NCBI GenBank assembly: GCA_018436095.1
Contig: JAHDMJ010000001.1
Location: forward strand, 62,001-126,000
Reading direction: 5' to 3'
Length of the DNA: 64,000 nt
From: Clostridia bacterium
GTDB taxonomy: Bacteria; Bacillota; Peptococcia; DRI-13; UBA5745
The notes beneath the pieces are model-generated. The model saw only the letters and a program-made list of their open reading frames with translations, made no database searches and had not been told where the DNA came from. Each line of letters begins with the position of its first letter. Position 1 is the stretch's first letter. A program made the position numbers and the translations under genes. Shown here piece after piece: positions 1 through 64,000 of the stretch.

Positions 1-1244
1 CTGCCGGCGGTAGATTCACCATTTTCGGATTCGGCGCTTTCGGATTGGCCTCTTTCGGATTCGCCGCTGCTGACCGGTTTCTCAGCGGAAGCGGCTCCTG
101 CCGCCAGCCCTTCGGCTACGGCCCTTTCGCCAGCCGGCGCCTCAGCAACAAATTGGCCATGGCCAGGCCCAGCCACAGCCCCAGTCTCACTCCCACTTTC
201 GGCAGAATCTGAAGCGGCCCTTTCTCCCTCAGCAGGTCCGCTCTCGGCAGGCCCGCTCTCGGTAGGCCCTCCCTCTGCAATCTCCCGCTCCGGTATCAAA
301 ATCTCCGGCGGTATCACCGGCACCCGGCTGTAGTATTGCTGCAGGAAAGGCATCAACACCTCGTCCTCCCCTTGGACTCCTTCCAGGAAAAAAGCTTCCC
401 GGCCCAAAAGCTTGCCCTCCCGGACAAAAAAGACCTGGACGCAAATCTGGCTTTTGCCCCGGGCATAATTGATAACGTCGTAATCCTCGCCTTTGCCGGA
501 AACGATCTTTTGCCGTTCCATCACCCGGCGGATAGCGTTGAGCTGATCCCGCAGCTGGGCTGCCTCTTCAAAATTCAGAGCCTCTGCGGCTTCGTTCATC
601 TTTTCTTCGATGCGTTTGCACAGAACCTCCTGGCGGCCTTCCAAAAACAGAATTACCTGGCGGATCATCTCGCCGTATTCTTCCTTGCTGACCTGGCCCA
701 TACAGGGGGCCAGACAGCGGCCGATGTGGCGGTTGAGGCAAGGCCGCTGCTGCCGCCCCCAACCTGCGGTGGATTTACAACTGCGCAGGGGGAAAATGCG
801 CTTTAACAGCTTCAGCGTATCCTTGATGTCGCCGCTGGATGTATAGGGGCCAAAATAGCGGGCCCCATCCTGGGCCATTTTGTGGACATACTCCACCCGG
901 GGAAAATCCTCGGTGGTAATCCTGACGTAAGGATAGCCCTTGTCATCCATTAAACGGATATTGTAACGGGGCTTATATTTCTTAATCAGGTTGCATTCCA
1001 GGATCAAAGCTTCCATTTCGGAATCCGTCAGAATCCATTCAAGATCCACAATATTTTTGACAAGAGCTCTTGTTTTTTCGCTGTGGCCGCCCTGGCCCAG
1101 ATTGTCCTTGAAATAGGATTTCACCCGGCTGCGCAGACTTAAAGCCTTACCCACATAAATCACCTTGCCGGCGGCGTCCTTCATCAGGTAAACCCCCGGC
1201 GTTGTAGGCAATTTGCTAAGTTTTTGCTCAATAACAGCGTTCAT
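1..1244 (-). CDS. uvrC: UvrABC system protein C (partial, C-terminus outside window)
   Basis: Excinuclease subunit that makes the dual incisions in nucleotide excision repair. About 414 residues are visible from ATG 1244. The N-terminal GIY-YIG nuclease domain is clear (TTPGVYLMKDAAGKVIYVGKA, about residues 14-34), followed by the Cys-rich linker region and a UVR segment (EALNFEEAAQLRDQL) that contacts UvrB. The start lies 1 bp after the uvrA stop, so it is the last visible gene of a uvrB-uvrA-uvrC operon. Odd feature: from about position 275 down to the window edge, the reading frame encodes a long Glu/Ser/Gly/Ala-rich stretch (many GPAES-like repeats) not expected in UvrC. The frame is open to base 1, so the RNase H-like C-terminal half must lie outside if the gene is intact. 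Confidence 0.95.
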   Translation of the reverse strand, partial: MNAVIEQKLSKLPTTPGVYLMKDAAGKVIYVGKALSLRSRVKSYFKDNLGQGGHSEKTRALVKNIVDLEWILTDSEMEALILECNLIKKYKPRYNIRLMDDKGYPYVRITTEDFPRVEYVHKMAQDGARYFGPYTSSGDIKDTLKLLKRIFPLRSCKSTAGWGRQQRPCLNRHIGRCLAPCMGQVSKEEYGEMIRQVILFLEGRQEVLCKRIEEKMNEAAEALNFEEAAQLRDQLNAIRRVMERQKIVSGKGEDYDVINYARGKSQICVQVFFVREGKLLGREAFFLEGVQGEDEVLMPFLQQYYSRVPVIPPEILIPEREIAEGGPTESGPAESGPAEGERAASDSAESGSETGAVAGPGHGQFVAEAPAGERAVAEGLAAGAASAEKPVSSGESERGQSESAESENGESTAG

Positions 1245-1245
1245 C

Positions 1246-4176
1246 TTACATCGCAGCCTTTTTCTTTGCGGGGCTCATCAACTGCCGCTGCCGCTCCAGT
1301 ATGGGCGCTAAAAATTGACCGGTATAGCTGATATCAGCCACTGCCGCCAGCTCCTCAGGAGTACCCGTGGCAATAATCCGGCCCCCCCGGTCGCCCCCTT
1401 CCGGACCTAAATCGATGCAGTAATCCGCCGTCTTGATCACGTCCAGATTATGCTCGATAACCAGCACCGTATCGCCCTGCTCAACCAAACGGTGCAGCAC
1501 CTCCAGCAGCTTGGCAATATCGGCGGTGTGAAGGCCGGTAGTAGGCTCGTCCAGAATATACAGCGTCTTGCCGGTGGAACGGCGGGACAGCTCCGTGGCC
1601 AGCTTCACCCGCTGGGCCTCGCCGCCGGAAAGGGTGGTAGCCGGCTGGCCCAGCCGGATATAGCCCAACCCCACGTCCTGCATGGTTTTCATCTTCCGGA
1701 AAATCTGGGGATGATTGGCGAAAAACTCCACAGCTTCGTCCACCGTCATATCCAACACATCGGCGATGGTCTTGCCTTTGTAGCGCACTTCCAAGGTTTC
1801 CCGGTTATAGCGTTTGCCTTTGCAAACCTCACAGGGCACATAAACATCGGGTAAAAAATGCATTTCGATTTTGAGGATACCATCGCCGGAACAGGCTTCG
1901 CAGCGGCCGCCTTTGACATTGAAACTGAAACGGCCGGGCTGGTAGCCCCGCAGCTTGGCCTCAGGCACGCTGGCAAAGACTTGGCGGATAGCATCAAAGA
2001 CCCCGGTGTAGGTGGCCGGGTTGGAACGGGGCGTCCGGCCGATGGGCGACTGGTCGATATCAATGACTTTATCCAGATACTCTATACCTTTAATATCATC
2101 ATGGTCGCCGGCTCTGGTTTTAGCCCGGTTCAACTCCGCCGCCAGGCGGTTGTAAATGATCTCATTGACCAGAGAGCTTTTGCCGCTGCCGGAAACACCG
2201 GTAACACAGGTGAATACCCCTAAAGGAACTTTTGCCGTTACCTCTTTTAAATTGTTTTCCCTGGCCCCTTCCACCACCAGCCATTTGCCGTTGGGCTGAC
2301 GGCGGGCGGCAGGCAAAGCGATGGTTTTGGTGCCCTTGAGATATTGGCCGGTGACGGACTCCTTGCAATCCATGATCTGCTGCAGGCTGCCGGCACAGAC
2401 CACCTGGCCGCCGTGAACACCGGCGCCGGGGCCGATATCCAGGATATGATCCGCCGCCCGCATGGTATCTTCATCGTGTTCCACCACTAGGACTGTATTG
2501 CCGATATCCCGCAGGGACTGCAATGTCTCAATAAGCCGGGCATTGTCCCTCTGATGAAGGCCGATGGAGGGCTCATCCAGGATGTACAGTACCCCCATAA
2601 GGCTGGAACCGATCTGGGTGGCCAGGCGGATACGCTGGGCTTCACCGCCGGACAAAGTGCCGGCAGCCCGGTGCAGGGTTACGTAATCCAGGCCCACATT
2701 ATTTAAAAAGCCTAAGCGGGCAGTAATTTCTTTTAATATCTGGCGGGCAATCATCTGCTGCCGCTCCGTCAGCTTCAGCATGGCGAAGAAATCCAAGGCC
2801 TTGCCTACGGATAAACGGGTCAGCTCATCGATATTTTTGTCGCCCACATAGACGGAAAGAGCCTCCGGCTTCAGCCGCCGGCCGCCGCAATCGGGGCAGG
2901 GCTGGGACGTCATGTACTGCTCCGTCTCGCCGCGGGAGTAGTCGGATTGGGATTCCCGGTAGCGGCGCTGCAGCATATTGACAAGACCCTCGTACTTGCT
3001 TTGGTACGTCCGCCTTTGACCCATGGCGTTTGTATAATGGAAGGTGATGTTTTCATCACCGGCTCCCCGCAGGATAATGTTTTGCTGCTCCGGTGTCAGA
3101 TCCCGGAAAGGTGTATCCATGGAGATATCAAAATGGCGGCAGGTAGCTCCCAGAATGCCCATAAACCAGTTGGATATGCCTTTGATCCAGGGGTCGATGG
3201 CGTTATCATTGAGGGATTTGCTTTTGTCGGGGATTACCAACTCCGGGTCCACCTCCAGCTTGAAGCCCAAGCCGTCGCAAGTGGGACAGGCGCCGAAAGG
3301 ATTATTGAAGGAGAACATCCGGGGAGCCGGTTCCTCAAAGCTGATACCGCAGTCTATACAGGCGAAATCCTGAGAGAACATCTGTTCGAATTCCTTTTGC
3401 GGCGCCAGCTCAGCCTCATCGGCCCCGTCTTTGTCAGCGGCTCCTTCCTGCTTCGGCGGCTGGCAATGGACTGCGGCCATGCCGCCGGACAAAGCCATAG
3501 CCGATTCTAAAGAGCCGGCCAGCCTTTTGCCGGAATCCGGCTTTAAGATGATTCTATCCACCACTACTTCTATGGTGTGTTTTTTGTTTTTCTCAAGAAT
3601 AATATCCTCGGAGGCTTCCCGCAGCTGGCCGTCCACCCGCAGCCGGACATAACCCTCCCGGCGGACGTCCTCAATGATCTTGACATGCTCGCCTTTTTTA
3701 CCCCGGACTAAAGGAGCCAAAATCTGCAGACGGCTGCCCTGGGGCCAGGACAAAATCTGATCCACCATCTGATCGATGGTTTGCCGTTCCACCGGCTTGC
3801 CGCACTTCCAGCAGCGGACCTGGCCAATCCGGGCATAAAGCAGCCGGAGATAGTCGTAAATCTCCGTCACTGTGCCTACCGTAGAGCGGGGATTGCGGCT
3901 GGTGGTCTTTTGGTCGATGGAAATAGCCGGCGACAGGCCTTCGATATAATCCACGTCGGGTTTGTCCATTTGGCCTAAAAACTGGCGGGCATAAGAAGAT
4001 AAGGACTCCACGTAGCGCCGCTGGCCTTCGGCATAAATGGTGTCGAAAGCCAGGGAGCTTTTGCCGCTGCCGGACAAGCCGGTAACTACCACCAGCTTGT
4101 CCCGGGGAATATCCACATCGATATTTTTTAAATTATGGGAGCGGGCTCCCCGTATAATAATTTTATCCTTTGCCAT
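1246..4176 (-). CDS. uvrA: UvrABC system protein A, damage-recognition ATPase
   Basis: DNA-damage sensor of nucleotide excision repair, loading UvrB; ABC-type ATPase dimer in the cytoplasm. The 976 residues contain two ABC modules: first Walker [11 protein letters not shown] (about 33-42), ABC signature [12 protein letters not shown] in module 1, second Walker [11 protein letters not shown], signature [12 protein letters not shown] and Walker B ILDEP in both. Zinc-finger cysteine pairs are visible (CWKCGKP, CPDCGG, CEVCKG). It is about 35 residues longer than typical UvrA; an acidic/Gln insertion ([20 protein letters not shown]) precedes the CIDCG finger and accounts for most of this. It lies between uvrB (23 bp gap) and uvrC (1 bp gap), so it is co-transcribed. 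Confidence 0.98.
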
Positions 4177-4199
4177 ATTTAGTTCCTTTCATCTATCCT

Positions 4200-6179
4200 C
4201 TAAAGATTGCTCTTCATTTCGATGAGCAAATCCCGTAGCTGAGCAGCCCGCTCAAAATCCAATTCCTTGGCGGCTGCCCGCATTTCTTTCTCAATTCTGG
4301 CCACCCAATCCTTCAACTCTTTCTTGTTCATCTTGCTGAACTGCCGGGTATCGGACTGGCTTTCCTCCAGAGGCCGGGTGATCTCCACCACATCCCGCAC
4401 GGCTTTTTTGACGGTCTGGGGCACGATACCGTGAACCTCGTTGTAAGTCTGCTGAATCTGGCGGCGGCGGTTGGTCTCTTCAATGGCCTTGGCCATGGAG
4501 TCGGTAATCACATCGCCGTACATGATAACCTGGCCGTTGAGATTACGGGCCGCCCGGCCGGCAGTCTGAATCAGCGAACGGCTGGAGCGCAGAAAGCCCT
4601 CCTTATCGGCGTCCAGCACGGCAACCAGGGATACCTCCGGCAAGTCTAAGCCTTCCCGAAGCAGGTTGATGCCGATCAGCACATCAAAAACCCCCAGGCG
4701 CAGATCCCGGATAATCTCCATCCGCTCCAGGGTCTTGATCTCCGAATGCAGGTAACGCACCTTGATTCCCAGCTCTCTCATGTAATCCGTCAGATCCTCG
4801 GCCATCTTTTTGGTCAGGGTAGTGACTAAAACCCGCTCCTGCCGCTCTACCCGCAGGCGTATCTCCCCCATCAAATCGTCGATTTGGTGGCGGACAGGCC
4901 GGACGATGATCTCCGGGTCTAAAAGCCCCGTGGGGCGGTTGATCTGCTCAATGACCTTGTCACCGGCCTTAGCAATCTCGTAAGGACCGGGGGTAGCGCT
5001 GACGTAGACCACCTGATGGAGCTTCGATTCAAACTCGGAAAACTTCAGGGGACGGTTGTCCAAAGCCGAAGGCAAACGGAAGCCGAAATCCACCAAGGTC
5101 GTCTTTCTGGAGCGGTCCCCTTCATACATGCCCCCTACCTGGGGAATGGAAACGTGGGACTCATCCACAATCAGCAAAAAATCCTCGGGGAAAAAGTCCA
5201 ATAAAGTATAGGGCGGTTCCCCCGGCGCATTGCCGATCAAATGGCGGGAATAGTTTTCGATGCCGGTGCAAAAGCCTACTTCCCGCAGCATCTCCATATC
5301 ATAATTGGTGCGCTGGGCCAGCCGCTGGGCCTCCAACAGCCGTCCCTGGGCATTGAGCTCCTTCAGCCGGTCTTCCAGCTCTGCCTCAATATCCTGTAAG
5401 GCCCGCATCAATGTCTCCCGGGAAGTCACGTAATGACTGGCGGGAAAAATACCGATATGCCGCCGTTCATTTAATATCTCGGCAGTAAGGGGGTCCACTT
5501 CACAGATACGCTCAATCTCATCGCCGAAAAACTCTACCCGCACAGCCGCTTCCGCCGAAGCCGGGAATATCTCCACCACATCGCCCCGAACCCGGAAGGT
5601 GCCCCGGATAAAGTTTAAATCATTGCGGTCAAACTGCATATCAATCAGACGCCGCAGCAGCAGGTCCCGGTCCAGGGTCATGCCCGGCCGCAAAGAAACC
5701 ATCTGCTCCCGGTACTCCTCAGGGGAGCCTAAGCCGTAAATACAGCTAACGGAAGCCACCACTATCACATCCTGGCGCTCCAACAGAGCCGCCGTAGCGG
5801 AATGGCGCATTTTCTCGATCTCGTCATTAATCGAGGAATCCTTCTCTATATAAGTATCGCTGGCCGGCACATAGGCCTCCGGCTGGTAATAATCGTAATA
5901 AGAAACGAAATATTCCACGGCATTTTCCGGAAAGAATTCCTTAAACTCGCCGTAAAGCTGGGCCGCCAATGTCTTATTATGGGCCAGCACCAGGGTAGGC
6001 TTCTGAACCTGAGCAACCACCTGGGCCATGGTATACGTTTTCCCCGTACCGGTGGCTCCCAGCAAAATCTGATGAGGCAAACCATCTTTAACCCCTCGGC
6101 TCAAGGCCTCGATAGCCTGAGGCTGATCCCCCCGGGGCTCATATTCCGATACTACCCGGAACAATTTTTCATCCGCCAT
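4200..6179 (-). CDS. uvrB: UvrABC system protein B, helicase-like repair subunit
   Basis: Central subunit of nucleotide excision repair that verifies damage and recruits UvrC. The 659 residues fit the family length. Walker A is GATGTGKT (residues 41-48), the damage-probing beta-hairpin is seen as [20 protein letters not shown]-type motif II reads VDESH, motif VI reads QTAGRAARN, and the C-terminal UVR domain ([13 protein letters not shown]) matches the one that binds UvrC. First gene of the uvrBAC operon, with a good promoter about 70 bp upstream. In many Bacillota this operon directly follows the ctpA region; here about 11 kb of accessory genes separate them. Confidence 0.98.
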
Positions 6180-6246
6180 AATGTACTCCTCATGAAAATA
6201 GACAAATAAGACTCGTTATTATTAATCGATAGAATAATCGTAAAAG

Positions 6247-6276
6247 ATCATATCTCCATTTTACCATCGCTGTCAA
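6247..6276 (-). promoter_or_regulatory. Sigma-70 type promoter for uvrB
   Basis: On the minus strand TTGACA (6276-6271) and TATGAT (6252-6247) are separated by 18 bp, ending about 68 bp upstream of the uvrB start. No Bacillus-type LexA box (GAAC N4 GTTC) is evident beside it, so SOS control is not supported by the sequence. The remaining bases to 6536 hold no gene I can recognise. Confidence 0.75.
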
Positions 6277-6536
6277 GTTTTTAATGTCCTGCCGCAATGA
6301 AGAGGCAGGAACACCTTTTAGCATGAATAATGGGGCTTTAGTGATCTTTTCTTTCTGCGTTCCGGAAATTTCGTTCCGCTTTTATCATTATATATCCAAC
6401 AGTTTCCTGATGCAAGAGGCAATACCTAGGAAGCGAAAATAAAAAAACCATTTTCATTAAAAATAAAGATGCCGTATTTAAAAGGCTGCACCTCAATAGT
6501 TATCGGAATAATTATTTATTAAATGCCTAATTTTTA

Positions 6537-6565
6537 TTGATAACATTCCGTTTGTAGGATATACT
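6537..6565 (+). promoter_or_regulatory. Sigma-70 type promoter for the Fic gene
   Basis: TTGATA (6537-6542) and TATACT (6560-6565) are spaced by exactly 17 bp and lie 25 bp before the Fic start codon. A GAGGTG ribosome-binding site is at 6579-6584. This makes a short, apparently constitutive leader and confirms ATG 6590. Confidence 0.8.
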
Positions 6566-6589
6566 ATTATTTGGAATTGAGGTGTTATA

Positions 6590-7504
6590 ATGGAATATAT
6601 CAGCGTAAATCAAGCGGCGCAACAATGGGGCCTATCAGACCGGCGGGTGCGACTGCTTTGTGAACAAGGAAAAATTGCCGGTGCAATCAAAGAAGGCCGT
6701 TCCTATCGCATACCCGCTGATGCTATAAAACCTGCTGACGGGCGCAGTTTGCGCGGCAAGATCGTACCGCAAGAATATTCCGCTATCTTTGCCCGTGTAG
6801 ACTCCCTAAAAGCAGAGCTTAGTAAGCGGCGGCCACTGACCCAAGGGGAGCTAAAGCGCCTGCAAGAGGAATTTCTTGTGGAGTTCACTTATAACTCCAA
6901 CGCCATTGAAGGCAATACCCTGACTCTCCGGGAAACGGCATTAATTTTGGAAGGTATAACGATTGATCAGAAACCCCTCAAAGATCATCTGGAAGCGGTA
7001 GGTCACCGGGATGCTTTTTTATATGTGGAACGCTTGGTCTCAGAAAAGGCAGTACTAAGCGAATCGTTAATTAAAAACATCCATTCTCTTGTTCTAATCG
7101 ACAGGCCGGAAGACAAAGGGCTGTACCGTCGTATTCCTGTCACTGTCATGGGCTCTTACCATGAGCCGCCACAGCCTTATTTAGTACCGGTGCAGATGGA
7201 GCAGCTTATCGCCGGACAAAAAGAAACAAAGCGTCATCCTATTGAAAATGCCGCTATGTTCCATTTGGATTTTGAAGGTATCCATCCTTTCATTGACGGT
7301 AACGGACGCACAGGCAGGCTGATCCTTAACTTAATGTTGATGCAGCAGGGCTATCCGCCCATTGACGTCAAATTTACAGACAGGAAGCGCTATTATGCTT
7401 GCTTCGACAACTATTGTAAGGATAAAACTGCTGCACCGATGGTAGAAATGGTGTCGGAGTATTTGGAGGAACGACTGATGCGGTATCTTGAGATTTTGAA
7501 ATAA
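6590..7504 (+). CDS. Fic domain protein with N-terminal helix-turn-helix and inhibitory helix
   Basis: Probable AMP-transferase that modifies a target protein hydroxyl. Residues 1-48 look like a MerR/excisionase-type DNA-binding helix-turn-helix (SVNQAAQQWGLSDRRVRLL ... GRSYRIPADAI). The Fic core carries the full catalytic motif HPFIDGNGRTGR at 232-243, with H232 the predicted catalytic residue. An inhibitory motif of the S/T-xxx-E-G/N type is present before the core (S103-NAI-E107-G108), so this is a class II, self-inhibited Fic protein. It stands alone between its own promoter and a strong terminator; no separate antitoxin gene is adjacent. Whether the HTH binds DNA is inference. Confidence 0.93.
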   Translation: MEYISVNQAAQQWGLSDRRVRLLCEQGKIAGAIKEGRSYRIPADAIKPADGRSLRGKIVPQEYSAIFARVDSLKAELSKRRPLTQGELKRLQEEFLVEFTYNSNAIEGNTLTLRETALILEGITIDQKPLKDHLEAVGHRDAFLYVERLVSEKAVLSESLIKNIHSLVLIDRPEDKGLYRRIPVTVMGSYHEPPQPYLVPVQMEQLIAGQKETKRHPIENAAMFHLDFEGIHPFIDGNGRTGRLILNLMLMQQGYPPIDVKFTDRKRYYACFDNYCKDKTAAPMVEMVSEYLEERLMRYLEILK

Positions 7505-7519
7505 GGTTTATAACAACAG

Positions 7520-7564
7520 AAAATCGCTGCCAGGGAAAATTTTTTCCTTGGCGGCGATTTTTTA
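7520..7564 (+). terminator. Rho-independent terminator after the Fic gene
   Basis: A long hairpin: the left arm AAATCGCTGCCAGGGAAAA pairs with TTTTTCCTTGGCGGCGATTT and runs into a T tract at 7558-7564. It lies 16 bp downstream of the stop codon. Confidence 0.9.
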
Positions 7565-7765
7565 TTGAAGTGATTATTTTTTTATAAAACGTATAAGGGA
7601 TTCCCCGGCATCATTAGCGCATGAAAGTACATGGACAGACATTACGCCTACCGTTTACTAATTGTACCAAATATCGCCATAAAACACAACGTTTATACCG
7701 GTTCTGGCCTTTGGCGGTGCCAGAGGCAGCAAAATCCGCCGGCTACTGTCCTCCTGCCAGCTGCA

Positions 7766-7907
7766 GTGTACAAAAAACGAAGTTTTAGTTGAATCTTTTA
7801 GGCCAAGCTCCACTTTTCAGCGAAATATATGCAAATCTTGAATTTGCATTCATATATCTCGAATAAACATTCCCTCATTCACACAATACCTCAAATTTTG
7901 TACACCC
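7766..7907. repeat. Dispersed GTGCAAAA..CG..TTGTGTG repeats, inverted pair
   Basis: Two divergent copies of the dispersed intergenic repeat: a forward copy at about 7766-7790 (GTGTACAAAAAACGAAGTTTT) and an inverted copy at 7880-7907 (CACACAATACCTCAAATTTT then GTACACCC). Between them, 7825-7858 forms its own hairpin (ATATATGCAAAT against ATTTGCATTCATATAT, with two extra bases). The stretch lies in the 600-bp gap between convergent genes. No credible coding frame is seen in 7505-8107. Confidence 0.5.
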
Positions 7908-7930
7908 GGGGTGTGCGGACAAATTATGTA

Positions 7931-8078
7931 CAGCCAGCTTCGATCACTGCCAAACTTTACACAGCCGACTTCGATCATCACCAAACTTCACTCACCCAGC
8001 GCCGCCATTAGCCAACATCCCGGCCCGACCTCAACGTCCCCGCCATCAGCCAACATCCCGGCCCGGCACCAGCGCCCC
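7931..8078. repeat. Two adjacent short tandem duplications
   Basis: Positions 7931-7961 and 7962-7992 are a 31-bp direct repeat (about 24 of 31 identical). Positions 8003-8040 and 8041-8078 are a separate 38-bp direct repeat (about 32 of 38 identical), with the shared block GCCAACATCCCGGCCCG. They fill the end of the intergenic gap just downstream of the deacylase stop codon. Confidence 0.7.
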
Positions 8079-8107
8079 GGCCAGCCTGCGCCCTGGATCA
8101 CCTAATC

Positions 8108-9466
8108 TCAATAAACCTTCTTAATAAACCGGCCCAAACAGGGATTAACGATTTCGTCGTTTTCCACCGCCAGCTCACCGCCGATCCAGATATAGCGGAA
8201 GCCTTGAGCTAAGAGGCCCGGTTCCGCAAAGGTGGCCTTATCCTCCACCTTAGCCAGATCAAAAACCACAATGTCCGCATCCCAGCCGGGGCTCAGGCAG
8301 CCCTTGGAAAGGCCGAAGCGGCTGGCCCCGGTCCAGGTCATTTTGGCAATGGCTTCGTAAAGGCTTAAGGCCTTTTTCTCCCGGACATAGAGGCGGAGAA
8401 AGCGGGCAAAAGCCCCGGCAGCCCGGGGATGGCCGGCGCCATTGAGCAGAATGCCGTCGCTGCCCAGTACCACTCTGGGATGAAGCAAAGCCATATCCAC
8501 CTCTTCCGGCAGCATCACATGGCCTACGGTCAGATACTCCGGATGTTCTTTACGGATCTTTTGGAACACCTCCATGGAAGGTATGGGCCCTTTAAATTCG
8601 CCGTCGGTAATCTCGATTTTTCGGATATCGTCGCCATAGCGGGCAAGGAAATCCCCGTCATAAGTGGTGGCGCCGATGGAGGTGCTGAAAGCGTCATAAG
8701 GGTAGCAGTCAATGAGAATATCCAGGTCCTCCGCCGCCGCTCCGTCCAGCAAGGTCAACACCCGTTCCATCTGGCCGTAGCCCGACATGCTGCCGATATG
8801 GGAAACCTGGAGCCGGGCGCCGGTTTGCCGGCCCACCTCAACGAATTCTTCCATAGCGGCAATAGAAGCCTCGCAATCCTCCCGGACATGGGCCGCCAGG
8901 ATACCGTCAAAGCTGCGGACGATACGGCCTAAAGCCAGCATTTCCCGGAGGTCAATACCGGGAATATAACGAATGCCGAAGGACAAGCCGAAGCTGCCCG
9001 CCGCCAGCCGTTTCTTCAACTCCCCGCCCATGGCCTGCAATTGTTCATCGCTGACCGGGGCGTATTTGTCGCCGGCTCCCGCCAACTCCCGCAACTCTTC
9101 GTGCCCGGTGAGCAAAGCGCAATTCACCGGCTGTCCCTGCCGGTTGTATTGGCGGCAATACTCCCCTTCATCCCGGGGTCCCAAACCGCATTGGCCGCCG
9201 ATGAAGGTGGTCACTCCCATCCGCAAAAGCCGCCGGGTAATCACCGGCTGCAAACAGCCGTCTTCATCCAGAAGGTCCTCATGGGCATGAACATCCACAA
9301 AACCGGGCGCCACCACCAGGCCATTGCAATCATAGACCTTTTTCCCTTCAATCCCTTTATCGGTGACACAGGCTATGCGGCTGCCGTTGACGCCTACATT
9401 AAGGCGGCTGCAGATCTTATTGCCGGGGTCCACTACCAGGCCATTCTTCAACACAATATCATACAT
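8108..9466 (-). CDS. N-acyl-D-amino-acid deacylase-like amidohydrolase
   Basis: Metal-dependent amidohydrolase, most like D-aminoacylases, expected to remove an acyl or carbamoyl group from a D-amino-acid derivative in the cytoplasm. It has 452 residues from MYDIVLKNGL. That start is preceded by AGGAGG about 8 bases upstream; the longer open frame to 9700 overlaps the previous gene and is rejected. Visible motifs: DVHAHEDLLDEDG (HxH metal site), GGQCGLGP (the GxCG block of D-aminoacylases), QVSHIGS, TVGHVML and VLGSDGIL (catalytic Asp), plus the C-terminal beta-sandwich segment GWDADIVVFD. Last gene of the 13.5-8.1 kb operon; its start overlaps the end of the HExxH gene by 8 bp. The exact substrate is unknown. 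Confidence 0.85.
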   Translation of the reverse strand: MYDIVLKNGLVVDPGNKICSRLNVGVNGSRIACVTDKGIEGKKVYDCNGLVVAPGFVDVHAHEDLLDEDGCLQPVITRRLLRMGVTTFIGGQCGLGPRDEGEYCRQYNRQGQPVNCALLTGHEELRELAGAGDKYAPVSDEQLQAMGGELKKRLAAGSFGLSFGIRYIPGIDLREMLALGRIVRSFDGILAAHVREDCEASIAAMEEFVEVGRQTGARLQVSHIGSMSGYGQMERVLTLLDGAAAEDLDILIDCYPYDAFSTSIGATTYDGDFLARYGDDIRKIEITDGEFKGPIPSMEVFQKIRKEHPEYLTVGHVMLPEEVDMALLHPRVVLGSDGILLNGAGHPRAAGAFARFLRLYVREKKALSLYEAIAKMTWTGASRFGLSKGCLSPGWDADIVVFDLAKVEDKATFAEPGLLAQGFRYIWIGGELAVENDEIVNPCLGRFIKKVY

Positions 9467-10046
9467 GATTGGAGCCTCCTTCATCTGGAAAATCCAGCTC
9501 TCCCGGATAAAAAGGAATCTGCAGCAATATCTGCGAAAACCGGTGAGCTGCAATTTCCGAAAGGCTGCGAAGATACCTGGGGCCAAAAAGCTTATTTTGG
9601 CGCCACAGGCTGCGAGCATCCAGGCCGGGGTCCCGGCGCTCATAATAGTGATACAGTTCATGAGCCAGCACCATTTCCCGGGCCAGGCTCCAAGGCTCAA
9701 GGCCTTTTTGCAGGCAAAGGCCTTTTATTTCTTTCTGCAAATCCAGGATTTCCTGCCGGTCTACAGTTACCGCCGGCGGGCTATGGCTGTAAACTGCCCG
9801 CACCCGGTATCCCGGCAGCTTAAGCTCCCCTTGCCGGAGGGCAATGCCTGCCTGCCGGTAAAGCCCCTCCAACAGCGCCGTAAGAGATTCCGCCTCACCC
9901 CGGAGGCTTAAGCAGGCCGCTGCCTGCTTTTCGCCAAGGGCAAAAGCCGCCTCAAGGAGGAAGGGGATTTCCTCTTCTTTCAATAAAAAAGCGTTTTTAT
10001 CCTGCCTGAGCATGGCCAGGGCCGCCGCCCGGGCTTGGCTACACAT
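9459..10046 (-). CDS. Uncharacterised HExxH putative zinc metallopeptidase-like protein
   Basis: I do not recognise a named family. The 195-residue protein is Leu/Ala-rich and helical in its first half, and carries a textbook metalloprotease zinc motif in LAHELYHYYERR, about residues 128-139. A later segment, SEIAAHRFSQILL, could supply the third ligand Glu. There is no signal peptide or membrane segment. It overlaps the hydantoinase-like gene by 8 bp at its start and the deacylase gene by 8 bp at its end, so translation is probably coupled. Its placement suggests a role in the same degradation pathway or in processing a peptide substrate; this is inference. Confidence 0.75.
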   Translation of the reverse strand: MCSQARAAALAMLRQDKNAFLLKEEEIPFLLEAAFALGEKQAAACLSLRGEAESLTALLEGLYRQAGIALRQGELKLPGYRVRAVYSHSPPAVTVDRQEILDLQKEIKGLCLQKGLEPWSLAREMVLAHELYHYYERRDPGLDARSLWRQNKLFGPRYLRSLSEIAAHRFSQILLQIPFYPGELDFPDEGGSNHV

Positions 10047-12180
10047 CCTTCATCCCCGTGATGACGACAACCTTTTCTTCTTCATCATAGCCGGCGGTTT
10101 CCACTTCGGCCAGAGCCAGTATTTGACCGACGTCGGCCATGCCGGCGAAATTGATGATTTTGCCGCCAATGAGCAGAAACACATCCGGAAAGGACTGTCC
10201 GCCGTCGCCATACTTATAGCTGCCGGCAATCAACTGGGGCAGCCGCTGCAGCAGATCGCCGTGGCGCTCCACGGAGGTCTTGGCGTCGGGATGGCTAAAG
10301 CGCACTACGCCATCGCCGTCGGTTACCCGCAGAGGATGATGAACTGTTTTGATCAATCCGAAAAGCTTCTTTTTTTCCATCCGGGCGCCGAAAGCGCTGA
10401 GCATATCCGTAGCTCCCAGCAAATTCACCTCTTCCGGGGAAACATGTAAATGTTCCGCGGCAATGTTTTGCTGCTCTTCCGGGGAAAGCCTGTGGGCGTG
10501 ATCCTTTTTTCGCATGGCCAGAGCGCCCAAAGCAATAGCCCGCAGCACATTCTTTCTGGCCTCCACTTCAATATGTACTTCTACCGAGGCAGGGTCCGCT
10601 CCCATCTGGATTACCCGGGTCTCCGCTTCCTTGCGGATCCGCAAGATATCCTCAGAGGTGGGATTGATCACGGATTTTTCCACCATGTCCCGGACCATGG
10701 CCAGGGCTACGCCGATGGAGGAGATCACATCGGCGTTGGCCGCCATCTTGCAGGCCATATTAAGCTGACCAGCCACATAAGGCACAATGGCCGCAGCCCC
10801 GCCGCCGCCGCCAACGAGAGTCAGCCCCTGGGGGTCCAGTTTATATTTGGTAATCAGGGCATTTACCGTGGGGATAATTTTTTTTGCCGCTATATCCAGT
10901 ACCTGGGTAGCCGCCTCCTCCGGGCTGACCCCCAGATAGCGGCCCAGGGCCTGAAAGCCCTCCCTGGCCCGGGCAGCATCGCCAAAGGCCGAATCCCCTT
11001 CTTTGGCAATACCCATAAGGTTTGCTGCGCAGGTCAGGGTCAGGGCATACTGCTTGCCGTCTTTTGTGGTGAGGGCAACGTATTCGGGGTCTCCCGGCTT
11101 GGGAGAAACAAAATGCACCGACGGTTCCGCCAGTTCAGCGGCAGCAAAGGCTGTATAAGGCAGCCCGGCAATATGAGCGCTTCGGGGTCCCACATCTACT
11201 ATTTTCTTGTCCTTGACGGCAATCATGGAGCCGCCGGCAATACCCAGGGTACGGGTATCCAGAGAACGCAGATAGGTGCGGTGGCCGCCCACCAGGGCAT
11301 ATTCCACCATGACATTGCCATCCTTAATGGCGGACATATCCGTACTGGTGCCTCCTACCTCCAAAAAAACGCCATAAGATACCTGTTCATACATCAGTGC
11401 CCCGGCCACACCGGCGGCAGGGCCGGAGAGCATGGTCAAAATGGGCCGCTGCCGCATGTCATTGATAGTCATGGCGCCGCCGTCACCCCGCATAATCATC
11501 AGGGGCGCTTGAATGCCGGAGGCTTGCACGCTGCTTTCCGTGGTGTTGGCCGTGGCCATCATCCGGGGCAGTATGCTGGAGTTAATCACGGCGGTGGTAG
11601 CCCGGGTTTTCAACCCGTATAGCTGAGAAATTTCATGGCTGCCGGTACCGGCCAGCCCTTCTTCCTTGGCCGCCGCCAGAATTAGTTTTTCGTTTTCCGG
11701 ATTGTCAACCGAATAAGCCTCTGCCGCCACAATCACCTCGGCGCCCTGGCTTTTAAGGGTTTCCACACCCTGTTTTATCCCTTCCGGACTGAGCTTAGCG
11801 CTATCCAAAAAGGTATGGCATACAGGAATATATTTGCCCGGCGCCAGCTCGATATCGGCAATAGCCGCATCCTGCTTCGCTTTGAGGCCCTCGATTCCGG
11901 CGCCCATGCCAAACACTCCCACCTTGGATACGTCCCCTTCCAACAGGGCATTGGTAGCCTGGGTTGTGCTGTGGGCAATGAAAATTACATCCTCCGGATT
12001 GACGCCGCCATCATTAAGAAGGATACCGATGGAATCAATAATTCCTTTAGCCACTCCCTCAGGAGCCGAATGGGTGGTATGTACCTTCACCTTGCCAACC
12101 AGTTCCATCGTATCATGGTCGATGGCTACCGCATGGGTAAATGTGCCGCCGACGTCAATGCCTACCCGAATCTTACTCAA
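10039..12180 (-). CDS. Hydantoinase A/5-oxoprolinase family protein
   Basis: ATP-dependent hydrolase or activase of the HyuA/OplA superfamily, with an actin-like ATPase fold. Residues 4-20 (IRVGIDVGGTFTHAVAI) are the phosphate-1 motif; HSTTQATNALLEGDVSKVG and VGGTSTDMSAIKDG are characteristic hydantoinase/oxoprolinase segments, and LVGGGGGAAAIVPYV is the adenosine-binding region. At 713 residues it is close to HyuA length. No HyuB partner is present; instead it sits with a transporter, a HExxH protein and a D-aminoacylase-like deacylase. The set suggests uptake and stepwise opening/deacylation of a cyclic or N-acylated amino-acid derivative. Specificity cannot be read from the sequence. Confidence 0.88.
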   Translation of the reverse strand: MSKIRVGIDVGGTFTHAVAIDHDTMELVGKVKVHTTHSAPEGVAKGIIDSIGILLNDGGVNPEDVIFIAHSTTQATNALLEGDVSKVGVFGMGAGIEGLKAKQDAAIADIELAPGKYIPVCHTFLDSAKLSPEGIKQGVETLKSQGAEVIVAAEAYSVDNPENEKLILAAAKEEGLAGTGSHEISQLYGLKTRATTAVINSSILPRMMATANTTESSVQASGIQAPLMIMRGDGGAMTINDMRQRPILTMLSGPAAGVAGALMYEQVSYGVFLEVGGTSTDMSAIKDGNVMVEYALVGGHRTYLRSLDTRTLGIAGGSMIAVKDKKIVDVGPRSAHIAGLPYTAFAAAELAEPSVHFVSPKPGDPEYVALTTKDGKQYALTLTCAANLMGIAKEGDSAFGDAARAREGFQALGRYLGVSPEEAATQVLDIAAKKIIPTVNALITKYKLDPQGLTLVGGGGGAAAIVPYVAGQLNMACKMAANADVISSIGVALAMVRDMVEKSVINPTSEDILRIRKEAETRVIQMGADPASVEVHIEVEARKNVLRAIALGALAMRKKDHAHRLSPEEQQNIAAEHLHVSPEEVNLLGATDMLSAFGARMEKKKLFGLIKTVHHPLRVTDGDGVVRFSHPDAKTSVERHGDLLQRLPQLIAGSYKYGDGGQSFPDVFLLIGGKIINFAGMADVGQILALAEVETAGYDEEEKVVVITGMKDV

Positions 12181-12218
12181 TATACCAAGCTCCTTTCATA
12201 CGGTTTAGAGACAACGGT

Positions 12219-13505
12219 TTAAATGAACAAACCTGCTGGGGTTTGACTGAAATAGAAGGCGGCTCCGATCATGGAAAGAAGCACCACAATCCAACAATAA
12301 GGAATCAGTTTTTTCATGATATCGTTTACATCGCAGCCTACGAAATCGCTGCCCCAGATATTGTAGGTCAAGGAAGGATCGGCGGCCATGAAGCGGTCCA
12401 GAATAACCAGAGCCATACCAACGGCAATAGGATTGATCACGCCGGCGGAAGCCATCAGCGCACCCAGGCCGGCGCCCATGCCCCAAATGCCCATTGGGCC
12501 CCTGTACAACTGCAGCGGCGCCAGCAGGGAGAAGAACAGGATATAGCCCAGCATGGAAGTGGGCAGAATCTTCAGCAGCAGCGGCGCAATAGCATTGGCT
12601 ACATTCTCATACCGCACGGCGGAAACCAAGATACCGATACCAATGGTCAGGATGATGGAGGAACGGATTTCGTTGATGCCTTCGATGAAGGATTCCGTGA
12701 GAATGCCCAGGATCTTGGAAGCCTGAGTAGTCAGACAGCCATAGACAATACCAATAATCATGGCAGGAATAGTAGCTATATTGAAAATAAATACGAGAGC
12801 TAAAGGCACCAGAGGCGTAAGCAGACTGTACCAGGGGGCATTTTCCGTGGCAGGCTTGGTCTTAGCCTCCTTTAATGTGGCCCAAAGGGCCGGATCGGAT
12901 TTCTTCACCTGGATGACGATAAATGCAACACCTACGGCGGCATACACCACGGTGGTAATCGTAACAGGAACTATACAATTGATCAGCGTAACGTTTTCAC
13001 CCAAAAGACTGGTGAAATACTGCCAGTTGGACAGGCTCCAAATACTGCCTACATGGGAGGCCAGAGCTAGAATGGACTGGGCAATTACTCCCGGAACGCC
13101 TACGGTCATCATGATGGGCAAAGCGATTGTAGCCATCATCACGTAAGTGCCCATCTGTCCGGCGCCCACAAAAACAATAGCTACGGCGGCAAACAGGGCT
13201 ATGGAAATAGCCACCGGCTTGTCGCCTCCCAGCTCGGCGGCTTTACGGATGATGGTTTGGGTAATTCCGCAATGCTTCATCACCATACCCAATGCCGCAC
13301 CAAAAATGGTGGTGACAAGTACATCGGCATAACGGAAGGACCCATTACTGATAATTTCGTCAGCGACGGTCAAAAAAGGAACACCGGCGATAAGAGGAAT
13401 AACAAAGCCTACCAAGGGAAGAGCCAGTAGAAGCGGGAGCTTGCGGATAACAACCAGAGCAATTACCGCAAAGAACACTAAGATAATAATAATTCCGTGA
13501 AGCAT
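12219..13505 (-). CDS. Carboxylate/gluconate-type permease, multi-pass
   Basis: Integral membrane transporter of 428 residues with about 11-12 hydrophobic segments, resembling GntP/CitM-type ion-coupled carboxylate permeases. I start it at MLHGIIII (ATG 13505), which has AAAGGGG seven bases upstream, rather than at an earlier codon at 13529. Conserved-looking Gly/Pro-rich re-entrant segments (VFVGAGQMGTYVM, APLQLYRGPMGIWGMGAGLG) fit this superfamily. It is the first gene of the operon controlled by the sigma-54 promoter at 13631-13646, so it probably imports the substrate handled by the hydantoinase-like protein and the deacylase. The substrate is not identifiable. Confidence 0.8.
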   Translation of the reverse strand: MLHGIIIILVFFAVIALVVIRKLPLLLALPLVGFVIPLIAGVPFLTVADEIISNGSFRYADVLVTTIFGAALGMVMKHCGITQTIIRKAAELGGDKPVAISIALFAAVAIVFVGAGQMGTYVMMATIALPIMMTVGVPGVIAQSILALASHVGSIWSLSNWQYFTSLLGENVTLINCIVPVTITTVVYAAVGVAFIVIQVKKSDPALWATLKEAKTKPATENAPWYSLLTPLVPLALVFIFNIATIPAMIIGIVYGCLTTQASKILGILTESFIEGINEIRSSIILTIGIGILVSAVRYENVANAIAPLLLKILPTSMLGYILFFSLLAPLQLYRGPMGIWGMGAGLGALMASAGVINPIAVGMALVILDRFMAADPSLTYNIWGSDFVGCDVNDIMKKLIPYCWIVVLLSMIGAAFYFSQTPAGLFI

Positions 13506-13630
13506 GTTAAAACCCCTTTCATTAATCAAGTTCTAGCCGCCGAAGAATTTCCTTCTCCCTGGTGCCTCACCCCCTTCCCTATATTCTGTTGTATACGATA
13601 GAATCAGATTAAGACCTATTTCCATAATGT

Positions 13631-13646
13631 TGCATTTCTTATGCCA
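13631..13646 (-). promoter_or_regulatory. Sigma-54 (-24/-12) promoter of the transporter-hydantoinase operon
   Basis: Minus-strand TGGCATAAGAAATGCA matches TGGCAC-N5-TTGCA with the invariant GG and GC at the correct 10-bp separation. It is about 125 bp upstream of the permease start and right beside a divergent sigma-54 activator gene. Confidence 0.75.
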
Positions 13647-13667
13647 AAAGGTTTTCCTAACTGTTGC

Positions 13668-13696
13668 TTGCATTTTATCTGTTAATTGGCTATGAT
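13668..13696 (+). promoter_or_regulatory. Sigma-70 type promoter of the sigma-54 activator gene
   Basis: TTGCAT (13668-13673) and TATGAT (13691-13696) are 17 bp apart. Because this promoter lies inside the first part of the longest open frame, the true start of the activator must be further downstream, near 13751. Confidence 0.65.
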
Positions 13697-13750
13697 GAAT
13701 TAAAATCTGGTTATTATCTGGCTGTTTTTTTGTTAATATTTGTGAAGGGG

Positions 13751-16012
13751 ATGATGGCCTTGACCTATCACATTACCCAAATTTCCTCAGACCCCCTGGC
13801 CTTAATCGAGATTCCCCGCCAGTTGAAGGACCTGCTGGGGGATTCTTTCGAGATAAAAGGCCTTGCTTATGGCCAGCTTAGCTCCCTGCCGCCCATCAGA
13901 GACGATCTGGTGCTGATTACCGCACCGGCTATTGCCTCCTGGATCATTCCCCACGTTCATCCCGATACGAAATACATCATCCTGCAGCGCACCCTTAATC
14001 CACAGCATCTCAACCGGATGCTGGACTTGCCGCCGGGCAGCGAGGTGCTGGTGGTCAATAGCTTCATCACCGGCGCCTACGAATTGATTGAAGAGCTGCT
14101 GGAATTAGACCTGCCGCCGAATAAATACTTCCCCTACGACCCGCTGGAGCCAGACCCCTCTTATTCATTATCTCCGGCGCCGGAGCCGGATTATTACAAT
14201 GACCTGAGGGGGGTATTCAACCGCCAGATCTTGCAGCAGTATGAGCAGCGCTATCCCACGCCGCCTTATTCCGGCAGGCCTTTTCGTTACGCTATCACCG
14301 CCGGCGATGCCGCCGTAGTGCCCTCCGACATTTCCACGATTATCGACCTGGGCCAGCGCTCCATTAGTATCTTGACGGTGGCCGAGATCCTTCAGCATTT
14401 TACCGGCAGCGCTACTATCGACGACCGGCTGCTCAGGCGCTATCACCGGGGTATTATTGATATCAATATGGAGCTGCACAAGCAAATCCGGCTCAATGAG
14501 GAACTGCACCGTCAGTTAGCGGAGCTCCTGGGCAATACGAACCAGGATCTGGCGGAATCGGCGCTGAATATACGGGATATGGAGCGGCAGCGCCGTGTGC
14601 AGCAAAAGGCTGCAGGTTGCCGGGCCAAATATACCATGCATAACATCGTCCACCATAGCGCCGAGATGAAACAGCTAATCAGCAAGGCTAAGGCTTTTGC
14701 CACTTCCGACGCCACCATCCTGATTTCCGGCGAAAGCGGCACCGGCAAAGAGCTGTTGGCTCAAGCTATCCATAACGCCTCCCCCCGCCGCCAATCTCCT
14801 TTTGTAGCCGTCAATTGCAGCGCTTTGACGGAAAGCCTGCTGGAAAGCGAACTTTTCGGCTACGAAGAAGGGGCTTTCACCGGCGCCAAAAAAGGCGGCA
14901 AAAAAGGCCTTTTGGAGCTGGCCCATACCGGCACCCTGTTTCTTGACGAAATCGGCGACGCTTCGCCAGCCATTCAAACCAAGCTCCTTCGTTCCCTCCA
15001 GGAAAAAGAGGTTTTCCGGGTAGGCGGCGACAAAACTATTCCCGTCAATCTGCGGATCATTGCCGCCACCCACCAGGACCTCCGCGCCCTGGTAGCGGAA
15101 GGCAAATTCCGCCAAGACTTATACTACCGCCTCAGCGTGCTGCCGCTTCACGTCCCCCCTTTGCGGCAACGGAAGGACGATATCCTCCCCTTATTAAGCT
15201 ATTTTATGAGTCAATCCCCCAATAAGACTAAGGCAGCTTTTACACTTTCCCGGAAAATGGAGGCTTGGTTCCGGGAGTATAGCTGGCCCGGCAACGTGCG
15301 GGAGCTGGAAAATGTGGTGGAGTACATGATAAATACTCCGGCATCTTTGCCGGAAATGGAGTCGGAGTTATGCCGGCTGCTTCACGTCAAGGACTGGCAG
15401 GGGCAACAGGGGCAGCAGGACCAACAGGACTGGCAGAACCGGCAGGATCGTCAGGGGCAACGGGACTGGCAGGACCAACAGAACCGGCAGGATCGTCAGG
15501 GCCGGCAGGGCGCCGGGATACCGCCGGCAAACAGCGCCGCCTCTGCGGCAGAAACATCACATGCGGGGCCGGTGAGAAACAGGCATGCTTCCGCCGCAGC
15601 GCCTACAGCACCGGCAAGCAGCAGGGCTGCTTCCACGGCAACGGCAGCCTATGCCGGGCCTGGCCAAATCGGGGAGCCGTCAGGCACGCTCCCCGCCTTT
15701 CCCATCTTCTCCATCTTCCCCACCTTTCCCAGCATAGCCGCCAAGGAACAATGCTATGCGATTCTAAGCCTGCTCTGCCATTCTCATCAGGCAGGGGTCC
15801 AGCGCCTTTCCCGGCAGCAGTTGGGGGCTTTGCTGGCGGCAAAGGGTCTCCGTCTCAGCCCCCAGCAAATCAAAAGCAGAGTGGCCATTTTGGCTGATTA
15901 TGCTTTAGTGGAGTCCAAGGTAGGCTGCGGCACCTGGGTCACCGAAAAGGGCCTGGCCTTTTGCCGGCAAGAAAATTCCCAAGAAAATCCCCAAGAAAAT
16001 CTTTGGGGATAA
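13751..16012 (+). CDS. Sigma-54-dependent activator with PrpR-like sensor and Gln-rich linker
   Basis: Bacterial enhancer-binding protein that remodels sigma-54 polymerase. The first 250 residues resemble a PrpR/propionate-regulator-type sensor. The AAA+ domain is intact: GESGTGKE (Walker A), the consensus sigma-54 contact loop GAFTGA, LFLDEIGD (Walker B) and the WPGNVRELENVVE segment. Instead of a Fis-type helix-turn-helix directly after it, there is a Gln/Asp/Arg low-complexity run and an Ala/Pro-rich linker, then a C-terminal winged-helix-like domain (about the last 90 residues). ATG 13751 or 13754 follows AAGGGG very closely; TTG 13760 has better spacing, so the start is uncertain by three codons. 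It is divergent from the permease operon it presumably controls. Confidence 0.9.
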   Translation: MMALTYHITQISSDPLALIEIPRQLKDLLGDSFEIKGLAYGQLSSLPPIRDDLVLITAPAIASWIIPHVHPDTKYIILQRTLNPQHLNRMLDLPPGSEVLVVNSFITGAYELIEELLELDLPPNKYFPYDPLEPDPSYSLSPAPEPDYYNDLRGVFNRQILQQYEQRYPTPPYSGRPFRYAITAGDAAVVPSDISTIIDLGQRSISILTVAEILQHFTGSATIDDRLLRRYHRGIIDINMELHKQIRLNEELHRQLAELLGNTNQDLAESALNIRDMERQRRVQQKAAGCRAKYTMHNIVHHSAEMKQLISKAKAFATSDATILISGESGTGKELLAQAIHNASPRRQSPFVAVNCSALTESLLESELFGYEEGAFTGAKKGGKKGLLELAHTGTLFLDEIGDASPAIQTKLLRSLQEKEVFRVGGDKTIPVNLRIIAATHQDLRALVAEGKFRQDLYYRLSVLPLHVPPLRQRKDDILPLLSYFMSQSPNKTKAAFTLSRKMEAWFREYSWPGNVRELENVVEYMINTPASLPEMESELCRLLHVKDWQGQQGQQDQQDWQNRQDRQGQRDWQDQQNRQDRQGRQGAGIPPANSAASAAETSHAGPVRNRHASAAAPTAPASSRAASTATAAYAGPGQIGEPSGTLPAFPIFSIFPTFPSIAAKEQCYAILSLLCHSHQAGVQRLSRQQLGALLAAKGLRLSPQQIKSRVAILADYALVESKVGCGTWVTEKGLAFCRQENSQENPQENLWG
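15400..15515 (+). repeat. In-gene tandem repeat encoding Gln/Asp/Arg-rich linker
   Basis: Inside the activator gene, CAG-rich units (GGACTGGCAG, ACCGGCAGGATCGTCAGGG) are repeated imperfectly, giving QQ/DWQ/NRQDRQ runs. The +1 frame of the same bases reads as a Gly-X-Y-like, collagen-like string, reflecting the 3- and 9-base periodicity. This looks like slippage-driven expansion between the AAA+ and DNA-binding domains. Confidence 0.8.
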
Positions 16013-16408
16013 TGCCAATATCTTTTAGTTTTTTAAAAAGCGGCGAATCCATAGGGGCATAAATCCGGGCTGGGTTGGGGTTTGATTGGTTTGTGCCCGG
16101 CCACTCAAAAATCGAAGTTGTGTGATGAGTTTGGCCGCTTCAAGGCTGTTCGGCATAGCTAACTGCTCAAAAAACGAGGTTGTGCAGCTATATTTTCCAT
16201 AAATCATTAAAAACTCCCCTATATTCCACCACACAATCTTGCACAAGTTCGATTTTTGAGCACTCCACCCCTGATTTCAGCCCAATTCCGCTGGCTGCCG
16301 TCACACAACCTCGATTTTTGTGCAGTTAGCCTCTGCTTTTAGCCTAAATTTGAAAGGGAAACAAGCCTGCCCCTCACCATTTTACCCTTAAACTAAATGG
16401 CATTGGGG
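16011..16408. repeat. MITE-like ~400-bp intergenic element with four dispersed repeats
   Basis: The ends are imperfect inverted repeats: AATGCCAATATCTTTTAGTTT near 16014 against the complement of AAACTAAATGGCATT near 16392. Inside are two forward copies of the dispersed repeat (16104-16124 CTCAAAAATCGAAGTTGTGTG; 16164-16187) and two inverted copies (16230-16264 and 16302-16325), a symmetric ++/-- order able to fold into a large stem. There is no credible coding frame; the element occupies the gap between the activator stop codon and the DUF2200 gene. Confidence 0.6.
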
Positions 16409-16476
16409 ATAATGCTCCCCCGGTTTGAAACAATATAAACAAATGGTCAGTGTTGTCCAAAGAAAGGAGCAGCCTA

Positions 16477-16827
16477 ATGAAAAAGCCCAGAGCCTATACC
16501 CTGTCCTTTGCCAGCGTTTACCCGCTTTACCTGGCAAAGGCGGAGAAAAAAGGCAGAACAAAAGAAGAAGTGGATACCATCATTTTTTGGCTTACCGGCT
16601 ATAACCAATCCTCCTTGCAGCAGCAAATCCAGGCCGGAGCGGACATGGAAACATTCTTTGAGCAGGCCCCCCAGATCAACCCCAACGCATCGCTGATCAA
16701 AGGCGTCGTTTGCGGCCATCGGGTGGAAGAAATCGAAGACGATATTATGCGGAAAATCAGATATCTGGATAAATTAATCGATGAACTGGCTAAAGGCAAA
16801 TCCATGGAGCAGATATTAAGGAAATAG
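16477..16827 (+). CDS. DUF2200 family protein
   Basis: Small soluble protein of 116 residues with the look of the DUF2200 family ([62 protein letters not shown]). I start at MKKPRAYT because AAAGGAG sits 7 bases upstream; a longer frame from 16450 lacks such a site. No catalytic motif is obvious and the function is unknown. It is followed after 11 bp by a gene for another small-domain protein (DUF1905/DUF1801), suggesting a two-gene operon. Both domain types are often found in small stand-alone proteins of Bacillota. Confidence 0.75.
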
Positions 16828-16838
16828 GAGGAGCTGCC

Positions 16839-17458
16839 GTGAGCCCGCTACATGAGTTTGATGCAGAAATCAAGAAAAATCCCGATATGGATGCCGCCTT
16901 TGTGGAAATACCCTTTGACGTCAAAGAGGCTTTCGGCAAGAGCCGCGTACTTGTCCACGCTACCTTTGACGGGGAGCCTTACGATGCCAGCTTGTCAAAA
17001 TGGCAACACCATGTCATATCATCGGCATCCGCAAAGACATCCGGGCGAAAATCGGCAAAGAGCCCGGCCACTGGGTTCATGTCACCCTGAGGGAGAGGGT
17101 GGCCCCAAAGCCGGACTATTCTACAGTGGATGAGTATATTGCCCTTTACGACGGCGAGGTACGCAGCCGCATGGAAAAATTGCGGGGACTGATACTGGAT
17201 TGCTCTCCTGACATCACCGAGAAAATCTCCTGGGGCATGGCCACTTTTGTCCTCAACGGAAACCTGGTCCATTTTTCGAGCCAGAAACGGCATCTGGGCT
17301 TTCACCCCACCCCCAGCGCCATCGAAGCTTTTGCAGATCAACTGGGCGAATACAGCTATTCCAAAGGCACAGTGCAATTCCCCTATGATAAGCCGATGCC
17401 TTATGATCTGATCCGCAAAATGGTGCTTTTTCGGGTAGAGGAGCAGCAGAAAAAATAA
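16839..17458 (+). pseudogene. DUF1905-DUF1801 (YdhG-like) fusion, frameshifted
   Basis: Begins at GTG 16839 after AGGAGGAG. The first frame gives a DUF1905 start ([20 protein letters not shown]) to about 16997, then must shift to the frame that continues [13 protein letters not shown] and runs through a DUF1801/YdhG-like domain ([31 protein letters not shown]) to 17458. The joint lies in a run of four A residues where five would restore [12 protein letters not shown]. The total length, 620 nt, is one base short of a whole number of codons. Either a real single-base deletion or a sequencing error in a homopolymer; the rest of the gene is undamaged, and about 206 residues result when repaired. 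Confidence 0.8.
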
Positions 17459-17469
17459 CAGGTGCTAAA

Positions 17470-17876
17470 CGCAATGTCCATTTAGATAAGCAAAAGCCGT
17501 TAGCCCATAACCCGCCTGTAAAGCAAGGGGGGTTGTCTGTGCAAAAATTGCGGTTGTGTGGAATTGACAGGGGCGGGGTGAGCAAAATTTGCGTTTGTGT
17601 GTGAAATGCAAGGGAGAAATCTGCCCCCAAACGAAATTTCTGCACACATTTGGCCTGAAATGGGGTTAAATTGCTCCTGAGAGAAGTTGTAATTCGTACA
17701 CAACCGCAAAAACTGAACAGTCTGCCACGAGAATCTGCTCACAAACGAAAATTTTGCACTGCCGGGGGACAACGACAAACATGCAATTTTGCCCCAAGGG
17801 AGGTCACTGCCACTGCCGCAGGCTCACTGCCCTGCCCCTTCGTTTTTTTATTTGCTCCTTGTCTAAATGACATTGG
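17470..17876. repeat. MITE-like ~400-bp intergenic element with five dispersed repeats
   Basis: Imperfect inverted ends: GCAATGTCCATTTAGATAAG at 17471-17490 against the complement of CTTGTCTAAATGACATTGGC ending near 17876. Internal forward copies of the dispersed repeat lie at 17538-17560 and 17578-17603; inverted copies lie at 17627-17648, 17695-17721 and 17737-17762. Just beyond the right end, 17872-17915 holds TGGCGCCAGACACC and GGTGCCCGACACC, REP-like short repeats. There is no coding frame. The element separates two convergent genes. Confidence 0.6.
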
Positions 17877-17935
17877 CGCCAGACACCCTCCTCTTTATGG
17901 TGCCCGACACCGTGCCTGGCCCCATAAACTTATTG

Positions 17936-19210
17936 CTAGTCTTTATTTCCAAAACTGCCGGCAATCCACTCATGGCCCAGGAAGCCCCATAAAGGGGGCA
18001 AGTATTGCAGCCAATGGTTCAACCAATATTGCGAACCCTGACCTAAGGCTGCCGCCGCCGGTTGGCGGGCCGCCAGCCAGGAAAGGCCAAAGAGTGTCAG
18101 GCTGTAAGCCAGCAATTTGAGGGAGGAATGGCGCAAGCCTTTATGCACAGTCGTGACGGTGCCGGTGACTCGTCCAGCCCTTGCCACCGCAGTATAGGCT
18201 CTGTTGGACAGCTTTGCCTTGCCTTGAGTCCGGCGGCCTTTGCCAAAATATACCCGTTCCGAAGTGAAACGCTGACTATAGCCCAGCATGGCGACGAAAG
18301 GGCTGAGGGCAAAAATCAGGCTGCGGCCCTGGGCCTGGGCCTGCAAGCTCAGCGCTTTAGCTCCGGAGTCCAGCAGAGGCCACCAGTCCGGCATTTCAGT
18401 TAGTCCAGGCGGCATCTGGCCTTGGGGGATAAAGGCGGCAGTAATAGCCACCATCGGCAAAGGCCAGAGACGGAATAAGTCATAGTGCTTTCGCCAGGCT
18501 GCCCCAGGATCGGGAACGCGGGCAAGGTTTGTGCCAGAACAGGGACCAGACCCCGTGCCAGATCGGGAAGCGGACCCCGTGCCAGATCGGGAAGCGGACC
18601 CCGTGCCAGAATGGGAAGCGGACCCCGCGGCAGAGCCGGCGCGGACTGCGCCAAAGCCCATACGTTTCGGCCCAACAGCGGCCCGCCTCGCCCCAGCAGC
18701 GGCCCCCGGCGTCAAAACCGGCCGGCCCCCCCGGCTGCCGCTTAAGGCCACCAATGCGCTTTCCACCAGATGGAGAATGGCCACCAGCCCCATGACCTGG
18801 GGCACTTCCAAAGCCGGCCAGCCAAAGAGCAGGCTGCTGAAGCAAAGGAGGCTGCCGGAATAGGCCAGACAGATAAAGCGGGGCCGCACCAGCCCCAACA
18901 CTATAGTCAGAGCCAGCATATTCGCCGCCGGCAAGGCCTCGGCCCGGATGCCCGCCAGCACCAAAAGCAAACTGCCTAAAAGACCCGCCGGCAAAGACAA
19001 CAGCAAAACAAAAAAAGAAAGGAGCCCGGCTTGTACCGGCTCCTTGTATATTTTCCAATGAATCATCAGCAGGGCTGCTACCAATATAGCGTAGGGCCAA
19101 TCCAGCAAGGCCTCCATATAAGCCTGGAAAAACAACTTTCCAAAAGCCGGCCAGACTGCCGCAGCTCCAACCATCCGTCTAACCCTGCCCTTCTTAATTA
19201 AATATCTCAA
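17936..19210 (-). CDS. Multi-pass membrane protein downstream of ctpA, with Gly/Ser-rich tandem-repeat loop
   Basis: Integral membrane protein of up to 424 residues. By position after ctpA it corresponds to the membrane/PDZ protein common in this neighbourhood, but no PDZ domain is visible. About five or six hydrophobic segments lie in the first 150 residues and two or three more in the C-terminal half. A loop of about 60 residues between them is Gly/Ser/Arg low complexity (SRSGTGSA repeated). The start is uncertain: the longest frame uses TTG 19210, and an internal ATG at MVGAAAVWP is also possible. The function is unknown; likely envelope-associated. It is the last gene of the secA-to-ctpA minus-strand run. 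Confidence 0.65.
   Translation of the reverse strand: MRYLIKKGRVRRMVGAAAVWPAFGKLFFQAYMEALLDWPYAILVAALLMIHWKIYKEPVQAGLLSFFVLLLSLPAGLLGSLLLVLAGIRAEALPAANMLALTIVLGLVRPRFICLAYSGSLLCFSSLLFGWPALEVPQVMGLVAILHLVESALVALSGSRGGRPVLTPGAAAGARRAAVGPKRMGFGAVRAGSAAGSASHSGTGSASRSGTGSASRSGTGSGPCSGTNLARVPDPGAAWRKHYDLFRLWPLPMVAITAAFIPQGQMPPGLTEMPDWWPLLDSGAKALSLQAQAQGRSLIFALSPFVAMLGYSQRFTSERVYFGKGRRTQGKAKLSNRAYTAVARAGRVTGTVTTVHKGLRHSSLKLLAYSLTLFGLSWLAARQPAAAALGQGSQYWLNHWLQYLPPLWGFLGHEWIAGSFGNKD
18551..18622. repeat. 24-bp tandem repeat, three units, inside the membrane protein gene
   Basis: Three head-to-tail copies of a 24-bp unit (starting CCCCGTGCCAGATCGGGAAG on the plus strand) at 18551, 18575 and 18599. The third has a single changed base. 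The unit is a multiple of three, so copy number changes would keep the frame and lengthen the predicted Gly/Ser loop. Confidence 0.9.
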
Positions 19211-19263
19211 AATCTTAAGTAATGCGGTAATTTTTCTCTCAAATCTCCAAATTTGCCGGCAGC

Positions 19264-19283
19264 CACCACTTCGTTTTTGAGCG
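19264..19283 (-). repeat. Single dispersed-repeat copy
   Basis: Plus-strand CACCACTTCGTTTTTGAGCG is an inverted, degenerate copy of the dispersed intergenic repeat seen near 16.2 and 17.6 kb. It lies in the 75-bp gap between ctpA and the membrane protein gene. Confidence 0.4.
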
Positions 19284-19285
19284 CC

Positions 19286-20542
19286 TTACTTTGTTACCGC
19301 CGCCGTATCATTCTCCAGCAGCCCCTGTTTCAAAGGAGAATCGGCCAGCAGCGTATCCAGCGTTTCCTTGCCCTCAAAAACATCCTTCAATAAGGAGAGG
19401 GCCTTCTGCAACTGGCGGTCCTCTTCCAGAGCCGGATCATTTTCCACAAGATAATCAGGCAGAATGCCCTCGCCGTCAATGGAACGGCCGCTGGGCAAAT
19501 AATAGCGCCCTTCCGTTACCCGCAGACCGCTGCCGCTAAGCAGGGTGTATACGCTCTGAACGGAGCCTTTACCGTAAGTACGGGTGCCTACCAAAACACC
19601 GCCCTCCCGGTCCTGAATGGCCCCGGCCAAAATCTCCGAAGCGCTGGCGCTGCCGCCGTTGACCAAGATAATATAGGGAATATCGATAGGATTAGCTCCC
19701 TGAATGGTAAACCGTTGCTCAGCGTCCCGCATGGCTAGTTTCATGACCTCGCCGTCAGGCAGAAGCCGGCCGGCAATTTGCACCGTAGCTCCCACGTCGC
19801 CGCCGCCATTATAGCGCAAATCAACGATCAGGCCTTCCGCCCCTTCTTCCAGCAATTCATCCAGCAATTCGTTGAACATCTCCCCGGAATTGCGGGCAAA
19901 ATAGTCGATGAGCATGTAGGCAATTTTATGGCCGGGCATATATTCGTCTTTCAGGAAACCGGCCTGGACCGTATCCACCGTTATGGTATTGGTGCGCTTG
20001 ACGCTATACTCCTTGTTTTCCTCGCCCTTTCTGGCAATCAGCAGGCGGACGTAGGTTTCCGGTTCTCCCCGGACCATGGCAATGGCTTCGTCCACCGTCA
20101 AGTCCTTCACCGAGGTGTCGTCGATCTGCAAGATAGCGTCATCCACCCGCAGTCCGGCGGCAGCGGCGCCGGAATCGGCCCGTACCTCCCGGATTACCAG
20201 CCGGTCCTCTTCTTCCTTGACGCTATTGACGGTTACGCCGATGGCCCCCGTCAGACCCTGGGCGGACATGGCTACTTTTTTATTGCGCTCCGGCGTCAGA
20301 TAGTAGGTATATTTGTCCTCGGTGGCAACTGCCAGGCCGGCTATGGCCCCGTCCAGCATTTTGCCGGTGTCCATAGGCTCCCGGAAATCCTGCTTGACCA
20401 GGAAGAGCACCTGGACAAAATCTGTCCACTCCCGGGGGTGCATGATAAACAAAGTGCCAAGGGTCAAGGTTACCAGCACGCAAAAGGTTAAGCCCAGGCC
20501 GGCCAGGCTTTTTGCCCATTTCCTCAAATTACCCACTTCCAT
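19286..20542 (-). CDS. ctpA: C-terminal processing peptidase (S41 family)
   Basis: Membrane-anchored serine protease that trims or degrades extracytoplasmic proteins. In 418 residues: an N-terminal signal/anchor segment (about 10-35), a PDZ domain (LTGAIGVTVNSV ... VDDAILQIDDTSV), then the S41 catalytic domain. The catalytic Ser is in NGGSASASEILAGA and the general-base Lys in TYGKGSVQ, the normal Ser/Lys dyad. LRYNGGGDV is the oxyanion-side motif. Gene order after ftsE, ftsX and an M23-type hydrolase activator suggests it acts on cell-wall hydrolases or their activators; that is inference. Confidence 0.95.
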   Translation of the reverse strand: MEVGNLRKWAKSLAGLGLTFCVLVTLTLGTLFIMHPREWTDFVQVLFLVKQDFREPMDTGKMLDGAIAGLAVATEDKYTYYLTPERNKKVAMSAQGLTGAIGVTVNSVKEEEDRLVIREVRADSGAAAAGLRVDDAILQIDDTSVKDLTVDEAIAMVRGEPETYVRLLIARKGEENKEYSVKRTNTITVDTVQAGFLKDEYMPGHKIAYMLIDYFARNSGEMFNELLDELLEEGAEGLIVDLRYNGGGDVGATVQIAGRLLPDGEVMKLAMRDAEQRFTIQGANPIDIPYIILVNGGSASASEILAGAIQDREGGVLVGTRTYGKGSVQSVYTLLSGSGLRVTEGRYYLPSGRSIDGEGILPDYLVENDPALEEDRQLQKALSLLKDVFEGKETLDTLLADSPLKQGLLENDTAAVTK

Positions 20543-20683
20543 TCCTTAGGATTGGTTCCCCGCAAGCACCCAAGGGCTGCAGATCATCCGCCTTTCAGTT
20601 TATGCCGTAAACCTGCAGTTCATTCTCCCTCTTAAGGGCGCCAAAAATACGTAATCGCAGGGTATGCCTTAATCGCTTAACCC

Positions 20684-21937
20684 TTATTTCGGGCTGACAA
20701 AATATTTGCCGTTTTTATCGAGGGGATCCACGGTCTTGCCGTTGATCATAATCTGGAAATGCAAATGGTTACCGGTGGAGGTACCGGTGGTGCCTACGCC
20801 CCCTACTGTTTCGCCTTTGGCAACGGTCTGACCCAAGGATACGCCTATAGATACCATATGGGAATATTGAGTAGCTACACCGGCGCCATGATCAAGAATA
20901 ACGGTTTTGCCGAAGCCCCCGTAAGTGGTAGCCATAATTACCGTTCCTGTATCCGCAGCCAGAATAGGAGTGCCGGAAGGAGCAGGGATGTCAATACCGG
21001 TATGCATCTTATTTTTCTTATGAATGGGATGAAACCTCATGCCATAAGGAGAGCTGATTCTGGTACGGCCCGGCAAAGGCCAGCCCATGGTACCGCTGCC
21101 CAGATATTCCGACGGATATTTGGCCTGGATTTCGGCCACAAACTTTTCCAGCTTCTTTGACAAGTCATTCAACTCGTCTAAAGCCGCCTCACTCATGGCC
21201 ATATCTGCCGCCAGATCTTGGGACATCTTATTTTGCTTGGCCCATTGCTGCTTTAGCTCTGAATTTTTCAGATCCAAAACAGATTTTCTTTCCTCAAGAG
21301 CTATTTTCGCCGTTTCCAGAGCTTGCTTCTGCTCTTCCAGCTCCGCCTTAGCCTGGCGCAAGGCCGTGAGCAGGCTGGCGTCATTTTCCACCACTTTTTC
21401 CATGAGATCGTAGCGGGTCAGAAAATCCGTCAGACTGGTGGACTCAAAAAGCACATCCAGCAAGCTCAAATCGCCGTCCACATAAATCTGGTTCAGCCGC
21501 TGATCCAGATATTCGTTGCGCTGGCCGACCTCCGCCGTTTTTACTTCGATACTCTCAGTCAGAACCTCGATATCTTGCTCTTTCTCTTTGATTTGCTTAT
21601 TTAGGTCGTTGATTTCATTTTCTAAATCTGCGATTTGATTGGAGGTTCGTTTCATTTCCCCCGTTATCGTCTTTTGCTGGGCGGCAATTTCCCTCTGTTC
21701 TTTAACTACCTCTGCCTCCCGTTTAGCGACGTCCGCCATTTGCTGCTCCGCCCGGACAATGGCGTCTTTATCCTCTTGGGACATTTCCTTAGGCTCTGCC
21801 GCCAGGCTCTGGAGAGGCAGCAGGGCCAGGCCCATAAAGCACACCAGCAGCAGCGACAAAAACCGGCGGGCCAGCAAATGGCCTATAGGCTGCCCCAGGG
21901 GCTGCCTTTCATTCTTACCTTTGGTGAAATACTGCAT
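20684..21937 (-). CDS. Murein hydrolase activator/M23 endopeptidase with coiled coil (EnvC-like)
   Basis: Extracytoplasmic protein of 417 residues: a signal peptide (about 22-46, ending in LQSLAAEP), a long alpha-helical coiled coil of about 220 residues rich in Glu/Lys/Gln, then a LytM/M23 domain. The M23 zinc residues are present (HTGIDIPAP for HxxxD and HLHFQI for the HxH), so it may be an active endopeptidase and not a degenerate EnvC. It directly follows ftsE-ftsX, whose complex typically recruits this kind of coiled-coil hydrolase partner during division. AAGGAGG lies upstream of ATG 21937 with slightly long spacing. Confidence 0.92.
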   Translation of the reverse strand: MQYFTKGKNERQPLGQPIGHLLARRFLSLLLVCFMGLALLPLQSLAAEPKEMSQEDKDAIVRAEQQMADVAKREAEVVKEQREIAAQQKTITGEMKRTSNQIADLENEINDLNKQIKEKEQDIEVLTESIEVKTAEVGQRNEYLDQRLNQIYVDGDLSLLDVLFESTSLTDFLTRYDLMEKVVENDASLLTALRQAKAELEEQKQALETAKIALEERKSVLDLKNSELKQQWAKQNKMSQDLAADMAMSEAALDELNDLSKKLEKFVAEIQAKYPSEYLGSGTMGWPLPGRTRISSPYGMRFHPIHKKNKMHTGIDIPAPSGTPILAADTGTVIMATTYGGFGKTVILDHGAGVATQYSHMVSIGVSLGQTVAKGETVGGVGTTGTSTGNHLHFQIMINGKTVDPLDKNGKYFVSPK

Positions 21938-21983
21938 GATATTCTTAAAACCTCCTTATCACGCCAATCTGTTTCCAGTTCCC

Positions 21984-22871
21984 TCAGACCCGCAAATACC
22001 GGAAAACGCTGAGGAAGCTGCCGATAAGCCCCAGGCCGCTGCCATAGGCCAGGATATTGCCGCCCATGGTGAGAAGCACCTGTTGGTCTGTCAAAAGGGG
22101 GATAAAGGTCAAATTTAAGGTCAAGTATTTGGCCAATTGCAAATAGCCGAAATAGAGTATGGCACAAGCCAGCAGGGAGCCGAAAAGACCGATAAATATA
22201 CCTTCCACCAAAAAGGGCCAGCGAATATACCAGTTGGTGGCTCCCACCAGCCGCATGATGGTGATTTCCTCCCTGCGGGAATAAACCGTCAGCCGGATGG
22301 AGGTGGAAATCAGGAACACGGCGGCTATGCTGATGCCGATTAAGCCTATTACACCGGCCCGTTCCACCCAATCGGCAGTCTGCAGCAGTTTCTCCACGGT
22401 ACCTTGGCCATAGCGAACGGTTTCGATACCTATGGTATTTTCCAGCTTTTTCGCCAGATCCGGCACCAGTTCGGGACGGCTGGCCTTGACTCTGATCATA
22501 TCCGGCAAAGGATTGTATTCCCCCACGGTTTCCGCCAGATTGGCGTCGGGGCCAAAACGGCCTTGCAAAATATGGAGAGCGTCTTCTTTTGTCACATAGC
22601 TGACCAGGGATATGCCGGGCAGCTGGCTGATTTGATTCATCAGCTCCACACCCTGATCCCGGGTATAGGTTTTATCGATGTAGGCATTGATCTCCAGCTC
22701 CGATTCCACCTTCGTCACCATATGGTTGACGTTGGAAATAAAGAGCCAGACTACGCCCAGCAGAAATAAACTGATGGCTACTGTGGAAATGGAGGCCACG
22801 CTCATGACCTTGTTGCGCCAGACGTTGCGAAAACCGTCCCGGACTACATAGCCTACGCTGCTTACCTTCAT
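21984..22871 (-). CDS. ftsX: Cell division ABC transporter permease FtsX
   Basis: Membrane subunit of the FtsEX complex that couples ATP hydrolysis to peptidoglycan hydrolase activation. The 295 residues hold the expected four transmembrane segments: one near 22-42, then three in the C-terminal FtsX domain (about 175-290). A large extracytoplasmic loop follows the first segment (VNHMVTKVESELEINAYID). Its ATG overlaps the ftsE stop codon (ATGA arrangement), showing translational coupling. Confidence 0.95.
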   Translation of the reverse strand: MKVSSVGYVVRDGFRNVWRNKVMSVASISTVAISLFLLGVVWLFISNVNHMVTKVESELEINAYIDKTYTRDQGVELMNQISQLPGISLVSYVTKEDALHILQGRFGPDANLAETVGEYNPLPDMIRVKASRPELVPDLAKKLENTIGIETVRYGQGTVEKLLQTADWVERAGVIGLIGISIAAVFLISTSIRLTVYSRREEITIMRLVGATNWYIRWPFLVEGIFIGLFGSLLACAILYFGYLQLAKYLTLNLTFIPLLTDQQVLLTMGGNILAYGSGLGLIGSFLSVFRYLRV

Positions 22872-23554
22872 TCCGCATAACCCCCGTTCTTCTGATCTCT
22901 GACCACAAAGCCGCCCCGCAACTGGATTACCCGCTGCCGCAGCTTATCCACCATGGCCTTGTCATGGGTGGCAATCATCACGGTGGTGCCCCGGCGGTTG
23001 ATCGCCTGAAAAATCTGCATAATTTCGCTGGAGGTTTCAGGGTCCAGGTTGCCGGTAGGCTCGTCGGCAATAATCATAGTGGGGTTATTGACCATAGCCC
23101 GGGCAATGCCCAGCCTTTGCTGCTGGCCGCCGGAAAGCTGATGGGGAAAGGCGTTGCGCTTCTGGTCCAAACCCATCATTTCCAAAACCATGGGTACCCG
23201 CTGGCGGATCTGAGTTCTGGTCATTTCTACAGATTCGGCAGCGAAAGCCACGTTTTCATAAACGGTTCTGGTCATCAGCAGCCGGAAATCCTGAAAGACG
23301 AAACCGATATTGCGCCGGTAATAAGGAATCTCCCGCTGCTTCATTCTGGCCAGACTTTTGCCGTCCACCATGACTTGACCGTTGGTGGCAATCTCTTCCC
23401 GAATGATCAATTTGGTCAAGGTGGATTTGCCGGCGCCGGAGGGTCCTACCAAAAAGATAAACTCTCCCTTTTCTATGGTCAGGTTGACATCTTCCAGAGC
23501 TGTAACCTTAACTTCACCTGCATATATTTTGCTCACGTTAAAAAATTGGATCAC
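22868..23554 (-). CDS. ftsE: Cell division ATP-binding protein FtsE
   Basis: ABC ATPase of 228 residues partnering FtsX. The start is GTG 23554 ([11 protein letters not shown]), with AAGGAGGG 10 bases upstream; the longer frame to 23641 has no such support. Walker [10 protein letters not shown], signature [14 protein letters not shown] and Walker B IIADEPTG are intact. It is separated from the upstream transketolase gene by a 315-bp gap carrying dispersed repeats, so it may have its own transcription start. Confidence 0.95.
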
Positions 23555-23643
23555 CGCTGTAAATCCCTCCTTGGGCAAGTGTATTCTCTCGCATCCCGAA
23601 CCGCCTATTCTGATATGAGGCAGATGCTTGTTTCGGGCCAAGC

Positions 23644-23818
23644 TTGTGCAAAATTTTCGTTTGTGTGCAGATTACAGGGGCAAAAAAGCCGATTTGCGGC
23701 CTCTTCTGTGCAATTTTTACGGTTGGTTGTAGATATTTCCCTTGCATTTTACCCATAACCGTAATTTTTGCTCATCTGGACTCAAGCACTTACACATAAC
23801 CGAAAATTTTGCACACCC
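23644..23818. repeat. Intergenic cluster of four dispersed repeats (two forward, two inverted)
   Basis: Forward copies lie at 23644-23670 (TTGTGCAAAATTTTCGTTTG then TGTGCAG) and 23706-23731. Inverted copies lie at 23752-23775 and 23793-23818 (ATAACCGAAAATTTTGCAC). The ++/-- arrangement is the same as in the elements near 16.2 and 17.6 kb. It fills the gap between the transketolase stop codon and the ftsE start. Confidence 0.65.
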
Positions 23819-23868
23819 CAGGGCTGCCATGGGTCACCGGCCCAACAGCCCCCTGCTTTGGCCGCTGA

Positions 23869-25842
23869 TTAGCGTTGCTTTTTAGCCATGGCTGCTTTGG
23901 CCATAGCTGCCACATTTTCTTTGTCCAGGCCGTAAAGCTGCAGCAACTGGCCGGGCTGGCCGGATTGGCCAAACTGGTCATGGACCCCCAGCCGCAATAC
24001 AGGCACCGGGCAAGCCTCAGCCAGGACTTCGGCAACAGCGCCGCCTAAGCCCCCCAGCACGGAATGCTCTTCACAGGTAACTACGCAGCCCGTTTCCCGG
24101 GCAGCCTGAATCAAGGTATCCCGGTCCAGAGGCTTGATGCTGGATACATTGAGGACCCGGGCACTGACGCCTTCGTTAGCCAAATCTGCTGCCGCTTCCA
24201 AAGCGACTGCCGTCATGATGCCGCAAGCCGCCAGGGTAACATCGCCGCCCTGCCGCAATACTTGGATTTTGCCGGGGTCGTAAGTCATCCCATCGCTGAA
24301 AATAACGGGAGACTTGGCCCGGCCCAGCCGGATATAGACGGGGCCCCGGCAATGGGCGGCATAACGGACCATGGCCCGGGTTTCGGCGGCATCCGCCGGC
24401 ACCAGCACCTGTAAGCCAGGTATGGAGCGCATCAGGGCAATATCCATCAGCATTTGATGAGACATGCCGTCTTCGCCGACGGTGAGTCCGGCGTGAGTAG
24501 CGGCAATTTTTACATTGAGGCCGGAACTGCAAATGGTGGTGAGAATCTGCTCATAAGCCCGGCCGGCGGCAAAGACGGCAAAGGTGCTGAAAAACACGGT
24601 TTTGCCGCAGGTGGCCAAGCCCCCGGCCATACAGGCCATATTGGTCTCGGCGATACCGGCATTAATAAAGCGTTCCGGCGCCACGCTTTTGAAATCGGCG
24701 GTCATGGTGGATTTAGAAAGATCCGCATCCAGCACCACCAGCTCAGGCATTTCCGCCGCCAGAGCCGCCAGGGTTTTGCCGTAGGCTTCCCGGGTGGCGG
24801 GACCTTGCTCGGCCTTGCCCTCTTTGGCGTAGATAAGGTTGGCGGACAGGCCGGCGTCCGTACCGGCAGCCGTGGCCGCGGCTGCGGCTGCGGCATAGGC
24901 TTCCCGGGCAGTATGAACGGCATGGCCGCCATGCTGCTGATTCCAGACCTCAATCAAGGCCCGGCGGGTTTCCCCGCTTTGCAGTTCCGCCTGGCCCCCC
25001 AATTCCTCCATGGCCTGACGCCATTGATTTTCGTCGGGAGCCTTGCCGTGCCAGCCGGCTTGTCCCTCCATGAAGGACACGCCTTTGCCTTTAACGGTCT
25101 TGCATAAAAGCAGGCTGGGCTTGCCCTTAATCGTTTTTACCTTCTCCAGAGCCTGGCAGATAGCCTGAATATCATGGCCGTCCACCAGCTCCACATGCCA
25201 GCCGAAGGCGGCAAACTTGGCGTCGATGGGTTCCGGATTCATTACCTCGGTAATGTCGCCGTCGATTTGCAGGCCGTTCCAATCCACGATGCCCGTAAGA
25301 TTGTCCAGCCCATAATGGCCGGCAGCCATAGCCCCTTCCCAAACCAGCCCTTCATCCAGCTCGCCGTCGCCCCACAGGGTATAGACCCGGTAATCCTTGC
25401 CGTCTATTTTGCCAGCCAGAGCCATGCCTACGGCAGTGCTGCCCCCCTGGCCCAGAGAGCCGGTGCTGGTTTCCACCCCCGGGAGGGAACCGTAATGGGG
25501 ATGGCCCTGCAAAGGACTGCCCAACTGCCGGAAAGTAGGCAGTATAGCCGGATCAAAGTAGCCCCGGCGGGCCAGGGCGCTGTAAAGCAAAGGAGAAGCA
25601 TGTCCTTTGGACAGGACAAACCGATCCCGGTCAGGCCACTGGGGCCGGCTGGGATCGACGCGCATTTCTTTAAAATAGAGACAGGCCAGGATATCCGCTC
25701 CCGACAGCGAACCGCCGGGATGACCGGATTTGCCGTGCCATACCATATCAATACTATCTTGCCTGATCTGCCGGGCAATATCGGACAATTCCTCCTGCCC
25801 TACCGGGCCGGTCCATTGTTTGTTTTTTTCTGCTGCCGCCAA
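23869..25842 (-). CDS. tkt: Transketolase, fusion of N- and C-terminal halves
   Basis: Thiamine-diphosphate enzyme transferring two-carbon units in the pentose phosphate pathway. The 657 residues read like the split transketolase of many anaerobes fused into one chain: the N-half (GKSGHPGGSLSGADILA; ThDP motif GDGELDEGLVWEGA ... WNGLQIDGD) and the C-half (AGIAETNMACMAGGLATCGK, GEDGMSHQMLMDIALMRSIP) are joined by an Ala-rich linker (AYAAAAAAATAAGTDAG). The start is TTG 25842 behind GGGGGA. It lies 57 bp after prfB, unusual company for a metabolic enzyme. Confidence 0.92.
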   Translation of the reverse strand: MAAAEKNKQWTGPVGQEELSDIARQIRQDSIDMVWHGKSGHPGGSLSGADILACLYFKEMRVDPSRPQWPDRDRFVLSKGHASPLLYSALARRGYFDPAILPTFRQLGSPLQGHPHYGSLPGVETSTGSLGQGGSTAVGMALAGKIDGKDYRVYTLWGDGELDEGLVWEGAMAAGHYGLDNLTGIVDWNGLQIDGDITEVMNPEPIDAKFAAFGWHVELVDGHDIQAICQALEKVKTIKGKPSLLLCKTVKGKGVSFMEGQAGWHGKAPDENQWRQAMEELGGQAELQSGETRRALIEVWNQQHGGHAVHTAREAYAAAAAAATAAGTDAGLSANLIYAKEGKAEQGPATREAYGKTLAALAAEMPELVVLDADLSKSTMTADFKSVAPERFINAGIAETNMACMAGGLATCGKTVFFSTFAVFAAGRAYEQILTTICSSGLNVKIAATHAGLTVGEDGMSHQMLMDIALMRSIPGLQVLVPADAAETRAMVRYAAHCRGPVYIRLGRAKSPVIFSDGMTYDPGKIQVLRQGGDVTLAACGIMTAVALEAAADLANEGVSARVLNVSSIKPLDRDTLIQAARETGCVVTCEEHSVLGGLGGAVAEVLAEACPVPVLRLGVHDQFGQSGQPGQLLQLYGLDKENVAAMAKAAMAKKQR

Positions 25843-25899
25843 GGCCGATTCCCCCTTTATGCTCTTTGCTATGATAACGCCGTAATCTTTGCTGTAGTT

Positions 25900-27031
25900 T
25901 TACAGGTCTTCACTTTCCGCCGCCAGATTGACGCCGGCCGCCCTGGCCTTCAGCCAGGCTTCCATAAAGCCGGTGATGTCGCCGTCCATCACGGCCTGGA
26001 CATTGCCCGTCTCAAACTTGGTCCGGTGATCCTTCACCATGCTGTAGGGATGAAAAACGTAAGACCGAATCTGACTGCCCCAGCCAATATCCTGCTGATC
26101 CCCCCGGAAGCTGGCCAAAGCCTGCTCCTGCTCCTGGCGTTTTAAATCCAGCAGCTTGGCTTTTAAGATCCGCTCCGCCGACGCCCGGTTGGAAATCTGG
26201 GAGCGCTCGCTTTGGCACTGAACCACGATGCCCGTGGGAATATGGGTAATCCGCACCGCCGAGTCCGTCTTGTTGACGTGCTGGCCGCCGGCGCCGCCGC
26301 TGCGGTAGGTATCCACTTTCAGCTCGTCGGGATTGAGAACGATGTCGTTTTCACTGCCGTCATCCAGCTCCGGCAGCACATCCGCCGCCGCAAAGGAAGT
26401 ATGCCTGCGTCCTGATGAGTCAAAAGGAGAGATTCGCACCAGCCGGTGAATGCCTTTTTCGGCCTTCAAATAGCCATAGGCTTTATCGCCTTTGATCAGC
26501 AAGGTGACGCTTTTGACGCCGGCTTCGTCGCCGGGCAAATAATCCAAGGTCTCTACATTAAAGCCCTGCCGCTCACCCCAGCGCACATACATGCGCAGCA
26601 GCATCTCCGTCCAGTCCTGGGACTCGGTGCCGCCGGCTCCGGGATGAAGAGAGATGATGGCATTGCCATTATCGTAAGCGTCGGAAAACAACACCTGAAT
26701 CTCCATTTGATCCAGTTTGGCCGTCAGTTCCTCCAGAAGGCCGGAGCATTCCTCCAAATAATCTGCATCCTCTTCACTGAGCTCATAAGCGGCCTGGGCG
26801 TCCTGCCACAAAGTCTCCAGGGCCTTTATGCCCTCCAGGGTCTTCTTTAAAGGGGCCAGCTTTTGAGCCGTCTTTTGGGCGCTCTCCATATCGTTCCAAA
26901 AATCGGGAGCGCTCATCTTTGCTTCCAAGTCTGCCACTACAGCCTCTTTGCCGGCAACGTCAAAGAGACCTCCTAAGATCGGCGATTTGTTTTTTGCTGC
27001 TTTCCAGGTCCCGTCTGATTTCCGCAGTCAT
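25900..27031 (-). CDS. prfB: Peptide chain release factor 2, with programmed +1 frameshift
   Basis: Recognises UAA/UGA stop codons. The gene starts at ATG 27031, reads 23 codons ([20 protein letters not shown]) and meets an in-frame TGA at 26962-26960. A +1 shift at CTT TGA C continues [19 protein letters not shown] to 25900, giving about 376 residues. The recognition motif SPF is in [14 protein letters not shown] and the catalytic GGQ in [14 protein letters not shown]. The total of 1132 nt is exactly one base over a codon multiple, as a +1 shift requires. It follows secA, a common Bacillota arrangement. Confidence 0.97.
26959..26974 (-). promoter_or_regulatory. prfB autoregulatory frameshift site
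   Basis: Minus-strand AGGAGG TCT CTT TGA C: an internal Shine-Dalgarno-like AGGAGG (26974-26969) three bases before the slippery CTT and the TGA stop, the standard geometry for +1 slippage when RF2 is limiting. Confidence 0.95.
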
Positions 27032-27119
27032 GGTTTTCCCTCCTGTTTCTACTCTACAGCGTCACTGTATCCAATTTGTATAAGAAATTCGACATTAATG
27101 GCTAGCTGCATCAAATTCC

Positions 27120-29864
27120 TTAAGCGTCCTTGCCGCAGCATTTTTTATATTTCTTGCCGCTGCCGCAGGGGCAAAGGTCATTGCGGCCTACCTTATTGCT
27201 GACAATGGGCTGCTTCTTGGCTCCCGCCATCTCCCCGGGGCCCCCCGCTCCCGCTGCCCCGCCGGCGGCAGAATCGCCGATGGCCGAAAAACTGTTGTGC
27301 TGGGCTACCATATTGCGCCGCTCTTTGGGCCGCTCCACCAATTGAGCAAAATACATGGTGCGGACGATCTCCTCCTGGATGTCGGCAATCATGGCCCCAA
27401 ACATATCAAAGGCTTCATGTTTGTATTCCACCAAGGGATCCCGCTGGCCAATGGCCCGCAGGCCAATGCCCTGGCGCATCTGATCCATGGCGTCCAGATG
27501 CTCCATCCATTTTTCGTCTACAATCCGCAGAGTCACCAGCCGCTCCAGATCCCGCATCATTTCGGCGCCCATCAGCTTCTCCTTGGTCTCATAATCCTCC
27601 AAGGACAGCTTTAGCAGCAACTCCCGGGCTTCCTGAGGATCCATCTGGCCCTGGTCCAACTGATCTTTGGTCAGGCGGCGGGAGGGCAGAAAATGGGTAT
27701 AAGCATAATCCAGCAAGCTCTGGATATCCCATTCCTCCACGTAGCGCTGACCGCCGGCGAAGCGGTCCACCGTGCGGTTGACCACATCCTCTACCATGCC
27801 CAGCACCGTAGTGCGCAATTCTTCATTTTCCAAGACCCGGCGGCGCTGCTCGTAGATCACCCGGCGCTGCTCGTTCATCACATTATCGTATTCCAGAACG
27901 TTTTTACGAATGTCAAAGTTCCTGGACTCCACCCGGCGCTGGGCGGTTTCCAGGGCTCTGGAGACCATGCTGTTTTCAATGGGAATTTCGTCGTCCATGC
28001 CCAGCTTATCCATGATGCCCATGAGGTTTTCACCGCCAAAGAGGCGCATCAGGTCGTCTTCCATGGAAATATAGAACTGGCTGGAGCCCATGTCCCCCTG
28101 GCGGCCGGCCCGGCCCCGGAGCTGATTGTCAATACGGCGGCTTTCATGGCGCTCAGTACCGATAATATGAAGACCTCCGGCGGCTACCACCGCCTCATGC
28201 TCAATATCCGTTTCTTTTTTGACCTGAGCCATTTGCTCCTGGAAATAGCGGCGGGCTTCTTTATATTCCTGGTCCTCGTCGGCAATCAGGCTGTGGCTGG
28301 CAGCCACCTCCACCACCTCAGGCGGGAAACCTTCTTCCAACATTTTGGCCCGGACAATAAACTCCGGATTGCCCCCCAGAATAATATCGGTACCGCGGCC
28401 CGCCATATTGGTGGACACCGTCACCGCTCCCAGGCGGCCGGCCTGAGCCACGATGGCAGCCTCCAGCTCATGGAACTTGGCGTTCAGCACTTTATGGGGA
28501 ATGCCTTGCTGGCCCAGCATCTGGCTGAGCAACTCGGATTTTTCGATGGAGATAGTACCCACCAGCACCGGCTGGCCGGTTTTGTGGCGCTCAATAATAT
28601 CCTCCACCACCGCACAGAATTTGCCGTGTTCGGTACGGTAAATCACATCGGGCATATCCTTGCGGACCATCTCTTTATTGGTGGGAATCGTGACCACATT
28701 CAGTTTATAAATTTTGTGGAATTCTTCGGCTTCCGTCATGGCGGTACCGGTCATACCGGCCAGTTTGTTGTACATGCGGAAATAATTCTGGAAGGTGATG
28801 GAGGCCAGAGTCTGGGACTCTTTTTCCACCTGGACCCCTTCCTTGGCTTCAATGGCCTGATGGAGGCCTTCATTGTAACGGCGGCCAAACATCAGACGGC
28901 CGGTGAACTCATCGACGATGATGATCTGGCCGTCCTTCACCACATAATCCACATCCCGCTTCATCAAGGTGCGGGCATGGAGGGCCTGGTTGACGTGGTG
29001 GGCCACCTCGGCATTTTCCGGATCGAAGAGATTGGTAATACTCAACAAACGCTCCATTTTGGCCACACCTTCATCGGTGAGAACGGAACGCTTGGCCTTT
29101 TCGTCCACAGTAAAATCCTGCTCCGGCTTCAGCCGCTGGATTACCTCCGCCATTTGGCGGTACATGGGCTTGGGGGCGTCGCCCTGGCCGGAAATAATCA
29201 AAGGAGTTCTGGCCTCGTCGATGAGGATGGAGTCCACCTCGTCCACGATGGCATAATTCAGAGGCCGCTGCACCATCTGGGCTGCCTGGAAAACCATGTT
29301 GTCCCGCAGATAGTCGAAGCCGAACTCATTGTTGGTGCCATAAGTAATGTCGGAGGCATAGGCCTGGCGGCGCTCTTCATTGTCCAGTCCGTGCACAATA
29401 ACGCCTACCTTCAGGCCCAGGAAATTGTGGATCTGGCCCATCCATTCGGCGTCGCGCTTGGCCAGATAGTCGTTGACGGTAATGACGTGAACGCCCTTGC
29501 CTTCCAAGGCATTGAGGTAGGAAGGCAGCGTAGCCACCAGGGTTTTACCTTCACCGGTACGCATCTCGGCGATATTGCCCCGGTGGAGGACCATGCCGCC
29601 CAGGAGCTGGACGTCGAAGTGGCGCATGCCCAGGACCCGGCGGGAAGCCTCCCGGACTACGGCAAAAGCCTCCGGCAGCAATTGATCCAGAGTCTCGCCA
29701 TTGTTGAGGCGGCGGCGAAATTCCAGGGTTTTGCCTCGGAGGGCCTCGTCTTTAAGAGCCGTCATTTGGGATTCTAAATTGTTGATAGCCGCCACGGTTT
29801 TTTCCAGGCGGCGGATTTCTTTGGCGTTGCCGTCAAATATGCTTTTCAAGAAGCCTAGGGCCAT
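27120..29864 (-). CDS. secA: Preprotein translocase ATPase SecA
   Basis: Motor of the Sec pathway pushing unfolded preproteins through SecYEG. About 914 residues from ATG 29864 ([10 protein letters not shown]), which has GCAGGTG six bases upstream; a GTG three codons earlier overlaps that site. Walker [28 protein letters not shown] (DEAD region), GRAGRQGD and the C-terminal zinc-binding SEC-C motif ([14 protein letters not shown]) are all present, with a Gly/Ala-rich linker before it. It is transcribed towards prfB from a promoter about 190 bp upstream. Confidence 0.98.
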
Positions 29865-30057
29865 TGGTTGCACCTGCTTTCTTTTGAGTGTGATGCTGGT
29901 GCCGGATTATATCCGGCTGAAATTTGTCGTATAAGGGATCGTTTCCGGTTGATAAAGAATGGCGGGAAGTAGCATTCAGCCTATACAAAAAACCGGCTGC
30001 TTGTCAGTTGACAATATAGCGTTAGGCCTCCCTTACTGGACAGACCTTAACTTTTAT

Positions 30058-30086
30058 ATTGTATCACTGAAAGAGCCGGTTATCAA
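30058..30086 (-). promoter_or_regulatory. Sigma-70 type promoter for secA-prfB
   Basis: Minus-strand TTGATA (30086-30081) and TACAAT (30063-30058), 17-bp spacer. The leader to secA is about 190 nt and contains a short dyad TTGTCA-AC-TGACAA near 30015-30003. No secM-like or riboswitch structure is recognised. Confidence 0.65.
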
Positions 30087-30129
30087 ATGGCATTCCGTGG
30101 AGTTTTTGTGAAATAGCATTTTTACGATC

Positions 30130-31041
30130 TCAATATAAAGCAAAGCTTTTTTCGCTTAAAGCGATGCGGATGAACTCGGAGATCATCTTCCATTGGTAGG
30201 AGGTTTTACGGAAGCCAAAGCGCAGCGGATAATTGGACTCTTCATCAAAATGATACATCAGCATCTGCTGCAGTTGCTCCTCTGTTAAAGATGCGTGCAC
30301 TAAGCTTTTAGGACAAAAACATATACCTATACCTCTGGTACAGAGGGAAAGCAGGGTTTCCAAATTGTCGGACTGGGCCTTAACAATGGGCTGGAATCCC
30401 GTTTTTATTATCATATTTCTGCCAATCTGCCCTGCAATACTATGGAGACTGCCCAGAACAAAAGGATAATTAATAAATTCGGACAGATCCTTCAGATAAA
30501 AGTTTTCCGCATTCTTTTCCCCCAGGAAATAGGCGGGCATCAGCATGACAATTTCTTCCCGATAAAAATCACGCACCTCAATACCGGGAGTATATTCCGA
30601 AAAGCGGGCAATGGCCAGATCAATATCCTTATTAATCAGGCTGCTGTGTAAAGACCTGTCACTGCCTTCGGATAAACGCACCTCAATATTGGGATATTCA
30701 GATTGAAAGGCCTCGATAATCCTGGGCATGATGGCGTGGCTTCTCGCATAATCAACGCCAACCAGCAGCTTGCCTCTTTGGTTATTCGTAAGATCATTAA
30801 ATTCATTCCACATGGACTGATAGTTTTCCCAAATATCCGTGGCATGCCTTAAGAATACTTCACCGGCATAAGTGAGCTCTAAAGGGTTGCTGCGGACAAA
30901 CAATTGACATGCCAGCTCCTTTTCGAGAGTGGCAATGTGGGCGCTGAGGGTTTGCTGGGTTATATGCAATTCCTCGGCAGCTTTTGTGATATTCCGCTTA
31001 GCGGCTACTGCCATAAAGTATTCCATGGTCGTGAAATTCAT
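30130..31041 (-). CDS. LysR family transcriptional regulator
   Basis: 303 residues: an N-terminal winged helix-turn-helix (MEYFMAVAAKRNITKAAEELHITQQTLSAHIATLEKEL) followed by a LysR substrate-binding domain. I use ATG 31041 (MNFTTMEYF) with AGGGG eight bases upstream. The alternative GTG 31062 would overlap the palindrome at 31061-31076, which is better explained as its operator. Divergent from the PLP enzyme and symporter, which it probably controls in response to an amino-acid-like effector. Confidence 0.9.
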   Translation of the reverse strand: MNFTTMEYFMAVAAKRNITKAAEELHITQQTLSAHIATLEKELACQLFVRSNPLELTYAGEVFLRHATDIWENYQSMWNEFNDLTNNQRGKLLVGVDYARSHAIMPRIIEAFQSEYPNIEVRLSEGSDRSLHSSLINKDIDLAIARFSEYTPGIEVRDFYREEIVMLMPAYFLGEKNAENFYLKDLSEFINYPFVLGSLHSIAGQIGRNMIIKTGFQPIVKAQSDNLETLLSLCTRGIGICFCPKSLVHASLTEEQLQQMLMYHFDEESNYPLRFGFRKTSYQWKMISEFIRIALSEKSFALY

Positions 31042-31060
31042 CCTCGATACGCCCCTGCTC

Positions 31061-31076
31061 ACAGTATTTATACTGT
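31061..31076. promoter_or_regulatory. Palindromic operator between lysR and the PLP-enzyme gene
   Basis: ACAGTAT-TT-ATACTGT is a perfect 7-bp inverted repeat with a 2-bp centre, of the T-N11-A type bound by LysR proteins. It sits 20 bp before the lysR start codon in the divergent intergenic region. Confidence 0.6.
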
Positions 31077-31213
31077 ATTATATACCGAAATAAACAGTGT
31101 TACAATTGTTGTTATATATGCTATTTTAAATTCACTTCAGTTTTTATCCTCCGGAGGGATAATGTTGAAAATCTGGATAAATACGCTATGCATTCACACG
31201 AGGAGGAATTGGT

Positions 31214-32365
31214 ATGGAAAAATACGGTCAAATGAAATTCGGAACCCGTTCAATCAAGGCCGGGGAGGCCCCGGACCATGCTACCAAGGCTTTGAACACG
31301 CCGATTTATCTGTCATCCACCTATGCCTTTGATTCTACCCGGGAGTTTGAAGCCGGTATCGTTGACGCCATGAGCTGGCAGCCCGGGGCCTGCCTCTACA
31401 GCCGGACTACCAACCCCACCACCATGGCCTTGGAGAGGAAAATCGCTTCCCTGGAAGGGGCTGAGGATGCCGTAATTACTGCCTGCGGCATGGCTGCAGT
31501 TAATCTGTCGCTGTTGAGCAATCTTAATGCCGGCGACCATTGTATTGCTTCAAGCGATATTTTTATCTGTACCAGAACTTCCCTGGATGATATATTACCT
31601 TCCAAGGGTATCGAGGTAACTAAAGTCAATATTATTGACGGAGCCGATATTGAAAAGAACCTGCGCCCCAATACTAAAGTGATTTATCTTGAGCAGCTTT
31701 CCAATCCCCGCCTGGAATTGGCAGACTTGTCCGATATCTGCCGGATTGCTCATAAGAACAATGTTAAGGTTATTGTAGATAATACCTTCCTTTCCCCCTA
31801 TCTTTTAAGGCCCCTGGAGTACGGCGCCGATATGGTTCTCCATTCCGGCACTAAGTACATTGTGGGCCACGGCGATGCGCTGTGCGGCACAGTTGCCGGT
31901 TCCAAAGAGCTGATGGATTCGGTTCGTTATTATAATGACAATTTGGGCACTCACATCAGCCCCTTCAACTCCTGGCTGGCCCTCCGGGGCGTGCATACGC
32001 TGCATCTGCGGCTTAAGGCCCAGTCGGAGAACGCCCTGGCTATTGCCAAATACCTGGAGGCCAGGCCGGAAGTGGAATACGTTTTCTATCCGGGGCTGGC
32101 AAGCCATCCCCAGCATCAGCTTGCCCAAAAAATGCTCCCCAACGGCTTCGGAGGCATGGTCTCCTTCCATTTAAAAGGCGGTTATGAAGAAATGGCGGCT
32201 TTTGTTGACAGCGTGAGCATTCCTCCCATTGCCACCAGCCTGGGGGATGTGCAAACCTTAATTCATCCCAAACAACATGACGGCAACTTGATCCGCCTTT
32301 CTGTGGGTTGTGAGGATATTGAAGATCTGCTAAAGGATTTTGATCAGGCTTTTTCAAAGATATAA
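31214..32365 (+). CDS. Cys/Met metabolism PLP enzyme (methionine gamma-lyase/cystathionine gamma-synthase type)
   Basis: Fold-type I PLP enzyme acting on sulfur amino acids, either elimination (methionine or homocysteine lyase) or gamma-replacement. The 383 residues show YSRTTNPTTMALERKIASLEG, VIVDNTFLSPYL, and the PLP-Lys motif HSGTKYIVGHGD. The substrate-carboxylate Arg is in NLIRLSVGCEDIEDL. Odd: the region between SLGDVQTLIHP and GNLIRLSVG is several residues shorter than in most members, where a Ser/Thr/His-rich loop normally lies. A strong GAGGAGG site precedes ATG 31214. Together with a divergent LysR gene and a downstream amino-acid symporter it suggests amino-acid catabolism. Exact activity is not decided by sequence alone. 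Confidence 0.88.
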   Translation: MEKYGQMKFGTRSIKAGEAPDHATKALNTPIYLSSTYAFDSTREFEAGIVDAMSWQPGACLYSRTTNPTTMALERKIASLEGAEDAVITACGMAAVNLSLLSNLNAGDHCIASSDIFICTRTSLDDILPSKGIEVTKVNIIDGADIEKNLRPNTKVIYLEQLSNPRLELADLSDICRIAHKNNVKVIVDNTFLSPYLLRPLEYGADMVLHSGTKYIVGHGDALCGTVAGSKELMDSVRYYNDNLGTHISPFNSWLALRGVHTLHLRLKAQSENALAIAKYLEARPEVEYVFYPGLASHPQHQLAQKMLPNGFGGMVSFHLKGGYEEMAAFVDSVSIPPIATSLGDVQTLIHPKQHDGNLIRLSVGCEDIEDLLKDFDQAFSKI

Positions 32366-32512
32366 GAAGCCCTGCAAGAAAACTATGCAGCCGGGAGACA
32401 GCTTTCTCAGACCGGACGGAGCTTCCCCCGGCTTTTGTAAAAACCGCATAAAACCAAAGAAGAAACAGCCAATTTGCCCTAATCACTAATTTGAACGTAA
32501 GGAGGCAATATT

Positions 32513-33985
32513 GTGAGTATTGTAATATTTCTGGAAAAAGCAGTTGGTTTTTTATGGGGTACACCTTTAATTGTTCTTGTACTTGGTTCAGGGGCTCTTT
32601 TTACCATCGGCACCGGCTTTTTTCAATTTAGACATTTCAACTATTTTATGGGCAAAACCCTGGGCTCTCTTTTTAAGAAAGAGGAAAAAGAGGTCGGCTC
32701 CGGTCATGTCAGCGCTTTTAATGCGGTGGCTACGGCAATTGGCGGCGCCGTGGGCGTAGGCAATATCGGCGGCGTTGCAACAGCCATCGCAGTAGGCGGT
32801 CCCGGCGCCTTGTTTTGGTTATGGGTTGCCGCTCTTTTGGGTATGGCCCTTAAAAGCGCCGAGGTTACTCTGGCCGTATACTACAGAAGCGTTGATGAAA
32901 AAGGTGAGCCCTACGGCGGTCCCACATACTATATACAGAAAGGCATCGGCCGGTTACTGCCCGGCAAATTAGCGAAGATTGCCACCATCCTTGCCGTTGT
33001 TTTTGGTGTGGGCTTTGCCAGCAACTTTTTCTCCGGCGTCCAAGCCTACACCATCGCCGAAGGATTTGTATCGGCATTTAACTTGCCCATTATTTCTTTC
33101 GGCATCGTTTATAGCATCGCAGTTTGGATCATTGTCTGGGGCGGCGGCAAACGGGTTGTAGAATTTGCCGGCAAAATTGTACCGGTAATGATCGTATTCT
33201 TTGTGGCGGCGGCTCTCGGCATCATTATTGTTAACATTGCTCACCTGCCTGCCGCTCTGGCTCTGGTCTTCAAAAGCGCCTTTACCGGCACCGCCGCTGT
33301 AGGGGGCTTTACCGGCGCGGTTGCAGCTAAAGCAATCCAAAACGGAATCGCCCGTTCTGTTTTCAGTAACGAGGCAGGCCAAGGCTCTTCCACAATGGTT
33401 CACTCCCAGGCCCATGTGGAGCATCCTGTGCGCCAGGGGCTATGGGGTATGTTTGAAGTATTTATCGATACCATGGTGGTTTGCACCGTCATGTCCCTGG
33501 CCATCATCCTCAGCGGAGTCTGGTCCTCCGGCGTGCAAGGAGCCGCCTTATCCGTTTCGGCCTTCGGCACATTGTACGGCAGTCTGGGCAGCAAATTCGT
33601 TGCCATCGCCATTCTGCTCTTTGGCATTACCACCCAAACCGGCTGGTTCATGTACTATGACGTTCTCCTGCGCCATGCTCTTAATAAAAACATTAAGCTA
33701 AAGAATCAAATCATTACGGTCTTCCGGTTAATTTATCCTGTGCCGGGTTTGATTACCATCATCTATACAACGATGAAGGGTCTGCCCACGGGAGCCGTTT
33801 GGCTGCTGACCGACTTCCTATGCGCCATACCTACTACCCTGAATATTATATGTGTCGTTGCTTTAAGCAGAGTCTACTTTAAACTGGTCAAGGATTATAA
33901 GGCCCGCTATATGGGGATTGGCGTAGTTGATCCTGAATTTAGCATTTTTTATAATGATTTGCCCTCTCGGAAAATAAGCGGTTAG
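32513..33985 (+). CDS. Alanine/glycine:cation symporter (AGCS family)
   Basis: Sodium-coupled amino-acid importer of 490 residues with about 10-11 membrane segments. AGCS hallmarks: ATAIGGAVGVGNIGGVATAI near the N-terminus, GGPGALFWLWVAALLGMALKSAEVTLAVYYR, and GIARSVFSNEAGQGSSTMVHSQA. An AAGGAGGC site precedes GTG 32513. It sits 147 bp after the PLP enzyme on the same strand, so it may feed that enzyme; the substrate could be alanine, glycine or a sulfur amino acid. Confidence 0.93.
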   Translation: MSIVIFLEKAVGFLWGTPLIVLVLGSGALFTIGTGFFQFRHFNYFMGKTLGSLFKKEEKEVGSGHVSAFNAVATAIGGAVGVGNIGGVATAIAVGGPGALFWLWVAALLGMALKSAEVTLAVYYRSVDEKGEPYGGPTYYIQKGIGRLLPGKLAKIATILAVVFGVGFASNFFSGVQAYTIAEGFVSAFNLPIISFGIVYSIAVWIIVWGGGKRVVEFAGKIVPVMIVFFVAAALGIIIVNIAHLPAALALVFKSAFTGTAAVGGFTGAVAAKAIQNGIARSVFSNEAGQGSSTMVHSQAHVEHPVRQGLWGMFEVFIDTMVVCTVMSLAIILSGVWSSGVQGAALSVSAFGTLYGSLGSKFVAIAILLFGITTQTGWFMYYDVLLRHALNKNIKLKNQIITVFRLIYPVPGLITIIYTTMKGLPTGAVWLLTDFLCAIPTTLNIICVVALSRVYFKLVKDYKARYMGIGVVDPEFSIFYNDLPSRKISG

Positions 33986-34043
33986 ACGTAGGGGATAAGG
34001 AAAGAGGCAGGACGCTTTTCAACGCACGCTTCAACACACGAAT

Positions 34044-34081
34044 AACACAAGGTTAACGCACACGTGCGTTAACCTTGTGTT
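34044..34081. terminator. Perfect 38-bp palindrome after the symporter gene
   Basis: Left arm AACACAAGGTTAACGCAC and right arm GTGCGTTAACCTTGTGTT are perfectly complementary around a 2-bp centre. Lying 58 bp after the symporter stop codon and before the next promoter, it most likely acts as a terminator, but it lacks a T tract; a protein-binding site is the alternative. Confidence 0.5.
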
Positions 34082-34106
34082 GAATTGGCATATTGGCTAG
34101 CTCACA

Positions 34107-34134
34107 TTGACAATATACCGCACTAACATATAAT
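34107..34134 (+). promoter_or_regulatory. Consensus sigma-70 promoter for the sigma-54 activator at 34.2 kb
   Basis: TTGACA (34107-34112) and TATAAT (34129-34134) with a 16-bp spacer, both hexamers perfect, about 58 bp before the activator start codon. GGAGGG precedes ATG 34193. Confidence 0.8.
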
Positions 34135-34192
34135 ATTAAATTATACAATGTGCCTTTAGTCTTAATGCCGGCCTGGTTGACTTGGAGGGAAA

Positions 34193-35773
34193 ATGAAGCT
34201 TAAAAAAGTTATGAAACCATTTCAAGGAACACCGGAATATTGCAAAGGACTTTTTGAAGAATCAAATATATCTGATATTAATGAGCTTGATTTGAAAAAA
34301 TTCTCCGATCGCATACCCATTATAAATAGCCAGGGGTTTAAAGTGGGTGAAATTAGTAAAAACCGCCTGCTTAATTTAATTCGCACTTATGACAATGATT
34401 TAATGTTAGAAATATTGGATCATTTAGATGACGGTATTATAGCGGCAGATCAAAACGGGATCGTCTTTTACGCAAATAATATGTATTCAAAGATTTTTGG
34501 CATTCCTACGGGGAAAGTCTTGGGCCGTTCAATTTACGATACTGAACCAAACGCCGCTTTGATTACTGTATTGGAAAATAAAAAGCCAATTACTTTAGAT
34601 AAAAAATATGTACACACCATCAATAAATTCGTATCCTGTAAAATATCACCTATATTTATTAAGGATATATTTCGTGGAGCCATATCAGTTTTCAGGGACG
34701 TCTCCGAAATTATTGCATTAAATCAACAAGTCCGGGATGCCGAATTATTAGCAAAAAACCTTCAGCATCATTTGAATACGATAACTTCGGCGGAGCAATT
34801 AACTATTATAGGCAGCTCACCTGAGATAAAAGAAATAATTTCTCGAGCCGCAATTGCAGCTAAGACAGATGTTCCCATTCTTATTCGAGGGGAAAACGGA
34901 ACGGGTAAGGAAGTCCTGGCAAAATATATTCATAATAATAGTAATAGAGCGGATATGCCTCTTGTGACCGTTAACTGTTCCTCTATTCCCGAAAATCTTA
35001 TTGAAAGCGAATTGTTCGGTTATGAGGAAGGGTCATTCACCGGTTCAAAAAAAGGCGGTAAAATAGGCAAATTCGAAATGGCTAATGGCGGCACTCTCTT
35101 TCTTGATGAAATTGGAGATATGTCCTTATCTTTACAAACCAAGTTACTAAGAGCTATACAAAATAAAGAAATTGAAAAAATAGGACGAGAGAAAAAATAT
35201 CTTGTAGATGTAAGAATAATTTCAGCAACAAATAAACCCCTGGAATCAATGATAGAAAATCAGTTGTTTCGAATCGATTTCTATTATCGAATCAATACCG
35301 TCACTCTTAGAATTCCTCCGCTGCGTGAACGCAAAGAAGATATCGCCTTGTTTGCCTATTATTTTATTAATCGGTTTAACGAAAAATATAATAAAAACGT
35401 CACCTTTTCACCCGAAGTACTTTCTTGGTTTTATCGATACAACTGGCCCGGCAACATTAGAGAAATGGAGAATTGCATCGAAAACGGAGTTATCATGTCT
35501 CAAGACAATATATTTAATTTAATGCACCTTTCCCAACACATGGTTGATACCGCTATTGCAGATGATGATATCCATGCTTTTTCTGCTAAGCCCAATATAA
35601 TCAAACATACACTGGCTAATGAACGGGAAAAAGCGGAACGGGAAAGTATTCGAATTGCATTGGAAGCATGCAGCGGGAATCGTACTGAAGCTATGAAAAT
35701 GCTGGGCTTAAGCCGAAGAACTTTTTACCGGAAATTACAATATTATGGTTTCACCAAAAAGCATTTGCCCTAA
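34193..35773 (+). CDS. PAS-type sigma-54-dependent activator
   Basis: Enhancer-binding protein of 526 residues: an N-terminal region with a PAS sensor (about 75-175, DDGIIAADQNGIVFYANNMYSKIFG), an AAA+ domain (about 205-430; GENGTGKE Walker A, LFLDEIGDMS Walker B, WPGNIREMENCIE) and a C-terminal Fis-type helix-turn-helix (NRTEAMKMLGLSRRTFYRKL). The sigma-54 contact loop reads GSFTGS instead of the usual GAFTGA; the other activator in this window keeps GAFTGA. It faces the catabolic operon tail-to-tail across a bidirectional terminator, and a -24/-12 promoter lies in front of that operon, so it is the likely regulator. Confidence 0.92.
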   Translation: MKLKKVMKPFQGTPEYCKGLFEESNISDINELDLKKFSDRIPIINSQGFKVGEISKNRLLNLIRTYDNDLMLEILDHLDDGIIAADQNGIVFYANNMYSKIFGIPTGKVLGRSIYDTEPNAALITVLENKKPITLDKKYVHTINKFVSCKISPIFIKDIFRGAISVFRDVSEIIALNQQVRDAELLAKNLQHHLNTITSAEQLTIIGSSPEIKEIISRAAIAAKTDVPILIRGENGTGKEVLAKYIHNNSNRADMPLVTVNCSSIPENLIESELFGYEEGSFTGSKKGGKIGKFEMANGGTLFLDEIGDMSLSLQTKLLRAIQNKEIEKIGREKKYLVDVRIISATNKPLESMIENQLFRIDFYYRINTVTLRIPPLRERKEDIALFAYYFINRFNEKYNKNVTFSPEVLSWFYRYNWPGNIREMENCIENGVIMSQDNIFNLMHLSQHMVDTAIADDDIHAFSAKPNIIKHTLANEREKAERESIRIALEACSGNRTEAMKMLGLSRRTFYRKLQYYGFTKKHLP

Positions 35774-35800
35774 AATAGTTCTCTTAAGCGCATATCTGAA

Positions 35801-35838
35801 AAAGAAACCTCTATAGCATGAGCCGTAGAGGTTTCTTT
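35801..35838. terminator. Bidirectional terminator between activator and aldehyde dehydrogenase genes
   Basis: AAAGAAACCTCTA (35801-35813) pairs perfectly with TAGAGGTTTCTTT (35826-35838) around a 12-base loop. T-rich on either strand after the stem, it can stop both convergent transcripts. Confidence 0.85.
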
Positions 35839-35870
35839 TAAGAAGAGGCAGGATTTTTTGGAAATAAATC

Positions 35871-37268
35871 TTAATCAATTAAATCACTGAATAGTTCTTC
35901 ATCCGTGGGGATCGGTCTGCTAATTGGTAATGAGATTGTCGTTGTATTAATAAAGTGTTTTGCTGTTATATTTTCAGAAGTGATCGCACCACCCCAGGTT
36001 CCGCCGCCGAGGGTAGTTGTGGAATAATTACCGCTGGTCCAGCCGCCACTGTTTGAAGAAGCCATCCCTTGTCTCACGGCTATTCTGCAAACTTTAATCG
36101 TCTCCGCAAGCTCCATAATACGCTCGTCATTGAAAGAATGGATTCCGCAGGAATGCCCTTCTCCCATATAGGCAACATTATTTTTTACAATTTGGACAGC
36201 TTCGTCAAAATCTTTGAATTTGTAAATTGTGAAAACGGGGCATAATTTTTCGCCTGCAAAAGGAGTCTTTTCTCCCGATTCTGTTTCTTCAACGGCAATT
36301 ATTTTTGTACCTTCAGGAATTGTAATTCCCGCAATTTCTGCTACCACAGCAGCAGGTTTTGTAATAAGCTCCCTATTTATCATGTGGTTATCAGGCCATT
36401 CAGGCCAAATAGCTTTTTGAATAAGACCTTTTTCTTTATTATTTGCAATATAAACACCATTTGCTTTTAATTCCTGAATAAATTGATTATAAATTTTATC
36501 GCTTACGATAATTGAGTTTTCCGCCGAACACCCGCTGGAATGGTCAAAGGCTTTACTGCCGGCAACTGTTTTAGCAGTTGCCGCAACATCTATAGTCTCA
36601 TCAACAATGACATTAGCGTTTCCTATTCCGGCGCCATAAGCAGGTTTTCCGGAAGAATAGGCGGCGCGGACCATAGGCTGACCTCCGGTTGCAATAATTA
36701 AATCTGCATATTTCATGATTTCCTGGCTCATGGGAATAGTCGGATTTTCTGCGCAAACAATAAGATCTCTAGGCGCCCCGTACTTTTCAAGCACATCCGA
36801 AATGAGCTCACAAACAAATTTTGTTGAATTCTTTGATTTTGGGTGAGGAGAAACCACCATAGCATTGCGGCCTTTAATTGCGAACATCGCCATAATGGCC
36901 GGAGTAACTTCAGGCTGCGTACTTGGCGTTAATGCTGCAACGACACCAACGGGTCTGCCTATCTTAATAAGTCCGCGGGCGGGCAGCTCTTCAATAATAC
37001 CTACCGTCTTAACATCTTTAATATCCCATAAGGTAATTTTTGTTTTTAATAGCTTCGTGTACTTTGATTGAATATCCCCCATTTCCGTCTCATCAAAAAC
37101 CTTATTTATAATTACATCCATAACATCTTGCTGCGTTAGTTCTTTTGAAATGGCGGCAACCAATCTGTTCACTTGCTTTTGGCTATAGTTTTCAATTTGG
37201 CTCTGTGCCTTACGGGCTCTCTCATATAACCCCTGAACATATTCCATAAGTTCGTTTTGGTTTAACAT
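35871..37268 (-). CDS. CoA-acylating aldehyde dehydrogenase
   Basis: NAD(P)-dependent interconversion of an acyl-CoA and its aldehyde. The 465 residues match the EutE/PduP/SucD/sulfoacetaldehyde-dehydrogenase group; the catalytic Cys is C247 in FDHSSGCSAENS, and the nucleotide loop is seen in TGGQPMVRAAYSSGKPAYG. Last gene of the TRAP/CoA-transferase operon, 21 bp after the CitE-like gene. With the neighbouring alcohol dehydrogenase it would convert an acyl-CoA to an alcohol, regenerating NAD during fermentation. Which acyl-CoA (acetyl, succinyl, sulfoacetyl) cannot be read from sequence. Confidence 0.9.
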   Translation of the reverse strand: MLNQNELMEYVQGLYERARKAQSQIENYSQKQVNRLVAAISKELTQQDVMDVIINKVFDETEMGDIQSKYTKLLKTKITLWDIKDVKTVGIIEELPARGLIKIGRPVGVVAALTPSTQPEVTPAIMAMFAIKGRNAMVVSPHPKSKNSTKFVCELISDVLEKYGAPRDLIVCAENPTIPMSQEIMKYADLIIATGGQPMVRAAYSSGKPAYGAGIGNANVIVDETIDVAATAKTVAGSKAFDHSSGCSAENSIIVSDKIYNQFIQELKANGVYIANNKEKGLIQKAIWPEWPDNHMINRELITKPAAVVAEIAGITIPEGTKIIAVEETESGEKTPFAGEKLCPVFTIYKFKDFDEAVQIVKNNVAYMGEGHSCGIHSFNDERIMELAETIKVCRIAVRQGMASSNSGGWTSGNYSTTTLGGGTWGGAITSENITAKHFINTTTISLPISRPIPTDEELFSDLID

Positions 37269-37289
37269 AATATATCCACCTTTCCTATT

Positions 37290-38135
37290 TTAGTTTAAAG
37301 TAAGCCCGGCTTTTTTTAGGGTGTTTTTTGCCCTTTCAATGATCGGTAAATCAATCATCATTTGGTCTACTGTAAAGACACCGGCTTTTTCTCCTTCTTG
37401 CATTTGATAAAACTCAAGAATTCTTTGTGCTTCTTCGACTTCTTGCTCACTTGGTTTATACGTACTTTTAACAATTTCCACATGAGCCGGATGAATGACG
37501 GCCTTTCCGGTAAACCCAATCTGTTTTGCCCTTTTCGTGTCCTCCCTCAATGCCTCCAAGTCCGCGATAGAAGTAAAGGGCGTATCGATTACTTCTAATT
37601 TATAAGCATGGGCAATATTGACCAGGCGCATCCTGAGATAAAGGATTTCTTCTCCGGAATCCGTTCGCTTTACACCAATATCAGCCGTATAATCCTCCCC
37701 CCCTAATTGCAATGCAATTACCCGCTCTGAGCCGGTGATGATATCCTTGACTTCTTCAACGCCAATTGCCGTCTCGATCAGAGGGATGATCTTTTTTTCT
37801 GAATTCAGCTCATTGAGTTTTTGTTCTAAGAAGGAAATCGCTTGTTTATTAGCATTAGGAAGTAAGAATGCCTGGACTTTTGGATTTAAAGCAAATAATT
37901 CTACATCTTTTTCCCAGTAGGGCGAATCCACGGTATTCACTCTAACAACAATATATTTATCGGTTGGAATGAGGTCTGACAGCATATGATCCAGGTTATT
38001 TCTTGCTTCGTCCTTCTGGCTTAAAGAAACGGAATCTTCCAAATCAAAATAAATCGTGTCAACACCCATGGAAAGCGCTTTTTGGGCTTTTTTCGTTGAA
38101 ATTGCAGGAACAAACAACGTTACAGTACCAAGCAT
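37290..38135 (-). CDS. CitE/HpcH-type CoA-ester lyase
   Basis: Class II aldolase-like lyase of 281 residues (TIM barrel) of the citrate lyase beta/malyl-CoA/citramalyl-CoA lyase group. Visible: LFVPAISTKKAQKA at the start, DTIYFDLEDSVSLSQKDEARNNL (metal-binding acidic cluster), IPLIETAIGVEE, QLGGEDYTADIGVKRT and KAVIHPAHVEIV. It needs a CoA thioester, which the adjacent CoA-transferase could supply. Stand-alone, with no citrate-lyase alpha or gamma genes, so citrate lyase is unlikely; a citramalyl-CoA, malyl-CoA or related lyase is more plausible. Confidence 0.88.
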   Translation of the reverse strand: MLGTVTLFVPAISTKKAQKALSMGVDTIYFDLEDSVSLSQKDEARNNLDHMLSDLIPTDKYIVVRVNTVDSPYWEKDVELFALNPKVQAFLLPNANKQAISFLEQKLNELNSEKKIIPLIETAIGVEEVKDIITGSERVIALQLGGEDYTADIGVKRTDSGEEILYLRMRLVNIAHAYKLEVIDTPFTSIADLEALREDTKRAKQIGFTGKAVIHPAHVEIVKSTYKPSEQEVEEAQRILEFYQMQEGEKAGVFTVDQMMIDLPIIERAKNTLKKAGLTLN

Positions 38136-38157
38136 AAAATCCCCCCTTTCAATTGTC

Positions 38158-39636
38158 TCAATCCAGCATCGTACCGGTTTCTTTAAATCTGCAAAACCAT
38201 TCCAGTGCTTCAGCTGGATTTAAAGGGTGATGACCGCCAAACTTTTTGATTGCATTCTTTAAATAGTGAGTTAACCGCTCTCTATATACGGGGTCAGCGC
38301 AGTTCTGTATAATGCATTGAGCGCGGGCTATATCGTCTTTTCCACGCAAATCCGCCACCCCATGTTCCGTAATCATTATGTCAATATCATGTTCTGTAAT
38401 ATCAACATGGAAGGTCATCGGAACTATAGTAGAGATGGCTTTGTTTTTTGCTGTTGAAGGGATCAACATCACCGACAAACCGGAGTTTTGGGCAAAATTC
38501 GCTCCTCCGCCTATACCGTTTACCACATGGGTGCCTGATATATGACTGGAATTTGTATTGCCGTATATGTCTGCCTCAAGGGCTGAATTTAACGACAATA
38601 TACCAAGCCTGCCAATGGCCTCAGAGTCATTTGTAATCTCCAAATTTCTCAGGACCAGTATTTTTTTAAGATCCGACATTTTTTTGAGGATTCTGATTGA
38701 CTCAGGCGTCATCTGAATTGACCCGGTAGATGCGGCCCGGACCTTGCCAGCCTCTATTAGCTGCATTACCGGTTCGTAGATTGCCCCGCAAAAAAATGAA
38801 ATATCTTTGAAGTTTGACTCTCCCAAAGCTTGAACAATATTATTGGCTAATGACCCTACCCCGGTTTGTACCGGCGGCAGCTTACTGCATAGTTGATATT
38901 CAGATTCCAAAAAATCAAGAAGATTGTTGGTAATACTCTTTGCGATTTCATTTTGAGCGGGGGGAGAAGACCATTTATCCGGCTCCGAAGACATCACAAT
39001 ATGTTTGATTTTTTCTGGCTTGACTCTTACAAATTCCTCACCAAAGCGGTGGGCCGCATGTAATAAGGGGATAGGTTTGCGATTAGGCGGAAACCCTGGC
39101 AAAAAGACATCATGAAGTCCTTCAAATTCAAGTGGCTGCGCTGTATTTATCTCAATAATTATCTCTTCAGCATGCTCCACTAGGTAAGGCAGCAAACCAA
39201 CGCAGGCTGTAGGGATAACATGCCCTTCTTCTGTTATGGCAAGGGCCTCTACAACGGCCACATCAATCTTCCCCAGGGCTCCGGAGTTTAATAATCTTAT
39301 GCCTTTACAGATCTGTTGTTCCATGTACCGGAGAGTTCCGTTATTAGCTGCTTTCCGCATTTTACTGCTCTCGATCATGGGGAATCGTCGGCTTACCAAA
39401 TCCACCATTAAATCTTCCAGCTCTCCGGCCATGGAACCGCTTATCATTGTCAGGTCAAGCTCTTCGCCAGTTTCAAGTTTTCTTTTTACTAACTCCTTGG
39501 GAATCGCTTTAGGATAGCCAGCAGAAGTTAAGCCGCTGAAAGCAACGGTCATGTTTTTTTTTATTAATTTTGATGCTTCATTAGCATCTGTGATTCGTTG
39601 GCGTAGCAAGCTGTTGCGTATTCTTTGACAGTCCAT
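38158..39636 (-). CDS. Acetyl-CoA hydrolase/CoA-transferase family protein (Cat1-like)
   Basis: Transfers CoA from an acyl-CoA (often acetyl- or succinyl-CoA) to a carboxylate. The 492 residues resemble Cat1/succinyl-CoA:CoA transferase enzymes: SGLTSAGYPKAIPKELVKR near the N-terminus, GNTNSSHISGTHVVNGIGG, then DIMITEHGVADLRGKDDIARA at the C-terminus. It sits between the alcohol dehydrogenase (15 bp gap) and the CitE-like lyase (22 bp gap) in one operon. It would activate the substrate brought in by the TRAP transporter. Confidence 0.9.
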   Translation of the reverse strand: MDCQRIRNSLLRQRITDANEASKLIKKNMTVAFSGLTSAGYPKAIPKELVKRKLETGEELDLTMISGSMAGELEDLMVDLVSRRFPMIESSKMRKAANNGTLRYMEQQICKGIRLLNSGALGKIDVAVVEALAITEEGHVIPTACVGLLPYLVEHAEEIIIEINTAQPLEFEGLHDVFLPGFPPNRKPIPLLHAAHRFGEEFVRVKPEKIKHIVMSSEPDKWSSPPAQNEIAKSITNNLLDFLESEYQLCSKLPPVQTGVGSLANNIVQALGESNFKDISFFCGAIYEPVMQLIEAGKVRAASTGSIQMTPESIRILKKMSDLKKILVLRNLEITNDSEAIGRLGILSLNSALEADIYGNTNSSHISGTHVVNGIGGGANFAQNSGLSVMLIPSTAKNKAISTIVPMTFHVDITEHDIDIMITEHGVADLRGKDDIARAQCIIQNCADPVYRERLTHYLKNAIKKFGGHHPLNPAEALEWFCRFKETGTMLD

Positions 39637-39651
39637 TAATATCCTCCGTAT

Positions 39652-40816
39652 TTACCAAGCCGCTTGGTAAATATCCAAGACGTCTTTCTCGGTGAGCTTT
39701 CTGGCCGTATTGCTCATCAGACGCGTCTGCGTTTCAATAACCATTTTCGCCCACTGCGGCAGTACATCCTGGGGTATATTAAATTCCCTCATATGAAGGG
39801 GGATATTAATATCTGTGGACAGACATTTAATTGATTCTATTGCCTTTTTAGCTGCTTCCCGCTGCGAAAGACCCGCTATGTTTTCACCCATCAACTCAGC
39901 GATATGGGCGAACTTTTTAATATTACCTACCATGATTACTTCAGTGACGTAGGGTAAAAGCAAAGAGTTGCCTACGCCATGGGAAAGATGAAATTCTCCG
40001 CAGAGGGGATAAGACATTGCGTGAACGGCGCCTACAGATGCGCCGGCATTTGCTATGCCCCCAAACAAAGAACCAAGGGACATCCCAGCGAGCCTCCACA
40101 TTTTCACCGGCGGCAACGGCAGTGCGCAGGGAACGTCCAATTCTCCTGATCGCATCCTGGGCAAACAAATCCGAAATCGGCGTCGCTTTGAGTGCAGTGT
40201 ATGCCTCAATTGCATGGGTTAAAGCATCCATACCGGTTGCCGCAGTCACGGCTGCCGGTACCGTCAACGTATACATGGGATCAATGATCGCCAGATCCGG
40301 CATCAGGAATTGACTTACAACTACTCTTTTGAGTTTGGCTGCTTTATCCGTAAATACGACATTTACGGTAACTTCAGCCCCCGTCCCTGATGTGGTGGGA
40401 ATCATAATCGTCGGTGCGCCTCTTTTTTGGAATGCGTTGGGTCCACCCACATAATCTCTGACTTTTCCCTCATTGCCCAGCAAGGCTGCCAGCATCTTAG
40501 TTGTATCCATTACGCTGCCGCCGCCAATACCAATAAAAAGGTCAAAGTTTTTTCCGCTGCATTTCTCCAGTGTCATCTCCATATTTTCGATGGAGGGTTC
40601 TGCTTCAATATCGGTATAAATTTCTGTTTTTATCTCCGGATCGGCAAGAAAACCAAGCAATTCTTCTACGTAGCCGGCTTTCAAAATAATGTTATCGCTT
40701 ACAATTAAAACTTTTTTAGCCTTAAAACCTTTTGCTTGCTCAAGCAAATTTTCTTTTACACTCGAGACGCCCGTTATGATTGCCTGGGGTATTCTAAACG
40801 GCACTTGTTTTATCAT
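39652..40816 (-). pseudogene. Iron-containing alcohol dehydrogenase, single-base frameshift
   Basis: Group III alcohol dehydrogenase. The N-terminal frame from ATG 40816 has the NAD-binding GIGGGSVMDTTKMLAAL, TTSGTGAEVT and iron-ligand DALTHAIEAY. The frame then changes near 40084 and continues MSLGSLFGGIANAGASVGAVHAMSYPLCGEFHLSHG, carrying the remaining metal-ligand His residues, to 39652. Removing one G from the GGG run (plus-strand CCC at 40084-40086) restores EARWMSLGSL. The total of 1165 nt is one base over a codon multiple; the repaired protein is 387 residues. Either recent inactivation or a homopolymer sequencing error. Confidence 0.88.
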
Positions 40817-40860
40817 ATTAATGAACTTCCTTTCATCATTTTTTAATTATTGTATACACC

Positions 40861-42180
40861 TTAAAAATCACTCATATTGGGCAATGTCATAACAATCTCC
40901 GGGAAGATTATAACTATGGCAGTTACAATAACTACAGCTGCAATGAAGGGAACCACTCCCCTATAAATATCTTTCATGGACCAATCTTTTGGCATTATCC
41001 CTTTGATATAAAAGAGAGCATAACCAAAAGGCGGCGTCATAAAGCAGGTTTGCATGACTACGGCTGTAACTGCGCAAACATAAAGACGATTAAAGCCGAA
41101 ATTATCAAGAATAGGCAAAAATATCGGCATAACAATGGCTACAATGCCAATCCAATCAATAAACATACCCAGGACAAAAACAATGGTCAGCATAAAGGCA
41201 AAAACAGTGTATTTTCCCAGTCCGACAGTAGTCACAAACTCCGCCACTACCTGAGCTCCGTTCAATCCTAAAAAGATTGCCGTAAAACCATTGGCAGCAA
41301 ACATAATCATGAAGCACATAGCACTGGTTCGGACGGTATCGACAAGGGAGGATTTTAACATCTCAAAACTGAATTTTTTATAGAAGAAAGTCATTACTAA
41401 TGCGATAAATGCCCCGGCAGCTGAAGCTTCCGTCGGTGTGGCGATCCCGGTGAAAATAGTGCCCAATACGCCAATAATAAGAATTATCGGCGGGACTAAA
41501 TTGATCAGGCATCCCAGCAGCCTTGTTTTTAACGAATATTGGGCTAATTCTTCCTTTGTCATAGCCGGACCTTTTTCAGGGTGGAGATAACAGGTGACCA
41601 AAACATAAACAACATAGACCAAGGAAAGTAAAATGCCCGGAACCATAGCTGCTAAAAACAACTTGCCTACAGAGACCGAAGCCAACGTTGCCATCGTAAC
41701 CAGCATAATGCTTGGGGGTATTAGAATTCCCAGAGAGCCTCCGGCACAAACCACTCCAGCAATAAGGCCTCTATCATATTTGTATTTACTTAGTACAGGA
41801 ATCGCCAGTAATCCCATGGTTAATACCGAGGCGCCAACCACTCCTGTTGTTGCTGCAAATACGGTAGAAACTGCGATTACAGCAACGGCAAGGCCGCCCT
41901 TAACGGTACCAAGTATCAAGCGTACAGATTCAAAAAGGCCATCTGCCACACCGCTATGCATCAAAAAGTTGGCCATTAAAACGAACATCGGTATTGCAAC
42001 TAGCATATAGTTGTTCATTACACCATAAACCTGGTTGACAAGGATGTTGAATGCAGAAAAGCCCCAACCGATATAACCTACCCAGACCGCAACGCCCCCT
42101 AATACAAATCCGAGGGGATGGCCTGTGGCCAAACCAATGATCAGGAAAATGAACATGGAAAGCAGCAATAATTCAGCCAT
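40861..42180 (-). CDS. dctM: TRAP transporter large permease subunit
   Basis: Twelve-helix DctM-type permease of a tripartite, sodium-driven carboxylate importer. About 439 residues from MAELLLLSMF (ATG 42180, with AAAGGAGAAGG upstream); the longer frame to 42216 lies inside dctQ. Typical segments: IPMFVLMANFLMHSG, GVVGASVLTMGLLAIPVL, GSLGILIPPSIMLV and GIATPTEASAAGA. It overlaps the end of dctQ by 8 bp. Confidence 0.95.
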   Translation of the reverse strand: MAELLLLSMFIFLIIGLATGHPLGFVLGGVAVWVGYIGWGFSAFNILVNQVYGVMNNYMLVAIPMFVLMANFLMHSGVADGLFESVRLILGTVKGGLAVAVIAVSTVFAATTGVVGASVLTMGLLAIPVLSKYKYDRGLIAGVVCAGGSLGILIPPSIMLVTMATLASVSVGKLFLAAMVPGILLSLVYVVYVLVTCYLHPEKGPAMTKEELAQYSLKTRLLGCLINLVPPIILIIGVLGTIFTGIATPTEASAAGAFIALVMTFFYKKFSFEMLKSSLVDTVRTSAMCFMIMFAANGFTAIFLGLNGAQVVAEFVTTVGLGKYTVFAFMLTIVFVLGMFIDWIGIVAIVMPIFLPILDNFGFNRLYVCAVTAVVMQTCFMTPPFGYALFYIKGIMPKDWSMKDIYRGVVPFIAAVVIVTAIVIIFPEIVMTLPNMSDF

Positions 42181-42709
42181 TGGGAACCTTCTCCTTTCCT
42201 GTCTTGTCCTGTCCAAATAAAGACATAACTCTTTTAAGCATTTCGGACAAACCCTGCAATAAGCATAATCCAGCCCCTAAAGGAATAACGGTTTTAATCG
42301 GATAAAGCGGTGGCGCCCAGACTGACCAGCTTGTTTCAAGCATTCGCCAGGAGGTGGCAGCCAGCTTCATTCCCGCAAAGAAAATAACTGCCATAAAGGG
42401 AATGAAAAACAGAATATATGTGACCAAGGATAAAATATCTCTCGTCTTATCATTAAGCTTTTCAGTAAAAATGTCCACGGCAACATTTACTTCATGCAAT
42501 ATACCATATGGCATTATCATAATAATGTATAAGCCAAACAGCATGCTTGTTGTTTCGTATGTCCATAAGGTTGGCGAATTGAAAAAGCGCCGGCTGACAA
42601 TCTCGAACATAATAACAAACAGAAGTATAATGGATATATACATGGATATTTTCCCAACAATATCACTTATCTTGTCTACTATCTTGGTGAATTGGAAGAG
42701 GCCTTTCAT
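42173..42709 (-). CDS. dctQ: TRAP transporter small permease subunit
   Basis: Four-helix DctQ subunit of 178 residues (FNSPTLWTYETTSMLFGLYIIMI is a typical DctQ stretch) that pairs with DctM. It lies 16 bp after the binding-protein gene and overlaps dctM, so the three form one transport unit. Confidence 0.93.
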   Translation of the reverse strand: MKGLFQFTKIVDKISDIVGKISMYISIILLFVIMFEIVSRRFFNSPTLWTYETTSMLFGLYIIMIMPYGILHEVNVAVDIFTEKLNDKTRDILSLVTYILFFIPFMAVIFFAGMKLAATSWRMLETSWSVWAPPLYPIKTVIPLGAGLCLLQGLSEMLKRVMSLFGQDKTGKEKVPNG

Positions 42710-42725
42710 TTGTTCTTCCCTCCCA

Positions 42726-43856
42726 TTACTTAATATCCGGATATTTATTAGGAGTCCTTCCGAAGCTCCAGGCGCCTAAAAAATCTCTGTATTCTTCATA
42801 ATTCTTGAAATACTCCATTTGAGTCTTGGCGATCCTGGCATAGTTCTCATTTTTAGCGGCCAGCTCAGCCATAACTTCATTTTTCGCATCTTCAAGTCTT
42901 TGTAGATCTTCATCAGAGAGATGGGTGACTTCCACACCTTCTGCAATCATAATATTGGTAGCTCTAGAATCTCCCCAGCCATATTCGGCTATTAATTCAA
43001 CCCCCGCTGCTTTGGCGGCTTTTTCAATAATGTATTTCAGCTCGTCATCAAGTTGGTTGTAAGCATCTTGATTTATCATGACGCCATAAACGGAACAGGT
43101 CTGGTGCCAACCGGGGGCCAGCCAGTATTTGGCAACCTCCTGCAATTTAGCATTTTCATCATTGATAGGCGCCGAAAATTCCATGGCATCGATGACGCCT
43201 TTGCTTAATCCTTCATAAGCCTCTTCTAAGGTAAGAGAAACAGGTGTGACACCGAATTTTTGGATTAATTGCCCCTGTATCAAACCGGCGAATCTTATTT
43301 TCATGCCTTTAAGATCATCCAGAGCAGCAATTTTTTTCGTAGAACGGATGCCTGACTCCATACCGCTCATGGCAACAGGAAAATATTTCATCCCAAATTT
43401 TCCATACATATCATTATAGGATTCGATACCGCCGCCGCCGTAAATCCATACCAAGTAATCTATGTTGGTAAATCCCAGCACCTGAGAACCCAGTAAATCA
43501 AAGGCTGTGTCATAGCCGGTCCAATAAGACGGCCAGTCGCCGCCGCACTCGACTGTGCCATTCATTACAGCTTCGAAAACTCCAGTGGTAGGCACTATTT
43601 GCCCCGCTCCGTATGGCGTAATATTTAATCTGCCTCCAGATAACCCTCTTACGATATCACAAAATCTTTTGTCTCCCGCAAACTGGAAAGTGCCATCACC
43701 CCATACGCTTGCCAACCGCCAATTGTAAGATTGTTTTTCACTGGCACCGCCACCGCTGGCGTTCTGAGTTGATTGATTCATTACGCCGCCGCCACAGCCC
43801 GATAGCATTGACAGCACAATCAATACTGCAATAAATACAACCATCTTTCTTCTCAT
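42726..43856 (-). CDS. dctP: TRAP transporter solute-binding lipoprotein (DctP)
   Basis: 376-residue extracytoplasmic receptor. N-terminal lipoprotein signal with lipobox LSGC at about 18-21. The central part (MKIRFAGLIQGQLIQKFGVTPVSLTLEEAYEGLSKGVIDAMEFSAP) resembles the TakP-like subgroup that binds 2-oxo or hydroxy monocarboxylates, although the substrate is not certain. First gene of the seven-gene catabolic operon, with a sigma-54 promoter about 70 bp upstream. Confidence 0.92.
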   Translation of the reverse strand: MRRKMVVFIAVLIVLSMLSGCGGGVMNQSTQNASGGGASEKQSYNWRLASVWGDGTFQFAGDKRFCDIVRGLSGGRLNITPYGAGQIVPTTGVFEAVMNGTVECGGDWPSYWTGYDTAFDLLGSQVLGFTNIDYLVWIYGGGGIESYNDMYGKFGMKYFPVAMSGMESGIRSTKKIAALDDLKGMKIRFAGLIQGQLIQKFGVTPVSLTLEEAYEGLSKGVIDAMEFSAPINDENAKLQEVAKYWLAPGWHQTCSVYGVMINQDAYNQLDDELKYIIEKAAKAAGVELIAEYGWGDSRATNIMIAEGVEVTHLSDEDLQRLEDAKNEVMAELAAKNENYARIAKTQMEYFKNYEEYRDFLGAWSFGRTPNKYPDIK

Positions 43857-43923
43857 GTTTTCTCCCTCCTAATTTTTAATTCCAATTAATGCCTTAAGGT
43901 AATTATTAGACAAAAGACAATAT

Positions 43924-43939
43924 TGCAAATTATATGCCA
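43924..43939 (-). promoter_or_regulatory. Sigma-54 (-24/-12) promoter of the TRAP/CoA-transferase operon
   Basis: Minus-strand TGGCATATAATTTGCA matches TGGCAC-N5-TTGCA at all key positions, about 68 bp before dctP. It agrees with the PAS-type activator at the other end of the cluster. Confidence 0.85.
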
Positions 43940-43990
43940 AGAATGATATGACTGAAATATATGTTTATTTATTATACGGCAGGAAATTTT

Positions 43991-44028
43991 AGTGCCAATT
44001 TTGGCACTTGCGGGACAAAATTGGCACT
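43991..44028. promoter_or_regulatory. Probable upstream activator-binding sites (TTGGCACT palindromes)
   Basis: AGTGCCAA-TT-TTGGCACT (43991-44008) is a perfect palindrome, and another half-site TTGGCACT follows at 44021-44028. They lie 50-105 bp upstream of the -24/-12 promoter, the usual place for enhancer-binding proteins. Further on, TATAGCATAAAC occurs twice as a direct repeat between about 44055 and 44087. Confidence 0.65.
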
Positions 44029-44114
44029 AAGGTGTCATGTTTTCATGGATTAAGTATAGCATAAACCTAATTTATAGCATAAACAATTAAAGCCCTGAGG
44101 GAGAACCGGAGAAT

Positions 44115-44172
44115 ACTTGTTCCAAAAGGAAACCGCCGTTTGGTGAAACGGCGGTTTCCTTTTGGAACAAGT
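44115..44172. terminator. Long perfect hairpin, 27-bp arms
   Basis: ACTTGTTCCAAAAGGAAACC then GCCGTTT pairs perfectly over 27 bp with its complement at 44146-44172, around a GGTG loop. There is no clear T tract. On the minus strand it follows a short decayed reading frame (about 44184-44284: LGDFIPDVEESVVNRAVVKL then IFAASRIRVKE and a stop), so it may be the terminator of a lost gene. Nothing else is seen to 44336. Confidence 0.5.
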
Positions 44173-44336
44173 TATGTGGATTTATTCCTTTACTCTTATT
44201 CTGGATGCTGCGAATATTAATTTTACAACTGCACGGTTAACTACCGATTCCTCTACATCTGGAATAAAATCACCCAAAATTTAGAACTAGTGGCTCAACA
44301 ATGTTTAGGCTAGAGCATATGATTTCTATCGAAATC

Positions 44337-45308
44337 CTACTCCTCCATGTTAATAGGGATTTCGTAATCAAGTTTAATATATTTATACTTTGAGTTGCTA
44401 ATAACCAATGGGTTAATAAACGTATAATTTCTTCCCCTAATCTCCAAAAAGATTTTCACTTCGTTTATTCCCTCATTAACATAATCATTTATATCTACTA
44501 TTTTTGTATAATAGAAGTAATCATTGTCTTCTTCTACAAAAATGTCGTTTTCGTTCTCTTTGCCAACATATTTTGAAATAAAATAGTTTTCTTTTTCACC
44601 ATTAATATTTTCAACCGTGCCACCATTTACTATAATTTCTATGTTTTTGAAAATTATATTCCCTTGAAAATTCACGTTTATATATTGATTATCATATTCA
44701 ATCTTCAGATTGGCAATTGTTTGCTGCGGTAGACTGATTGTTATGGTAGAAAGGCAAAATACAAGAAACATTGCAACACCGGTAGCATCCTTTGAAATAT
44801 GCGGGATGACAACATCTTTTTTTAGAAAAATTTTTCTCACCGTAATTATAGAAACTATAGCAGACAAAATGATAACAAGGATATAGGCAATTGCATAATT
44901 TGATTTTGCAATTCCTATCGTATCGGTTAATGTACTAATGAAAAAATAAAATAGTATACCTATTCCAAATATTTTTAAATAATAAAAAATATCATCATAT
45001 GAATTATTGGCTTTTTGTAAAAATTCTTGTTGTAAGCTGATATTTCGTTCAGCAAATACGCTCGCCTCAAAATAAGCATATCTTATAAGTACCACCAATA
45101 AAAACATACAGGACACTAAAATTATTGCAGGAAATGTTTGCACCATCTTGATATATGGTATATTTGATTGATAAATATATATTTTGTTTAATCCGTTTTC
45201 TAATAGATTAAAGCTTTTACTGAGAACAACTAAAACAACAGAAATAAAGGAAACCACCAGTAAATACCTTGCATATCTACTGGATATAGATAATTTTTCT
45301 TTGTTCAT
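44337..45308 (-). CDS. Uncharacterised membrane protein with C-terminal beta-rich domain
   Basis: I do not recognise a family. Of 323 residues, about four hydrophobic segments occupy the first 200 (near 15-35, 55-75, 110-130, 140-160, with another near 177-195), followed by about 125 polar residues rich in Asn, Ile and Tyr that look beta-stranded and would face outside. The codon use is strongly AT-rich, unlike the genes before 34 kb, suggesting acquisition. GGAGAGGAG precedes ATG 45308. It is next to an Mrr-type nuclease on the same strand but beyond a terminator, so not obviously co-transcribed. Confidence 0.6.
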   Translation of the reverse strand: MNKEKLSISSRYARYLLVVSFISVVLVVLSKSFNLLENGLNKIYIYQSNIPYIKMVQTFPAIILVSCMFLLVVLIRYAYFEASVFAERNISLQQEFLQKANNSYDDIFYYLKIFGIGILFYFFISTLTDTIGIAKSNYAIAYILVIILSAIVSIITVRKIFLKKDVVIPHISKDATGVAMFLVFCLSTITISLPQQTIANLKIEYDNQYINVNFQGNIIFKNIEIIVNGGTVENINGEKENYFISKYVGKENENDIFVEEDNDYFYYTKIVDINDYVNEGINEVKIFLEIRGRNYTFINPLVISNSKYKYIKLDYEIPINMEE

Positions 45309-45424
45309 AAATACTCTCTCCTCTCCAATTTTACAACTTGAATACTTATACCTTAATTATAGTAAGTATGATTTGATTTATTATCCTTAGCTTAACACAT
45401 TTGCTGTACTATTATCTGTACAGT

Positions 45425-45461
45425 AAAAAATACGGCGATAGATCCTAAGTCTCAATCGCCG
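45425..45461 (-). terminator. Rho-independent terminator after the Mrr-type nuclease gene
   Basis: On the minus strand CGGCGAT (45461-45455) pairs with ATCGCCG (45439-45433), followed by TATTTTTT down to 45425. It ends the transcript of the gene that stops at 45510. Confidence 0.8.
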
Positions 45462-45509
45462 CAGCCCATTTTTTTCATCTATTCTTTTATTTCGAGACGG
45501 TATTTTTTA

Positions 45510-46421
45510 TCATTTTTCAATCACTCGACCGTCTTCGTCAAATGTCCATTTTTCCAACTGCTGATCAAAAATAGCGGTATCAATAGTCCCATCGAGCATT
45601 TTATAAAGGAGAACGGCTATTTTGGAGCCTTGGTCAAACACTTCTGTTATTATTGATTTCCGGCTGCTAAATTCATACTCGAAGCCACGAACCGGCACGA
45701 TTATACCGCATAGCTTTATATATCTTATCCGGTCAAATTCATATTCGCCCTTTGTGCTTTGCCTCGTGGTTCGTGGAAAAGAGTTAAAAATCGGCTGCAA
45801 AATCTGCTGAAAAGGCTCGGCCTGATGGCCTTCCTCAGTATAGAAATATGTCGTCCTCGTATCTATTTCTTGCAGAGTTTCCGCTTTACTACCTAAAGCT
45901 GCATTTACTTCATCCAACAAAGGATGGTCAGCTATAATCCAGGAAGTAATGTGCGGAGTGTTCATAGAAATCATCCTTATATCGAAAATCAAGCGCCTCA
46001 TTTTTCCGACCCAATCTTCTTCATTAAATTCTCTAAGTATGGCCAACTTTATCTTTTCATCAGCAGCAAACTTTACAGCTCCTTTAGTAAAGCCTTGAGT
46101 GGAAACAACTATAGCATCATCAGGCTTTATTTGGGCAATAGCTCCATAAAAGTCACGTATGACACTAATACCGACAACCTTATCATAATCCTTACATTCA
46201 ACTATAATTCTTTTTTGATGGTGGTCTTGCTTTTCTATTGTCACATCAATCTGATGCTCAGCAGTTTTTCCTTCCCCCCTTAAACGCAAGTCATGGATTA
46301 CAACATCATCTTCTGCAAGAGTTTTATAAACTATTGCCGCCAGCTTTTCATATTTTGTGCCAGTCTTCAATTTTTCATTAATGATGTAACTATCATAAAT
46401 ATTATCCATTACTGTCGGCAT
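45510..46421 (-). CDS. Mrr-type restriction-endonuclease-like protein
   Basis: About 303 residues from ATG 46421 (MPTVMDNIYD; GAAGGTG six bases upstream). The N-terminal half is an Mrr/PD-(D/E)XK fold: an early Glu in GTKYEKLAAIVYKTL, the metal-binding Asp in EHQIDVTIE, and the E-x-K pair in IIVECKDYDK, followed by the conserved ISVIRDFYGAIAQIKPDDAIVVSTQGFTKGAVKFA. The C-terminal 150 residues are not recognised and may provide target recognition. There is no methyltransferase gene nearby, so a modification-dependent (type IV) nuclease or another stand-alone defence nuclease is likely. Confidence 0.75.
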   Translation of the reverse strand: MPTVMDNIYDSYIINEKLKTGTKYEKLAAIVYKTLAEDDVVIHDLRLRGEGKTAEHQIDVTIEKQDHHQKRIIVECKDYDKVVGISVIRDFYGAIAQIKPDDAIVVSTQGFTKGAVKFAADEKIKLAILREFNEEDWVGKMRRLIFDIRMISMNTPHITSWIIADHPLLDEVNAALGSKAETLQEIDTRTTYFYTEEGHQAEPFQQILQPIFNSFPRTTRQSTKGEYEFDRIRYIKLCGIIVPVRGFEYEFSSRKSIITEVFDQGSKIAVLLYKMLDGTIDTAIFDQQLEKWTFDEDGRVIEK

Positions 46422-46640
46422 TGTTTTCACCTTCTTTATTGCTTGATTAATTCCCTACATACATACTAATGTTCCAAGAGCTTATCGGACAAAAAATCAA
46501 TTGAATATCTATAAAATCAAAAGAGAATAGCAACCCGCTTTGATCTAATAGTGCCAACCTTTTTATCGGTCATGTCGATTTCGGTTCCTGCTTTATTGCC
46601 GCACCAAAACAGAAGATTAGCGACGATTTTTTAGGCGTTC

Positions 46641-47264
46641 TCACTTACTAATCCTATTAGAATCAGTAAGATTTTTTATATCATTAATGAAGAATGATAA
46701 CAGATCACCCTTTTTCAGCCCTTTCCGTTTCAGTCCCATATCTTTTCGTATCTCAAAAATAATATCTTCCATTACAAAGAGATTGCTCTCAGGGTCAAAA
46801 TCTTTCTCTTGTATGGATAGTCTGAAACGCAACCATTTTTTAATTACTTTACTAGATCCCCATAACGTTAATTTTTGAGAAAATTGGACAGTATCTTCAA
46901 ACATTTTTACTTCAGAATATTCTTCGCCAAGTTTAGCACTATGCATTATTTTGTACACCATTTTTATAAAGTCGGAATAAGGTTCTTCTCTCTTCTCGTA
47001 AAGGTATCTTTTTGTTTTTTGACGATAATCCAGTATCTTGGCAATAATTGAACTGATAACAACACCGAAAATGGAAACCCCTCCAGTTATTAGTGCTACT
47101 ATTACGACTGCATCTGTTTTAGATGCAATTTCTGAAAGAGTTTCTATTCCTTTTATTATTAACCCGCCAATATATTGTATTGCTGCCACAGCTATTGCTA
47201 TAAGGACAAAAAGCACCACTAATCCTATTACTATATCCCACAAAGCTTTTAACTTTGTTTTCAT
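46641..47264 (-). CDS. Uncharacterised protein with two N-terminal membrane segments
   Basis: Family not recognised. About 207 residues from MKTKLKALW (ATG 47264; GAGGGAGGTG upstream). Two hydrophobic segments (about 10-30 and 48-75) are followed by a Lys/Glu-rich cytoplasmic helical domain. The AT-rich coding and neighbourhood (Mrr-type nuclease) suggest an accessory or defence role, but nothing in the sequence proves it. Downstream, 46431-46640 holds no intact gene; a short minus-strand frame near 46530-46635 (LLFWCGNKAGTEIDMTDKKV) looks like a gene fragment. Confidence 0.55.
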   Translation of the reverse strand: MKTKLKALWDIVIGLVVLFVLIAIAVAAIQYIGGLIIKGIETLSEIASKTDAVVIVALITGGVSIFGVVISSIIAKILDYRQKTKRYLYEKREEPYSDFIKMVYKIMHSAKLGEEYSEVKMFEDTVQFSQKLTLWGSSKVIKKWLRFRLSIQEKDFDPESNLFVMEDIIFEIRKDMGLKRKGLKKGDLLSFFINDIKNLTDSNRISK

Positions 47265-47329
47265 TGCTAACACCTCCCTCCAATAAAAGATTACGGGTAG
47301 GTTGAAAACTATAATTGTTGTTTCTTAAT

Positions 47330-49810
47330 CTACTCTAATATAAAACTGCTTATTAACCCCATTTCCTGTGCCTTTTGCAATAAATCGGAAGTATTCGATA
47401 CCTGGAATTTTTCATGCAGGATACGTATATGGTAATCCACCGCGGCTGTCGTCACTCCCATTTTTTCGCTGATTTCCTGATAGGTGAGGTTTTGAACCAA
47501 ATAACCTACGACTTCCGATTGCCGCGGCGATAATTTTATCGGCCGCACTTTGCTTTGTGAAAACATGCCCGGCGTATGTTTTGACAGTTCCCGAGCTCTC
47601 ATCAACAGCAGATTCACGAAAGCCTTGTCAAGTATTTCTGCGTCATATCCGTACTTTAATCTGTTCAATATTTTTTGCAAAACAGGCAGTATATCGGCGC
47701 CTTGCTTGACGATTGGCATGATAAGCTGTAATTCCTTTGCTTTGATTATCGCAGCAGTAAATATTTCCACAGCCTCTTTCACCCGTTTCAGACGCCACAA
47801 GCAAACTGCCCGCAGGGTAAGGGCCTCAATGTAGTCGGCATTGCGTTTGTAATCCAAGGAAAACTTAACAATCTCCTCAAGCAGTTTTTCAGCCGCCGAT
47901 AATTTGCCTGTTACCACCAGCGCCTTTGCGGTAGTAAGATGCCGGTATACTTTATATAGCTGAATGCTGCGTATTGGATTTTGCCGCTCCAGCCATTTAC
48001 TTGCCGCAGATTCATCCCCGCTGTCAAGCAAAATATTCGTGATGAAAGCATCATAGTTTGACGACAAATAATGGGCCCCCATATGTTCAATCATATCGCC
48101 GATGATTTGAGGCTCAAAGCTTTTACCTTGCATGCGCAGGATTTCAACATGTAGGACATACACACAAAAACGAAGTTCCGGCGATAACACATCGATATTT
48201 TTTATAAGCCTTTCGGCGATAACCTCCGCTTTCGGCAGTTCTCCGCGCTCATAAAGCACACCCGCTTCAATCAACGCCGCCAATACCTTAATGATTGAAC
48301 CCGCCACCGGCTCAAGCTGATTTATAAACTCCGCTATATATTCCGGTAATTCATGGGATATATCAGTATAATCCCTCTGCGCCTTGTGAAAAAAGGGAAA
48401 ATTAATGCTGATCGTAACCATATAGGTTCCTCTTGCCGTTTCGGTCAGCCTATTATGAATACCCTTGAATTGCTTTGGCACATGCCAACTTGAATGTCTG
48501 GGGTCGACAGCCCTTTGAAAAGCCGCAGAAATAGCATCCGACGGGTTGGTCAGCCCTTTTTCCATCTGCTTTTTAAGGATATCGGCCCACATACAGGCTT
48601 CTGAGGCCGGATGCGCTAAAAGTGATATCATGAAGCAATGACCGGAAAGCCTCGGATATTTTTCGATGATAGGAATGGGAACCGCAAGAAATGTCTGCTC
48701 CACGAACCGAATATACTCTGTGACGTCAAGGCCCAGACTGTCATGTTTCTTGCTGGCAGCCCGCGCTATTTCTTCAATAGCGCCGTGATCGCCGCTTTTA
48801 GCAGCCATATCCAGCGTATGCAGCCAGTCGCCATTTTCCCTGTACCAATAAGCTGCCGCTTTATATAGCAGCGGTTTATTTATTTTCTCGTCAAGCTTCA
48901 GCTCCGATTCCAAAAATTCTTTCAACAGTGAATGGAATCGGTAGGTGTTATTGCCGTGCCGGGCCACCAATCCCGTTTTATTGGCCAGCGCAGTTATGAT
49001 ATCCCAAATATCGGCTCGCCCCGTAATAGCTTCGCATAATTCGGGATTCAAAACATCGCAGATAGAGCATTTTTTTAATTCCCCAAAATCCTCCCAATAA
49101 TTAAACACGCAGGCTCTTAAATATTGATTTAGGGTTTTCTTTTTTATTAGGCTCATATAGCCGTCCCTGTTCGACAGGATCATAGCGGTGAGGGCCGCCG
49201 CCCAGCCATCTGTTCCCTTATAAAGCAGATCGGCTTCATGTTTAGAAAGGCGGATACCGTTTTTATCAAACAAAATGCGGATTTCCTCACTGCTAAAACG
49301 CAAATCGTTGATTTGCTTTATTGTGCCTTTGATGATGTTTTCGTTTAACACCTCCGGCGGAGGGTTACGGCTGAGGATTAAAACTGCGGTGGCTGCCGGC
49401 ATTCTGGAACGAATCAAGGGCAGCGCCCTCGCCGCCTCACTATCGCCGAGAAGATGGAAATCGTCTATTACAAAAACCGCTGGCCATTCTTTCAGGTTCT
49501 GCAAAGCACGGGTCATCATTTCCCAGGGCGGGCCGGCAAAGTCATCGGGTATTTCTGCCGACAAGGCCAGGGGAACGCCCCGATAAAAATTCGCAGGCAT
49601 AGAAGAATATTCATCAAGGGAGAACCAAGCAGCCTTTTTGTTGCCTATCCATTGTGCGGCAGCCGTGGTTTTGCCGTAACCGGCCGGAGCGTGGATAAAA
49701 AGGATACTGCGTATCGCTGATTCCGTTATTTGCGCCATCAGCCCCGGACGCTTTATCACTTTTGACGGATTAATAAGCGGGGGCAAAAACTGTTCAATAG
49801 GTTGAGACAT
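47330..49810 (-). CDS. STAND-family LuxR/MalT-type transcriptional activator
   Basis: Large regulator of about 826 residues from MSQPIEQFL (ATG 49810). The N-terminal NTPase has Walker A APAGYGKTTAA and Walker B VFVIDDFHLL; a long helical-repeat (TPR-like) sensor follows. The C-terminal LuxR helix-turn-helix is clear (LSPRQSEVVGYLVQNLTYQEISEKMGVTTAAVDYHIRILHEKF). It is transcribed divergently from the PP2C-led RiPP operon over a 160-bp gap, so it is the most likely transcription factor for that cluster. The ligand is unknown. Confidence 0.88.
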   Translation of the reverse strand: MSQPIEQFLPPLINPSKVIKRPGLMAQITESAIRSILFIHAPAGYGKTTAAAQWIGNKKAAWFSLDEYSSMPANFYRGVPLALSAEIPDDFAGPPWEMMTRALQNLKEWPAVFVIDDFHLLGDSEAARALPLIRSRMPAATAVLILSRNPPPEVLNENIIKGTIKQINDLRFSSEEIRILFDKNGIRLSKHEADLLYKGTDGWAAALTAMILSNRDGYMSLIKKKTLNQYLRACVFNYWEDFGELKKCSICDVLNPELCEAITGRADIWDIITALANKTGLVARHGNNTYRFHSLLKEFLESELKLDEKINKPLLYKAAAYWYRENGDWLHTLDMAAKSGDHGAIEEIARAASKKHDSLGLDVTEYIRFVEQTFLAVPIPIIEKYPRLSGHCFMISLLAHPASEACMWADILKKQMEKGLTNPSDAISAAFQRAVDPRHSSWHVPKQFKGIHNRLTETARGTYMVTISINFPFFHKAQRDYTDISHELPEYIAEFINQLEPVAGSIIKVLAALIEAGVLYERGELPKAEVIAERLIKNIDVLSPELRFCVYVLHVEILRMQGKSFEPQIIGDMIEHMGAHYLSSNYDAFITNILLDSGDESAASKWLERQNPIRSIQLYKVYRHLTTAKALVVTGKLSAAEKLLEEIVKFSLDYKRNADYIEALTLRAVCLWRLKRVKEAVEIFTAAIIKAKELQLIMPIVKQGADILPVLQKILNRLKYGYDAEILDKAFVNLLLMRARELSKHTPGMFSQSKVRPIKLSPRQSEVVGYLVQNLTYQEISEKMGVTTAAVDYHIRILHEKFQVSNTSDLLQKAQEMGLISSFILE

Positions 49811-49972
49811 TATTTGAAATCCCTTCAAACAAAATTTTCTTATTTACCCCTACGTAAACATAGTAGTTGTTAAAATTCTATCATGCTAAAATAAAAAATC
49901 AATTCTGATTTTTATATTCTCATATCACTTTATTTTTTGAAGGTGATTAATGGCGGAATAGGGGGAACAAAA

Positions 49973-52030
49973 GTGAAAATCAGGATGAAACTATTTATAA
50001 CATTTCTGACGCTTAGTCTCGTTTCGCTGCTGCTGTCCACCGCTACCGGACTATATCAGCTTATAAAATCCAAAGCCGACGTAAGCGACGTGTATATTAA
50101 TCAATCGGAACAGCTAATTGAAACCAATATAGAGGTCATGACAGGGTTTAACGCTGACATGGCCGTTGCCCTTGCGCAAAATTATTCAGATATAATCGAC
50201 AACAAATTGCTCTCCGTCACAAAGCAGGTACTTGTGATAGGGGATTATTTGCGCAGCACCTATAAAAACGGCGTGAAAACCATGTCAAGCATGGCCGGCG
50301 GAAATTCCGGCAGGATGATCTATATGGAGCCTGACGTTTCTTTCGACAGCGTAAACGGGGAATTGCAAATCCTACAGTCGGCCCTTGATCTGCTCTATGC
50401 CGCAACTGAATCAGACCCAAACGGAGGAATGTATTACTACGCTTCCGAAAGCGGGTTTGTGATGTACGGCACGGACGTTGCTGATTTTGTCAGCAGGGAT
50501 TTAGACCTGCGCCAAAGAGCATGGTATACCGGGGCAGCCGGGCAATACGGCGTATGCTGGACGCCTATATACACGGACGCGCGCACAGGTGAGTTAAACA
50601 TTACCTGCTCCGCTCCTGTTTTTGATGGCGATGGAAGTATTTTAGGCGTAGTTGCCTGCGACATATTGGCGGAGCCGCTTATCAACACGGTGATGGCTAA
50701 TGATATAGAGATCATTGAGTATGCCTTCATTCTGGATGAGTTCGGCAAGGAATTTGTCAGCTCGGTTCCCGGTAAAACCTTGGCCGATTACATAACCGAT
50801 CAAGGCCAAAGAGATCTTTTAACCCAAAAAATGCTGGCAAGCACAACCAATGCAAATTTGTACAATGAAGATGAAATCATGGCCGGATACACGTTAATAT
50901 CAACGACAAACTGGAAAGTCGGCATTTTAATCGACTATCAAAAGATTATTGCGCCGGCACACCGCGTCGAAGAATTAACCCGCAATTCCAGCGACCGTTT
51001 TCGGCAGTATCTTGACGGCAGGATATCCTCGGCCATACTCGTTTCGCTGACGGTGACAGCACTCATCCTGATCTCGGCATTTCTTGTTTCCCAAAGGGTT
51101 GCCAAATCCATAACAAAGCCGCTGGCGCTGCTTACGGACGGAGCGGGGTATATAAGCGAGGGGAATTTGGAATACCGTCTTGAAATTAAAAGCGGCGATG
51201 AAATTGAGACGCTGGCGGACTCATTTAATACCATGACCCGCAAGCTCCGTGATTATATAGAGAATCTTGCGAAAATCACAGCCGAGAATGAGCGCATATC
51301 CACCGAGCTGAATATTGCCACGCAGATACAAATGGACATGCTTCCCAACATATTCCCCCCCTTCCCCCAGCGCAAGGAATTTGAAATATATGCTGCGATG
51401 CAGCCGGCCAAAGAGATTGGCGGGGATTTTTATGATTTTTTTCTGATCGACGACGACCATTTGGGCATCGTTATTGCGGACGTGTCCGGCAAAAGCATAC
51501 CGGCTGCGCTGTTTATGGTCATAGCCAAAACGCTGATCAACAACCGCACCCGTGCGAAAGAAGCACCGCAAGATGTTTTCGCAAATGTGAACAAGCAGCT
51601 GCGGGAGGGCAATGAAACGGCCATGTTCGTTACCGCCTGGCTGGGGATTTTGGAAATCAGTACAGGGCTAATGACCTTTGTCAATGCGGGGCATAACCCG
51701 CCTCTTCTTAAAAAAGCGGGAGGGACTTATGAGTATTTGAAAACAAAAAAAGGCTTTGTTTTAGGAGGCATGGACGGCCTTTCCTACACACAGATTGAAA
51801 CGCAGCTTGAAAAAAACGATATGCTGTATCTTTACACAGACGGTGTGACCGAGGCCAATAACCCCGCCAGCGAGCTTTACGGCGAAAAGCGCCTGCGAGA
51901 TACGCTAAACTCTTCCCTCGATTTAACGCCGTCGGAGTTACTGCCGAAAATAAAAGCAGATATTGATTCATTTGCGCAGGGAACGCCGCAATTCGATGAT
52001 GTTACCATGCTGGCGATATTAATCAATTAA
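49973..52030 (+). CDS. Membrane Cache-HAMP-PP2C (SpoIIE-type) phosphatase
   Basis: Signal-sensing serine phosphatase of 685 residues. GTG 49973 follows GGGGGAACAAAA; the frame upstream to TTG 49937 is less likely. Order: membrane segment (about 8-28), extracellular dCache-like sensor (about 40-330; RDLDLRQRAWYTGAAG, WTPIYTDARTGELNITCSAPV), second membrane segment, HAMP, coiled coil (ENERISTELNIATQIQMDML), PP2C domain with metal Asp residues in GGDFYDFF, IADVSGKS, LYTDGVTEANN and FDDVTML. It leads an operon with a STAS antagonist and HATPase kinase, and is expected to dephosphorylate the STAS protein on sensing an external ligand. Confidence 0.93.
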   Translation: MKIRMKLFITFLTLSLVSLLLSTATGLYQLIKSKADVSDVYINQSEQLIETNIEVMTGFNADMAVALAQNYSDIIDNKLLSVTKQVLVIGDYLRSTYKNGVKTMSSMAGGNSGRMIYMEPDVSFDSVNGELQILQSALDLLYAATESDPNGGMYYYASESGFVMYGTDVADFVSRDLDLRQRAWYTGAAGQYGVCWTPIYTDARTGELNITCSAPVFDGDGSILGVVACDILAEPLINTVMANDIEIIEYAFILDEFGKEFVSSVPGKTLADYITDQGQRDLLTQKMLASTTNANLYNEDEIMAGYTLISTTNWKVGILIDYQKIIAPAHRVEELTRNSSDRFRQYLDGRISSAILVSLTVTALILISAFLVSQRVAKSITKPLALLTDGAGYISEGNLEYRLEIKSGDEIETLADSFNTMTRKLRDYIENLAKITAENERISTELNIATQIQMDMLPNIFPPFPQRKEFEIYAAMQPAKEIGGDFYDFFLIDDDHLGIVIADVSGKSIPAALFMVIAKTLINNRTRAKEAPQDVFANVNKQLREGNETAMFVTAWLGILEISTGLMTFVNAGHNPPLLKKAGGTYEYLKTKKGFVLGGMDGLSYTQIETQLEKNDMLYLYTDGVTEANNPASELYGEKRLRDTLNSSLDLTPSELLPKIKADIDSFAQGTPQFDDVTMLAILIN

Positions 52031-52060
52031 AGGCTAAGAAATGAAAGGGACGGAACCATT

Positions 52061-52366
52061 ATGGGATTTTCAATTAAAGAAGGCAAGGAAACCTGCGTAA
52101 CCCTTACGGGCAAGCTGGATTTTTCCCTGGCGCCCTTGCTGATGGAGGCTCTGGCCGCCCTCAAGGGTAAAGATATCGGGACCATTGTCTTTGCCTGCAA
52201 GGAACTGACCTACATCTCAAGCGCAGGCATCCGCGCCATTATTTATGCGCAGCAAAAAATAGCTCCCGGTATGACAATCTATATGGAGGATGTAAACGAC
52301 GATATCAAGGATGTGCTGGATATGTGCGGATTGATTGACTTCATTGAGATTCGGGAAACGGAGTGA
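52061..52366 (+). CDS. STAS-domain anti-sigma factor antagonist
   Basis: 101-residue SpoIIAA/RsbV-like protein. The phosphorylatable Ser is in TYISSAGIRAI, the standard position. It is encoded between the PP2C phosphatase (30 bp after) and the HATPase kinase (6 bp before). In the partner-switch scheme the unphosphorylated form binds the kinase and frees its other partner. Confidence 0.93.
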   Translation: MGFSIKEGKETCVTLTGKLDFSLAPLLMEALAALKGKDIGTIVFACKELTYISSAGIRAIIYAQQKIAPGMTIYMEDVNDDIKDVLDMCGLIDFIEIRETE

Positions 52367-52372
52367 GAGGTT

Positions 52373-52783
52373 ATGGAAAAACACAGGCTGGAGGTCACCG
52401 TTGCCATTGAAAATATGGCTGCGGTCATGGCTTTCATTGAAGAACACACCGCACTCATCGGCAACCCGAAGATAGCCTATAATCTGGCGATGATCGTGGA
52501 AGAATTATCATTGAATGTGTTCAATTACGCCTACGATGGACGGCAAGGCAATTTCAGCTTGAGTATTATCAACGATACGGAACAGCGGCAGGTAATGATG
52601 GAGTTTTGCGACAGCGGCAAACCCTATAATCCTTTACTGCTGGGCGAACCCGATGTAAATGTGCCTATCTCGCAGCGCCAGATTGGCGGCCTTGGTATTA
52701 TGCTTGCGAAAAAGCTAACCGATCAGCAGCATTATATCCGTCAAAACGGGCAGAACATTTTAACTGTCGTAAAAAACTATTAG
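52373..52783 (+). CDS. HATPase switch kinase (RsbW/SpoIIAB-like)
   Basis: 136-residue GHKL ATPase. The N box is in IVEELSLNVFNYAYDG, G1 in FCDSGKPYNPL, and the G2 lid in QIGGLGIMLAKKL. These fit a serine kinase that phosphorylates the adjacent STAS protein and sequesters a sigma factor or another target. No sigma factor gene is in the window, so its output partner is not known. Confidence 0.92.
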   Translation: MEKHRLEVTVAIENMAAVMAFIEEHTALIGNPKIAYNLAMIVEELSLNVFNYAYDGRQGNFSLSIINDTEQRQVMMEFCDSGKPYNPLLLGEPDVNVPISQRQIGGLGIMLAKKLTDQQHYIRQNGQNILTVVKNY

Positions 52784-52793
52784 GAGCATTTCC

Positions 52794-53003
52794 ATGGAAG
52801 AAAAGCAGAATATTTTCAGGAAAACCAGTCTCGACAGAATCTCCTCACCGGAGGGCCTGAACGACTATATTAAGGTATCGAGGCCAAGCTTGTGGCTGAT
52901 ACTGGGGGCTATCGCCGTATTGCTGGCGGCGGCTATCTTTTGGGGTTGCACTGCGGAGATTACCCCCGAAGGACTGAGGCCGATTGATTTTCTGTTGGCA
53001 TAA
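52794..53003 (+). CDS. 69-residue remnant or minimal form of NHLM HlyD-like secretion protein
   Basis: The N-terminus (FRKTSLDRISSPEGLNDYIKV) and the single membrane helix (LWLILGAIAVLLAAAIFWG) match the start of NHLM-system HlyD-like secretion proteins, which normally continue into a long periplasmic adaptor. Here only about 18 residues follow the helix, ending LRPIDFLLA, and the next gene begins 18 bp later. The final residues resemble the ending I recall for short versions of this family, so an internal in-frame deletion is possible. An intact reading frame with a normal ribosome-binding site suggests it is still translated. Confidence 0.7.
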   Translation: MEEKQNIFRKTSLDRISSPEGLNDYIKVSRPSLWLILGAIAVLLAAAIFWGCTAEITPEGLRPIDFLLA

Positions 53004-53020
53004 GGCAAGGAGGTTGGCTC

Positions 53021-55168
53021 ATGGCTAAAAAACGGGTAAAAGTACCCGTCGTCATGCAGATGGAGATGCTGGAGTGCGGTGCAGCCTGCCTGGCCATGAT
53101 ACTCGCCTACCACGGCAAATGGCTGCCGCTGGAACGGGTGCGGGAAGACTGCGGCATATCACGGGACGGTTCAAAAGCAAAAAATATTTTAATAGCGGCA
53201 AGGAGTTACGGCCTTATCGCAAAGGGCTATCGCAGTGAAGTCGATGGCATCAAAAACGCAATATTCCCCTGTATTATCCACTGGAATTTTAATCATTTTG
53301 TGGTGCTGAAAGGCTTTTCGGACAAATACGCCTACATCAACGATCCCGCAACCGGTGAAGTAGATGTGCCGATAGAGGTTTTTGACAAATCCTATACCGG
53401 TGTTTATCTGCATTTTGAGAAAACCGATGCTTTCAAGCCCGAGGGTAAGCCCAAGAGCGTTATCCAATTTGCCAAAGCCCGCTTAAAGGGAACCCTTGTA
53501 CCATTTCTCTTTGTGGTACTGACCGGTTTACTCACCGCAGCCATCGGCATCATTACGCCTGCGCTGTCCCGCATGTTTATGGACAGGATTCTCACCGGCC
53601 AAAACCCGGAGTGGCTGGCACCGGTTATTTTCGCTATGGCGGCGCTGGCGGCAGCCTCCATCGTCGTGTCTTTTTTGAACACGCTCTATCTTTTGAAAAT
53701 TCGGGGTAAGCTGGCAATCGTTGCCAACGTCTCTTTCCTATGGCATGTTCTGCGGCTGCCAATGAATTTTTTCTCACAGCGCCTGGCAGGCGACATTGCG
53801 GGGCGGCAGTCGTCCAACGAGGGAATCGCCGAAACACTGATGTCTCAGCTGGCCCCTTTGTTTTTGAATTTTATTTTGATCTTTCTCTATTTTATCATCA
53901 TGCTCAGATACAGTCTTATCCTGACCGCACTGGGCCTGTTTGCCATCCTGGTGAATCTGCTCATGGCCCAGATTATCGCCAAAAAGCGGATCAACATCAT
54001 GCGGGGGCAGATGCGCCATATGGGCAAGTTGTCCGGTCTGACCGTCTGCGACATAGAGATGATCGAAACCATCAAGTCCGCCGGTGCGGAAAATGGCTTT
54101 TTTGAGCAGTGGTCGGGCACCCAGGCTGCGGTGAACACAGCGAAGATAGCCTTTAACAAAGCAAACCTTTACTTAGGCGCAATACCCGGACTGATCTCTT
54201 CCCTCACGTCCATCGCTATATTGGCCACGGGTGTGTATTTGATTATGCAGGGAAGTTTTACCGCAGGTATGCTGCTGGCCTTTCAAAGCTATTTAGCCTC
54301 CTTTGCCGCACCGGCCCAATCGCTGATCGAGGCTTCGCAAAGCTTGCAGCAAATGGGCATTTTAATGGAGCGCATTGAGGACGTGATGAACTATGCGCCT
54401 GATGTGATACTTCCGGAGATGCCCGGTAATCTGGATGACTTCGACAAACTGTACGGCAATATTGAAATGAAAGATATTACCTTCGGCTATAGCCAGCTGG
54501 AACCACCTCTGATCGAAGATTTCAACATGACACTGAAAGCCGGGCAAAGCGTGGCCCTCGTCGGGTCAAGCGGCTGCGGCAAATCCACGCTGGCAAAGCT
54601 GATTTCAGGACTGTATAAACCCTGGTCCGGGGAGATCCTCTTTGACGGAAAGCCCTATAAGGATATCGACCGGAATACGTTCACAAGTTCCTTAGCCGTC
54701 GTTGACCAGGACATTGTGATCTTTGAGGATACCGTATCGGCTAACATCAAGCTGTGGGACGAATCGATTGAGGATTTTGAAGCTATCCTGGCCTGTAGAG
54801 ATGCAGGGCTGCATCAAGATATACTACAGCGTCCCGAGGGATATAAGCACAAGCTGGCGGAGGGCGGCAAGAATTTTTCCGGCGGACAGCGTCAGCGCAT
54901 TGAGATCGCCCGCTCCCTGGCAGCCGACCCCTCCATCCTCATCATGGATGAGGCCACAAGTGCGCTGGACGCCAAGACGGAGTTTGACGTTATGAACGCC
55001 ATTAGGCAGCGGGGCATCACCTGTGTGATTATTGCCCACCGCCTATCCACTATCCGGGACTGTGACGAGATCATCGTGCTGGACAAGGGTAAAGTCGTGG
55101 AACGAGGCAGCCATGACGAACTTGCAGGCAAAGGCGGCTATTACACCCGCCTGGTCACAACGGAATAA
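53021..55168 (+). CDS. NHLM-type peptidase-containing ABC transporter (C39 leader peptidase)
   Basis: Bifunctional exporter of 715 residues that cleaves double-glycine leaders and exports the core. The C39 peptidase occupies residues 1-130 with Q13, C19 (MLECGAACLAM), H92 (WNFNHFVVLKGF) and D108 (YINDPATG). A six-helix membrane domain follows, then the ATPase: Walker A GSSGCGKST, signature FSGGQRQRIEIARS, Walker B ILIMDEATSALD. It belongs to the transporter group linked with nitrile-hydratase- and Nif11-leader peptides, which agrees with the Nif11-type precursors downstream. AAGGAGG precedes ATG 53021. Confidence 0.95.
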   Translation: MAKKRVKVPVVMQMEMLECGAACLAMILAYHGKWLPLERVREDCGISRDGSKAKNILIAARSYGLIAKGYRSEVDGIKNAIFPCIIHWNFNHFVVLKGFSDKYAYINDPATGEVDVPIEVFDKSYTGVYLHFEKTDAFKPEGKPKSVIQFAKARLKGTLVPFLFVVLTGLLTAAIGIITPALSRMFMDRILTGQNPEWLAPVIFAMAALAAASIVVSFLNTLYLLKIRGKLAIVANVSFLWHVLRLPMNFFSQRLAGDIAGRQSSNEGIAETLMSQLAPLFLNFILIFLYFIIMLRYSLILTALGLFAILVNLLMAQIIAKKRINIMRGQMRHMGKLSGLTVCDIEMIETIKSAGAENGFFEQWSGTQAAVNTAKIAFNKANLYLGAIPGLISSLTSIAILATGVYLIMQGSFTAGMLLAFQSYLASFAAPAQSLIEASQSLQQMGILMERIEDVMNYAPDVILPEMPGNLDDFDKLYGNIEMKDITFGYSQLEPPLIEDFNMTLKAGQSVALVGSSGCGKSTLAKLISGLYKPWSGEILFDGKPYKDIDRNTFTSSLAVVDQDIVIFEDTVSANIKLWDESIEDFEAILACRDAGLHQDILQRPEGYKHKLAEGGKNFSGGQRQRIEIARSLAADPSILIMDEATSALDAKTEFDVMNAIRQRGITCVIIAHRLSTIRDCDEIIVLDKGKVVERGSHDELAGKGGYYTRLVTTE

Positions 55169-55179
55169 GGGGTGAGCCG

Positions 55180-57363
55180 ATGGGATTATATAGCGACCAA
55201 ATTGCCGCAAGGATAGAAAACGACTTGGACGCATTTGAGGAATCTGTTGTGGGACTGGCTCACGCAGTCATGGGCTCCAGGAAGCCGGCGGCAGGCTTTG
55301 TATCCGACAGGGAAACTGCCAAAAACGCCATTGAGGAAATCCTTAAATATTTCCATGTCGCCTGCGCCGAGCTGCCGGCAAATATCAAGGACATTGACGA
55401 CCAGCTTGAATTTTTCCTGCATCCTTTGGGTATCCAGCGCCGCCCTGTTGAACTGACCGGATCATGGTATAAGGACGGTTATGGTCCGCTGCTGGGCCAG
55501 ACAAAAGACGGCCGGGTGGTTGCGCTGCTGCCTGGTAAAATGTCGGGCTATACATTTTTCGATGATGAACAGGGCAGACAAGTCAAGGTGACCCAGGGGA
55601 ACGCTTCACGAATCGGCGCAAACGCATACTGCTTTTATAACCCTTTGCCCGCCAAAAAACTGAACATCGCAGATTTGCTTTATTTTATGGCCCGCTCGCT
55701 GACTGCCGCCGATTATGTGATGGCTGCCGCCGTGACCTTGGCGGTAACCCTGCTGGGGATACTGACGCCTTATGCCTACAAACAGCTTTTTGGCAATGTT
55801 GTTGCATCGGGCAAGCTTCTTCAGCTTATTTCCATATCGACTTTGCTTGTAGGCGCCACCGTTTCAACCACGCTGATCAATATGACCAAATCACTGATTA
55901 TGGCGAAAATCAACACCAAAATAGAAATAGCGACCCAGAGCGCAACGATGGGGCGGCTCTTGTCGCTGCCGGCCTCTTTTTTTAAGGATTATAGTTCCGG
56001 TGAGGTGGCCCAAAGGCTTGAACGCCTGAACTCGCTATGCGGCATATTGCTCCAGGTGATTCTGGGGACGGGGCTGACCTCATTGTTTTCTCTCATCTAC
56101 ATAGGTCAAATAGCCTTGCTCACCCCAACCCTGGCCATTCCGGCCCTGGTTATTATTACCGTGAATATCGCAGTGACGTTGGCATACACCCTGGTATCCA
56201 TGAAAACCCAAAAGAAAATAATGGAGGGCGAGGGCAAGCTATCCGGACTGGTTTACTCCCTGTTTACGGGTATGCAGAAGATAAAGCTGGCCGGTGCGGA
56301 ACGCAGGGCCTTCACTAAATGGGCGAAGCTGTATACGCCAAACGCGGCGCTGACCTATTCCCCGCCCTGGCTGGTCCGTATCGGCCCCGTTATAGCCAGT
56401 GCAGTTTCGATGGCGGGGACGGTGATCCTGTTCGCCATCGCCGGAACGTCGCATGTTTCGGTGTCCGATTACATGGCCTTTAACGTGTCCTACGGCATGG
56501 TCTCCGGCATGATCATGTCGCTGACCGGCATTGCCGTCACGGTATCCGGCATCAAACCCATCCTCGACATGGCAAAACCGCTGATGACCAGCGAGCCGGA
56601 GGTTGCCGCAGGTAAAAAAGTCTTCACCCGCCTTACCGGCTCCATTGAAATCAACAACCTGTCTTTCCGTTATGCGGAAGATATGCCTCTGGTGCTAAAC
56701 GATTTATCGCTGAAAATCAAAAAGGGTCAATATGTGGCTATCGTAGGTCCATCGGGCTGTGGAAAATCCACGTTGCTGCGGTTGCTGCTGGGCTTTGAAA
56801 CACCGGAAAAGGGTGCGGTTTATTACGACAATCAGGATATGAAATCCATTGATTTGAAATCCCTGCGCAAAAATATCGGCTGCGTTATCCAAAACGGCAA
56901 ACTGATGTCCGGCAGTATTTTTCAAAACATCACCGTATCTGCACCGTGGCTGACCCAGGAGCAGGCCTGGGAAGCGGCAGAAATAGCGGGCATAGCTGAC
57001 GACATCCGCACCATGCCTATGGGGATGCACACCATGATATCCGAGGGCGGCGGCGGTATATCGGGAGGCCAACGCCAGCGATTACTGATTGCCCGGGCCA
57101 TTGCGCCAAAGCCCAAGGTTCTCATGCTCGATGAGGCCACAAGCGCCTTAGACAACATTACCCAGAAGCATGTGTCCCAGTCGCTGGACAAGCTCAAGTG
57201 CACCCGTATTGTTATTGCCCACCGGCTGTCCACCATACGCCGCTGCCACAGGATCATCATGCTGGAGAAGGGCAGTATCGCCGAGGAGGGCACCTATGAG
57301 GAGCTGATGGCTCAAAACGGCAAATTTGCGCAATTGGTGGAACGGCAGAGGCTGGAGGGGTAG
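55180..57363 (+). CDS. NHLM-type ABC transporter, ATP-binding/permease, no active peptidase
   Basis: Second exporter half, 727 residues. The N-terminal 160 residues form a soluble domain without the C39 catalytic Cys; membrane helices lie between about 170 and 440, and the ATPase has Walker A GPSGCGKST, signature ISGGQRQRLLIARA and Walker B VLMLDEATSALD. Such proteins usually accompany a peptidase-containing NHLM partner as a heterodimer. The gene starts 11 bp after its partner and ends 76 bp before the first precursor gene. Confidence 0.93.
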   Translation: MGLYSDQIAARIENDLDAFEESVVGLAHAVMGSRKPAAGFVSDRETAKNAIEEILKYFHVACAELPANIKDIDDQLEFFLHPLGIQRRPVELTGSWYKDGYGPLLGQTKDGRVVALLPGKMSGYTFFDDEQGRQVKVTQGNASRIGANAYCFYNPLPAKKLNIADLLYFMARSLTAADYVMAAAVTLAVTLLGILTPYAYKQLFGNVVASGKLLQLISISTLLVGATVSTTLINMTKSLIMAKINTKIEIATQSATMGRLLSLPASFFKDYSSGEVAQRLERLNSLCGILLQVILGTGLTSLFSLIYIGQIALLTPTLAIPALVIITVNIAVTLAYTLVSMKTQKKIMEGEGKLSGLVYSLFTGMQKIKLAGAERRAFTKWAKLYTPNAALTYSPPWLVRIGPVIASAVSMAGTVILFAIAGTSHVSVSDYMAFNVSYGMVSGMIMSLTGIAVTVSGIKPILDMAKPLMTSEPEVAAGKKVFTRLTGSIEINNLSFRYAEDMPLVLNDLSLKIKKGQYVAIVGPSGCGKSTLLRLLLGFETPEKGAVYYDNQDMKSIDLKSLRKNIGCVIQNGKLMSGSIFQNITVSAPWLTQEQAWEAAEIAGIADDIRTMPMGMHTMISEGGGGISGGQRQRLLIARAIAPKPKVLMLDEATSALDNITQKHVSQSLDKLKCTRIVIAHRLSTIRRCHRIIMLEKGSIAEEGTYEELMAQNGKFAQLVERQRLEG

Positions 57364-57439
57364 GGTAGCATGGAATGGGCAAACACCGGCTTCCGGCGGG
57401 ATTGCAAATAAAAACTTTATGATAAGGAGGGAACAAGCC

Positions 57440-57805
57440 ATGGAAAATATCAGGAAATTCTACGAAGCACTGGCCAAGAACGAGGCCATGCAGGAGCGGG
57501 CGAAAGCATTGAACAACAACAAACCTGGCGAAGAAGAGGAAGCCTTTGCTGCAATTGTTGCATTTGCAGCGAAAGAGGGCTATTCGTTTACAGCGGCGGA
57601 ACTTACTGAGTACAACAAAGCGCAAAATAAGGAACTCAGCGACGACGAGCTTGAAGGGGTGGCAGGCGGAGCTACTTGCGCCTGTGTGTTTGTGGGCAGC
57701 GGCGGTAATGGCCTTATGTGCGCTTGCGTTGTTGGCGGGGTTGGGGATAACAAAGCCAAAAAAACAGTCTGCGTCTGCCCTATAGGCGGCGGCGGTACCG
57801 ATTGA
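57440..57805 (+). CDS. RiPP precursor 1: Nif11-type leader with Cys-X-Cys/Gly-rich core
   Basis: 121 residues. Residues 1-77 are a Nif11-like leader: an amphipathic start (NIRKFYEALAKNEAMQERAK), an EGYSFTAAELTEY segment, and the end ELSDDELEGVAGG with the double glycine at 76-77. The 44-residue core contains three CxC motifs (C80/C82, C94/C96, C111/C113), each followed by a Gly-rich stretch (FVGSGGNG, VGGVGD, PIGGGGTD). No other Cys is present. A strong AAGGAGGG site precedes ATG 57440. The C39 transporter should cut after GG77; the downstream radical SAM enzyme is the expected modifier. The structure of the product is unknown. Confidence 0.92.
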   Translation: MENIRKFYEALAKNEAMQERAKALNNNKPGEEEEAFAAIVAFAAKEGYSFTAAELTEYNKAQNKELSDDELEGVAGGATCACVFVGSGGNGLMCACVVGGVGDNKAKKTVCVCPIGGGGTD

Positions 57806-57861
57806 CGCAAGCTGATTGCCGGCCCAATTGATTATTAATAATAAGGAATAAGGAGAAATTT

Positions 57862-58287
57862 ATGAACGAAAACATCAAGAATTTCTATGCTGCCTTATCC
57901 AAGGACGAGGCAATGAAAAGCAGGGCCCAGGCTCTGAATGAGCAATACAATAACCCGCAGACGGAGGAAGACGCTGTTGCTGAGGGCATTGCCGCTTTCG
58001 CAAAATCCGAAGGCTTTGCCTTTACGGCGGCGGAGTTTACCGAGTATAACAAAGCGCAAAGCAAGGAGCTGAGCGACGAAGAGCTTGAAGCGGTGGCAGG
58101 CGGAGCCTCATGTATCTGCCCTGTGGGCGGCGGCGGCACTAGCGGGCTTCTTAACTGCATCTGCGCAATAGTTGGTTACGGCGAACGCACGGCTGATTGC
58201 ACCTGTAATCCGGGGGGCGTCGGCTCAAGCGCCAATGCGCAAAAAAACGTCTGCTTTTGTTTTGTAGGCGGTTCTGGCAAAGATTAA
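57862..58287 (+). CDS. RiPP precursor 2: Nif11-type leader with four Cys-X-Cys units
   Basis: 141 residues, a paralogue of precursor 1. The leader ends ELSDEELEAVAGG with glycines at 80-81. The 60-residue core has four CxC motifs (C84/86, C99/101, C113/115, C131/133) spaced 15, 14 and 18 residues, each followed by Gly-rich segments (PVGGGGTSG, IVGYGE, PGGVGSS, FVGGSGKD). Units 2-4 align with the three units of precursor 1, so one repeat was gained or lost. It is followed after 22 bp by the radical SAM gene. Confidence 0.92.
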   Translation: MNENIKNFYAALSKDEAMKSRAQALNEQYNNPQTEEDAVAEGIAAFAKSEGFAFTAAEFTEYNKAQSKELSDEELEAVAGGASCICPVGGGGTSGLLNCICAIVGYGERTADCTCNPGGVGSSANAQKNVCFCFVGGSGKD

Positions 58288-58309
58288 ATAAAAACGGAGG
58301 ATTCCTTTC

Positions 58310-59707
58310 GTGTATTATAAATTGCATGAAAACTTTGGGCTGCGGGGATGGGACGGAGCGCCTTATGCGCTCCGCCATTTTCCTTCCGGCATGACCGAAT
58401 TTTTGAATGAAACACAGTTTCAGGCACTGTCATTCTGTGACGGCGGCTTCGACTGCGAAAGCATATTACTTTCGTCTGCCCACAAAAAAGTCATCGAGCG
58501 TGCGGCGAATAACGGAGTAATTACGCCATGCGAAAAAGGTGCAGAGCTTAGCCAGCGGCAAAAGTACAGGCTTTTCCCCTGCCAATTCATCGCCATCGCC
58601 CACTGGTCGATTACAGGGAAATGCAACATGCGCTGCCGCCATTGCTTTTTGTCGGCGCCCCAGGCTAAGTACGGCGAAATATCCGCTGCCGCCGCCCTTG
58701 ATATAGTAAAGCAGCTGGCCGACGCAGGTATCGCCAGGATCAACCTGACCGGCGGCGAACCCCTTGTGCGCAACGACCTTTGGGAAATTATCGATGCTCT
58801 TAGAGCCAACGATATTGTTATTAACCAAATCTATACCAACGGTATGCTGGTAAATGAAAGCCTGCTGGAAGGGCTTGAAAAACGCAAGATCAAGCCGTCT
58901 TTTTCACTAAGCTTTGACGGCGTGGGCTGGCACGACTGGCTGCGGGGCATAGACGGTGCGGAGCAGATTGCCGTGAACGCCATAAAACTGCTGCATTCAC
59001 GGGGCTATGACGTGGGCGTGGAATCGGCTTTTCACCGCAACAGTGTGGGGACGATGGCCGATACTATGCAGCTTCTGGCGGAGCTGGGTGTAAGCTCGTG
59101 GAAAACTAACCCCGCATCCGGTTCCGGCAACTGGCTGAACGAATCCCGCGACCTCGATCTTACCGCCGAAGAATTGTACGACGCTTACTTGATGCTTATC
59201 GACAAATATTTAGAGGCGGGTTCGCCTATCGGTATACAACTTGGCGGATTCTTCATGTGCAAAAAGGGCAGCTACGAATATTGCTGCCCGGCTAAAAAGT
59301 CGTACAAGAATGCAGAAAAGCGCCTTAAAGAGCCTTTATGCATGAGTGCGAGAAATATGATGTATATATCGGCGGATGCAAGACTGCTGCCCTGTATCCC
59401 TCTTTCGGGCTTACCTATACAAGACAAGTTCCCAAGCCTTGAGGCTATGACCATTGTCGAAGCGATGAGGGATTCGCTTTATTTGGAACGTATATCGGCG
59501 CCGGTCAGCAAATTATTCGATAATCAGGCGGAATGCGCCGCCTGCGAACATCGGCTTTACTGCAATGGCGGCTGCCGGGCTGCCGCATTAATGGAAAACG
59601 GCGGAACCGATTATTTCGGTGTTGACAGCTGGACCTGCCTTTTCTTCAAAGGTGGTTATGAGGAAAAAATCGCAGAGATAGCTGCAAGATTCATAGGCAG
59701 CTTATGA
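58310..59707 (+). CDS. Radical SAM/SPASM peptide maturase
   Basis: 465 residues, GTG start with CGGAGGA upstream. Residues 1-95 may be a PqqD-like leader-recognition domain. The radical SAM cluster motif is C105-NMR-C109-RH-C112, with NLTGGEPLVR for SAM binding. The C-terminal SPASM domain is complete: a Cys pair around SADARLLPC, then C409-AA-C412-x5-C418-NGG-C422 and a final C443, for two auxiliary iron-sulfur clusters. It directly follows both precursors, so it very likely modifies their CxC cores, by thioether or other Cys-centred chemistry; the exact reaction is not predictable. Confidence 0.94.
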   Translation: MYYKLHENFGLRGWDGAPYALRHFPSGMTEFLNETQFQALSFCDGGFDCESILLSSAHKKVIERAANNGVITPCEKGAELSQRQKYRLFPCQFIAIAHWSITGKCNMRCRHCFLSAPQAKYGEISAAAALDIVKQLADAGIARINLTGGEPLVRNDLWEIIDALRANDIVINQIYTNGMLVNESLLEGLEKRKIKPSFSLSFDGVGWHDWLRGIDGAEQIAVNAIKLLHSRGYDVGVESAFHRNSVGTMADTMQLLAELGVSSWKTNPASGSGNWLNESRDLDLTAEELYDAYLMLIDKYLEAGSPIGIQLGGFFMCKKGSYEYCCPAKKSYKNAEKRLKEPLCMSARNMMYISADARLLPCIPLSGLPIQDKFPSLEAMTIVEAMRDSLYLERISAPVSKLFDNQAECAACEHRLYCNGGCRAAALMENGGTDYFGVDSWTCLFFKGGYEEKIAEIAARFIGSL

Positions 59708-59979
59708 AGAAAAGAAGTTGCGGCATTGGCGTGGTAATTGTTGTGAAGCTTTTTTATTAAGATGCCTTCCTAACCAAATTCAAGGACTTCTTATAACTCC
59801 TAAACAAGGAATCTGCCCAATCAATTCTTCGCTCATATTTTTCTGCAGCTTTTCTACTTCCAACGCCAGCATAATATCCTTCTTTTTGTCCGAATGGAAA
59901 CTAGTTTTTTGAATATAGCCTTTTATCGTCCAATTCAGGATAGTTCGGATATTTTAACGGTGGAGAAGGCCACGCCGGC

Positions 59980-61338
59980 ATTGACCACTCTGTTCATTTA
60001 GCTCTTTCAGATTAAAGCTGCAGCCCTCTTCTGTAAGGCAGGACAGTAGGAATTTTTCCGGCTTCAAAAATCGCTCAATATTTGGTCTGGCTTGTTCTCT
60101 GAGTCTAAACGGCGAATATATGCGGACATATCCTTGGAATCGTCCAGGAGTCCCACTTTCCGCATCAGCTTCACGGCAATCAAAACTTCTGCTTTTTCAA
60201 TGCCCAATATATCCGCAAGATAGTCTACCCTGGATTCGGCCTCGCCATTGCCAGCTTCGGAAATACTGCGGTCAGGGATGACGCCTCTAAAATAGCAACT
60301 ACCTCCTGCATATTTTTAGCCAAAATTGCCGTTGTATAAACGTGAGGTACATTCTTGACCCGCTACAAATAATCGGCATTCTCCAGAGCCGCAATAGCTG
60401 TCCTAACTCTCGTTTCAATTTCCGAAACATCGTCATTCCTGCCTACCTGCCGTGCAATTTCAAGGGCAGAGCAATAAACCTTAAAAGCTTTCCATACCTG
60501 CTGAATCTCACTGAGACTGAGCTTAGTCTGGTTTAGCAGAATAAAGTGCTTGCCAAGGTCATCATCGTTGAAAAGAACGCAGCATTCCACCTGGAGGGAA
60601 GGCTCCCGGCCAGCCTGCAGGCTTCTTAGACGTGATTTTCCAGAGAATACGATATATCGTAATGAACCACCAGCCTGACGTCCTTTTTGTCAACGCCCAA
60701 AAGCGGAGGTAGCTACAATAACCTGTACCTCATTGCGGATAAAGGCCTCTTGATTGGCAATCTTATCAGTGGCTGCCATTTTTCCGTTGAAGGGCCGGGC
60801 GGGAAATCTGTCGCTGGTCAGATTCTCCGTCAATCCCCCTGTCTTTTTGGTGCGGGAAACATAAACAATGGTGGGGCAATCCCTCTGCTGAATCAAGTCC
60901 CGCAAAATGTTGTATTTTTCCTCCGGGGTTTCTTTGTATAAAACCACGTAATGGAGATTCTCCCTGGCGGCGGTAGTTGAGTATAGCTCCAGATCAAGAT
61001 TCAGCTTTTTCTTGAAATAATCCCGGATATCACTGATAACCTTTTGCTTTGTTGTGGCCTTAAAGCAAGAAACCAGAATTGCCGTTTTATTGCCCTTAGT
61101 TTTCTGAAGCTCTGGAATAAAGTCCCCGATATACAGATAATCCATGCGGAAATCCTATCCACAGTCAGAAAGCAATGGGCTTCATCAATGACAAATGAAA
61201 TCCGCACCATAAACAAAGCCGGCGAAATCCTTTTGAAAGGCGAAGTGGAATTGTGCACCGTCGGCTTCACAACTCCGAGATCTAATATTTTTCGGATTCT
61301 GGGCTTATTTCACTGTCAATAAATACTATGGAAGACAT
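59980..61338 (-). pseudogene. Decayed exonuclease-RecQ helicase fusion
   Basis: Starts at ATG 61338 behind GGGAGG with a DEDD-exonuclease-like N-terminus (IVFIDSEISPESEKILDLGV), runs to about FICH and then stops. The helicase part resumes out of frame at ISFVIDEAHCF (motif II), continues near 61145 (DYLYIGDFIPELQKTKGN ... VIVATSAFGR), 60590 (SALEIARQVGRNDD ... ALENADYL, then a stop at 60363) and 60250 (VDYLADILGIEKAEVLIAVK). There are several frameshifts, a stop and an internal deletion between exonuclease and helicase. A further fragment near 59760-59900 (GYYAGVGSRKAAEKYERRID) may belong to it or to another lost gene. No intact gene lies in 59708-61591. Confidence 0.8.
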
Positions 61339-61591
61339 AGGAAGCCTCCCTTTAAAGATGATATTTTTGTGGATTCTATATACAAAAGATAATATCAAAT
61401 AAGCTATTGGTCAAATATTAATTCGGACTCTATTTTTTTACCCATCATAATGTACTTACTTTCGGCTGCTCACATTATCGTTGAATAAAATTAATAAATA
61501 GGATAAGCGATTTTCTTCTAAAGTTTCAACTAGCCATATTGAAAAAGCAGAATCAGCACCTTCAAAAAACACTTAGGCTTTTGTTAAATCC

Positions 61592-62650
61592 CTACTTCCT
61601 CACTGCATACATCCTATCATAATACTCCAAATAACTGCCGCTGGTCACCTGCTCCATCCATTGGCCATTCTTCAAGTACCACTCAATAGTCTCCGCTATT
61701 CCCTGCTCAAAAGTATAGCTGGGGCTCCAGCCAAGCTCACTGGTAATCTTAGCATTATCAATGGCATAGCGGCGATCATGACCGGGACGGTCCTGTACGT
61801 AGCTGATCAGGCTCTCGTCTTTGCCCATTGCCTGGATAATCAGTTTAACAATTTCAATATTAGCCTTCTCATTATTACCACCAATATTATAGACCTCTCC
61901 TGTCTGTCCCTTCTCGAGAACCCTATAGATCGCCGAGCAATGGTCGCTGACATGCAGCCAGTCCCTAATTTGCATACCGTCGCCATAGACGGGTAGGCTT
62001 TTACCTTGCTGGCAATTGTTAATCATCAAAGGAATCAGCTTCTCCGGAAACTGATAAGGTCCATAATTATTAGAGCAGCGGGTAATATTAACCGGCAATC
62101 CAAAGGTTTCGTTGTAAGCCCGTACAACCATGTCTGCCCCAGCCTTAGATGCTGAGTAGGGACTATTAGGCGCAAGGGGGGTAGTTTCAGTAAACATCCC
62201 TGTTTGTCCTAAAGCACCATATACTTCATCGGTGGAAACCTGCAAAAACTTTATGCCGGCAGCATAATCCCGACTATATTTATTATCAGGCTCAACCTTC
62301 CAATGACGTTTGGCAATATCCAGCAGATTCTGTGTTCCGATAATATTCGTTGTTAAAAATATTTCCGGCTCCGTAATGCTACGATCCACATGGGATTCCG
62401 CCGCAAAATTCACTACCGTATCAATATGATATTTATAGAATAAATTATCAATCAACTCTCTGTCCCGAATATCTCCTTTAACAAATCGATAGCGTGGATT
62501 CTCCGCCACCTCGGCTAAGCTTTGCAGGTTTCCCGCATAGGTCAGCAGGTCCACATTAATGATACTTACGTTATCATCAATGTTAAGCATATATTTAACA
62601 AAATTTGAGCCGATGAAGCCGGCACCGCCGGTAACAAGAATATTTTTCAT
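61592..62650 (-). CDS. rfbB: dTDP-glucose 4,6-dehydratase
   Basis: Converts dTDP-glucose to dTDP-4-keto-6-deoxyglucose for surface polysaccharides. 352 residues from MKNILVTGG (ATG 62650, GGAGG upstream). NAD motif GGAGFIGSNF, NFAAESHVDRSI, catalytic triad elements STDEVYG and YSASKAG, and the family signature RCSNNYGPYQFPEKLIPLM. In a minus-strand run after a DegT aminotransferase and a WbqC protein, consistent with synthesis of a modified deoxysugar. The other rml genes are not in view. Confidence 0.97.
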   Translation of the reverse strand: MKNILVTGGAGFIGSNFVKYMLNIDDNVSIINVDLLTYAGNLQSLAEVAENPRYRFVKGDIRDRELIDNLFYKYHIDTVVNFAAESHVDRSITEPEIFLTTNIIGTQNLLDIAKRHWKVEPDNKYSRDYAAGIKFLQVSTDEVYGALGQTGMFTETTPLAPNSPYSASKAGADMVVRAYNETFGLPVNITRCSNNYGPYQFPEKLIPLMINNCQQGKSLPVYGDGMQIRDWLHVSDHCSAIYRVLEKGQTGEVYNIGGNNEKANIEIVKLIIQAMGKDESLISYVQDRPGHDRRYAIDNAKITSELGWSPSYTFEQGIAETIEWYLKNGQWMEQVTSGSYLEYYDRMYAVRK

Positions 62651-62678
62651 TGCTTTCCTCCGCAAGCCGTAGCAAATT

Positions 62679-63389
62679 TTATATCAAGTTATAGTCATCT
62701 AAAAATCCGATTATTTCTTTAGGTGAGCAAAACATCATTACATCCAAGATAGACAGACCCTCGGTAAAATGTCCCATCTTTTGAATATAGGGCTTTAGAT
62801 TTATTTTTAGAAACTCTAATTCTATATTGTTCTTTTTATATTTTTCTCTGTTAAAAAAAGCTATACCGCCCGGGGGATTAATGTATCTTGAATATCCTAA
62901 TCTTTTTGTAATTTCAAGTGCCCAGTCATCAGGTTCCTGAATATTATCGAACTCTATATTCATCTTAGAAAATATACCATAAGATAATTTCAATCCTAAA
63001 TAGTCACATACCTTCACCATACTTAAAATGTTGAATTCCGATAAGTATTCAGTAGGCAGTTGAAAACAGCTTTTAAGAAGATTTATCACTTCATCATAAT
63101 AAGGTGCTTTACGCCTATAAAGTGTAAATTGTCCTAAAAGCTTTTCTTGCCAATTTACAGATTGATCAATCAGGATTTCATTAATAGCAGTTATTTGTGG
63201 TGATTTTTTTACCGGAACTGTAATATAGTTAAACTCTTCTTTTAAATGAAGAATTCGATTCCGATTCACCCATCCTTTTCTAATATACTGCGGAGTATCG
63301 AAAAAAACAAAATGGTCGCTATTACGTATTAGAGAGAAATACCCGAGATATGGGAAGAAATACGGTTGCATTATTGCTATAGTACTCAT
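62679..63389 (-). CDS. WbqC-like family protein
   Basis: 236 residues with the family hallmarks MQPYFFPYLGYFSLIRNSDHF near the start, DTPQYIRKGWVNRNRIL and INPPGGIAFF. WbqC-like proteins occur in O-antigen/surface polysaccharide clusters with aminotransferases; the role is probably a small acyl or amino-acid modification of the sugar but is not established. It lies 28 bp before rfbB. Confidence 0.9.
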   Translation of the reverse strand: MSTIAIMQPYFFPYLGYFSLIRNSDHFVFFDTPQYIRKGWVNRNRILHLKEEFNYITVPVKKSPQITAINEILIDQSVNWQEKLLGQFTLYRRKAPYYDEVINLLKSCFQLPTEYLSEFNILSMVKVCDYLGLKLSYGIFSKMNIEFDNIQEPDDWALEITKRLGYSRYINPPGGIAFFNREKYKKNNIELEFLKINLKPYIQKMGHFTEGLSILDVMMFCSPKEIIGFLDDYNLI

Positions 63390-63426
63390 GATTAATCCTA
63401 CCTTTTATAAAGCTATTAAGTATTCT

Positions 63427-64000
63427 TTAATTCACTGCGGTTTCCAATATAGCATCACACACTCTATCTACCTCCGCCATCGTTAAATCAGCATAAAGAG
63501 GCAAACATAAAATCTGATTCGAAATTTCTCGTGCAATAGGCGTCTCTTGAATCGAAAAATTTCCTCGGCAGATTGGGAAATCCGACGTTAACGGATAGAA
63601 ATATTTACGCACAAAAATATCCTGTCGCATAAGGAAATCAACAATAGCATTTCTATCGCAGCCAAACTGTTCTGGTTTTATGCGTACAGGCATATAGGCA
63701 TAATTAGGAGTGACTCCCTGCTGTTCATTACACAGTATTAATCCCGGCTGACTCAAAAGCCGTTCTCGGTATCTGAATACAGCACTTCGGCGCAAATTAA
63801 CTTGATTAGCAAAATGACGTAGGTTACAAAGTCCCATTGCTGCTGCAAACTCAGTTAACTTAGCATTAGTACCCACAATCTCGGATTGCTCACCATCATA
63901 CATACCAAACTGACGCCATGCCGCTAATTTTTTTGAAAGCGTTGGGTCATTATATGTTAAGCATCCTCCCTCAATAGTATGGAACACTTTAGTTGCATGG
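63427..64000 (-). CDS. DegT/DnrJ/EryC1 aminotransferase (partial, N-terminus outside window)
   Basis: PLP-dependent aminotransferase of keto-sugar nucleotides. The frame is open to the right edge, where HATKVFHTIEGG places the PLP-binding Lys just inside the window; an internal start at 63987 is not the true one. Further family features: GTNAKLTEFAAAMGLCNL and the C-terminal IRKYFYPLTSDF-like segment (VRKYFYPLTSDFP). It is probably the amination step acting on the keto-sugar made by RfbB. Confidence 0.93.
   Translation of the reverse strand, partial: HATKVFHTIEGGCLTYNDPTLSKKLAAWRQFGMYDGEQSEIVGTNAKLTEFAAAMGLCNLRHFANQVNLRRSAVFRYRERLLSQPGLILCNEQQGVTPNYAYMPVRIKPEQFGCDRNAIVDFLMRQDIFVRKYFYPLTSDFPICRGNFSIQETPIAREISNQILCLPLYADLTMAEVDRVCDAILETAVN

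Follow-up and report, generated by a model that had tools for sequence, protein, structure and literature searches.

In the 64,000-nucleotide stretch of DNA analysed here (the window), which comes from a gut-type bacterium, the genes for two short peptides, each repeating the unit Cys-x-Cys-x-x-x-Gly-x-Gly, lie directly before that of a radical enzyme. Judged from the sequence, the neighbouring radical enzyme and exporter probably cross-link the peptides and secrete them. We see about an even chance that the locus is a two-peptide RiPP system in which each unit would be closed into nested thioether hairpins, with an inner link from C3 to G7 and usually an outer link from C1 to G9 (numbered within the nine-residue unit). 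The CxCX3GXG core and its clade of maturases are real and apparently undescribed, and they belong within the known kind of Nif11/NHLM radical SAM RiPPs and form no new category. No description of either was found in the open-access literature, a scope outside which subscription work such as the radical SAM RiPP atlases falls.

Nine co-directional genes occupy 49937-59707 on the plus strand, with gaps of about 6-76 bases. The series begins with a dCache-HAMP-SpoIIE phosphatase (49937-52030; PF07228, PF02743 and PF00672), the probable sensor of a partner-switch module, and continues with a STAS anti-anti-sigma protein (52061-52366; TIGR00377, 59.4 bits, cut-off 53.45) and an RsbW-like HATPase (52373-52783; PF13581, 2e-16), probably the anti-sigma partner and co-directional with the cluster. 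They are followed by a very short HlyD-like protein of the NHLM type, comprising only the membrane-anchor start (52794-53003; TIGR03794, 25 bits over profile positions 1-42 of 421), by the NHLM ABC1 exporter with its N-terminal C39 double-glycine peptidase (53021-55168; TIGR03796, 916.4 bits, cut-off 853.3; PF03412, 5.6e-34) and by the ABC2 export permease/ATPase (55180-57363; TIGR03797, 733.8 bits, cut-off 709.4), so the NHLM transporters reported upstream in the first-pass annotation are confirmed. The two precursor genes and the radical SAM/SPASM gene complete the order, and all three have good ribosome-binding sites, AAGGAGGGAACAAGCC-ATG and AAGGAGAAATTT-ATG for the precursors and GGAGGATTCCTTTC-GTG for the enzyme. 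No LanM was present among the cluster genes scanned (47330-59707), which sets the locus apart from Nif11-leader class II lanthipeptides.

Precursor A (57440-57805, plus strand, 121 aa; PF07862) has a leader ending in GVAGG and a 44-residue core with three units, A1 CACVFVGSG (57677-57703), A2 CACVVGGVG (57719-57745) and A3 CVCPIGGGG (57770-57796). Precursor B (57862-58287, plus strand, 141 aa) has a leader ending in AVAGG and a 60-residue core with four units on the same strand, B1 CICPVGGGG (58111-58137), B2 CICAIVGYG (58156-58182), B3 CTCNPGGVG (58198-58224) and B4 CFCFVGGSG (58252-58278); the cores read ATCACVFVGSGGNGLMCACVVGGVGDNKAKKTVCVCPIGGGGTD and ASCICPVGGGGTSGLLNCICAIVGYGERTADCTCNPGGVGSSANAQKNVCFCFVGGSGKD. 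Both open reading frames exceed the curated cut-off for Nif11 leaders (TIGR03798, 43.6 and 37.2 bits against 32.3), in agreement with the adjacent double-glycine Nif11 precursors described earlier. The seven units share a mean DNA identity of 60% and use three Gly codons, indicating that they are not fresh copies and are old relative to each other. A precursor search of 46 genomes of the window's class gave full-length matches only in the window's own genome, with weaker Nif11-like matches in G020, G036 and G014, and a search of viral contigs gave no match.

The cores had been described as placing every Cys in a CxC pair followed by a Gly-rich segment. The first part stands, as 6/6 cysteines of core A and 8/8 of core B (14/14 overall) are in such pairs, and the second can be made more precise, since all seven pairs extend to C-x-C-x-x-x-G-x-G. 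Random reordering of all residues but Cys in the window cores gave a mean of 1.9 Gly at +4 from the second Cys, where 7/7 are seen, and reached this number in 0/20,000 shuffles; for Gly at +6 (also 7/7, shuffled mean 1.9) it did so in 1/20,000. Across 12 lineages Gly follows at +4 in 38/39 CxC units (shuffled mean 9.2, maximum 19) and at +6, position 9, in 29/39 (shuffled mean 9.3), counts in which units and paralogues are not phylogenetically independent and most relatives are metagenome-assembled genomes. The single exception at +4, in G499 (CFCVAGSGG), has Ser, and none of the 39 has Ala. In six lineages chosen post hoc (the window, G500, G560, G637, G826 and G594) both glycines are present in 23/23 units while the remaining positions vary.

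The relatives were obtained by scanning GTDB genomes with five maturases, which gave about 40 full-length sequences, and Nif11 precursors near these were picked with a profile covering the leader only, making the choice of precursors independent of their cores. The maturases of Desulfotruncus (48% identical to that of the window) and Desulfosporosinus (47%) accompany single-Cys cores, in which 8/8 Cys keep CX3G, as do 17/22 in the Corio-type relatives with single Cys. CxC was therefore dropped as the defining motif, CX3G being the more widely shared one. The Desulfotruncus core AIGACLLVGVQVGMIGFCAGAGFVL contains no Ser, Thr, Asp or Glu, which leaves it without lanthionine and Asp/Glu-type acceptors. 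Exact CxCX3GXG cores were found in G500 and G560; G500 has the gene set of the window cluster with enzyme and precursor swapped (short HlyD, ABC1, ABC2, maturase, precursor). CxCX3G cores also occur in Atopobiaceae genomes assembled from rabbit gut metagenomes. Within Atopobiaceae, a single locus in each of the genomes G431 and G432 holds a CxC precursor next to two tandem, closely related maturases. Some ten more CxCX3G precursors are scattered elsewhere in each genome, those inspected lying among unrelated genes, and G432 has two further, more distant maturases (34 and 30% identical) beside other precursors. Gly at +6 is commoner where C1 is present (29/39 against 12/46 without it, counts that are again not phylogenetically independent), and most Atopobiaceae units have A, V, S or H at position 9 instead of Gly.

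Searching 398 genomes of the Atopobiaceae class with a CxC-precursor profile that took in the core columns revealed new cores in G637, G826, G594, G709, G499, G708, G791 and G838. Since the core columns were part of the profile, these cores are not independent evidence; the neighbouring maturases are. In G637, G826, G594 and G708 a maturase adjoins the precursor (403-463 bits against the window enzyme), and within the stretch fetched around the precursors of G709, G499, G791 and G838 there was none. The NHLM ABC pair is also present in G500 and in G637, where the locus lies on a 3.63 Mb contig. Mapped on a maturase tree of 68 rows, the CX3G core type requires four changes (shuffled labels: mean 17.3, minimum 10), which is support and not a strict probability, since loci that are adjacent or nearly identical do not carry independent labels. 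The recurrence of the CxCX3G(XG) spacing in about a dozen lineages suggests what may be a family of small sulphur-stapled hairpin peptides.

The maturase (58310-59707, plus strand, 465 aa, GTG start; PF04055) is the complete radical SAM/SPASM enzyme that had been recognised directly 3' of the precursors. Its radical SAM domain has C105, C109 and C112, and its SPASM cysteines are at 344, 362, 409, 412, 418, 422 and 443; the CX3CX2C motif and all seven SPASM Cys are invariant across 29 aligned maturases, from which three iron-sulphur clusters are predicted. The predicted structure (pLDDT 94) matches the folds of SuiB, SkfB and CteB, and those of anSMEcpe and ChlB over the catalytic part, with the epimerase EpeE also among the matches; the nearest solved protein by sequence is the sactisynthase SkfB (5.6e-12). 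Residues 1-93, modelled alone (pLDDT 94), form a winged-helix-like domain with an RRE-like fold. Its ten best Foldseek matches all bear an RRE (lasso-peptide, SuiB and heterocyclase systems) at modest significance (best E 0.014), and VIA-align gave Z 5.5-6.9, values that unrelated chains equalled. The window enzyme reached none of the NCBIfam maturase families and missed the cut-offs of the curated sactipeptide maturases (StsB 85 of 625 bits, AlbA 52 of 850 bits), and PADLOC matches were limited to a generic viperin-like radical SAM domain.

In the proposed pathway the N-terminal RRE-like domain would bind the Nif11 leader, and the radical SAM/SPASM core would remove an alpha-hydrogen at Gly7 in every C1-x-C3-x-x-x-G7-x-G9 unit, joining this residue to the sulphur of C3 in a five-residue thioether ring of the sactionine type. 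In most lineages C1 would then be joined to G9 as an outer ring, turning each unit into a tiny hairpin with two nested staples, and the two window peptides could have as many as 3 x 2 and 4 x 2 links. The C39 peptidase of ABC1 would cleave after GG, and the ABC1/ABC2 pair would export the product; the usual role of such clusters is an antibacterial or signalling peptide. Positions 1, 3, 7 and 9 are symmetric about position 5, giving the pairs 1-9 and 3-7. Such nesting would be expected of a beta-hairpin, where every second residue points to the same face, and known sactipeptides nest in the same sense. Relatives without C1 keep G7, and G9 is commoner with C1, which argues for C3-G7 as the core reaction and C1-G9 as an added outer link. 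As Atopobiaceae usually lack G9, the outer link is held with less confidence, and in that family an outer staple would depend on other acceptors, if it forms at all.

It seems fairly unlikely that the thioether is limited to C3-G7, with the first Cys left free or used for disulphides, either inside one unit or peptide or from one to another. The frequent CX3G of relatives without the first Cys and the variable position 9 of Atopobiaceae are in line with such a product, but C1 is kept in every window unit and Gly9 in most of the 39, and the two tandem Atopobiaceae maturases could split two reactions between them. Parallel links from each Cys to the residue four positions on (C1 to residue 5 and C3 to G7), with a spacing like that of ranthipeptides, are quite improbable: freyrasin, reportedly CX3D, has equal i+4 spacing and position 5 is often Val or Ile, but this position is variable (entropy 3.2 bits), no Asp or Glu stands at +4, and Gly has no beta-carbon. 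With Gly in 7/7 window units at +4 and a PapB score of 57 of 340 bits, the locus also falls outside the freyrasin type of ranthipeptide, defined by Asp/Glu at +4 and a PapB-family enzyme.

The glycines could also have a structural role, CX3G being a small-xxx-small helix-packing motif or the pair resembling a class II-like two-peptide bacteriocin, with the cysteines in disulphides and the radical SAM enzyme acting elsewhere. The adjoining precursors, the Gly-rich, hydrophobic cores and a sub-threshold Bacteriocin_IIc match would suit such peptides. However, Ala or Ser should be acceptable in a packing motif, whereas Gly is near-exclusive at +4, and several cores (G594, G826) are polar, so we regard this as improbable. 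The first-pass annotation had considered the two Cys of a pair too close for Cys-to-alpha-carbon loops within a unit and had turned to links between units, metal binding or another Cys chemistry. This objection is not supported, as glycines at 7 and 9 give a 1-3-7-9 spacing that suits such loops, and links between units or metal binding would leave the near-invariant Gly at +4 unexplained. Metal binding by the CxC pairs, with the enzyme catalysing something else, for instance epimerisation or C-C linkage, is in our opinion very unlikely: CxC can bind metals in general, and SuiB (C-C linkage) and EpeE are among the fold matches, but Gly cannot be epimerised and the Cys-less cores belong to a separate subclade.

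Nested thioether hairpins would have their closest precedents among the sactipeptides. Ruminococcin C1, a proven sactipeptide, has Cys3-x-Cys5 with both Cys linked to alpha-carbons (Cys3-Asn16 and Cys5-Ala12; PMC8172795). The earlier view that CxC-only cores are unlike known classes thus holds in that cores and enzyme score below the cut-off of every characterised maturase or core family, but not for the CxC motif itself. The SPASM type of maturase is common to the window system and to ruminococcin C1, thurincin H and subtilosin A; the hairpins of these peptides are longer, one or two in number, and use varied acceptors, whereas the window peptides repeat short nine-residue units with Gly as the putative acceptor behind a Nif11 leader. 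Streptosactin (GggA/GggB) resembles our proposal in its several small rings per peptide and its Gly acceptor, but its rings are spaced i+3 and unnested, and that system is not known to have a CxC, a Nif11 leader or an NHLM exporter. Its Cys31-Gly34 link makes it, among the published cases covered, the only demonstrated use of Gly as acceptor, at i+3 spacing (PMC8172795); the streptosactin-type Cys-x-x-Gly/Ser does not describe the window units, where the conserved offset is +4, not +3. Ranthipeptides (freyrasin/PapB, thermocellin/CteB) have repeated Cys-acceptor units as in the window, and CteB is a near fold match of the maturase. Their acceptors are Asp, Glu or Thr at the beta or gamma carbon, as in the Cys-Asp links of freyrasin (PMC11002830), in contrast to the window units, which have none of these at +4. 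The Nif11 leader, double-glycine end and NHLM ABC1/ABC2 are shared with the systems of Haft 2010 (PMC2887384), prochlorosins among them; these systems use lanthionine or azole enzymes, in contrast to the SPASM radical SAM enzyme of the window. With TIGR04103 (nif11-class radical SAM maturase 3) the broad superfamily and leader class are in common, but the window enzyme scores 97 bits against a cut-off of 725.

We tentatively suggest, while considering it somewhat short of an even chance, that the group could be a distinct RiPP class of wide but thin spread, in which CxCX3GXG would give a nested pair of Cys-Gly alpha-thioethers in tandem, up to eight links in a 60-residue peptide, and in which one enzyme pair of Atopobiaceae would serve ten or more genome-scattered substrates. 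The remark on CxC-only cores has in any case become a precise, testable rule, C-x-C-x-x-x-G-x-G together with a clade of enzymes that tracks it. Should the links prove to be Cys-Gly alpha-thioethers, the motif would offer a short unit with which stapled hairpins could be programmed, as positions 2, 4, 5, 6 and 8 vary freely. The dispersed Atopobiaceae substrates resemble those of the prochlorosins, where one promiscuous enzyme has many scattered Nif11 substrates; two enzymes with at least ten substrates would be their radical SAM counterpart, and would let substrate tolerance be read from a natural library.

Some observations concern the surroundings of the clusters. The partner-switch module (SpoIIE phosphatase, STAS and RsbW-like ATPase; 49937-52783) lies directly upstream of the peptide cluster in the same direction, which suggests stress- or ligand-controlled expression. 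A MalT-like LuxR-type regulator (47330-49828, minus strand) adjoins the window cluster, and a STAND/MalT-looking protein lies near the Desulfotruncus cluster (L011:8966-11452). The window HlyD partner has 69 aa and is essentially a membrane anchor; a full partner was not reached in the window (TIGR03794, 25 bits against a cut-off of 156.2), the short gap upstream of ABC1 showed no frameshifted remainder, and the counterpart in G500 (L160) is also short (183 aa, 43.8 bits).

Further variety was met among the relatives of the maturase. The closest by sequence (53%), in a Clostridiales Family XIII metagenome-assembled genome (L010), adjoins a core without CX3G; both genes have in-frame stops (L010:2900-4627, TAG within the precursor leader and TGA in the maturase), and the cluster looks decayed, or the stops are assembly errors. 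In Desulfotruncus arcticus (L011:384-7368) a LanM with Ser/Thr-containing Nif11 precursors adjoins the radical SAM enzyme with its set of CX3G precursors, which contain almost no Ser or Thr, in a single cluster of two putative chemistries and one leader type. In the sister clades from rumen bacteria the cores are rich in Cys but of quite another kind, and Gly at +4 is not enriched (9/175, expected 11.5). The idea that an i+4 rule holds throughout the family, with Asp replacing Gly as acceptor in the rumen sister clade, was dropped, as Asp was found in 28/175 cases against 19.7 expected (p 0.03) and other offsets were stronger. Loci of such rumen-type bacteria (L023, L024, L030, L163 and L164) have up to ten Nif11 precursors each, with a conserved CKDTFxDKENCWYNDGCD-type core beside a sister-clade maturase, and no published description of this core was found. 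In Synergistaceae (L016 and L021) maturases of the same family lie beside three Nif11 precursors almost free of Cys, and since these wider members serve cores with few or no Cys, the family may also act on other residues and not be bound to thioether chemistry. At L009:2122-9029 a Nif11 precursor (core CSSVCGEICGLFLGHWMGRQ) is followed by three tandem maturases of the window-enzyme family and a YcaO-looking protein, and two maturases accompany a similar core, CASVCTEVCGMFLGHYIGRQ, in a metagenome-assembled genome labelled Micromonosporaceae (L033).
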